Shown one piece after another: positions 1 to 28,418 of a DNA stretch of 28,418 bases. Every line of letters starts with the position of its first letter. Positions within the stretch are counted from its first letter, which is position 1. A model generated the notes under the pieces. That model made no database searches and was not told where the DNA came from. It saw only the letters and a list, made by a program, of their open reading frames with translations. The stretch spans positions 1 through 28,418 of the IMG/VR virus record IMGVR_UViG_3300032132_000036. The stretch is one strand, 5' to 3'. Source of the DNA: a virus. The translations under genes were made by a program, and so were the position numbers.

Positions 1-14
1 CGGGAATGGACACC
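1..14. repeat. 14-bp direct repeat shared with the other window end
   Basis: CGGGAATGGACACC at 1-14 is identical to 28404-28417. The next base differs (T at 15, A at 28418). It contains ATGGACAC, which also occurs at 1058-1065 in the iteron-like region. The remaining bases to 56 are non-coding and end in a run of eight G (49-56) just after the stop of the last gene. Confidence 0.8.
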
Positions 15-56
15 TGCGGGAGGCAGTAACGTTAAAAAGATTCCTTACGGGGGGGG

Positions 57-461
57 TCATAGCGTCCTGCCCTCCATATCGACGTAGTAGTTGCCGCTCT
101 GCTGCTGCTCATCCTTCAGCAGATGGCCAATCTTTGCCTTGCGTGCCGGTACACAATCCAGGCCAGCCACGATCAAGTCAGGGTCAACCTGCAACCCTCC
201 AAAGTTGAGCCAGACCTCAAGCCCGCCGCCATGAAAGAAACTGATCAGCGTCTCAAGGTCGGCCGGCCCATCGAAGCAGGTCGGCAGCTTGTAGTTGCTA
301 GAGTTCTTGTAATAAGCCTGAATCATCTCACCATCAACCTGCCCTTCCTCTGTTATGAATCCAGACGCCTTGGCCTTGCGCCAATCCCTCACGGCCTGCT
401 CGATAACAGCGCCGGCAAAGTATTGGCCGGCCACATCCAGGTTGTCGTCGGGTTCATTCAA
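57..461 (-). CDS. Conserved small phage protein, unknown function
   Basis: Last gene of the minus-strand map, 134 residues. The start is TTG at 459-461, overlapping the TGA of the HAD phosphatase gene. An AAGG lies about 9 bases upstream. A GTG at 432-434 is an alternative that would remove nine residues. The N-terminal part (FAGAVIEQAVRDWRKAK, residues 15-31) and the middle (LETLISFFHGGGLEVWL) follow a pattern I recall from small phage proteins of unknown function: an amphipathic helix with a QAV-D-R core, then a short aromatic FF-x-W segment. No catalytic motif, signal peptide or membrane segment is visible. Being downstream of a HAD phosphatase with coupled translation suggests joint expression with the early genes. 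The function is unknown. Confidence 0.7.
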   Translation of the reverse strand: MNEPDDNLDVAGQYFAGAVIEQAVRDWRKAKASGFITEEGQVDGEMIQAYYKNSSNYKLPTCFDGPADLETLISFFHGGGLEVWLNFGGLQVDPDLIVAGLDCVPARKAKIGHLLKDEQQQSGNYYVDMEGRTL

Positions 462-747
462 ACGTATTGACCTTGATTAGCCTGCTCCATTGCTTGCCTT
501 CATCGTCCACAATGCAGGTCGGTTTGCCTATGATTGCCACGAATAGTTCCTCGATACCGGCAGACTTGGCGAATGTCCTGGCGTATGCCCTGCCCCTGGC
601 AGACCACAGCACAAAATCCGCTTGGCCTTGCTTGGCCCTTATCTTGGCCAACAGGTCAGCATTGACTCGCTTCAGCTTGTGCAGCAGCAGCGTGTTGTCC
701 ACGTCGATGAACACGGCAGCCCTGTGGTTCATCCTTCGCCTGTCCAT
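454..747 (-). CDS. HAD-superfamily phosphatase
   Basis: A 97-residue HAD-like phosphohydrolase with all core motifs in order. Motif I is FIDVDNTL, with nucleophile Asp15 and acid/base Asp17. Motif II is LWSARG (Ser49). Lys75 lies in GKPTC, and the acidic pair Asp81-Asp82 in IVDDEG would bind Mg2+. It has almost no cap domain, so it is a minimal C0-type HAD similar in size to the phosphatase half of polynucleotide kinase or to small phage nucleotidases. The substrate cannot be told from sequence. No kinase partner is in the window. Start: ATG at 745-747 has AGGAAGGGG about 8 bases upstream. An internal ATG at 730-732 overlaps the previous stop (ATGA) but its SD-like AGG is too close. Confidence 0.85.
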   Translation of the reverse strand: MDRRRMNHRAAVFIDVDNTLLLHKLKRVNADLLAKIRAKQGQADFVLWSARGRAYARTFAKSAGIEELFVAIIGKPTCIVDDEGKQWSRLIKVNTFE

Positions 748-944
748 AGCTTGTGCCCCTTCCTATCCCAGCCAACAAACTTCCCTCGCCGCTTGTATGC
801 CTTCACCTGTGGATGGTCTTGCCACTCGACAGCAGCGGGCCAGGTAGCCACCACCTCAACCCAGCCGCCAGGTAGTTCATCTCCTGGGCTGAAGGTCGCC
901 ACGTTCTTGCCTCCAAACTTCTCCATTATTTCCTTTGCCGTCAT
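729..944 (-). CDS. Small hypothetical protein downstream of the repeat region
   Basis: A 71-residue protein beginning at ATG 942-944 with AAGGA about 10 bases upstream. The open frame continues upstream to 1055, but that extension would run through the palindromic non-coding region, so I prefer the shorter start. The N-terminus (TAKEIMEKFGGKNVATF) is a short helix followed by a beta-rich segment. The C-terminus (KAYKRRGKFVGWDRKGHKLWTGEG) is strongly basic and aromatic, compatible with nucleic-acid binding. I do not recognise the family. It is the first gene after the iteron-like region at 945-1125 and ends in ATGA overlap with the HAD gene, so it may be co-regulated from that region. Confidence 0.65.
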   Translation of the reverse strand: MTAKEIMEKFGGKNVATFSPGDELPGGWVEVVATWPAAVEWQDHPQVKAYKRRGKFVGWDRKGHKLWTGEG

Positions 945-1125
945 GTTGTTGTTTTCCTTGTCAGTCCATTTATCCGCTATATTAAATATAAATGGATAAA
1001 TGGACGCGTATTTCCTAGGAAAAACAGGGTGTACCATAAAGGCCGTAAGAGCCATTTATGGACACTACCAGTTTTTCCCGCAAAACGCTGGTAATTAGGG
1101 GTTTGAGTCCTTTTTATTGATGGAT
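945..1125. promoter_or_regulatory. Non-coding region with iterated CCATTTAT elements and three inverted repeats
   Basis: This 181-bp gap between the primase-helicase stop and the next gene holds no credible ORF. It contains four exact copies of CCATTTAT: plus strand at 967-974 and 1052-1059, minus strand at 988-995 and 996-1003 (the last two in tandem). A perfect 12-bp inverted repeat, GTCCATTTATCC at 964-975 with its complement at 994-1005, flanks an AT-rich core containing TATAT-TAA-ATATA (978-990). Two further inverted repeats follow: CCATAAA/TTTATGG (1034-1040, 1055-1061) and TACCAG/CTGGTA (1066-1071, 1088-1093). TTATCC inside the repeats resembles half of a DnaA box. It could be a replication origin, an operator or a leader hairpin. 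It borders the primase-helicase gene. Confidence 0.6.
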
Positions 1126-3054
1126 TCACGTTTTCCTCGCTGCCATGGGCATCCAGACACCATCCTGGTGCTTAAATACCATGTCGGTCTTCTCCAGGCG
1201 TTGCATCACCTGGTAGAATAATGACCTGCCGACGTCGAATTCCTCCTTGGCTCTGGACTGCCATTCGCTCGATGTCAGGCCGTCACGATGCAGCAGGTCG
1301 AATATCTGTTTGTCGCTGCACTTCTTCTTCCTGCCTGGCTGCCGTATCCCCTCCATGTCCAGGTCGCCGCATGGCTTGAGTTGGGGGAAATCCCAGCGCA
1401 GGCCAAAGGGAGGGAGGGCAGGAAAGGCACGCAGGATTGTCTCGCAGATGTAGGCATCTTCCTCCTGGTGTTCCGACAGGATGGCTATTGCGTCAGGGTC
1501 ACGCGCCAATACGCCGCTGCCGCTCATCCTATCAATGGCGAATTTGCTACCCTGGGCGCCCTTGCTGAAATGATGGGCGAAGATGGTGGCGGCCTCTGAT
1601 TGCACGGCCAATGCCTCAAACTCATTCATAAGGTCGGCCATTTCGCTGGCATCATTCTCGGAGCGTTTGCCCAGTAGCTTGTAGATAGGGTCGAAAATCA
1701 GCAGGCTGAAGTCCCTCTCCTCGATGGCCCGCTCTAAAATTGGCCTTAAAACGGTCATATCAGCCGCCTGGCCGCGTAAGTTCAGGACATGGAGGCGCGA
1801 GGCATCTTTGCACTTGCGGGCCTTTAGAATGGCCTCCATGCGTTGCCTGAAGTTAAACTCCTGCAACTCAAAATTGATGTAGAGCGCATTCCCTGGGTTG
1901 GTCTGGAAGTCCCACCACTTGCCGCCTGTGGCCACAGCAGCGGCCAAATCCATCAGCGACCAGGTTTTGCGGCCTTTGCTGGTTCCTCCCACAATCATCT
2001 TGCCGGCCTTGTACAGCACGCCGTCGATGACCTGTTGAGGCACAACCATGGGCGTGGTTTGCAGGTCGGAATAGCACTTGATGACCAGGCCGGCAGGGGT
2101 TTCGTCAGGTTCGACGGGTTTATCGGCTGTGCGAGCCATTGGGGCAGCCAAGGCCAGCCCTGACTTCAAGGCGCTGCTGCCTGCGCTTTTAAGCCAATCG
2201 TTTGCGTCCTTGATGCCGTCAGGCACCTTGACCTTGAAAACGTCTCCTGTGGCCATTTCTGCCACCTGGCTGGCCCATTTGGCGCCTGCCTCGTCATTCT
2301 GTGGCCATATGTAAACCTTTTGGCCTGGATGCAGTCGCCCCTCCAGCTTTCTGGCATTGGATGCGCCCCTGGTAATCATGCAGGCGTGCAGTTCCGACTG
2401 CCAAGCGCCGTTGCCGTAGCCTTGGGAATCCATGAAAGCCATTGCATCCCATTGACTCTCGAAAACGTGGAGGTTGTCGGCGTCATGGCTGCCGATCAAC
2501 CATGGTTGATTGCCGCCGCCTGTGATGCGCCAGCCTGACTCTGTGCGAAGGTGCATTCCTTGATATGCGCCGCCCTCGTTGAAGATGGGGAAAGCTATTG
2601 ATTCGCCAACCAGGCCAGCCAGGCCGTTCTCGATGATGCCAACCAGCAGCGTCTTGGAGTAGCCGCGCCAGGTGGCCAGATGGGCCAGGGTTTCAGGATT
2701 GCCTGCAAGACGTTCAACGGCCTGGTGCCACTCGCCAGGGTCGGGCATCTTACCTATGCTGACGGTTGTGGGTTGGGCAGGTTTCGGCAGGCCGGCCATA
2801 TTCTCGTAATGGGTCAGAGCCTCCTTTGTGTCGCAGTTGTGAAGGGCTTGCAGGAAATCCAGTTCATCGCCTCCCTGGCCTGTTGCAAAGTCCTTCCAAT
2901 GCCAACCTTTGTCGTCCTGGTAGATGCCCCAGGAAGGGTTGTTGTCCTTGCGTAATGGAGAACAGCAAAGTTTTTTGGCATAGGCGCCCAGCCCCATGGC
3001 TCGGAGCAGGCCAGGCAGCGGCAGTCGTGCCTTCAGTTCGTCAATTGTTGCCAT
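1126..3054 (-). CDS. Primase-helicase: Zn-finger/TOPRIM-like primase region fused to a RepA-like AAA ATPase
   Basis: A 642-residue replication protein. Residues 25-70 look like a degenerate CHC2-type zinc finger (CCSPLRKDNNPSWGIY). Residues about 195-260 are TOPRIM-like, with an acidic residue in FESQWDAMAF and PQNDEAG as the DxD-like part. Residues about 345-500 form a RepA/RecA-like ATPase with Walker A GGTSKGRKT (356-364), Walker B LLIFDP (451-456) and a sensor-like AHHFSKG (493-499). The last 60 residues look like a winged helix (SDKQIFDLLHRDGLTSSEW). The expected role is to prime and unwind phage DNA. No DNA polymerase is present, so the host polymerase would extend the primers. The start codon ATG 3052-3054 lies inside the 3' end of the methyltransferase (22-bp overlap). 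The iteron-like region follows it. Confidence 0.92.
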   Translation of the reverse strand: MATIDELKARLPLPGLLRAMGLGAYAKKLCCSPLRKDNNPSWGIYQDDKGWHWKDFATGQGGDELDFLQALHNCDTKEALTHYENMAGLPKPAQPTTVSIGKMPDPGEWHQAVERLAGNPETLAHLATWRGYSKTLLVGIIENGLAGLVGESIAFPIFNEGGAYQGMHLRTESGWRITGGGNQPWLIGSHDADNLHVFESQWDAMAFMDSQGYGNGAWQSELHACMITRGASNARKLEGRLHPGQKVYIWPQNDEAGAKWASQVAEMATGDVFKVKVPDGIKDANDWLKSAGSSALKSGLALAAPMARTADKPVEPDETPAGLVIKCYSDLQTTPMVVPQQVIDGVLYKAGKMIVGGTSKGRKTWSLMDLAAAVATGGKWWDFQTNPGNALYINFELQEFNFRQRMEAILKARKCKDASRLHVLNLRGQAADMTVLRPILERAIEERDFSLLIFDPIYKLLGKRSENDASEMADLMNEFEALAVQSEAATIFAHHFSKGAQGSKFAIDRMSGSGVLARDPDAIAILSEHQEEDAYICETILRAFPALPPFGLRWDFPQLKPCGDLDMEGIRQPGRKKKCSDKQIFDLLHRDGLTSSEWQSRAKEEFDVGRSLFYQVMQRLEKTDMVFKHQDGVWMPMAARKT

Positions 3055-4016
3055 AGCGTTGTGAATGCCTTTGCTGCTGTTTGTGGCACGACTCCATTTC
3101 CTAAAAGCCTCAACCTGTCCACTCGGTTGGTAGTTGCGTCCGGCCTGGATCCAGGCCCATCAGTTGCTCCACCCAGTTGGGAGACAGTTTGCCGCTTGCC
3201 TTCAAATCGTTCAGGTCGCGCCCCAGGCACTTCTGGTTGCTGTGAGTTGCTGTCCTCACTCCCTCCACATGGTCGCTGGCCTGCGGCGTTCCCCACGTCT
3301 GCACCTGGCTTCCCAATCTCGGAAACGTCAGGCCGTGGCTTGTCTGGTATCCTGTCTGGTTCTGCGCCTCCGGCGTTGCCCACCGTTCGGGGTTCTTCCC
3401 ATCCGTGCTGGGGTTGCCCTGGGCCGGCTGGCCATGTCTCATCCAGTTTTTGCTGCCTCCCCACTCCAGAAAAGTCCCGCCGCCCCTCTCTCCTGGCGTG
3501 CATGGAGTAGGCCAACCAGAAAAGCCGTTTTCTCCTGTGTGTTGCGCCAACTTCCTCCGCGCTAAATAATCCTGCCGCGTAGCTGTAACCCAATTGGTCC
3601 AGGTCGTTGAAAACGTCTTTAATCCCAAGGGACAAGTGTCCTTCGACATTTTCGCAGAACACAAATCGGGGCTGACAAGCGGCAATTCCTGCTGCGATAT
3701 GCGGCCACAGGTGGCGCTCGTCTGCCTCTCCTTTTCTTTGTCCTGCGCTGCTGAATGGTTGGCAGGGATAACCGGCAAGCATGATGCCCACTCGGCCGTG
3801 AAAGTCTGCGTATGGGAAGGTCTTAACATCCGTCCACACAGGCGCCGCAGCCATTTCTCCCGCTTCAATCTTTGCAACCAGGTTCGCTGCGGCGAATGCT
3901 TCCCTCTCCACATAAGCGATTGGCCGCAGGCGAATGCCTGCTCGTTCAAGTCCAAGCTCGATGCCGCCGTAGCCTGTGCAGAGGGACAGGCAAGTAAGTT
4001 GTTCGGGATTATCCAC
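3033..4016 (-). CDS. Cytosine-C5 DNA methyltransferase
   Basis: A 327-residue m5C methyltransferase. Motif I is SLCTGYGGIELGLERAG (11-27). Motif IV is AGYPCQPFSSAGQRKG with catalytic Cys85. Motif VI is FCENVEGH. Motif VIII is GATHRRKRLFWLA (158-169). Motifs IX-X are RLRLLGNGVVPQTAAKAF at the C-terminus. The segment between motifs VIII and IX (about 130 residues, where target recognition normally lies) is low-complexity, polar and rich in G, R, E, P and D. The same DNA read one base later spells a different recognisable sequence (see the 3110-3514 entry). The start is GTG 4014-4016 with GAGG about 10 bases upstream, overlapping the DnaA-like gene by 8 bases. No restriction nuclease partner is visible, so self-protection against host restriction is the likely role. 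Confidence 0.95.
   Translation of the reverse strand: MDNPEQLTCLSLCTGYGGIELGLERAGIRLRPIAYVEREAFAAANLVAKIEAGEMAAAPVWTDVKTFPYADFHGRVGIMLAGYPCQPFSSAGQRKGEADERHLWPHIAAGIAACQPRFVFCENVEGHLSLGIKDVFNDLDQLGYSYAAGLFSAEEVGATHRRKRLFWLAYSMHARREGRRDFSGVGRQQKLDETWPAGPGQPQHGWEEPRTVGNAGGAEPDRIPDKPRPDVSEIGKPGADVGNAAGQRPCGGSEDSNSQQPEVPGARPERFEGKRQTVSQLGGATDGPGSRPDATTNRVDRLRLLGNGVVPQTAAKAFTTLWQQLTN
3110..3514 (-). other. Overlapping second reading frame inside the methyltransferase variable region
   Basis: In the +1 frame relative to the methyltransferase, from about 3514 to a TGA at 3110, the DNA encodes 134 residues with WPTPCTPGERGGG, then WATPEAQNQTG, WGTPQASDHVEG and finally KLSPNWVEQLMGLDPGRTQ. Spaced W-x-TP motifs followed by K-L-x-P-x-W-V-E-x-L-M-G are, from memory, characteristic of the variable and C-terminal region of another lineage of phage cytosine methyltransferase-like proteins. 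The frame is open further upstream to 4195 but that part reads as noise. So this segment is either an alternative TRD reached by frameshifting, or a relic of frame switching in evolution. It has no obvious start codon of its own at the point where similarity begins. Confidence 0.45.
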
Positions 4017-4017
4017 A
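4009..4017 (+). promoter_or_regulatory. Perfect DnaA-box consensus TTATCCACA
   Basis: TTATCCACA, the canonical DnaA-box 9-mer, sits across the end of the DnaA-like gene and the GTG start of the methyltransferase. By chance about 0.2 exact copies are expected on both strands of a window this size, so one copy is only suggestive. Its place beside a DnaA domain IV gene makes it worth recording as a possible binding or autoregulatory site. Confidence 0.35.
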
Positions 4018-4299
4018 AACCACTTGCCTCAATGTTGCGCGTTCCTTGGCCAGTTTGGCGTCCTGCTGGCATAAATCCTCGACACGTTGGTGCGCGTAGA
4101 CTGTGCTTGTGTGATGCCGGTTGAATGCCTTGCCCACCGCTGCACAGGAATGCGGTTGCTCGTAGGCGATGGACATGGCCAGCAGTCGCGGCCAACTGAT
4201 TGGCCAGGGGCCGCGCCTGGGCTGTGTCAACTGTTCCTCGTCCAGGCCGAAATGCTTGGCCGTTCGTTTCAATATCTGTTCAGGGGTTGGTTTTCGCAT
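4009..4299 (-). CDS. Stand-alone DnaA domain IV-like DNA-binding protein
   Basis: A 96-residue protein. Residues 30-78 match the helix-turn-helix DNA-binding domain IV of the bacterial initiator DnaA. PISWPRLLAMSIAYEQ corresponds to the R-P-R-x-x-A-M-x-x-A helix. SCAAVGKAFNRHHTSTVYAH corresponds to the L-x-x-I-G-x-x-F-G-R-D-H-S-T-V-x-H signature, with one extra residue in the HHTSTV part. There is no AAA domain, so it cannot act alone as a replicative initiator. It may bind DnaA-box-like sites in the phage origin, or compete with host DnaA. A perfect TTATCCACA lies at 4009-4017, at its own 3' end. The ATG at 4297-4299 overlaps the nuclease gene upstream by 20 bases. Confidence 0.85.
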   Translation of the reverse strand: MRKPTPEQILKRTAKHFGLDEEQLTQPRRGPWPISWPRLLAMSIAYEQPHSCAAVGKAFNRHHTSTVYAHQRVEDLCQQDAKLAKERATLRQVVCG

Positions 4300-4765
4300 T
4301 CGTAAATTTGTGCAGTTGTGACTGCTCTAGAATGTAAGACCATCGGCCGTTAAATTCGCGGTAGTTCCTGGCGTCAAAAACTTCATCCTTGGAGGCGTAA
4401 CCAATAATTCTGAACGATGGCGGGGCGCCAACAACCAGGACATACAACTGCGTTGTGCAATCCTTCTTGTTAGGCGTTACCAAAAGTCGGCCGGTTTCGT
4501 ATCGTGTCGATTTAACGTCAATCGTCTTGCCGTCATGGGCAACGCAGTCGTGCGTCAGGCTTTGATTCGCCACCACAAAGTCGGCACACAGGTTCATGGC
4601 CTTGCAAAAGGCCAACTCTGCCGCGAAACCGTCAACGTCCATCTGATAACTTGAATGGCCGCCGATCTTGCGTTCAACAATGCCGGCAGCCCTGTTGCAG
4701 GTCGTCCGCATGGCTGCCACCACATTGGCAATGGCCATCTCGCAGGCTGTCAGTTCAATCTTCAT
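4280..4765 (-). CDS. PD-(D/E)XK-type nuclease candidate
   Basis: A 161-residue protein with a recognisable PD-(D/E)XK arrangement: Glu50 in DGFAAELAF on the first helix, then Asp83 and Lys85 in KTIDVKSTRYETGRLLV on the core beta strands. A further basic/aromatic strand (LYVLVVGAPPSFRIIGYAS) follows. Proteins with the VERKIGGH...GFAAELAFCKAMN pattern are common in phage replication regions and usually lack a tested function. The likely role is processing of recombination or replication intermediates. It lies directly after the RuvC-like resolvase with a 4-base ATGA overlap, so the two are translationally coupled. Nuclease assignment rests on the motif only. Confidence 0.75.
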   Translation of the reverse strand: MKIELTACEMAIANVVAAMRTTCNRAAGIVERKIGGHSSYQMDVDGFAAELAFCKAMNLCADFVVANQSLTHDCVAHDGKTIDVKSTRYETGRLLVTPNKKDCTTQLYVLVVGAPPSFRIIGYASKDEVFDARNYREFNGRWSYILEQSQLHKFTNAKTNP

Positions 4766-5280
4766 TTCGTTGCCTCCAAAATCAAAAGCGCGTCGGCTGT
4801 GTAAAGTGTCACGGTCATGTCAGGGAAACGGCGCTGTGCCTCTGCCTTCAGTTTGTTCTTCCACTCGGCTGGTTTCATTCCCTTGCTGGTGCCAAGCGAA
4901 AGGCGTTTCTGCCATTGCTGTGGCGTGATTAGCTCGGTGCGAATGTAGAGGGCCGACAACACTCCCAGGGTGAAGCCATGGTTGCGGCCGAAATTGAACA
5001 TGGCGCTGCCTGGCGCCCCTGGCCCGCCGACATAACCGCCAACCTTCTCAACGTATGCAACAGTTGCGTTGTCAGGGTTGTAGAGGCGCACAAACAGGTC
5101 GCGCAGGTCGCCCTCGGTTGCCGGCATCCTGAAGGCCAGCACGTTGTTGCATGGGTAACGCACGGCAATGCCTCCGTTCTTCCCTGGGTCGATTGCAAAC
5201 TGTGTTGGGCCTGGGCGCAGCGATTCGGTTGGTGGCAGTTGCGACAGGCTTTGTATTTCGGATGTCACGACTTCCTCCAT
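4762..5280 (-). CDS. RuvC-like Holliday junction resolvase / RNase H-fold nuclease
   Basis: A 172-residue RNase H-fold protein of the RuvC kind. The first catalytic aspartate is Asp31 in FAIDPGKNGGIAV. The glutamate is Glu79 in VAYVEKVGG. The last acidic residue is Asp163 in LYTADALLIL. In between is FNFGRNHGFTLGVLSAL, which matches the helix around residues 95-111 of phage RuvC-like proteins, followed by TPQQWQKRL. The expected function is resolution of branched DNA before or during packaging. The ATG at 5278-5280 overlaps the upstream hypothetical gene by 16 bases, and the end is ATGA-coupled to the PD-(D/E)XK gene. Confidence 0.9.
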   Translation of the reverse strand: MEEVVTSEIQSLSQLPPTESLRPGPTQFAIDPGKNGGIAVRYPCNNVLAFRMPATEGDLRDLFVRLYNPDNATVAYVEKVGGYVGGPGAPGSAMFNFGRNHGFTLGVLSALYIRTELITPQQWQKRLSLGTSKGMKPAEWKNKLKAEAQRRFPDMTVTLYTADALLILEATK

Positions 5281-5540
5281 GCCGGCACGAAGGTATCAAC
5301 CAGTTTTTGCCATTTGGTTTTTTTCTTGAAACAATAGGCCACCTCGTAAGCGTTTTCATCTAGTTCAAAGTATACCCCATTCGCTGCGTCAATCTCCCTG
5401 ACCGTGACTTCCGAAACATCACCAATGTCGTCAAGTGTGTCGTACAGGTTGCACAGCACATCATTGCCGTCGTCAACCAGGACAACGGCCTGCCTTGAGC
5501 CGTTAGTCTCGCAACCCCAATCAATTTTGAACAATCTCAT
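5265..5540 (-). CDS. Hypothetical protein of the replication block
   Basis: A 91-residue protein starting at ATG 5538-5540 in an ATGA overlap with the preceding gene. The open frame extends upstream to 5660 but that part reads as noise in the overlap. The sequence (RLFKIDWGCETNGSRQAVVLVDDGNDVLCNLYDTL) is beta-rich and acidic, then ends in a basic helix (CFKKKTKWQKLVDTFVPAWRKS). No catalytic motif or membrane segment is visible and I do not recognise the family. Its place in a tightly coupled run of replication genes is the only functional clue. Confidence 0.65.
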   Translation of the reverse strand: MRLFKIDWGCETNGSRQAVVLVDDGNDVLCNLYDTLDDIGDVSEVTVREIDAANGVYFELDENAYEVAYCFKKKTKWQKLVDTFVPAWRKS

Positions 5541-5956
5541 ACGCTTATTAAATCCCCCACAGGGGAAAGTCGGTTCAATGGGACAACGTGCATCAATGGC
5601 CCGCGCCCCTCGATGGCCCTGGGCTGATAGCGTGTGCGGGCAGATGCTTCCTTGATCCATCCATAAAAGACGATGTACTCGGCGCTGATATACTCGGCCA
5701 GCACCAGCACAAGGCCGTCGTCAACTGGGTCAACCAGGGAAGCCGGCACCAGTAGGCCAAGGGCGGGATTGTTGGAAACGTAAACCTTGAAGCCTTCAAG
5801 TTCCTCGACGTTCAGCGCCAACTTCAGCGCAGCCTCGGCCGTGAACCGGCGCACCCAAAAGTCGGGCCGCAAGTTCTCCCTGGTTTCGTTCGCGTCGGCG
5901 TCTGCCGCAGCGGCCGTCACAAAGCGGCGCCAATCGTCTGGCAAGTGAATCGTCAA
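5537..5956 (-). CDS. Conserved hypothetical protein of phage replication regions
   Basis: A 139-residue protein. The start is TTG 5954-5956 overlapping the previous TGA, with AAAGGG about 7 bases upstream, the best SD in this block. There is no ATG before the last 25 residues. The C-terminal half (AEYIVFYGWIKEASARTR...PLMHVVPLNRLSPVGDL) follows a pattern I recall in hypothetical phage proteins: a beta strand ending in GWI, a charged helix, then a V-P strand with L-x-P-x-x-x-L. The N-terminal half contains a FWVRRFTAEAALKLALNVEELEGF-type stretch, in which an early mixed-charge helix precedes a strand. No catalytic residues stand out. The function is unknown. Confidence 0.7.
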   Translation of the reverse strand: MTIHLPDDWRRFVTAAAADADANETRENLRPDFWVRRFTAEAALKLALNVEELEGFKVYVSNNPALGLLVPASLVDPVDDGLVLVLAEYISAEYIVFYGWIKEASARTRYQPRAIEGRGPLMHVVPLNRLSPVGDLISV

Positions 5957-6300
5957 CTGTCGGCCCTTTCTATTGCCTCGATGAGGGCGCAGGCGTAAAA
6001 GTATTGGTCAATTGCCTCGTTCTTCATCTCCCTGGCCAACTGTTCAACGCTCATTCGCCCGATACCCTTTGTGCCGTCAGGGTTGTGTTCCTTTATTCCT
6101 GCCGTAAATTTGGCATACCCCTCGGCATGAAATTGGGCCAACCATTTGTCGCGCAGTTGTTCGTCTGTTGTTATTTCCATTTGTTCCTCCTCTTCCTCGC
6201 ACCTTGGGCAACCTCCACCGCCGCAATCCTCCTGCAAATAGCGCAGGCCACAGTCGGGGCATTCGGCTGGCCGTTCATCATTTATGCCGTCGCGTTCCAT
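5953..6300 (-). CDS. Zn-ribbon protein with C-terminal helical domain
   Basis: A 115-residue protein from ATG 6298-6300. A TTG directly before it would add one residue. Residues 10-35 hold two Cys pairs, CPDC and CPRC, separated by a glycine-rich loop with another Cys, forming a probable zinc ribbon. An EEEEEQ run links to a C-terminal all-helical domain (DKWLAQFHAEGYAKFTAGIKEH ... MSVEQLAREMKNEAIDQYFY). The E-x-x-N-E-x-x-D spacing recalls small MazG/dUTPase-like all-alpha phage proteins, but I cannot confirm that. No SD is visible, and a run of seven T precedes the start on the coding strand. The stop is coupled to the next gene by overlap. Confidence 0.65.
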   Translation of the reverse strand: MERDGINDERPAECPDCGLRYLQEDCGGGGCPRCEEEEEQMEITTDEQLRDKWLAQFHAEGYAKFTAGIKEHNPDGTKGIGRMSVEQLAREMKNEAIDQYFYACALIEAIERADS

Positions 6301-6381
6301 CAAAAAAAGTCGGGGCGTTCAACTCTGGCCATGATTAAAACCATGTCGGCATCTTAATAGCCGCCCTGTACCCCTGAATTG

Positions 6382-7059
6382 TTAAATCATCCGCTCAAAC
6401 ACGGCCTGCGTCATCGCCAAATCATTGTAGAGGTAGGCAATGGCTGCCGGCTTGTCGTTGTGGTATGTCTTGGCGAAATGGGCGCCGCTCTGGCCTCCCT
6501 TGCTGCCAACACCAAAGAACCGCGCCAACCTGTCCAGGCTGATACGGTCGCCGTAGCCGCCGCCGCTGCAAAACATCTCCATGGTGTCGCGCAAATTCTT
6601 CCGATACCACTTGCCATCCTTAATCCCTGAAGCGACAGACACGCCCAGCTTCCAGCTTCGTTTGATTAGGAACGGCCAATCGAAGTTGTGCGTGTTGTGG
6701 CCAACCCATTGCGCCTCATTGTTGTGGCGAAAGTATTTCCAAAACTCGCCCAGCAGATAATCCTCGGCACCTTCAAACACTCCCTGGCCGTCCTTCTCTG
6801 ACGATATGCCAATGGCAAGCACCCTCCCCGTCAATGGGGAGAGTGCCGCCTTTTCAACATAATCAAGGCGCTTTTTCTCGACGTATGCCGCTATTTTTTC
6901 AGGGTCTTTGTAGGTCTTTGGTGCCTCGAAAAACGGCAGGTCGTGTTCCAGTTCCTCCCCAGGTAGCGCCTCGGTTTCAATGTCAAAATAGATTGGCGCC
7001 AGGTTGTAGAAATCAATGTCCACCTTGTGCGGCGGGTTGGGGTTTATTGGGTTGGCCAT
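6382..7059 (-). CDS. DEDDy 3'-5' exonuclease (DNA polymerase B exonuclease-like)
   Basis: A 225-residue stand-alone exonuclease. Exo I is YFDIETE with Asp26 and Glu28. Exo II is GHNTHNFDWPFL with Asp127. Exo III is YLYNDLAMT with Tyr209 and Asp213 in the Y-x-x-x-D arrangement of the DEDDy class. It resembles the proofreading exonuclease domain of family B polymerases and the 'predicted PolB-like exonuclease' found next to SSB in many phages. No polymerase domain is attached. It may proofread for a host polymerase or degrade host or recombining DNA. It starts three bases after the SSB stop and probably forms one transcript with it. Confidence 0.9.
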   Translation of the reverse strand: MANPINPNPPHKVDIDFYNLAPIYFDIETEALPGEELEHDLPFFEAPKTYKDPEKIAAYVEKKRLDYVEKAALSPLTGRVLAIGISSEKDGQGVFEGAEDYLLGEFWKYFRHNNEAQWVGHNTHNFDWPFLIKRSWKLGVSVASGIKDGKWYRKNLRDTMEMFCSGGGYGDRISLDRLARFFGVGSKGGQSGAHFAKTYHNDKPAAIAYLYNDLAMTQAVFERMI

Positions 7060-7062
7060 GGC

Positions 7063-7650
7063 TCAAAAAGGCACATCATCTTCGGCCAAATTGGCGGCAG
7101 GTGCAGGGTCAGGCTGAACAGGCGCCGGCTGTGCTGGTGCAGCAGCAGGCGCTTGAATGGCTGGCGCAGCTTCCACTACTCGCCGCTTGTAGGCGCCGGA
7201 CAATGGCGGGAAAACCTCGTTTTTGTTTTTAGGCGAGGCCGTTGTTATGGCCGTGTATTCGGTGCCTTTCTGGCTCGTTTTTAAGGCCAGAACCAGGTGC
7301 GCGTGAACTCCTACAATTTTTTCCAGTTCGATGTTCTCGCCTGCCGTCAGGGTCTTGCCGCGCCAACCTGACAGGAATTTGTGCAGGCTGGAGTTCTCGT
7401 TCAACTGCTGGCCTGGCTCCGGCAGGTTAAACCTCTGCGTGCGTACCGTAAACTGGTTGCCGGTAGCCTCAACCAAGCCGGCCGTTGCCTTGTCCAGTTC
7501 AAAATGGATTTCGCATTGGTGTTTTGTCCCGAACTCGGTTTCCTGTGTGCCAAGGTCAACCACATCGCAGCACGTTGCCTTATGTATTCCTGTCGGTGCA
7601 TTCTCCCAAGCGCCACCGCCGCCGCTTCCTACTGTTATTGATAATGACAT
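7063..7650 (-). CDS. Single-stranded DNA-binding protein
   Basis: A 195-residue protein. The first 135 residues form a beta-rich OB-like domain (CCDVVDLGTQETEFGTKHQC, EIHFELD, LHKFLSGWRGKTL). An Ala/Pro-rich linker of about 30 residues follows, and the protein ends in the acidic tip AEDDVPF. This tip is the hallmark used by bacterial and phage SSBs to contact partner proteins, and typically reads D-D-D-I-P-F. The N-terminal domain resembles phage SSB/DUF669-type proteins. It would coat ssDNA during replication and recombination. The ATG at 7648-7650 lies in an A-rich leader (AAACAAAAAAAGAGT) without a classical SD. Confidence 0.85.
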   Translation of the reverse strand: MSLSITVGSGGGGAWENAPTGIHKATCCDVVDLGTQETEFGTKHQCEIHFELDKATAGLVEATGNQFTVRTQRFNLPEPGQQLNENSSLHKFLSGWRGKTLTAGENIELEKIVGVHAHLVLALKTSQKGTEYTAITTASPKNKNEVFPPLSGAYKRRVVEAAPAIQAPAAAPAQPAPVQPDPAPAANLAEDDVPF

Positions 7651-7677
7651 ACTCTTTTTTTGTTTTGTTTGTTTTTG

Positions 7678-7863
7678 TTATTGCCAACCAAACAGCAACA
7701 GCCATCCGATGACTGCCGCCGCCCCGCAGGCGTAAAATCTGAACACAAACTGGCCGCTGCCGCTCATGTCGGTTACTTCAAAAGGTCGGCGCTTTGCTGC
7801 GGTCGCCTTCTCGGATGCGACCAGGTAGGCCGCCCAATGTTGGTTTGTTTTTATTTTGTGCAT
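7678..7863 (-). CDS. Small membrane protein, first gene of the replication block
   Basis: A 61-residue protein starting at ATG 7861-7863 with AAAGGA about 8 bases upstream. A TTG further upstream would add 21 residues and lacks an SD. The first two thirds are hydrophilic and basic (HKIKTNQHWAAYLVASEK, KRRPFEV). The C-terminus is a single hydrophobic segment of about 18 residues (FYACGAAAVIGWLLLFGW), so it is a tail-anchored or C-terminally inserted membrane protein. It is the first gene after the regulatory gap at 7864-8048, so it may be the earliest expressed. I do not recognise a family. Host takeover or superinfection exclusion are possible but unproven roles. Confidence 0.65.
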   Translation of the reverse strand: MHKIKTNQHWAAYLVASEKATAAKRRPFEVTDMSGSGQFVFRFYACGAAAVIGWLLLFGWQ

Positions 7864-8048
7864 TTGCGTTGTCCTTTCCCTCCGCAGCCGCACCGTGGAG
7901 TTTATTTCGATTGTTGACAAGTGCAAAAGTGAACTTTATTGAAAAAAGTTTTCTGCATCAAAAAAGGCGCTGTATTAGTCGCCCTGGGACAATGGATGTC
8001 CCACCTGCCTAAACCTTGCCAATTAGGCCGCCAGGAGGCTGTGACGGC
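7864..8048 (-). promoter_or_regulatory. Intergenic regulatory region between late and replication blocks
   Basis: This 185-bp gap carries no credible gene. Read on the minus strand it has a 7-bp hairpin (7985-8003), then a terminator-like hairpin with T6 (7960-7983), an AT-rich stretch of about 70 bases, then the SD of the small membrane protein. This is the expected order for the end of one transcription unit and the start of another. I could not settle on a convincing sigma-70 promoter: TTGCAC and TTGTCA hexamers exist but lack a well-spaced -10 box. Confidence 0.5.
7960..7985 (-). terminator. Putative intrinsic terminator after the late block
   Basis: On the minus strand GGCG (7983-7980) pairs with CGCC (7969-7966) across a 10-base loop. 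The stem is extended by one G-T and one A-T pair and is followed by six T (7965-7960). The stem is short, so efficiency is doubtful. A second perfect 7-bp hairpin, TGGGACAATGGATGTCCCA (7985-8003), lies just upstream and could assist. Confidence 0.5.
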
Positions 8049-8363
8049 TCAAAGCAGGCTGCCCCACCACTTCAAGGCGCCAGGGTTGGCCTGCCAGAAG
8101 GTCGTAAGGCCGGTGGCCATGGTCTGCACGACTTGTTCCTCGGAATCGTAGTCAACGCCCATCAGATGACCGACGGCGTGCAGCACCTCGTGCAGGAACG
8201 TATCGGCCAGCGCCTCCTTGCTCTGTCCCTCGGCCAGCACAATCTCCTGCTGATCGAAGTCGCACCATCCGCTTGCCTCGATGCTGGCCACGAATCGCAC
8301 CTGGTAGGTGAGATTGAGAATCTTCAGCCGCTTGGGCGCCGCTATTTTTCGAGAAGTTGCCAT
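8049..8363 (-). CDS. Small HExxH metallopeptidase-like protein
   Basis: A 104-residue protein from ATG 8361-8363. An ATG at 8388-8390 in the same frame would add nine residues, and neither start has a good SD. The core is ADTFLHEVLHAVGHLMG, with the zinc-peptidase motif HEVLH at 58-62 and a further His at 66. Preceding strands (LTYQVRFVAS, QQEIVLAEG) fit SprT-like or M78-like minimal metallopeptidases. Similar short proteins ending with D-N-P/N-P-G-A-L are common in siphophages, usually near the early or lysis genes. The substrate is unknown. It is not a recognisable endolysin, but it is the only hydrolase-like protein close to the lysis genes. It overlaps the PD-(D/E)XK gene by 22 bases. Confidence 0.75.
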   Translation of the reverse strand: MATSRKIAAPKRLKILNLTYQVRFVASIEASGWCDFDQQEIVLAEGQSKEALADTFLHEVLHAVGHLMGVDYDSEEQVVQTMATGLTTFWQANPGALKWWGSLL

Positions 8364-8761
8364 GCCTGAAGGTATGGCGCCAGGAAGCATTCAGGCTGGC
8401 CAGGCGCCCAGTTGTATTTTGTGACGGTGGCAGCCTCGACCGGCAGGACGAAATACGCCCTGTGTTCAAGGCCGACAAAAACCAGGAAGTCGCATTCCTC
8501 CCTTGTGTAAAGGTCGTTGGTGCTGCGACATTTTGGAAAGAAGGAATAACGTGCCGTCAGTTTGCCAATGTCCTTGGTTGGCCTGGCGCTGGTCTTTACC
8601 TGCACGCGCTGCACCTTACGGCCCTTAACGGCGGCAATGTCAAACGATGGTTGATGCGGCGACATACAGACCTGCCAGCCGCGTTGGCACAGTTCGGCGG
8701 CAACAAGGTACTCGCCGGTGGCGCTGGTCAGCAGCGTGTCATTCAGCGCCTGCTTGCCCAT
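8342..8761 (-). CDS. PD-(D/E)XK nuclease, Holliday-junction-resolvase-like
   Basis: A 139-residue protein from ATG 8759-8761. An earlier ATG at 8792-8794 would add 11 residues and overlap the o-spanin more deeply. The fold signature is clear: Glu17 in TSATGEYLVAAEL, Asp41 in PSFDIAAVKG, and Gln54-x-Lys56 in QRVQVKTSARPT. The E-x-x-V-A-A-E-L helix with D-I and V-x-V-K-T-S strands is typical of Hjc-like and DUF4365-like nucleases that act on branched or foreign DNA. Gln in place of the usual Glu is common in such enzymes. It is placed among lysis genes, away from the replication block, and gives the phage a third candidate branched-DNA nuclease. Confidence 0.8.
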   Translation of the reverse strand: MGKQALNDTLLTSATGEYLVAAELCQRGWQVCMSPHQPSFDIAAVKGRKVQRVQVKTSARPTKDIGKLTARYSFFPKCRSTNDLYTREECDFLVFVGLEHRAYFVLPVEAATVTKYNWAPGQPECFLAPYLQAWQLLEK

Positions 8762-8999
8762 GGAGTTGGTGCAGTATCTCCTGCATCCTGGCATCTGGAA
8801 CGAACCAACCAGGGACAGCCGGCGTGTAGGCTTCAGCCGCCGGCAGCCTTGTCACTTCCCGGTCTGCGGGAATCACAAGCAACCTTGGCCTCGTGGCGCA
8901 GCCGGCGCAAAGTAGACTCAAGGCGAGCGTTGACACGATCCTGGTTGCCTGTTGCCACGGCCAGGTCGATTTCAGACAGGGCATCCAGGTATTCAGCAT
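8739..8999 (-). CDS. Rz1-like outer-membrane spanin lipoprotein (o-spanin)
   Basis: An 86-residue protein with an N-terminal signal peptide (QATRIVSTLALSLLCAGC) and a lipobox-like LCAGC, so Cys34 would be lipidated. The mature part is short and Pro-rich (RPRLLVIPADREVTRLPAAE, then YTPAVPGWFVPDARMQEIL), typical of phage o-spanins, with the recurrent V-P-A-D-R-E-V-x-R-L-P and W-x-V-P-D-A-R-M motifs. It would sit in the outer membrane and pair with the i-spanin to fuse the two membranes at lysis. Much of it is nested in another frame of the i-spanin gene (8833-8999). ATG 8997-8999 is used; ATG at 8982-8984 is possible. Spanins imply a Gram-negative host. Confidence 0.85.
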   Translation of the reverse strand: MLNTWMPCLKSTWPWQQATRIVSTLALSLLCAGCATRPRLLVIPADREVTRLPAAEAYTPAVPGWFVPDARMQEILHQLHGQAGAE

Positions 9000-9081
9000 T
9001 GTCGTCCTCCAGCCGCTTGATGCGGCGCTTGGCGTACCAGGTAATCAAGGCCGCCACGATGGCCAGGACAACCTCAAGCAT
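8833..9081 (-). CDS. Rz-like inner-membrane spanin (i-spanin)
   Basis: An 82-residue protein from ATG 9079-9081, whose first base is shared with the TGA of the preceding holin-like gene (TGATG). Residues 2-17 form an N-terminal membrane anchor (LEVVLAIVAALITWYA). A basic KRRIKR stretch and a heptad-like charged helix (LEDDNAEYLDALSEIDLAVA ... ARLESTLRRLRHEAK) follow and would lie in the periplasm. This is the standard topology of i-spanins. The o-spanin gene overlaps its 3' two thirds in another frame, as in lambda Rz/Rz1. It is shorter than lambda Rz (about 150 residues). Confidence 0.75.
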   Translation of the reverse strand: MLEVVLAIVAALITWYAKRRIKRLEDDNAEYLDALSEIDLAVATGNQDRVNARLESTLRRLRHEAKVACDSRRPGSDKAAGG

Positions 9082-9257
9082 CACTCGGCGCCGGTATCGG
9101 TCTTGATGCCTTTGCGGATGAAGATACCCATAAGTGCCGTCACGGCCAACTGCACCGCAGCGCCTAGCTCGATCTGGCCTTGCAGGTATAAACCACAGGC
9201 TGCGAGCAGGGCGCCAATTCCTGTCAAATAACTTTTTTTGCCTTCAAGTGCTTTCAT
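9081..9257 (-). CDS. Small holin-like membrane protein
   Basis: A 58-residue ORF starting MKALEGKKSYLTGIGAL and ending IRKGIKTDTGAE. ATG 9255-9257 has AAAGG six bases upstream. Two hydrophobic segments are visible: YLTGIGALLAACGLYLQG (about 10-27) and AAVQLAVTALMGIFI (about 34-48). The basic start and charged tail fit a class II-like holin or a lysis-associated membrane protein. Proteins opening MKALEGKKT-Y-L-T-G-I are common beside phage lysis genes in my recollection. It sits directly between another small membrane protein (ATGA overlap) and the i-spanin (TGATG overlap), so translation of the lysis set is tightly coupled. Confidence 0.8.
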   Translation of the reverse strand: MKALEGKKSYLTGIGALLAACGLYLQGQIELGAAVQLAVTALMGIFIRKGIKTDTGAE

Positions 9258-9421
9258 TGTTTGCCTTTGTTCTTAACCAAAAAATAAATCTTTGCCACCA
9301 GGTAGCAGAGGCAAGCGGTTGAAATGCTTAACTGCAAGAGTTGAGATATTTCAACGTACCAGGTGCCGACGCCTATCACGCCGCTGCTTGTCGCTTTGCC
9401 CATGTCCAGAACGTCGTTCAT
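9254..9421 (-). CDS. Small single-pass membrane protein, holin or holin partner candidate
   Basis: A 55-residue ORF beginning MNDVLDMGKATSSGVIG at ATG 9419-9421 and ending FLVKNKGKQ. It has one clear hydrophobic stretch (LLQLSISTACLCYLVAKIYF, about residues 28-47) followed by a basic tail (VKNKGKQ). The N-terminal half (VIGVGTWYVEISQLLQL) is weakly hydrophobic and could form a second segment. It lies 17 bases after the preceding structural gene with only a weak SD, and its stop overlaps the start of the next holin-like gene. Size, topology and position suggest a holin, antiholin or pinholin-type partner. Confidence 0.7.
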   Translation of the reverse strand: MNDVLDMGKATSSGVIGVGTWYVEISQLLQLSISTACLCYLVAKIYFLVKNKGKQ

Positions 9422-9438
9422 GTTGACGGTCTGCCTGG

Positions 9439-9765
9439 TTATTCAGACGGGGCTTCCGGCTCCGCTGGAACAACCGTCTCGTCGCGGGAAAGCCCAAGAG
9501 CGCCCAGCGCGAGTCCGACAATGTACTCGGAATCGCTGGCTGCCGCATCTGGCGTCCAGTTCCTCCACGCATCGCCATCAACCTTGAGTAGCGTCGAGAC
9601 GAGAGGCGCATTGCCCCAGACCTCGTCACCGTCTGCGTTGGTGAACTTGCCCCAGCCAACCACGTTGAACTGCATCGAGAACTCTGCCGCGCTGTTCAAG
9701 CTGATGGCTACCTTCGAGACATTCAGCCCCGCCTCTGGATTGGGTATTGTATTAACTTCGATCAT
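9439..9765 (-). CDS. Small tail-appendage-associated protein, unknown
   Basis: A 108-residue acidic protein beginning MIEVNTIPNPEAG. It is beta-rich in the first half (KVAISLNSAAEFSMQFNVVG) and contains W-R-N-W-T-P-D-A-A-A-S-D followed by YIVGLALGALGL, a motif I recall in short phage proteins encoded next to tail fibres. The tail ends in a P/E-rich string. It is coupled to the gene before it by an ATGA overlap and directly precedes the lysis genes. It may be a fibre assembly or virion accessory protein. I cannot assign a function. Confidence 0.65.
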   Translation of the reverse strand: MIEVNTIPNPEAGLNVSKVAISLNSAAEFSMQFNVVGWGKFTNADGDEVWGNAPLVSTLLKVDGDAWRNWTPDAAASDSEYIVGLALGALGLSRDETVVPAEPEAPSE

Positions 9766-10073
9766 TCAGATTCCTCCGCTGGTGCTTCCTCCGCTGCCGG
9801 TGCTGGTGCTGGTGCTGGTGCTGGTGCTGCTACCACAAATGCGCTTGCCTCGGCATCCCACTCTTTGCCAACGTGCGCGAATGACGCTTGCCAATCGTCA
9901 ATTTCTGCTTGGCTTGCCGCCAATGCTTCCGTGACATATTGCTCGTCAGTCTTGCCTTCAGAGAGTGGCACTTGCTTGTCGATGACAAAGCGATTGCCCG
10001 CATCGTCCGTTATGTTAAATCCGACAAACTTGTTGTCGCCGTCCGTTTTGAAGTCTTTTATTTCAATCTTCAT
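9762..10073 (-). CDS. Small acidic protein with Ala-Pro repeat tail, next to tail fibre
   Basis: A 103-residue protein. Residues 1-75 form a small beta/alpha domain (MKIEIKDFKTDGDNKFVGFN; WQASFAHVGKEWDAEASAF) similar in style to short proteins encoded after tail fibres. It is followed by an APAPAPAPAP run and an acidic EE-rich end. The run is encoded by five exact GGTGCT hexamers on the plus strand (9799-9828). ATG is at 10071-10073. The fibre stop lies one base upstream. The function is unknown; fibre chaperone or virion accessory are guesses. Confidence 0.65.
   Translation of the reverse strand: MKIEIKDFKTDGDNKFVGFNITDDAGNRFVIDKQVPLSEGKTDEQYVTEALAASQAEIDDWQASFAHVGKEWDAEASAFVVAAPAPAPAPAPAAEEAPAEESE
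9799..9828. repeat. Hexanucleotide tandem repeat (GGTGCT)x5
   Basis: Five exact copies of GGTGCT encode alternating Ala-Pro on the minus strand. Loss or gain of units would keep the reading frame, so the linker length can vary between isolates. Confidence 0.9.
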
Positions 10074-10074
10074 A

Positions 10075-12564
10075 TTACACTAAATATCCTCCTAGTTGTG
10101 CTATACTGAAAGTCTTTGTTCCACCCATTCGGTTTTTGAAAGTCGCGGTGTGCGAAGATGCGCTCTTGTAGACGCACATATTGCCGTCCGAATCCGTGGC
10201 GGCGACAGAACCACTAGAAGCAATTAAAACCGCCGTGCCGGAATATGTAATAAAAAATACTCCACCGACACCGCCGCTGGTTTCATAAACTGAAACAATT
10301 GCGCTCGAACAACTACCCGACGAAAGTGAGATTGTAGCGTCATCGGCAACAGAGACGTTTTGATATGCCTCAAGTTTTACGAAGTTGCCGGTTGAATCGA
10401 CATCAATCCCGTTCGCGAAGGTCGCGAGGCCATCCTCGTCAATCGTCAGTCTGTCTACTCCGCTGCCAGTTTTGTAAGTCCGAAATACCAACTGGCCCGA
10501 AGTGTCGTCAGTTTGGCGAGTGGCGTTTATTGCCGCCAGAGGAACATTTGTGTTGTCGGCATCTGTGACTCGGAACTGCATTTCCGCGCCAAAGCCATCA
10601 GCCATTACGCCGGTTGTTTTGTTGCGAAGATACAACGCGCCAGAAGCACCCGTTGTTCCAGACCCAGAATCGCGTTCAGATGTAAATACTGGGCCAGTTG
10701 CACTCTGAACAAGCGTGTTGCCGGTCGAGTCGATGGTGAGGCGAGCCGTGTCGCTGGTTCCGAGCTTCAAGTTTCCCGCATCTACATTCCAAAGAAGACT
10801 GTCCGCTCCAGAACGAGCGACATACATTCTACTGCTGCCGCTTGTACCGCCTAAATAAATCTGTGCATCTCCACCAGCGTTGTTTACGACTACTGCACCG
10901 GTCGAGTCGATTCGCATCCGCTCTGCGGAATTGACATCGAAAATCATATAGGTGTTAGAACCTGTGATTTTCGTGTTACCCGTCACCCATTGCAGTTCTT
11001 GGCCAGCCGTTGAGATTCGCAAACCGGCTTTAACATCCACGAGTCCAGCCGAGGAGATGAGCAATCGAGTGGTAGCATCATCGCGCACACTGAAATTGCC
11101 AGAATCGTCAGAGAGTAAATTGTATGTGCGTCCAGTTCCTTCTGCTTGCGCCATCGACAAATGAACATCCGAATCATTGGCGCGTGAAATTGTGACTTTC
11201 CCGTCAATCGCTAACTCACCATCTGCCGGTGTCGCCGCACTCGTTCCTATGCGAGCGGACTTGCTGTTCAACTGCTCAATCGGCGTGACCTGACTCACAC
11301 CCGTTGCAGACGAAGTGCCGTCTGCCGCACCCGCTCGATCCTGAACGGTCAACGACATTTGCGGATTGCTGAAAGCGCAGTCGTAATCAGCCACCACTCC
11401 AGCGGCGACTAATTCGGTGCTGACACTCGCTGCGTTGAGTTGAATCGTTCCCGCGCCAACTGCTAAAATATAAATGTAGCCGTTGCTGGGATTGCTCGAA
11501 GTAAATTCAAATGTATTTGTGGTTGAAGCTACCAAATCCCCGACTTCGTTCGCCGCTGCCTCGCCGCCAGCGTAAACCTTGAAAGTAGTGCCGGTAATCG
11601 TTCCCGTTGCCACCGTGATTCTGTATTTTTTACCAGCAGCAATTCCGGCACTATAGTAAAGACCTTGCGGTGCGGATGTAGTAAATTGCAGAAGATTGCT
11701 CGCAATACTAATGTCAGTTATCGAACCGGAGACTGTCCACACATAGGCAGCATTGAATGTTGCGCGGTCGTTTGCATCGTTGCCAGTATCCGCTTGGGCG
11801 GTTCCCCAGTTTTTGTCAACAGCACCAGTAATTTTATTCGTCTGACTCCCATACTGGTCTGCAAACGGCACGGTAGCGTTCTCGTAGCTCGCCGTGACCT
11901 CCGCTTGGGAAAGCGTCTTGTTCCAGAATCGGGCGCGGTAAAAAATTCCATCCCAAAACTGGCTTGAGCCACTCCTGTCAGACCCGAACGCACCGCTGAC
12001 GCTTGCGTCTATGTTTGGTGTGCCTCCAAGCGTTGCTGTGCCCACTTGGTTTCCATCGGAATACAAAACACAAGCCGTGCCGTCTACTGTGATTACAATG
12101 TGATGGGGCTTGCCGTCTTCCAGCCCTCCCGTTGAGCCAAATGTCCGAAAGTCGGAGTCGTAAAAAGCCAGATTGTAAGAAGTGCTGGAATGAGAGAGCA
12201 GTTGCAATTCTCCAAGTGGGCCGAACCCAAACAAAATTTGATACCGCTCCCACGAATCAGCTTGAACGATAAATTCGCAACTGAATTTCGTGCCAAGGTC
12301 AGGCGCAGTAAACCCAACGGAGCCAGCCGCACCGTCGAAGTGGAGTCCTTGGCCGTCTATGCCAGCCAAGCCGCTTGCAACAGGTATGCCGTCAACTTCC
12401 AGCTTCAGGTTGTTGCTTGCGTCCTCGCGTATCTCGACCTTGCTTGAACCAGTAGACGCTTGCCACTCCATCAAATCGGAGGATGCACCATCCGACTTGA
12501 TGATTGGCTCGTTCTCGATGGTCGAGCCGCTTGCGGCAACGGGTTTCTTAAATTTGGTAATCAT
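10075..12564 (-). CDS. Tail fibre / receptor-binding protein with LamG-like domain
   Basis: An 829-residue, Ser/Thr/Gly/Asp-rich fibre-like protein. Residues about 80-235 look like a concanavalin A/LamG fold: HFDGAAGSVGF, SCEFIVQADSWERYQILFGF, DGKPHHIVITVDG, WDGIFYRARFWNKTLSQAEV. This fold often binds carbohydrate. A beta-sandwich stretch follows (VWTVSGSITDISI ... YRITVATGTITG). From about 420 on there are repeated fibre modules with R-x-R/L-x-I-D-S-T-G signatures (RMRIDSTG, RLTIDSTG, RLTIDEDG, RLLISSAG). The C-terminus (FKNRMGGTKTFSIAQLGGYLV) has no visible peptidase or intramolecular chaperone motif. ATG 12562-12564 has AGGA about 8 bases upstream. Base composition looks more AT-rich than in neighbours, suggesting exchange by recombination. 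Host recognition is the likely role. Confidence 0.8.
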   Translation of the reverse strand: MITKFKKPVAASGSTIENEPIIKSDGASSDLMEWQASTGSSKVEIREDASNNLKLEVDGIPVASGLAGIDGQGLHFDGAAGSVGFTAPDLGTKFSCEFIVQADSWERYQILFGFGPLGELQLLSHSSTSYNLAFYDSDFRTFGSTGGLEDGKPHHIVITVDGTACVLYSDGNQVGTATLGGTPNIDASVSGAFGSDRSGSSQFWDGIFYRARFWNKTLSQAEVTASYENATVPFADQYGSQTNKITGAVDKNWGTAQADTGNDANDRATFNAAYVWTVSGSITDISIASNLLQFTTSAPQGLYYSAGIAAGKKYRITVATGTITGTTFKVYAGGEAAANEVGDLVASTTNTFEFTSSNPSNGYIYILAVGAGTIQLNAASVSTELVAAGVVADYDCAFSNPQMSLTVQDRAGAADGTSSATGVSQVTPIEQLNSKSARIGTSAATPADGELAIDGKVTISRANDSDVHLSMAQAEGTGRTYNLLSDDSGNFSVRDDATTRLLISSAGLVDVKAGLRISTAGQELQWVTGNTKITGSNTYMIFDVNSAERMRIDSTGAVVVNNAGGDAQIYLGGTSGSSRMYVARSGADSLLWNVDAGNLKLGTSDTARLTIDSTGNTLVQSATGPVFTSERDSGSGTTGASGALYLRNKTTGVMADGFGAEMQFRVTDADNTNVPLAAINATRQTDDTSGQLVFRTYKTGSGVDRLTIDEDGLATFANGIDVDSTGNFVKLEAYQNVSVADDATISLSSGSCSSAIVSVYETSGGVGGVFFITYSGTAVLIASSGSVAATDSDGNMCVYKSASSHTATFKNRMGGTKTFSIAQLGGYLV

Positions 12565-12573
12565 GGCCGGTTC

Positions 12574-12882
12574 CTATTTATCGTACAACGCGACAACCCC
12601 ATCGGCGGCAGTCTCCACATCGATGAAAAACTGGTCGGCGGTGAAGTAGTCATCTGCCGCGTCGGCGGTGAAGCCAACAACGTCGCCAGGTTCCAGCTTC
12701 ATGGCGGCCGTGCCGTCGCCGCTGCTGGGCTGAATCCAGACTGTGCCGGTGTTGTCGGTGCGGGCCGCCTTCAATCCCTGGAAGGCAACCGAATGAAACC
12801 TTGTCGCGCTGGTTCCCAATGCCTCCGGCGTGCCTGTGGCCGCTACCGTCTTGATTATGCTTCCGAATGTTTGCTGTGCCAT
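12574..12882 (-). CDS. Small beta-sandwich virion protein, paralogous to the C-terminus of the tail terminator
   Basis: A 102-residue protein that aligns along nearly its whole length with the C-terminal 95 residues of the product of 20219-20974. Shared blocks include KTVAATGTPE, LGT, FHS, FQG, ART, IQP, LEPG, ADQF and DGVVAL. By eye about 57 of 95 positions are identical. The T-G-x-P/A-x-x-L ... V-x-I-Q-P ... L-E-P-G pattern is typical of small surface-exposed or decoration-like proteins encoded in many phage structural regions. It may decorate the tail tip or fibre base. It sits between two appendage genes. Function inferred only. Confidence 0.75.
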   Translation of the reverse strand: MAQQTFGSIIKTVAATGTPEALGTSATRFHSVAFQGLKAARTDNTGTVWIQPSSGDGTAAMKLEPGDVVGFTADAADDYFTADQFFIDVETAADGVVALYDK

Positions 12883-12891
12883 TGTTCTAAA

Positions 12892-13794
12892 TTATGGGTT
12901 GACGTTAATGAGTATCCAACGATCTGGGCCGACGTCATAAATAAACATCGCCGTGCCGCGTGCCGTTATGTCCACGTTGCTGCCCGTCATGGTGTAAATT
13001 CTGTTTGCTGCTGTGCTTTCGCTGCTGCTGTCGTGTGCAATCCTCAACTCGTCGGCTGTATCGCTGTTGTAGACGATCAACAGCCGGCCGTCGTTGCCGC
13101 CACTAATGCCAACCAGGACGGCATCAGCCGACAGGGCGCCAATCTTGATGAATGTGCCGTTGCCAGGGTTTAGCGTGTGGTTGCCTGCCCCTGTGATGGC
13201 CGTATCGTCCAACCGATTGACGTACAGCTTGCTGGCGTTGGATAAAGTCAGGTCGCCGGCCATTGTGCCGCCAGCCGAGGCCAGGAAATTGGCGTCTGTT
13301 TGGGTCGTCGTGTAGTAGCTCGACGACGGCGAAGGCGAGGAAGCAGCAGCGTCTATTCCATGCGCCTGCAACGTCACAGACTGCTGCACGGGCGTCAGGC
13401 TGTTGCTTCCGTTGATGTATTCAACCTCGATGGTCGTGCTGGCGCTGGTCGCGCTGCCGGTCAGCAGGCCGTTGATTTCTGTGGTGTTCAGGGCCAGGGT
13501 GCAGTCGGCGTAATAGTCGGAACCATCAGCGGCAATTGAAACGGCGCCGGTTGTGGCCAGTTTGACGGGGCTGGCCCTGTCAGGCGTGACAATGGCAACC
13601 TCGACGCTGCCGGCTGTTACCAGGTCAAAAGGGTCAGTCAGGCCGCCGGCCTGGTTGACTGCTACAAGGCGAACGCGCAGCGGCAGCACATCGCCCTGGA
13701 ACAGCTTGTCCAGGGTGAAGGTGCTTGAATCATACCGGCTAGTTACAAATTGCCGGTCGGTGATGTTCACCGTTAGTTCCCATTTATTCGCCAT
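12892..13794 (-). CDS. Tail appendage / fibre-like structural protein
   Basis: A 300-residue protein. The N-terminal 150 residues (WELTVNITDRQFVTSRYDSS, GDVLPLRVRLVAVNQAGGL, VEVAIVTPDRASPVKLATTG) are beta-rich and resemble baseplate or tail-tip adaptor domains such as BppU-type modules, though I cannot prove this. A Ser/Pro linker (AASSPSPSSSYYTTTQTD) leads to FLASAGGTMAGDLTLSNAS, a fibre motif seen in many phages (GGTM-x-G-x-L-x-L). The last 100 residues (NHTLNPGNGTFIKIGALSAD, GRLLIVYNSDT) look like a beta-helical or trimeric knob. It probably anchors or forms a side fibre. ATG is at 13792-13794. Confidence 0.7.
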   Translation of the reverse strand: MANKWELTVNITDRQFVTSRYDSSTFTLDKLFQGDVLPLRVRLVAVNQAGGLTDPFDLVTAGSVEVAIVTPDRASPVKLATTGAVSIAADGSDYYADCTLALNTTEINGLLTGSATSASTTIEVEYINGSNSLTPVQQSVTLQAHGIDAAASSPSPSSSYYTTTQTDANFLASAGGTMAGDLTLSNASKLYVNRLDDTAITGAGNHTLNPGNGTFIKIGALSADAVLVGISGGNDGRLLIVYNSDTADELRIAHDSSSESTAANRIYTMTGSNVDITARGTAMFIYDVGPDRWILINVNP

Positions 13795-13846
13795 GCGCCG
13801 CGCCTAGACTCCGGCAGGTCGGGCAATTTGCAAGCGAAGGTGCTTT

Positions 13847-16800
13847 TTAGGCGCTGTGGGTTTCCGGCGCCGTGACGTTAAGAAGGAATGCGTACCTGTG
13901 GCGCGAGCCGCTTGGGTAGTAAAACTGCTTGTCTGCCGTTATGTCCTCCAGGTCGCTGGAATCAGTCGGCGCAATGTCGTTGCCATATGCGTAGTAAATG
14001 CCGCCCCCAGGAATAACCAATTCAACCAGTTTCAGAGGTTCAACTGCCAGCTTGGCCCTGGGCGCAGTTGTGCGTGTGGTGTCAATACATTGTATGACCA
14101 AGCCGGTCGGCACTTCGCCGGTGGAAAGGTTGTTCTTGTATGCGCGGGCCAGGTTGTAATCGTAGCCGGTCGAATTTTTAGAATAAAAACTTGTTCCAAG
14201 GGTTTCGGAGGGGGAACTACTCAACGGCACATAACCGAAATCCTGGCCGTAATGTTCCCCCGTAATCATGGCCGTGGCGCCTGTGGGGATTTTCCAGGCA
14301 TGACCTTCACCGCTTAACGCGCACAGAAACACATTTGCAATTGAAGTCGTTGAGCCGCTCAAGCCGCTGGTTTGGCTGAATGACGTTGAAAAATAAGACG
14401 GCGCCGCCACTTCCTCAAACCGAAACCCCAAACCCTCGGCAGCCGCAAACGCCTTAACATCGTCAATTTCAACCCAACGGTAGTCGTCAAGGTCGTCCTG
14501 CTCTGACGCCCCGCTTGGTGTATTTGTGCCGGTGTGGGCGGCTGCGTAAACATCAGAAGAATCGGGGAAGTCGGTGTAGTCCCGAATCAATCCCGATCCA
14601 AGCAGGTCGGTGTAAAGGTCAAACTGGTCATCGCCATCAACGAAACCTTCAAACAATGTCATGGGGGCAAACGAGTCCAGCGAGTTAAACCATCCCGCGC
14701 CTGGCTTCATTTTGCGGTCGCCAAAATAAATTTCATCAACACAAAGCGGCCTAATCTTGTCGGCCTTCTTGATTGATATGGTGATGTTGTTGAAATGTTC
14801 CTTCAGCAGATTTAGCCGGCTGTAACCGGCCACGGCCTTGGTTGTGTCCAAACTGCTGGCGCTTTTCGAGTTTTCCATCTCCAGCACGGCATCGTCAATG
14901 ATGGTTCGCGGGTAGTTTGGATTGTTAACCTCGCCGCCGGCAAAACTGCCCTTTGAAGCCTTCAGGTCGATGTCGTTGGTCAGGAACGAAATGTCCGAGT
15001 CGGTCATGGTTCCCGTGTTGGCCAGCGTAACGTCGGCACCATTTTGGCCTATAGGGTCGCCGGTTATGTCGTTGTGCAGGAATGTCTCTGTGCCGCCGGT
15101 AATGGGCGTGGCGGTTTCGTAGCGGCGCGACTTGCGCGGCCCTTCATGCAACCTGTGGAATTTGTGAGTATCAACATGGTGCCGGCCAAGGCTGTTGCCT
15201 TGTGCCACATTGAAAAGGCTGTCTTTCCAATGGCTCGGCCACCCGCAGGTGTACCCGTAAAAATAATTTGCCACGCCCTTGGGACTGCTGCCGGCATAAC
15301 TCGCGGCGTACAAGCGCAAAGGAATGAACCATTCCTGGTCAATTTTCAGCTTTGGCACGCCGCCAACCAGTTCCAGGCTGAAGGCGTGGTTGGTGTTGAA
15401 GCCGTCAAACCATCCTTCGCTATCGCCTGACACAGTTGCTTTGATGGGGAAAACATCACGCCAAAACAGGTACGGCCCTTCGCTGGTCAGCTTCACGCTT
15501 TTGTTTTCCGGCGTACTGTTTGATTGGTAGCTGTCGAGGAAGGTTTTTAAGTCTCCGACGGTGTAGGTCTTGCCGTTGTAGCGTTCGCTGGTGGAGTTAA
15601 TCGGGGCGCCAGGTGTACCCGTCGAATGGGTTTCAAGTTCGTAGAAATAACGATTGAACCGCATTGGTGTGGTGCCATGGTCGGTCGGTTTCAGGAAATG
15701 CGTTTGCAGGTTGTAGGTAGTCGAGGCCAGGTTTAGTTCCTGGTTGACGTCGTTGATTTGCAAAACATTGGTGCCAACCGGCCACAGGTTCAACTCGTAG
15801 GGGGTTGCGCTGGTTGCAATCTTGGTGTCGTCGTTGTGACTGATGCCTGACACATCAAGTTCGGCATCAATTGCGGCAAGGTTTGTGTTGAAACTGGCCC
15901 AACCGTCAAAATCTATTGTGCCAACCTCCAGGGTGCTGCCGCTTGTATCCTTCTTGCGGTAGCCGATTTTGCCTTTGTGGTAGATAACATCGCCAACCAG
16001 CGTCGTGTCGGAGATTGTAGGGAAATGGCCCGCCGTGGCGTACTCGCTGCCAATGTCGTTTGTGGTTGTGGGGTTGAAATAAATCCTCTGCTGGTAGTGT
16101 TCATGCCCCTGCGACGAGTCTGTGAAGACACGCGGCGCGTTGTCCATGCCAACAAACTCAAACAGGTTGTAGATGTAACTGGCGTTCGTCAGGTTGTTGG
16201 CCCGCATCGTCTGGGCAATCGAACCGTCGAAACTGTCGAAGGCCAAAAAGCGAGGGTCGCCTGGTTCAGCCTTGAAAAAGTATTTGTAACTGTAGTCGTA
16301 GTCGTTTGTGCCTTTTCGCCGCACGCACCTCTGGCTGTACGGTGGAATGGTGAACGTGTCAGTCGGGCTGGAATAGTCGTCGAGGTAGATGGTGTACGTT
16401 CTGTCCGTCAGGTTGTGTATTTTCCACAGATTGTATTTCAAATAGGTGCTTGGAACGGTGAACGCTGTGCCTGTGCCTAAAGCCAGGACAATCTCACAGG
16501 TGCCATACTTCCACTCCTTTTCCGGCGCTGGTTGGTCGTATTCCCAAATTTCGTACTCCGTGCCAGAATCGGTTCGCGTGTGAACCTTCAGGCTATTGAT
16601 TAGGTTTGGCGTGGAGCTACCGGCCAGGTGCGCGTAGCCGTCGCTGCTGTATGTGTTGACTGTGGCGGCCGCCGCCGCTGTGTCGTAACTGCTTTGTGAA
16701 TGGCTCGTCGGAACAGTATCAAAAGCAGAATAAAGCAGGCTTGTGCTGGCCGCTGTGTGCGTGCCGCCTGTCGTCCAGACAAATGGAGTGCCTCTGTACA

Positions 16801-16969
16801 GGATGCTGTCAGGGTAACTTGAGGGACTGCTGCTCGCGCCTATGTTCTCAAGCAAGTAGGTGCTGCCACCCTTCAACGCCTTGTCAATGATGCTGTCGGC
16901 CTCGGCCCACAGTTCGTTCATCTTGGCCGCCGTCGGCGACTCGTTGCCTGTCAGATAATTTACAGCCAT
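13847..16969 (-). CDS. Large tail structural protein, 1040 residues, unknown fold
   Basis: The largest gene in the window. The N-terminus (MAVNYLTGNESPTAAKMNEL) has the G-x-x-x-x-A-A-x-x-N-x-L-W pattern often seen at the start of phage tail proteins that attach to the tail tip. The rest is Tyr/Ser/Asp/Asn-rich, beta-rich and lacks visible enzymatic motifs. Stretches such as TYTIYLDDYSSPTDTFTIPP and RDYTDFPDSSDVYAAAH suggest repeated beta domains. There is no coiled coil, signal peptide or lysozyme signature. It occupies the position where siphoviruses usually encode the tail tip hub and baseplate proteins, so it may be the central fibre or replace them. ATG 16967-16969 overlaps the preceding gene by 10 bases. 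Confidence 0.7.
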   Translation of the reverse strand: MAVNYLTGNESPTAAKMNELWAEADSIIDKALKGGSTYLLENIGASSSPSSYPDSILYRGTPFVWTTGGTHTAASTSLLYSAFDTVPTSHSQSSYDTAAAAATVNTYSSDGYAHLAGSSTPNLINSLKVHTRTDSGTEYEIWEYDQPAPEKEWKYGTCEIVLALGTGTAFTVPSTYLKYNLWKIHNLTDRTYTIYLDDYSSPTDTFTIPPYSQRCVRRKGTNDYDYSYKYFFKAEPGDPRFLAFDSFDGSIAQTMRANNLTNASYIYNLFEFVGMDNAPRVFTDSSQGHEHYQQRIYFNPTTTNDIGSEYATAGHFPTISDTTLVGDVIYHKGKIGYRKKDTSGSTLEVGTIDFDGWASFNTNLAAIDAELDVSGISHNDDTKIATSATPYELNLWPVGTNVLQINDVNQELNLASTTYNLQTHFLKPTDHGTTPMRFNRYFYELETHSTGTPGAPINSTSERYNGKTYTVGDLKTFLDSYQSNSTPENKSVKLTSEGPYLFWRDVFPIKATVSGDSEGWFDGFNTNHAFSLELVGGVPKLKIDQEWFIPLRLYAASYAGSSPKGVANYFYGYTCGWPSHWKDSLFNVAQGNSLGRHHVDTHKFHRLHEGPRKSRRYETATPITGGTETFLHNDITGDPIGQNGADVTLANTGTMTDSDISFLTNDIDLKASKGSFAGGEVNNPNYPRTIIDDAVLEMENSKSASSLDTTKAVAGYSRLNLLKEHFNNITISIKKADKIRPLCVDEIYFGDRKMKPGAGWFNSLDSFAPMTLFEGFVDGDDQFDLYTDLLGSGLIRDYTDFPDSSDVYAAAHTGTNTPSGASEQDDLDDYRWVEIDDVKAFAAAEGLGFRFEEVAAPSYFSTSFSQTSGLSGSTTSIANVFLCALSGEGHAWKIPTGATAMITGEHYGQDFGYVPLSSSPSETLGTSFYSKNSTGYDYNLARAYKNNLSTGEVPTGLVIQCIDTTRTTAPRAKLAVEPLKLVELVIPGGGIYYAYGNDIAPTDSSDLEDITADKQFYYPSGSRHRYAFLLNVTAPETHSA

Positions 16970-17172
16970 ACAGCCGCCCCGCTGCCGCTGCCGCTGCCGC
17001 CGCCGGACATTCTGCGAGGCCGCTTGACGTCAACGTGTGTTCCGTTGGTGCCTCGGCTGATTCGCACATCAGCGTTTGGCCGTAGCTGAAGGCTCCGAGT
17101 GTAGGCCAACAACTGATTCAGCCAGGAGTTGATTCGTTTGGTTTCAGAAAGTTTGGTCGGAGGTTGAAGCAT
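16960..17172 (-). CDS. Small tail-associated protein with Gly-Ser tail
   Basis: A 70-residue protein from ATG 17170-17172, overlapping the previous stop as ATGA. An upstream extension to 17289 reads as noise in the overlap. The N-terminal helix (TKLSETKRINSWLNQLLAYT) is followed by a basic strand pair (RSLQLRPNADVRISRGTNGT, HVDVKRPRRM). The end is GGGSGSGSGAAVWL. Small proteins of this type, with an L-x-x-Y-x-R-S-x-x helix, G-T-x-V-x-V strand and glycine-rich tail, are common just before tail fibres in siphophages. The function is unknown. It may link the large tail protein to the tip. Confidence 0.7.
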   Translation of the reverse strand: MLQPPTKLSETKRINSWLNQLLAYTRSLQLRPNADVRISRGTNGTHVDVKRPRRMSGGGSGSGSGAAVWL

Positions 17173-18107
17173 CAGCTTGCAATTGCATAAACCCAGGTTG
17201 ACCACAGTTCCAGTTTCCATTCCTGTGTAACCGTAACCTTGCGGCGGCCTTCGCTGATTATCTTGGGCGCACCCTTGAGCCATCCCCATTGGTGTGTGAT
17301 GCCGTCAATGGTCTGCTGGTATGTGCTGGTGCTGACGCCGGTCGGCACGCTGTAAATGTGGACGTTGGCCAGGCTTGTGGACATTGCAGCATCCAGGGAA
17401 GGTTCGCCGATTGTCGCATTTGATAACAGTTGAGCCGGCGTCACGATCCTGTTGACGTTGCCGAATGCCCGCTGGATGACGGTGGCGCCGTAGTTGTAGC
17501 CCTGGGAGAAGGTGAACGAATGGCGCAGCGTGTACTGTGGCCGCTGGAAACTGTCCTGCTCCTTTACCAGGTGCCGGTAGATGTTTTTCAAGGCAGCATC
17601 GCAGGCAGGGTTTTGCCGGTCGGTTGTTATGGTTGCGGATAAAAACGACGGGTCTTTCACCTTGTCGTCGGAGTCGGTTTCAACGGTGTCCTCCAGTTGT
17701 TTTTTTATCCTGGCACGGTTTACCTCGTTGGCGTTGAAAGTGTCGCCAGCGTCAACGTAAGGCGCTGTGATGGTTGTTTGTGAAACGAAATCAAGCGCCT
17801 TGATTGTGGGATGTTCCCACAGGCTGTATTCCTGGTCGTTGCCGTCCAGTTCCCAAACTTCAACCGGCGTTTCGGTGGCGGCGCCGCCCCAAACGTCTTT
17901 TGCGTAGTTAACGAACAGCTTGGCCGTGGCGCCTTCAGGCTCAAATCGTATGCTGCTGGCGCCGCCGTCGCGAACGTAGCGGCCAAACAATCCGCGAACA
18001 GCCGTTGTCTCTCCTTCAAACTCCTTGGTGTAATTAAAGCCGGAAGCCTTGTCCCAGGATATTGTCGGGTTTTGCTGAACTAGATGGTAACCTTTTACGT
18101 CTGCCAT
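17172..18107 (-). CDS. Tail structural protein (tail-tip candidate)
   Basis: A 311-residue protein directly after the tape measure, which is the usual position of distal tail or tail-tip proteins. It starts MADVKGYHLVQQNPTISWDK. The centre holds helical charged segments (NEVNRARIKKQLEDTVETDS, CDAALKNIYRHLVKEQDSFQ) and the rest is beta-rich (YTLRHSFTFSQGYNYGA; RKVTVTQEWKLELWSTWVY). The final segment resembles the end of phage tail proteins that describe a W-K-L-E-L-W strand. I cannot match it to canonical Dit or Tal families by eye. Start ATG is at 18105-18107, three bases after the tape-measure stop. Confidence 0.65.
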   Translation of the reverse strand: MADVKGYHLVQQNPTISWDKASGFNYTKEFEGETTAVRGLFGRYVRDGGASSIRFEPEGATAKLFVNYAKDVWGGAATETPVEVWELDGNDQEYSLWEHPTIKALDFVSQTTITAPYVDAGDTFNANEVNRARIKKQLEDTVETDSDDKVKDPSFLSATITTDRQNPACDAALKNIYRHLVKEQDSFQRPQYTLRHSFTFSQGYNYGATVIQRAFGNVNRIVTPAQLLSNATIGEPSLDAAMSTSLANVHIYSVPTGVSTSTYQQTIDGITHQWGWLKGAPKIISEGRRKVTVTQEWKLELWSTWVYAIAS

Positions 18108-18110
18108 GGC

Positions 18111-19217
18111 CTAAATTTCGTCGGTTTCGTCGGCAAGTTTCTTTGTGTTTTTGGCAATCGTTTTCAACAGTTTGTTGTTGTCCCTTTCAATTGCAATCGG
18201 GTCGGCCGACTGCGTGACTGCTGCGCCGATTCGTTGCAGGCTATTCAGTTGCAGGCTCGGCTTTGACCAGGCTTTTGCTGCGGCCGCTGCCGCTGCGTCG
18301 GCAACTGCTGGGTCGCTTGCGGCCGGTATTGGTTGGCCAAGATTTGAGCCAAGCAAAACGCCTCTTGTTTCATCCGTGGCGCCTGGTGAAAATGGTTCCT
18401 TGCCCCTGACGCGAACGCCGCCAAACCAGTTAAGGGGTTGCAATCCATTCAATATTTTTGATAACAACATCAAGTTGCGGTCGGTTGTACTGCGCCTTTC
18501 GCCGGTGGGAGTTTTAACGACCGCTTCCAGTTGGTTGGCCAATCCTGCAACGGCGGCAGATGCTGCCGGCAAAGCCTCGCGCTTCAGCCTGTCCAGTTCG
18601 TCGTTGAACTTGACCAGGCTTTCAATTGTTTCGTTGTCGATGCCCTTTGGTGCGCTGCCAGCCAGGCCGGTGAAACCAGAAACAAATGCGGGAATCATTG
18701 CCGCGCCTCCGCGCCCCATTATGTCCTGCAAACTTTTGGCGTTGTCCATGGCGCCGCCAGCCTTCTCGATAGCCTCGGCAACCTTCAGGAAAACCTGTTC
18801 CGGCGACATGACGTTCAGCATTTGCATCGTGATGCCAAACGCCTGGAAGGCGCGAATGTGGGTTGTCAATCCCTGCTTGGCCGACTCCATGGCCTTGGCT
18901 GTGTTAATAAACGACTTTTCAACGTCGCTCATGGTCGCGCCACTCTGCGTGGCAGCAAAATCAAACTTCTGAATGGTGTCGGTGCTGGCGCCGATACGCA
19001 CCGCAGTCTTGTGAATCTGGTCGGCGTGCTGAACGATTCGCCTGGTGGCGCTTGCCAGGAAGCCAACAGCAAACACGCCCCCAATCGCGCCGGCGAAACT
19101 GCCGGCCATCCGGCCGGCTGCGGCCTTGGTGCCGGTTTCCATCTTCCGCAGGCCGGCAGACCAACCCCTGCCGTCCATGCTGGTGCGGCCTTTTACATTA
19201 ACGTGTGCCGTTGCCAT
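18111..19217 (-). CDS. Tail tape-measure protein (short)
   Basis: A 368-residue tape-measure protein. The N-terminus has the G-W-x-A-G-L-x-K-M-E signature of phage tape measures, followed by an Ala/Gly-rich hydrophobic segment (MAGSFAGAIGGVFAVGFLAS, about 36-55). The pattern HKTAVRIGASTDTIQKFDFAAT matches the widely conserved early tape-measure motif in which G-x-S-x-E/D-x-L-Q is typical. Later parts are helical, with LQDIMGRGGAAMIPAF. The C-terminus (SLQRIGAAVTQSADPIAIER, DNNKLLKTIAKNTKKL) is also typical. At roughly 0.15 nm per residue it would set a tail of about 55 nm, short for a siphovirus. The start ATG 19215-19217 overlaps the chaperone stop by 20 bases. Confidence 0.88.
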   Translation of the reverse strand: MATAHVNVKGRTSMDGRGWSAGLRKMETGTKAAAGRMAGSFAGAIGGVFAVGFLASATRRIVQHADQIHKTAVRIGASTDTIQKFDFAATQSGATMSDVEKSFINTAKAMESAKQGLTTHIRAFQAFGITMQMLNVMSPEQVFLKVAEAIEKAGGAMDNAKSLQDIMGRGGAAMIPAFVSGFTGLAGSAPKGIDNETIESLVKFNDELDRLKREALPAASAAVAGLANQLEAVVKTPTGERRSTTDRNLMLLSKILNGLQPLNWFGGVRVRGKEPFSPGATDETRGVLLGSNLGQPIPAASDPAVADAAAAAAAKAWSKPSLQLNSLQRIGAAVTQSADPIAIERDNNKLLKTIAKNTKKLADETDEI

Positions 19218-19779
19218 CGTCTGCCTGTGCTGCGACTTCCCTGTGCCGCTTCAAAAGTTCTTCTGTGGTTGCGTCGTTCAATTTCAGGGCGCCCTTCTGT
19301 TCGTTCAGCGCCAGGTAATCCCACCAGGTTTGTCCAAGGGGTTGGTTCATTATTTCCTCGGCGCTCAATCCTGCCTCGGACAACAGGCGCGTGCGTACCA
19401 GTTGCGGCCAGGGTGCGCCGGCCTTGGCGCCGTTGGCCTGGCCGCTTGTCCAAAACTTTGGCACCTCCATGGCGGCCGACAGGTAGGCGGTGAACAGTTC
19501 AGCCTTTTCGTCTGCCTCAAACTCGCCGACGTTTTCGGCCCAGGCTTTTATATCGTCGCCCAGGTCAGCGCGGCGCAGAATGTCCTGCGACGTTTCAAAG
19601 GTGTTGGCGCAAACCAGCAGGCCCAAAAGCAGATCGCCCAGCAACGCCTCTTTGTCGTCCGACAGGAAGGCGCAGTCCAGGCGATTCAGTAGCAGGTAAT
19701 GACCTAAAGAAAACGGGCGCAACTCCTGCCCCAGGATGGTGACAGGTTCGGGAATGATGCTGTGCAGGTAGTCATCCAC
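19198..19779 (-). CDS. Tail assembly chaperone candidate
   Basis: A 193-residue, acidic, helical protein encoded immediately before the tape measure, the standard place for tail assembly chaperones. It begins MDDYLHSIIPEPVTILGQEL at GTG 19777-19779, four bases after the previous stop. An ATG at 19773-19775 is out of frame. The region FSLGHYLLLNRLDCAFLSDD and the C-terminal block LLSEAGLSAEEIMNQPLGQT followed by W-W-D-Y-L-A-L match my memory of phage proteins in this slot. I see no second ORF that a frameshift would append, so it may be a single-product chaperone. It would coat the tape measure during tail assembly and be absent from virions. Confidence 0.7.
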   Translation of the reverse strand: MDDYLHSIIPEPVTILGQELRPFSLGHYLLLNRLDCAFLSDDKEALLGDLLLGLLVCANTFETSQDILRRADLGDDIKAWAENVGEFEADEKAELFTAYLSAAMEVPKFWTSGQANGAKAGAPWPQLVRTRLLSEAGLSAEEIMNQPLGQTWWDYLALNEQKGALKLNDATTEELLKRHREVAAQADDGNGTR

Positions 19780-19783
19780 ATTA

Positions 19784-20158
19784 TCACGGGCCAGTAAATG
19801 TTCCGTTGAAGCTCAACAGGCCAACCGTTGCCGTTAGCTCGGATTCGTTGCTGTGGTTCGCGTCGCTGCTGATGCAATAATAGTCGTCGTTCAGGTCGGC
19901 GTCGTCGAAGCTTGCCAGCGTAATGGTGTCGCCGATTGAAGGGATGGCCAGCGCGTCGGTGCAAACGATGGTTGCCGTTGCTTCAATTGTCTGGTCGGAA
20001 ATGACAAAACTCATCGTGTCTCCGTTGTTCCCCTTGATTCGCTTGGTTTCAGCCCTGTGGCCGCCGCTCAAACTGGTGACTGCCGCCTGGCCGGTGATGC
20101 CGGTCGTTGCGCTGGTGGCGATACCATACTGAAGTGCCGTTCCTTTAATTGTAGCCAT
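19784..20158 (-). CDS. Major tail tube protein candidate
   Basis: A 124-residue beta-rich protein from ATG 20156-20158 with AGGAG five bases upstream, one of the strongest SDs in the window. This fits an abundant structural protein. An upstream extension to 20209 is not needed. The sequence runs MATIKGTALQYGIATSATTG, HRAETKRIKGNNGDTMSFVI, SDQTIEATATIVC, and the GDTITLA strand, ending ELTATVGLLSFNGTFTGP. This strand order (K-G-x-x-x-x-Y-G, G-x-x-x-x-F-V, E-x-x-x-T, Y-x-x-x, S-x-x-E) matches small tail-tube-like phage proteins. It lies between the tail terminator and the chaperone, the expected place for the tube. Confidence 0.7.
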   Translation of the reverse strand: MATIKGTALQYGIATSATTGITGQAAVTSLSGGHRAETKRIKGNNGDTMSFVISDQTIEATATIVCTDALAIPSIGDTITLASFDDADLNDDYYCISSDANHSNESELTATVGLLSFNGTFTGP

Positions 20159-20218
20159 AAAATCTCCTAAATTCTCAAGCGATATTTGACGCGGCCGCCA
20201 AAACCTCAAGCGAAACCT

Positions 20219-20974
20219 CTAGCGACTGTGCAGGGCAACCACTCCGTCGCCAGCCTGGTCAACGTCGATGTAGAATTGGTCGGCCGCGAAGTAATTATCC
20301 TCCTCGCCAGCCTGAAAAGTGATTGACGAACCTGGTTCAAGCCGGAAACCGGCCGAGTCGTCGGTTGATGCCGGCTGAATGTAGACGTTGCCCGCGTTTA
20401 GGGTGCGAGCCGATTTCATGCCCTGGAATGTAATTGAATGGAACAAAACAGAATCAGTCCCAAGCACCTCTGGCGTGCCGGTTGCTGCCACGGTCTTGCT
20501 GATTGAATTGAGTGACGCCTTGAGATTCGAGAAGCCTGTTGTAACCAGGTCGGACGACGCCGCCAGCACCTCAACTGTCACCTCGCAATACCAGGCCCGC
20601 TCCTCCACTCCCTTTTCCAAAGCGCGAGAGATAACGGCAAAAACCGTAACCTCCTCGGTGGCATCCGACAGGGTGCTGGCCAGGTCGGAGTCCATGAACA
20701 AGTCGCGAATGACGGCAACGTGCGTCTGGTGCGTGGCCAGGGTCGTATCGTCCATGGATTCAATCAGTCGCACCGTCAGTTCGCACTTGAAGTTGCCCAG
20801 GCCAGGGATGGATTCCTCGCCGCTGTTGCAGATTACCAGGCAGCGCGGCAGTTCCAATTCGTCGTCGTCCTCGCCCTTGCTGACGGTGATTGAATAGCCG
20901 GCGAATGTGCTGTCGCCGTCCAGCACAGCCTTGCCCCTGGTTTCAAGTTTTTCTTCTAACGAATTGTATGCCAT
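20219..20974 (-). CDS. Tail terminator-like protein fused to a C-terminal beta domain
   Basis: A 251-residue two-domain protein. Residues 1-150 (MAYNSLEEKLETRGKAVLDG, PRCLVICNSGEESIPGLGNF, KCELTVRLIESMDD, DLFMDSDLASTLSDA) have the helix-strand layout of tail terminator or tail completion proteins and the expected position before the tube gene. Residues about 155-251 are a beta domain homologous to the separate gene at 12574-12882, with KTVAATGTPE, FHS, FQG, IQP, LEPG, ADQF and DGVVAL in common. Terminators are usually about 130-170 residues, so the fusion is unusual and could expose the domain at the neck. Its ATG at 20972-20974 shares a base with the previous stop (TAATG). Confidence 0.75.
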   Translation of the reverse strand: MAYNSLEEKLETRGKAVLDGDSTFAGYSITVSKGEDDDELELPRCLVICNSGEESIPGLGNFKCELTVRLIESMDDTTLATHQTHVAVIRDLFMDSDLASTLSDATEEVTVFAVISRALEKGVEERAWYCEVTVEVLAASSDLVTTGFSNLKASLNSISKTVAATGTPEVLGTDSVLFHSITFQGMKSARTLNAGNVYIQPASTDDSAGFRLEPGSSITFQAGEEDNYFAADQFYIDVDQAGDGVVALHSR

Positions 20975-21642
20975 TAAAAGCCTGCTTTCTTGTAGTCGCG
21001 GCCAAGTTTCTTCTGGATGTAAACGGCCATATCAGCCACCGCCGCAGCCATGCCCATGCTCAACCCTGCCTTGATCTTGCTAATGGCTTGCTGGCTGTTG
21101 TTTGTGGCGCTATTGGCAACCCAGGCTTCAGGGTTAAGTTCAGACTTGGCCGGTCTGCCCCATCCTTTTGTCGCTGCCTTGCCTTTGCTCAAACCCTTCG
21201 GCCATGGGCGCCTGTCTCGGCGCTCGACCGCGTAGGAAAGTTTTTTGATTGCCGGCAGCCAGCCGCTTTTCAGGAAGCGAACGGCCCGCACCCGCATATT
21301 GATCAACTTCTGCGCGGCCTTCTCTAACTCCTTGCCCCATATCATCGGTTGGCCTGCCTTCTTGCGTCGGCTGTTCACGATCCTGGCCGCGAAACTGTTT
21401 GCCTTCAGGATTCGTTTACCCTTCCGCAGTTGGCCGGTCTTCCGGCTTTTGCTGACCTTGTTGCCAATGGCGCCAAGTTTATACTCGATGGCGCTGGCGC
21501 TGGCTGCGTCTGTGTGTTTCAACGCCTGGAAGGCCAGGTCGAGCGCCTTGGCGTTCACTATGTCCTTGAAACTGCGCCGGTTCACCTTGGCGTAGCGCCT
21601 CAACTGCTGCGTGAATGCCGCCTGGTTAATCTTAACGCTCAT
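20974..21642 (-). CDS. HK97 gp10-like / tail completion protein, strongly basic
   Basis: A 222-residue, very Lys/Arg-rich protein (MSVKINQAAFTQQLRRYAKV, IGNKVSKSRKTGQLRKGKRI). The first helix and the position between head-tail joining protein and terminator agree with HK97 gp10-like neck or tail completion proteins. The family is usually 110-190 residues, so this one has a basic insertion in the middle (RDRRPWPKGLSKGKAATKGW). The C-terminus (AKSELNPEAWVANSATNNSQ, GMAAAVADMAVYIQKKLGRD) is helical. The basic charge may contact DNA in the neck channel. Its start overlaps the upstream stop as ATGA. Confidence 0.65.
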   Translation of the reverse strand: MSVKINQAAFTQQLRRYAKVNRRSFKDIVNAKALDLAFQALKHTDAASASAIEYKLGAIGNKVSKSRKTGQLRKGKRILKANSFAARIVNSRRKKAGQPMIWGKELEKAAQKLINMRVRAVRFLKSGWLPAIKKLSYAVERRDRRPWPKGLSKGKAATKGWGRPAKSELNPEAWVANSATNNSQQAISKIKAGLSMGMAAAVADMAVYIQKKLGRDYKKAGF

Positions 21643-21938
21643 CGGTCGGCGCTCATTAAATTGAACCGCACCTCGGCAGCGTCGGCCGGTGTGGTTGTAA
21701 TCTTCTCGATGCGATAACTCTGGCCGTCAACGGTCATCTTGGAACCAATGTCTGGCAGGGTTGAATGGTCTGCCTTCTTGGCCACAACTGTCAGGTCGAA
21801 GTCGTCAAGAAAACCGCCCTCGCCTGCGTCCTGGCCCTTTGAAATTTCGTTGACGGCGCCGGTGTAGGTTGTAACGCCAATAATATAGTCCACCGGCAGG
21901 TCGGCTATCATCTCGGCAATGTCGTCCGCGTAACTCAT
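21639..21938 (-). CDS. Head-tail joining (head closure) protein candidate
   Basis: A 99-residue protein from ATG 21936-21938. Its sequence MSYADDIAEMIADLPVDYII, a strand region FDLTVVAKKADHSTLPDIGS and KMTVDGQSYRIEKITTTPADA fit small head closure proteins (FII or gp16/SPP1-like), where D-G-x-x-Y-R-I is a common strand. The position after capsid and before the gp10-like gene supports this. It is the first gene after the intrinsic terminator at 21944-21980, and no SD precedes it, so its expression probably depends on read-through or a weak promoter. Confidence 0.65.
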   Translation of the reverse strand: MSYADDIAEMIADLPVDYIIGVTTYTGAVNEISKGQDAGEGGFLDDFDLTVVAKKADHSTLPDIGSKMTVDGQSYRIEKITTTPADAAEVRFNLMSADR

Positions 21939-21943
21939 TTAAC

Positions 21944-21980
21944 AAAAAAGCCGACGGCCGCTGTTTAGCAGGCCGCCGGC
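21944..21980 (-). terminator. Strong intrinsic terminator after the capsid genes
   Basis: On the minus strand GCCGGCGGCC (21980-21971) pairs with GGCCGTCGGC (21959-21950) with one G-T wobble. An inner GCT/AGC extension closes a 4-base loop, and a run of six T (21949-21944) follows. The stem is about 13 bp with one bulge. It lies in the 61-bp gap between the small gene after the capsid and the head-tail joining gene, so it should reduce transcription of neck and tail genes relative to capsid genes. Confidence 0.85.
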
Positions 21981-21999
21981 TGAATCATAACGCTGGCCG

Positions 22000-22182
22000 T
22001 TAGGCCATCAGTTTGCGCCTCTTGAAGTGAAACGGTTTTCTAAAAACCGCCACCTCGTCGAAGCTCACCTTTTCCGCATCCAACTCGTCGGCATATTTGG
22101 CGACTGCCTTTCCGGCATCCTCGCCACAGTAAAGCACCTTATATTTGGCGCCCTTACGGCCGACGGTCAGACTTAACTTCAT
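22000..22182 (-). CDS. Small basic protein following the capsid gene
   Basis: A 60-residue protein (MKLSLTVGRKGAKYKVLYCG ... SFDEVAVFRKPFHFKRRKLMA). Its start shares bases with the capsid stop (TAATG), so it is translated with the capsid protein. Two short beta strands, a central helix (AGKAVAKYADEL) and a basic C-terminus are visible. Small basic proteins of the V-G-x-x-G-x-K-Y-K-V type are common directly after the capsid gene of siphophages, but their function is unknown to me. The terminator lies directly downstream, so this and the capsid share a highly expressed transcript. Confidence 0.65.
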   Translation of the reverse strand: MKLSLTVGRKGAKYKVLYCGEDAGKAVAKYADELDAEKVSFDEVAVFRKPFHFKRRKLMA

Positions 22183-23063
22183 TAAGCGGAAACGATGCGC
22201 TTCATGGAGTCGGTGCCAGATGCCACGCCGTAAATCATCGTTGCCGTGATGTACTGTGCGCCATCTTTACCCTCGTACCAGTTGCGAAGCTGCAACGTCA
22301 CGCCGGTTCCAGGGTCTTGGACAGACTCAACTGCGCCCGCCCAGTTCTCTGGCAACGCCGGCTGGCGGCCTGCAATAATCAATGCTTCCGGCCCGCAAGC
22401 GAAACCTTCCAGACTCTCGCCGTTGGCAGGAATGTCGCTGTACTCGTACACGTTGAAACCGTGAACCTTCGGCACCGCATTGTCCTGAATAGAACCAGGG
22501 CCGCCGTAGGCGTAACTGGCCTGAATGGCATTGTCCTGCGCCAGGTTGGCGTAGTATGCCGGCTTGATAACCAAGGCGCGGTCAGACTTCGGCACGTTCA
22601 AGGTCGTAAGGTCGCCAGCCAGGTCGGCCACGTCGTCGGCGCCAAAGCTACCGGCAACAACCGTTACCTCGTTGCTGTAAGTAGCCGTCAAGGCCAACGC
22701 CAGCAGGTCGTCCATCATCGCGTTTACAACTGCGTGAACAGCCGGACGAACGAAAGTTCTTTCGAGCATATCCATGCCGCCCTTGGCAATCTCCAGGTCG
22801 GTGAATGCCGCCGTGAAGTGCTTGTGCTTGTTCAGCGTGATGGTCTTGGCCGTTGAAGTAACGTCCGTTGCAGAGTATCCGCTTGTGGCATCTCCTGCGC
22901 TTACAGCCGTCGCAACGCGAGTGCTGACCGATTCGCCGACGTCAGCAACGTCGCTGCTGAAGTCAGTCGTGAATGCCGAAACAATTGGCATCTCGGCCGA
23001 GAGTGTTTCGAGCGTTTGCTGTGCGATTTGGGCTAGATTTACGCCCCCTAGTGTGTTTGCCAT
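22182..23063 (-). CDS. Major capsid protein (HK97-type fold expected)
   Basis: A 293-residue capsid protein. The start MANTLGGVNLAQIAQQTLET and STRVATAVSAGDATSGYSAT are characteristic of a large group of phage major capsid proteins. Other parts fit the same group: HFTAAFTDLEIAKGGMDMLE, AVVNAMMDDLLALALTA, the P-domain-like VIKPAYYANLAQDNAIQASY, and the AYGGPGSIQDN turn. The C-terminus (WYEGKDGAQYITATMIYGVA) resembles the end of the A-domain. A strong AGGAG SD (seven bases before ATG 23061-23063) fits high expression. Upstream are the prohead protease and scaffold-like gene, so this is the shell building block. The N-terminus has no long delta domain, consistent with a separate scaffold. Confidence 0.92.
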   Translation of the reverse strand: MANTLGGVNLAQIAQQTLETLSAEMPIVSAFTTDFSSDVADVGESVSTRVATAVSAGDATSGYSATDVTSTAKTITLNKHKHFTAAFTDLEIAKGGMDMLERTFVRPAVHAVVNAMMDDLLALALTATYSNEVTVVAGSFGADDVADLAGDLTTLNVPKSDRALVIKPAYYANLAQDNAIQASYAYGGPGSIQDNAVPKVHGFNVYEYSDIPANGESLEGFACGPEALIIAGRQPALPENWAGAVESVQDPGTGVTLQLRNWYEGKDGAQYITATMIYGVASGTDSMKRIVSA

Positions 23064-23083
23064 GTTTGTATGCTCCTAAAAAA

Positions 23084-23467
23084 TTAAAGTTGCGGCTTGA
23101 TTTCGTTCCGATAGAAAACCGTGCGCTCTTTCAGGTTTTCAATTGCGGAATAATCGTTCCAAAGGTCGGCCAGGGTTTTCACCTTGCTGACTGCCTCGAC
23201 GTCCTCGGCTACCGGCTCGGCACCCTGCTGGGCGACTATCTCGGCAGCCTGGGCGCCGGCTAATTCCGCGACGTCGGCCTGGTCGGCCTTGGCCTCGGTC
23301 AATTCGTCTTCCAATTGGCCGCACTTCTCAAGCAGGCCAGCCTGCGCCGCATCAAGTTTTTCAACTTGCTCCTTCAACGCGACGACTTCGCCGGTTGCCT
23401 GCTCTGTGCCGACTGTGGCAGCTTCAAGCTGCGTTTTCAGGTCGGCGTTTTCTTGTGCGATAGTCAT
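23084..23467 (-). CDS. Scaffold-like coiled-coil protein
   Basis: A 127-residue acidic protein from ATG 23465-23467. Residues 5-75 form a continuous heptad-like coiled coil (ENADLKTQLEAATVGTEQAT, VVALKEQVEKLDAAQAGLLE, KCGQLEDELTEAKADQADVA). An Ala/Glu linker leads to a C-terminal conserved-looking end (LADLWNDYSAIENLKERTVF, YRNEIKPQL). Such a coiled coil between prohead protease and capsid gene is typical for scaffold proteins, with the C-terminal basic/aromatic end contacting the shell. It would be cleaved and removed by the S49 protease during maturation. No SD is visible. Confidence 0.75.
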   Translation of the reverse strand: MTIAQENADLKTQLEAATVGTEQATGEVVALKEQVEKLDAAQAGLLEKCGQLEDELTEAKADQADVAELAGAQAAEIVAQQGAEPVAEDVEAVSKVKTLADLWNDYSAIENLKERTVFYRNEIKPQL

Positions 23468-23493
23468 TGTATCAAAACAAATGTGCCTTCATC

Positions 23494-24297
23494 TTACTCG
23501 CGCCCCAGCTTTTGCAAGAGAATATCCAAACTTTTAGCCTCGCCGTCAATCATGCCAATCTCGGCGGCTCGCCTTCCCGTGAAGGTCTGGCCCTGCAAAC
23601 TGTCGTAGCTTAACTCTGGCCGGTACTTTTTAACAAAGCCGGAAAACTCGTTGTAAGTGTCCATGACTTCAAGTTGCAGGTGCTTCCGCACTTCCTCATC
23701 CAGGGCCACCCCAGGGAAACCGGCGGCCTTGTACTTGCCACTTTTGAAAATCTCAACCGACACACCCTGTTCGGCAAGCGCCGCGCTGGTATCCATCACG
23801 GGCAGGTAAACTCCGACGCTGCCAACGTCGGCAGACGGTGCGGCAAATATACCGTTTGCACCGGCCGCCAACCAATAGGCCGCGCTGGCCATTTGGCTGT
23901 CGGTGTAGGCGTAAATCTTTTTGGTGCCTGACTCCTGCACAGCCTCGACTGTCTCGGCCAACTCCGGCACGCCGGCAACTGTCCCGCCTGGTGAGTCAAT
24001 ATCTAAAATAATAGTGTCAACCTCGTCATCCTCGGCCGCCAACTCGATGGCCGCCATGACGTCAAGCGCATCAACGCCGCCCAGCATCTTGGCAACAGGG
24101 CCAAGTTTGTGGCCAATGACGCCGGCCACAGGGATGATTGCCACGCCGCCACTCTCGGCAAAGGTGTAATCCTCCAACTCGTCGCCAGCCGCGTCCTCCT
24201 CGGCGGCCTCGATTATGTTCGCGCCAAGGGTTGCCTGGGCCTGCTCAATGCAAGCCGGCAGAATGGCCCACTTTTCAAACTCCTGTCTTATTTTCAT
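23494..24297 (-). CDS. S49 family prohead protease (signal peptide peptidase A-like)
   Basis: A 267-residue S49 serine protease from ATG 24295-24297. An upstream extension to 24348 would need an ATT start. The strand-turn IILDIDSPGGTVAGVPELAE (97-116) is the S49 hallmark. The nucleophile Ser138 lies in DSQMASAAYW. The general base Lys188 lies in FKSGKYKAAG. The oxyanion region VGSVGVYLPVMDTS also matches. It would process scaffold and capsid precursors in the prohead. It lies between portal and scaffold, the standard order in lambda-like heads. It overlaps the portal 3' end by 23 bases. The C-terminus (RRAAEIGMIDGEAKSLDILL) matches the usual family end. Confidence 0.93.
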   Translation of the reverse strand: MKIRQEFEKWAILPACIEQAQATLGANIIEAAEEDAAGDELEDYTFAESGGVAIIPVAGVIGHKLGPVAKMLGGVDALDVMAAIELAAEDDEVDTIILDIDSPGGTVAGVPELAETVEAVQESGTKKIYAYTDSQMASAAYWLAAGANGIFAAPSADVGSVGVYLPVMDTSAALAEQGVSVEIFKSGKYKAAGFPGVALDEEVRKHLQLEVMDTYNEFSGFVKKYRPELSYDSLQGQTFTGRRAAEIGMIDGEAKSLDILLQKLGRE

Positions 24298-25660
24298 TTT
24301 CGTTGGGTAGTCCGTTTGGTGTAAGTAATTGAACGCGGTTTGGGTCAATGCCGTACTTGTCGGCCAGGTCTAAAACAAAACGCTGTTCGGTAATTCTTTT
24401 CTCGACTTCATCTTCCCAATGCAGGCCACGGTCGGCGTAGAGTTCCTGCAAGGTTGTCAGGCCCAGCTTGTAATCCTCTCGACCGGCCGCAGCATCTCTG
24501 CCCCCATCAACTGAAATTTTGCGCGGCCCCTGGTAGTGCCATGAATACCAATCGCCACCCTTGGGGCTTGGCAACAGGCCCATCTTCATGGCCTTGGCCA
24601 ATGCGTAGCCGTCAATCCGTTTGGCAATCTTTCGGACTAGCCTCTGGTTTTTCTCGACTGTGCGCTGCGCCTTCGCAGTAACCAGGCGAACCACCGCCCC
24701 GCCAATCTTGGTCGGGTCAAGGGACAGGTCGTAGGGCCACTCAAGCGCCTGGAAGGCAGAGCGTAAAATTGTGTTTTCAAACTCCTGGGCATTTGCGCTG
24801 GGCCGGTTCCTGTCCATCACCTCGATCTTGCTGCCGGAGCCGGCGCGGAAATATCTAATGGCGCCGCCTTCAAGCGTTTCCATGGTTGTGGACAAAGCGC
24901 CATCTTCAATTGTCTGGTCGATGAATGCTTCAGAGTCGTCGGCGTAACCGTCCTCATTGTGTTCAACCAGGGCAATGCTGCTGGCCGCCTTCTGTGCGCT
25001 TAACTCGTATTCACGCAACTCCTTGACGTCCTGCAAGTCGCCTGTGACGGCCGACAAGGGCGTGATGCCCCGCCCCTGGTCAGACCATTCAGGAAAGAAA
25101 CACAGCGCCATATCACGGGCGCTCACTTTGCGCTCGCCGTCAATCATATAGGACACCGCACGGCCTTGCTTGTTACTGATTACGCCGTTGTGTTCGTTTG
25201 CGTCCTGGTTTCGGCTGGCAATGCGGTGAGCGGGTATGAGTTGCACGGCGGGATAGCCGCCGGCTGTGTTTGTCAGCATCACGCCGACGTCGCCGTCGCG
25301 CTTTATCGACAGCAGCGACAGGTAGAGGAATTCCTCGAAATCGCAACGCCCCTGGACGTCCATTATCTTGTGCCAATCGTTCAGCCAGGATTCAGCACGC
25401 ACGCCCCATTCCAAATCCTTGCCGACATATTGCGGAATGAAGGGCTGGACGCTGTAAGTGCATTGCTCAAGCAGGGCGCCGCGTACTGGTGCGAAATTGC
25501 CAAACAACCAGCGGCCTGCGCTGACAAGCTGCTGGTGTGTGCCGGTCGGGATTAGCTGCTTTGTGTCCTTGTTCAGGGAACGCAGCGGCCGGCGGTGTCG
25601 GTTGCTTTGATATTGTGGCTCCCATAAGGAACCAAGTTTTTTTAGGAAGCCTTTAAGCAT
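24275..25660 (-). CDS. Portal protein (lambda gpB-like family)
   Basis: A 461-residue portal protein from ATG 25658-25660. An extension to 25795 would be noise in the overlap. Diagnostic segments include HQQLVSAGRWLFGNFAPVRG, a central SIKRDGDVGVMLTNTAGGYP with VQLIPAHRI, CFFPEWSDQGRGITPLSAV, ELSAQKAASSIALVEH and the DRNRPSANAQEFENTILRSA stretch followed by FQALEWPYDLSLDPTKIGG, which are features of the lambda portal family. The length is normal for the family (430-530). It forms the dodecameric DNA channel at one capsid vertex and docks the terminase. It overlaps the gpW-like gene by 8 bases. Confidence 0.9.
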   Translation of the reverse strand: MLKGFLKKLGSLWEPQYQSNRHRRPLRSLNKDTKQLIPTGTHQQLVSAGRWLFGNFAPVRGALLEQCTYSVQPFIPQYVGKDLEWGVRAESWLNDWHKIMDVQGRCDFEEFLYLSLLSIKRDGDVGVMLTNTAGGYPAVQLIPAHRIASRNQDANEHNGVISNKQGRAVSYMIDGERKVSARDMALCFFPEWSDQGRGITPLSAVTGDLQDVKELREYELSAQKAASSIALVEHNEDGYADDSEAFIDQTIEDGALSTTMETLEGGAIRYFRAGSGSKIEVMDRNRPSANAQEFENTILRSAFQALEWPYDLSLDPTKIGGAVVRLVTAKAQRTVEKNQRLVRKIAKRIDGYALAKAMKMGLLPSPKGGDWYSWHYQGPRKISVDGGRDAAAGREDYKLGLTTLQELYADRGLHWEDEVEKRITEQRFVLDLADKYGIDPNRVQLLTPNGLPNENENKTGV

Positions 25661-25904
25661 TGCGGAACTTGGAGTATGTGCGGGTTGACAGGTATCCGTA
25701 GGTTGCAGGGTCTTTTTTCTTGAGCGCAAAACGGCACTCGCGCAACACCTGGTCAACCGGCAGCGTAAACTGCTTGGTGGCATTCCGGCCGCCAATGCCG
25801 TATGCCATCAGCGTTTTGCCCTCCGTAATCAAGGTCTTGGCCTTGGCCAGGATGGTGGTGATTTCGCTGGTGGTGAAATCTAGAAACAAACCTTCTGCCC
25901 GCAT
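25653..25904 (-). CDS. gpW-like head-tail joining protein
   Basis: An 83-residue protein. The sequence TTSEITTILAKAKTLITEG followed by K-T-L-M-A-Y-G-x-G-G-R-N-A-T-K-Q-F-T-L-P-V-D-Q-V-L matches the gpW-like proteins encoded between terminase and portal in lambda-like phages. The family has a helix, a short beta hairpin with E-G-K-x-x-x-x-W/Y and K-Q-F, then a second helix. The C-terminus (ATYGYLSTRTYSKFRNA) also fits. It would sit under the portal and start the neck. ATG 25902-25904 has no clear SD. Starts within the first five residues are possible alternatives. Confidence 0.8.
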   Translation of the reverse strand: MRAEGLFLDFTTSEITTILAKAKTLITEGKTLMAYGIGGRNATKQFTLPVDQVLRECRFALKKKDPATYGYLSTRTYSKFRNA

Positions 25905-26070
25905 TTGGGAAAGATAGTCGGGGCAGTTTGGGAAATCTCAAGCGAATGAAAGAAGGCGGCCTCGCTTGGGGAAAGAGGAAACCATCGCGAGGCCGCAGTT
26001 GTGGGCGTCAGCGCCCTATGTTCAATCGTGCGCTAACACATAAACAAAATAACGTCAGTCTTGGGAATCG
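25905..26070 (-). promoter_or_regulatory. Structured gap between terminase and gpW genes
   Basis: This 166-bp gap holds no credible gene (the longest minus-strand ATG frame is about 15 codons). It has three RNA-level stems on the minus strand. A 10-bp perfect stem GCGGCCTCGC/GCGAGGCCGC (25987-25996 with 25956-25965) encloses a 21-base loop rich in T and C. A 7-bp stem CAAGCGA/TCGCTTG (25962-25968 with 25939-25945) shares four bases with the first, so the two cannot form together. A small GGGCG-tetraloop-CGCCC hairpin lies at 26003-26016. No T-run follows any stem. It may be an attenuator or RNA-processing signal between packaging and head genes. Confidence 0.55.
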
Positions 26071-27813
26071 TCAAGCAACTTCGGCCAAACATTTCGCCAT
26101 CATGGCAGCGGCAACCTGCATTCCTTCACAATCCCAAATATGGTTAGCCCGCTTGCCTACCCTGTGCCACTCGTAAACAACCTGGCCGGCTTTGTCGTGC
26201 CGCTCCTTCCGGCGTTCGCTGAACATTTGCAGTTCGTATTCCTGGCCGGCATCCGGCAGCGCCGTCCAACTGGCGCCCTTGCCGTCGCGCAGGTTACACA
26301 AAACATCCTTCACGGTTGGGTTTGACCAATGGAACAGCGACACAGGGCGCACCCTGCCCTGGCTCTTGGTTCCGACGGCAGGGTCAACGTAAACCCTGGG
26401 CGAGTAGGCGCGGCGCACGTTGTCGATGCCTTTCAGCTTGTGTGCGAAGTCCCGCGCCTTGGCGCCCCTCATACAAGTGAAGCCAAACCTTTTGCAGGCT
26501 GCGTAAACCTTCTGTGTATTGTAGGCCGAGTCGATGAACAGCAGGTGCGGTTTTACTTCGTGCTGGATTCGTAAGTCTTCAATATCTTCAAAGGTCAGAG
26601 GCTTTGACCAATGCACCAACCTGCTGCGGCCGTCCTTCGACCAGGCACGCACTACCAGGTAGAACAAATCCTTCTGCACGTCCACGGTTGCAAACCTGAA
26701 ATCCTCATCCACCCAGGGCCAGGCGTCATCATGCACCGTCAGTTCTCGCAGTTCGTCGTCGCTTTCCATTTCCTCAATCCAAGGCACGCCAAGCGATTCG
26801 CATTTGAATGCCTTCAAGGGAACAGTTGTTCCGACTCGCATTGCGGCCTTGGCCTGCAAAAACTCCTGAACCAAATCACGCCAGGCAACCCATGGCGGCA
26901 ACACGGCAGACCAGCGAAATGAAACCTTCTCGCTTGGCGCCTGCGGATTCGTAACCTCCCAAACGCCGGAACAGGCAAACGCCTTGCGAATGTCTTGCCG
27001 ATCAACAAACGCCGCCTGGCAGCCAGGGCATTCGTAGCGGATTGTCTTGGTCAGTTCGTCGAAATCCCATTCGTCGTTCTTGAAAGTGTCGGCGTTGGTG
27101 TCCCACTTCACGTTTTCAAAAGCCATTTCATGCCGGCCTTTGCATTCGGGGCATTCAACCTTGTAAATCCTCCTGTCGCCTTCCAGGTATGCACGATGCA
27201 CATGGTCATTTTCATGGTCAGGCGTTGAAATCATAATCCGGCGAGCGTTCCAGAATGCCCGCGTGCGCTTCAGCACCATCTCGTAGGCGCCTGGGGGATA
27301 GTTCCGCACCTCGTCAAGGAACAGCCAGCGCACCGGCTTGCTTTGCAGCTTGCTCTGACTGTTGGCGCCGTTGATGACCAGCGGCATCGAGGCGAAATTG
27401 ATTTCCAGCGTCGTCTTGGCGTGTCGGTCGGCGGGGAACAGTCGCGCCACGGGTTCGCAGTTCTCCAGGGTCGGCATCAGTCGCGTGCGTGCGAACGTCT
27501 TGGCCTCGTCCTGGGCAGCCATCACCCACATGGCTGGGCCGGCATCCTCGGCAATGCACCAGGCCAGCAGCGTCATCACCATTTGGGTCTTGCCGGATTG
27601 GGCGCTGCACATGATTGACAGGTCTTTCACGCGGTTGTCGGCAAAGGCTTCCATGGGTTCCTTTGTCCAGGGCGCGATATTGGAATTGAACTTGCCAGGG
27701 AATGGGCTGGTCTTGTCCACGATCAGATTTTTTTCGGCCCACAGCCATGGCGCGTCGGTACTCCTGGGCGCAATCGCTTGCCTGGCTATTTCTTCGCAGT
27801 AACTTTTTGCCAT
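26071..27813 (-). CDS. Terminase large subunit (GpA family)
   Basis: A 580-residue packaging motor and nuclease of the lambda GpA type. The ATPase part has Walker A-like CSAQSGKTQ (69-77), Walker B LFLDEV (164-169) and motif III-like ISTP. Two zinc-ribbon Cys pairs, CPEC (221-224) and CPGC (262-265), are typical of GpA. The RNase H-like nuclease has Asp378 in FATVDVQKDLF and Asp428 in HLLFIDSAYNT, with a late acidic residue around HIWDCEGMQ. The length is slightly below lambda A (641). GpA enzymes usually cut at cos sites, which supports cohesive ends for this genome. It overlaps the small subunit gene by 28 bases. Confidence 0.95.
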   Translation of the reverse strand: MAKSYCEEIARQAIAPRSTDAPWLWAEKNLIVDKTSPFPGKFNSNIAPWTKEPMEAFADNRVKDLSIMCSAQSGKTQMVMTLLAWCIAEDAGPAMWVMAAQDEAKTFARTRLMPTLENCEPVARLFPADRHAKTTLEINFASMPLVINGANSQSKLQSKPVRWLFLDEVRNYPPGAYEMVLKRTRAFWNARRIMISTPDHENDHVHRAYLEGDRRIYKVECPECKGRHEMAFENVKWDTNADTFKNDEWDFDELTKTIRYECPGCQAAFVDRQDIRKAFACSGVWEVTNPQAPSEKVSFRWSAVLPPWVAWRDLVQEFLQAKAAMRVGTTVPLKAFKCESLGVPWIEEMESDDELRELTVHDDAWPWVDEDFRFATVDVQKDLFYLVVRAWSKDGRSRLVHWSKPLTFEDIEDLRIQHEVKPHLLFIDSAYNTQKVYAACKRFGFTCMRGAKARDFAHKLKGIDNVRRAYSPRVYVDPAVGTKSQGRVRPVSLFHWSNPTVKDVLCNLRDGKGASWTALPDAGQEYELQMFSERRKERHDKAGQVVYEWHRVGKRANHIWDCEGMQVAAAMMAKCLAEVA

Positions 27814-28280
27814 TTGTCTGTCTCGATGGTGCGGAATGCCTCGGCCAATGCGCCGCGCATCTTCACCTGGATGTCGGCGGCCTTCATGCCTTCAAGGATT
27901 GGCGGCAGTTCGTTCTCCAGGGCGCCGTACAGCACCGATTTGAATTGGTGAATGACGCGGGTCAGTTCGCGGGCAATCTCGTCCTTGCCGATATACTGCC
28001 GTTGTTCGACCTGGTTCTGGAATTTCAGCTTGGCAATCTGCTCCTTGAGCAGGTCGGCCTTCAGGTCGGTCAAGTTTCGGTTGTCCTTGGCTGCCGGCGT
28101 GCCTACTGACGGCTCGATTTGGAGTCCCTCGGCCGTCAGAAAAGCCAGCATCTCCTTCACTTCGTAGCCCTTCCGGCCCTTTGGCGGGAAGCCTGGGCGC
28201 TTGGCGATTTGATAAAGCCGCTGGCGGTTAAAACTTAAAGCCGCAGACAAGGCCGACAAAGTTGGGTAATGGGTCAGCAT
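27786..28280 (-). CDS. Terminase small subunit (Nu1-like)
   Basis: A 164-residue DNA-recognition subunit. The N-terminal 50 residues form a MerR/Nu1-like winged helix (LSALSAALSFNRQRLYQIAK, then GFPPKGRKGYEVKEMLAFL). A charged coiled-coil segment follows (DLKADLLKEQIAKLKFQNQV EQ...), then KDEIARELTRVIHQFKSVLY and a helical domain that would bind the large subunit. This arrangement matches lambda Nu1-like small terminases. It would bind the cos region just upstream, 28281-28418. The ATG at 28278-28280 has no clear SD. It is the first gene in transcription order. Confidence 0.85.
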   Translation of the reverse strand: MLTHYPTLSALSAALSFNRQRLYQIAKRPGFPPKGRKGYEVKEMLAFLTAEGLQIEPSVGTPAAKDNRNLTDLKADLLKEQIAKLKFQNQVEQRQYIGKDEIARELTRVIHQFKSVLYGALENELPPILEGMKAADIQVKMRGALAEAFRTIETDKWQKVTAKK

Positions 28281-28418
28281 AAAATTCGTTTTAAGGTCGT
28301 TTAGTTTCCTGCGGCATGGTCATAGGTTTTGTAAATTAAAAGGCCGTGACGGCGCCCACAGGCGGCAAGACGGCCAAATCTCCACGCATAAAAAATAAAG
28401 TTGCGGGAATGGACACCA
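28281..28418. promoter_or_regulatory. Upstream region of the small terminase gene, cos/promoter candidate
   Basis: This 138-bp stretch carries no gene. It contains a hairpin at 28342-28375 and an AT-rich segment (28328-28341), and ends in the 14-bp direct repeat CGGGAATGGACACC (28404-28417) shared with bases 1-14. By analogy with lambda (cos followed by Nu1), it is the likely cos-site flank and late promoter region. I found no promoter with good -35 and -10 boxes. Confidence 0.45.
28342..28375 (-). terminator. Hairpin with T-rich flank before the terminase genes
   Basis: On the minus strand GGCCGT (28375-28370) pairs with ACGGCC (28347-28342). An inner CGCC/GGCG stem (28364-28361 with 28356-28353) caps a TGTG tetraloop, and TTTTAATTT follows. 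If the genome circularises after infection this would end the transcript of the replication block before the terminase genes. It could also be a terminase-binding dyad. Confidence 0.45.

Follow-up and report, generated by a model that had tools for sequence, protein, structure and literature searches.

Near-full-length overlap of two conserved reading frames in a phage C5-cytosine DNA methyltransferase gene

The methyltransferase gene of the virus studied here, an IMG/VR record of 28,418 bases (hereafter the window), forms an overlapping, or overprinted, pair with a second reading frame, as its +1 frame is open beyond chance and both frames are under selection. This dual coding extends along nearly the whole length of the gene, and both frames are kept in many viruses. 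Comparison of the sequences indicates that the frame 0 product (alpha) and the +1 product (beta) very probably make up a two-chain C5-cytosine methyltransferase encoded by one stretch of DNA, with beta recognising the target. Alpha would be the catalytic chain, with motifs I–VIII and X, and beta the chain in which an N-terminal region and a conserved helix precede a row of exchangeable W-x-T-P cassettes and a motif-IX-like segment. Translation of both chains would depend on the choice of start codon at a single ribosome-binding site, after which they would assemble as alpha-beta, with the cassettes and motif IX of beta serving as the target-recognition part. If the cassettes and motif IX do recognise the target, exchange of cassettes would alter target sites or add new ones, and the phage would likely benefit through protection of its DNA from host restriction. 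That beta is translated, and that it has this role, we infer from the sequences.

Evidence for dual coding

The features of the locus are listed in Table 1. The +1 frame is free of stops from 4195 to 3110, and so spans the whole methyltransferase gene up to the start of motif X. The first-pass annotation had noticed the peptides WPTPCTP, WATPEAQ, WGTPQASD and KLSPNWVEQLMG, and these are indeed found in +1 with respect to the methyltransferase ORF, at 3514, 3382, 3295 and 3190, respectively, in a frame that ends where it had been placed, at 3110. It had limited the double-frame region to 3110–3514; the overlap there is real, but these limits are too narrow, and confinement of the overlap to them is ruled out by conservation of the +1 frame across the entire gene. 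Overprinting, one of the explanations it offered, is strongly supported by the codon shuffles and selection tests described below, over a region more than twice the length proposed.

Table 1. Features of the overlapping methyltransferase frames in the window.
Feature	Position	Strand	Remarks
Alpha: predicted C5-cytosine DNA methyltransferase large chain	3033..4016	-	Frame 0, 327 aa, GTG start; motifs I–VIII and X, without motif IX
Beta: overprinted +1-frame ORF	3110..4018	-	302 aa, TTG start preceding the alpha GTG by 2 bases; ends with TGA at 3112-3110
Overlapping start site TTGTGG	4013..4018	-	Beta TTG 4018-4016, alpha GTG 4016-4014; ATGTGG in most relatives
Alpha motif I (LSLCTGYGGIELG)	3951..3989	-	
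Alpha motif IV, catalytic PCQ (YPCQPFS)	3750..3770	-	Invariant in aligned alpha proteins
Alpha motif VI (FCENV)	3645..3659	-	
Alpha motif VIII (RRKRLF)	3519..3536	-	Contains the CTTTTC run proposed as a frameshift site
Alpha motif X (RVDRLRLLGNGVVPQ)	3081..3125	-	Spans the beta stop and continues just beyond it
Beta N-terminal region (MWIIPK...SLMWRSKPS...TWLRRLKR in relatives)	3704..4018	-	Conserved in aligned betas; overlaps alpha motifs I–IV
Beta helix, residues 132-160 (W..WVT..RQ.Y..R)	3539..3625	-	pLDDT 77-87 over residues 141-160; W140, R154 and K156 at least 90% conserved
Beta W-x-T-P cassette 1 (WPTPCTPGERGG...)	3383..3514	-	
Beta W-x-T-P cassette 2 (WATPEAQNQTGYQ...)	3296..3382	-	Similar unit in L028
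Beta W-x-T-P cassette 3 (WGTPQASDHVEG...SNQKCLGRDL)	3191..3295	-	Resembles recurrent cassette type 1 (24 units, ordinal positions 0-3)
Beta motif-IX-like segment LSPNWVEQLMGLDPGR (relatives: LNPNWVEQLMGLPVGW)	3140..3187	-	L, P, L, M and G invariant in aligned betas

Searched with the +1 product, IMG/VR yielded full-length relatives of beta at no fewer than 188 viral loci, so that the lack of homologues named beforehand as evidence against the +1 frame is the opposite of what was seen. Eighty of the 188 were fetched (relatives are referred to below by L numbers), and in these each frame is matched almost from end to end, with beta at a constant frame offset from alpha. Most of the fetched loci had been picked by +1 similarity; the unbiased part of the sample consists of relatives reached through frame 0 alone, which have the same two-frame pattern, and of a second survey of 79 distinct loci chosen on the frame 0 profile alone. 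Members with a GC content as low as 0.45 were found.

The openness of the +1 frame was compared with that of genes in which synonymous codons had been permuted, keeping the frame 0 protein and the codon usage. The window gene has 0 stops in the +1 frame against 4.7 expected, and the frame was opened in 0 of 1000 shuffles. Among 73 relatives, three +1 stops were seen against 490 expected, with the lowest of 1000 summed shuffles at 445, and the frame thus stays open in the close relatives in which stops had been suggested as a sign against it. The +2 frame of the same 73 loci is near expectation (1182 stops seen, 1274 expected). In the frame 0 survey the longest +1 run has P ≤ 0.01 at 69 of the 79 loci and P ≤ 0.05 at 74, and +1 stops are as numerous as the shuffles predict in ordinary C5 methyltransferases that hold motifs IX and X in frame.

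Conservation of synonymous sites, the check recommended by the first-pass annotation, gave an agreeing picture. In close pairs, change at sites that are synonymous in frame 0 and not in +1 was compared with change at sites synonymous in both (dSN/dSS), giving for the catalytic part 0.39 (pairs of 93–99.5% identity) and 0.25 (85–93%), and for the variable part 0.31 and 0.30, values that are rough, as the sites synonymous in both frames are few (about 190–1070 per class) and the pairs share ancestry and are not independent. A fictitious +1 frame in the flanking genes of the same pairs gave 1.09 and 1.15. Third codon positions in the 85–93% class changed at 0.161 in the catalytic part, compared with 0.417 in the flanking genes. 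In the variable part of the closest pairs, frame 0 is weakly constrained (dNN/dSN 0.84). Sites that are synonymous in frame 0 are held back by the +1 frame, and both frames are under purifying selection, which the flanking genes do not mirror.

The two starts overlap. At 67 of 76 loci the beta start precedes that of alpha by 2 bases, as ATGTG, GTGTG or TTGTG, and at the remaining nine beta has an ATG located 7 or 10 bases downstream of where alpha starts; an earlier beta start is absent from 55 of the 76. Beta begins with ATG at 64 loci, GTG at 10 and TTG at 2, and alpha with GTG at 68 and ATG at 8, the prevalence of GTG in alpha being what an overlap with the beta ATG requires. The three exceptional +1 stops are those of L013, L020 and L033, at codon 106, and L183 is a similar case at codon 107. 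All four are followed, after three bases, by an in-frame ATG restart (TAA AAA ATG or TAA AAT ATG) at the end of the N-terminal region, so that beta is there divided at the linker joining its N- and C-terminal parts.

The two predicted chains

Alpha matches Pfam PF00145 (E 1.9e-27) over residues 8–172 only, and its AlphaFold2 model aligns with M.HhaI at Z 19.3 over 198 residues, corresponding to the large domain of C5 enzymes. With motifs I–VIII, the catalytic PCQ and this fold, alpha is identified from sequence and model as a C5-cytosine DNA methyltransferase. Residues 211–291 have pLDDT under 50 and are unstructured in the model, while the C-terminal helices of motif X have high pLDDT. Frame 0 also codes through the cassette region, in a part unstructured in the model, and it is in +1 that the W-x-T-P units are conserved. 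PADLOC assigned alpha to cytosine methylases through its catalytic part only (within residues 4–185 among the matches listed). Frame 0 had been thought to retain motifs I–VIII together with IX and X; motifs I–VIII and X are present, but the likeness to motif IX belongs to the +1-frame KLSPNWVEQLMG. In the frame 0 survey a motif-IX-like peptide occurs in +1 at 67 of 79 loci and in frame 0 at none. A single-chain C5-cytosine DNA methyltransferase was rejected on the absence of IX from frame 0 at all 79 surveyed loci and on the unstructured residues 211–291.

The 53 aligned +1 proteins matched no Pfam or NCBIfam family consistently, and PADLOC matched nothing to beta. All 53 match phrog_1008, the window beta with E 2.4e-17 (about 2e-16 in another search). 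This family also matches the frame 0 motif X, through a different part of its profile. The profile is a composite of beta-type sequence and motif X, found in separate frames in the window, and the family name, "DNA methyltransferase", is silent on the overlap. Bacterial genomes searched with the beta alignment, using one short pattern, gave three loci only. Conserved positions in beta include the start MWI.P, W37, R38, W140, R154 and the C-terminal L.P.....LMG. The beta model has a mean pLDDT of 58, with confident prediction of a helical N-terminal region (about 72–92 over residues 11–80), of helix 132–160 and of the C-terminal segment, and low values between. Foldseek found nothing for it at E ≤ 0.001 and VIA-align no row at Z ≥ 5, results that exclude nothing given how weak the model is.

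The C-terminal segment of beta is motif-IX-like, and it is assigned to motif IX on its matrix score, spacing and position. When a matrix built solely from ordinary C5 methyltransferases was scored on all beta 16-mers, the LNPNWVEQLMG segment was the top 16-mer in 70 of 75 betas, with a mean of 7.1 vs −19.9 (SD 5.6) elsewhere. The window segment is degenerate (LDPGR ending) and ranks second. Profiles of the segment searched against PDB and Pfam found no C5 methyltransferase at significance.

The number of W-x-T-P units varies up to six per beta, the window having three, and some cassettes recur at many loci and at differing ordinal positions. Loci with catalytic parts 93–99% identical carry the cassette sets [0] (L056), [7,25,0] (L060), [7,25,0,2] (L054) and [0,1] (L006). 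Cassettes are gained, lost and swapped between loci, and this variation resembles exchange of target-recognition units, a role that would by analogy suit beta; beta most likely supplies the part of the enzyme that recognises the DNA target. The conjecture that target recognition is swapped fits the swapping of cassettes among loci. In the multispecific C5 methyltransferases of SPbeta-type phages, motifs VIII and IX are separated by several small target-recognition units. The W-x-T-P cassettes are comparable to these, but the SPbeta units share the reading frame of the catalytic motifs, whereas the cassettes are in +1 and double-coded.

Among more distant relatives, a +1 ORF of this kind, with the cassettes or the motif, occurs in phages that infect Xanthomonas, Acinetobacter, Paenibacillus, Lacticaseibacillus and Salmonella, as well as in one human faecal phage and on a Methanomethylovorans plasmid. 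In the mycobacteriophages Phanphagia (gp65/66), Firecracker (gp6/5) and AvatarAhPeg (gp79/78), L199–L201, motifs I–VIII are in the first ORF and the cassettes, IX and X in the overlapping +1 ORF. In a Streptomyces platensis plasmid and in phage Darolandstone, IX and X are read in frame 0 with the cassettes remaining in +1, and in these Streptomyces members the phrog_1008 match is divided between the frames. The window has IX in +1 and X in frame 0. The cassettes are thus in +1 in every member read, and IX and X are in either frame depending on lineage, so the past frame switching that had been suggested did happen to motifs IX and X but not to the W-x-T-P cassettes. A two-chain enzyme permits IX and X to change chains; a single-chain enzyme does not. 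On balance, we favour the view that specificity in this large phage family evolves by the swapping of ready-made double-coding cassettes, each of which would have to stay open in both frames, with IX and X able to pass between the chains.

Alternative explanations and known two-chain enzymes

It is scarcely credible that the open +1 frame is a product of composition or codon usage, is untranslated, and shows similarity as a mere shadow of the conservation of alpha. High-GC relatives are expected to have fewer +1 stops in any case (2.7 in L091), but members extend down to the low GC noted above, the codon shuffles preserve codon usage and still predict hundreds of stops, and ordinary methyltransferases sit at their expected number. 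The constraint on sites synonymous in frame 0 is missing from the flanking-gene controls, and the conserved starts and the stop-restarts also speak against this reading; chance or composition as the cause is ruled out by the shuffles and the flank controls. It is also very unlikely, if less so, that a programmed frameshift fuses the catalytic part of alpha to the C-terminal part of beta in one enzyme. Such a fusion would unite motifs I–VIII, the cassettes and IX in a single chain, and the CTTTTC run to which the first-pass annotation had pointed is indeed present near the junction, at 3519–3524; it is not conserved, however, occurring at that place in one of the 75 genes compared, and a programmed ribosomal frameshift gene was rejected for want of a conserved slippery site. 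Beta moreover has its own conserved start and a conserved N-terminal region over motifs I–IV, both needless in a fusion, and the product in the window would be without X.

A less remote alternative, which we nevertheless regard as unlikely, is that beta is a translated overlapping protein and not a subunit of the enzyme; it could, for instance, have arisen atop the methyltransferase as an anti-restriction or regulatory protein. The lack of any fold or Pfam match for beta would agree with this, as would an N-terminal region over motifs I–IV that resembles nothing known. Against it, the motif-IX-like segment is in beta and none is in alpha, the mycobacteriophage betas hold IX and X in one chain, and the Streptomyces members place the motif-IX-like segment in alpha beside X.

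M.EcoHK31I is a two-polypeptide C5 methyltransferase (YGGCCR) with a small chain read from an alternative frame inside the gene for the large chain, as would be the case in the window and its relatives. Both have motifs I–VIII and X on one chain and IX on the other, the window fitting this division with a motif IX set by matrix, spacing and position and not by a significant profile match. In M.EcoHK31I the large chain carries motifs I–VIII and X and a predicted target-recognition domain, and the small chain IX only (PMC3404938), whereas in the window recognition would fall to exchangeable cassettes in beta. Unlike in M.EcoHK31I, the window beta overlaps nearly all of alpha, shares a common start site with it and belongs to a family found in many phages. 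By analogy the window enzyme most likely works like M.EcoHK31I, a likeness drawn from the division of motifs. The second chain of M.AquI has part of the variable region together with IX and X (PMC3404938), and the mycobacteriophage members L199–L201 fit this type. The window was not assigned to it, as IX and X are not together on the second chain and X stays in alpha, and it differs also in that its chains overlap by about 900 bases. No open-access paper describing the phage overlap was found, most subscription papers lying outside the search.

Genomic setting and significance

Upstream of alpha lie a protein with a DnaA C-terminal domain (PF08299) and a DUF5843 protein, and downstream a primase-helicase-like protein. 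The first of these, at 4009–4299 (minus strand), is a stand-alone protein of 96 aa that contains little beyond the DnaA C-terminal DNA-binding domain (E 2.7e-11), and the 3' end of its ORF overlaps the alpha start. The primase-helicase-like ORF (3054..1126) starts within the last alpha codons, with an overlap at 3033–3054 (minus strand), so that alpha overlaps other coding sequence at either end. None of these three adjoining proteins was recognised as a restriction enzyme, and the methyltransferase is likely an orphan that protects phage DNA.

In some records, among them those of PhiXhv-28, Bloom, Phanphagia and Firecracker, both frames are already annotated as methyltransferases, without comment. 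In L096 (1493–2659) and L111 (1181–2272) the annotated CDS is the beta frame and the alpha frame is unannotated, the CDS being named a cytosine-specific methyltransferase in one and a hypothetical protein in the other. Phanphagia has a further DNA methylase gene, gp71 (L199:3264–3636), near the split gp65/gp66. Separately, the ordinary C5 methyltransferases of L104 (1192–2631) and of L218 and L219 (from 1501), with IX and X in frame, have +1 runs of 142–152 codons that exceed all 300 codon shuffles. In L104 the run covers motifs IV–VIII and reads LSDILEDNVPEKYFLSQEK. These runs are possibly a second, partial case of double coding.

To our knowledge, bacteria and phages offer few long overlaps on the same strand in which selection acts on both products. 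Here about 300 codons do double duty in a family that extends over many phages and plasmids, so that hundreds of natural variants are available for study of what double coding costs and how it arose. Annotation of phage methyltransferases often chooses one frame, and half of the enzyme is then lost; alpha cloned alone may yield an inactive or unspecific protein. The family would also offer a natural two-chain enzyme with exchangeable recognition units.
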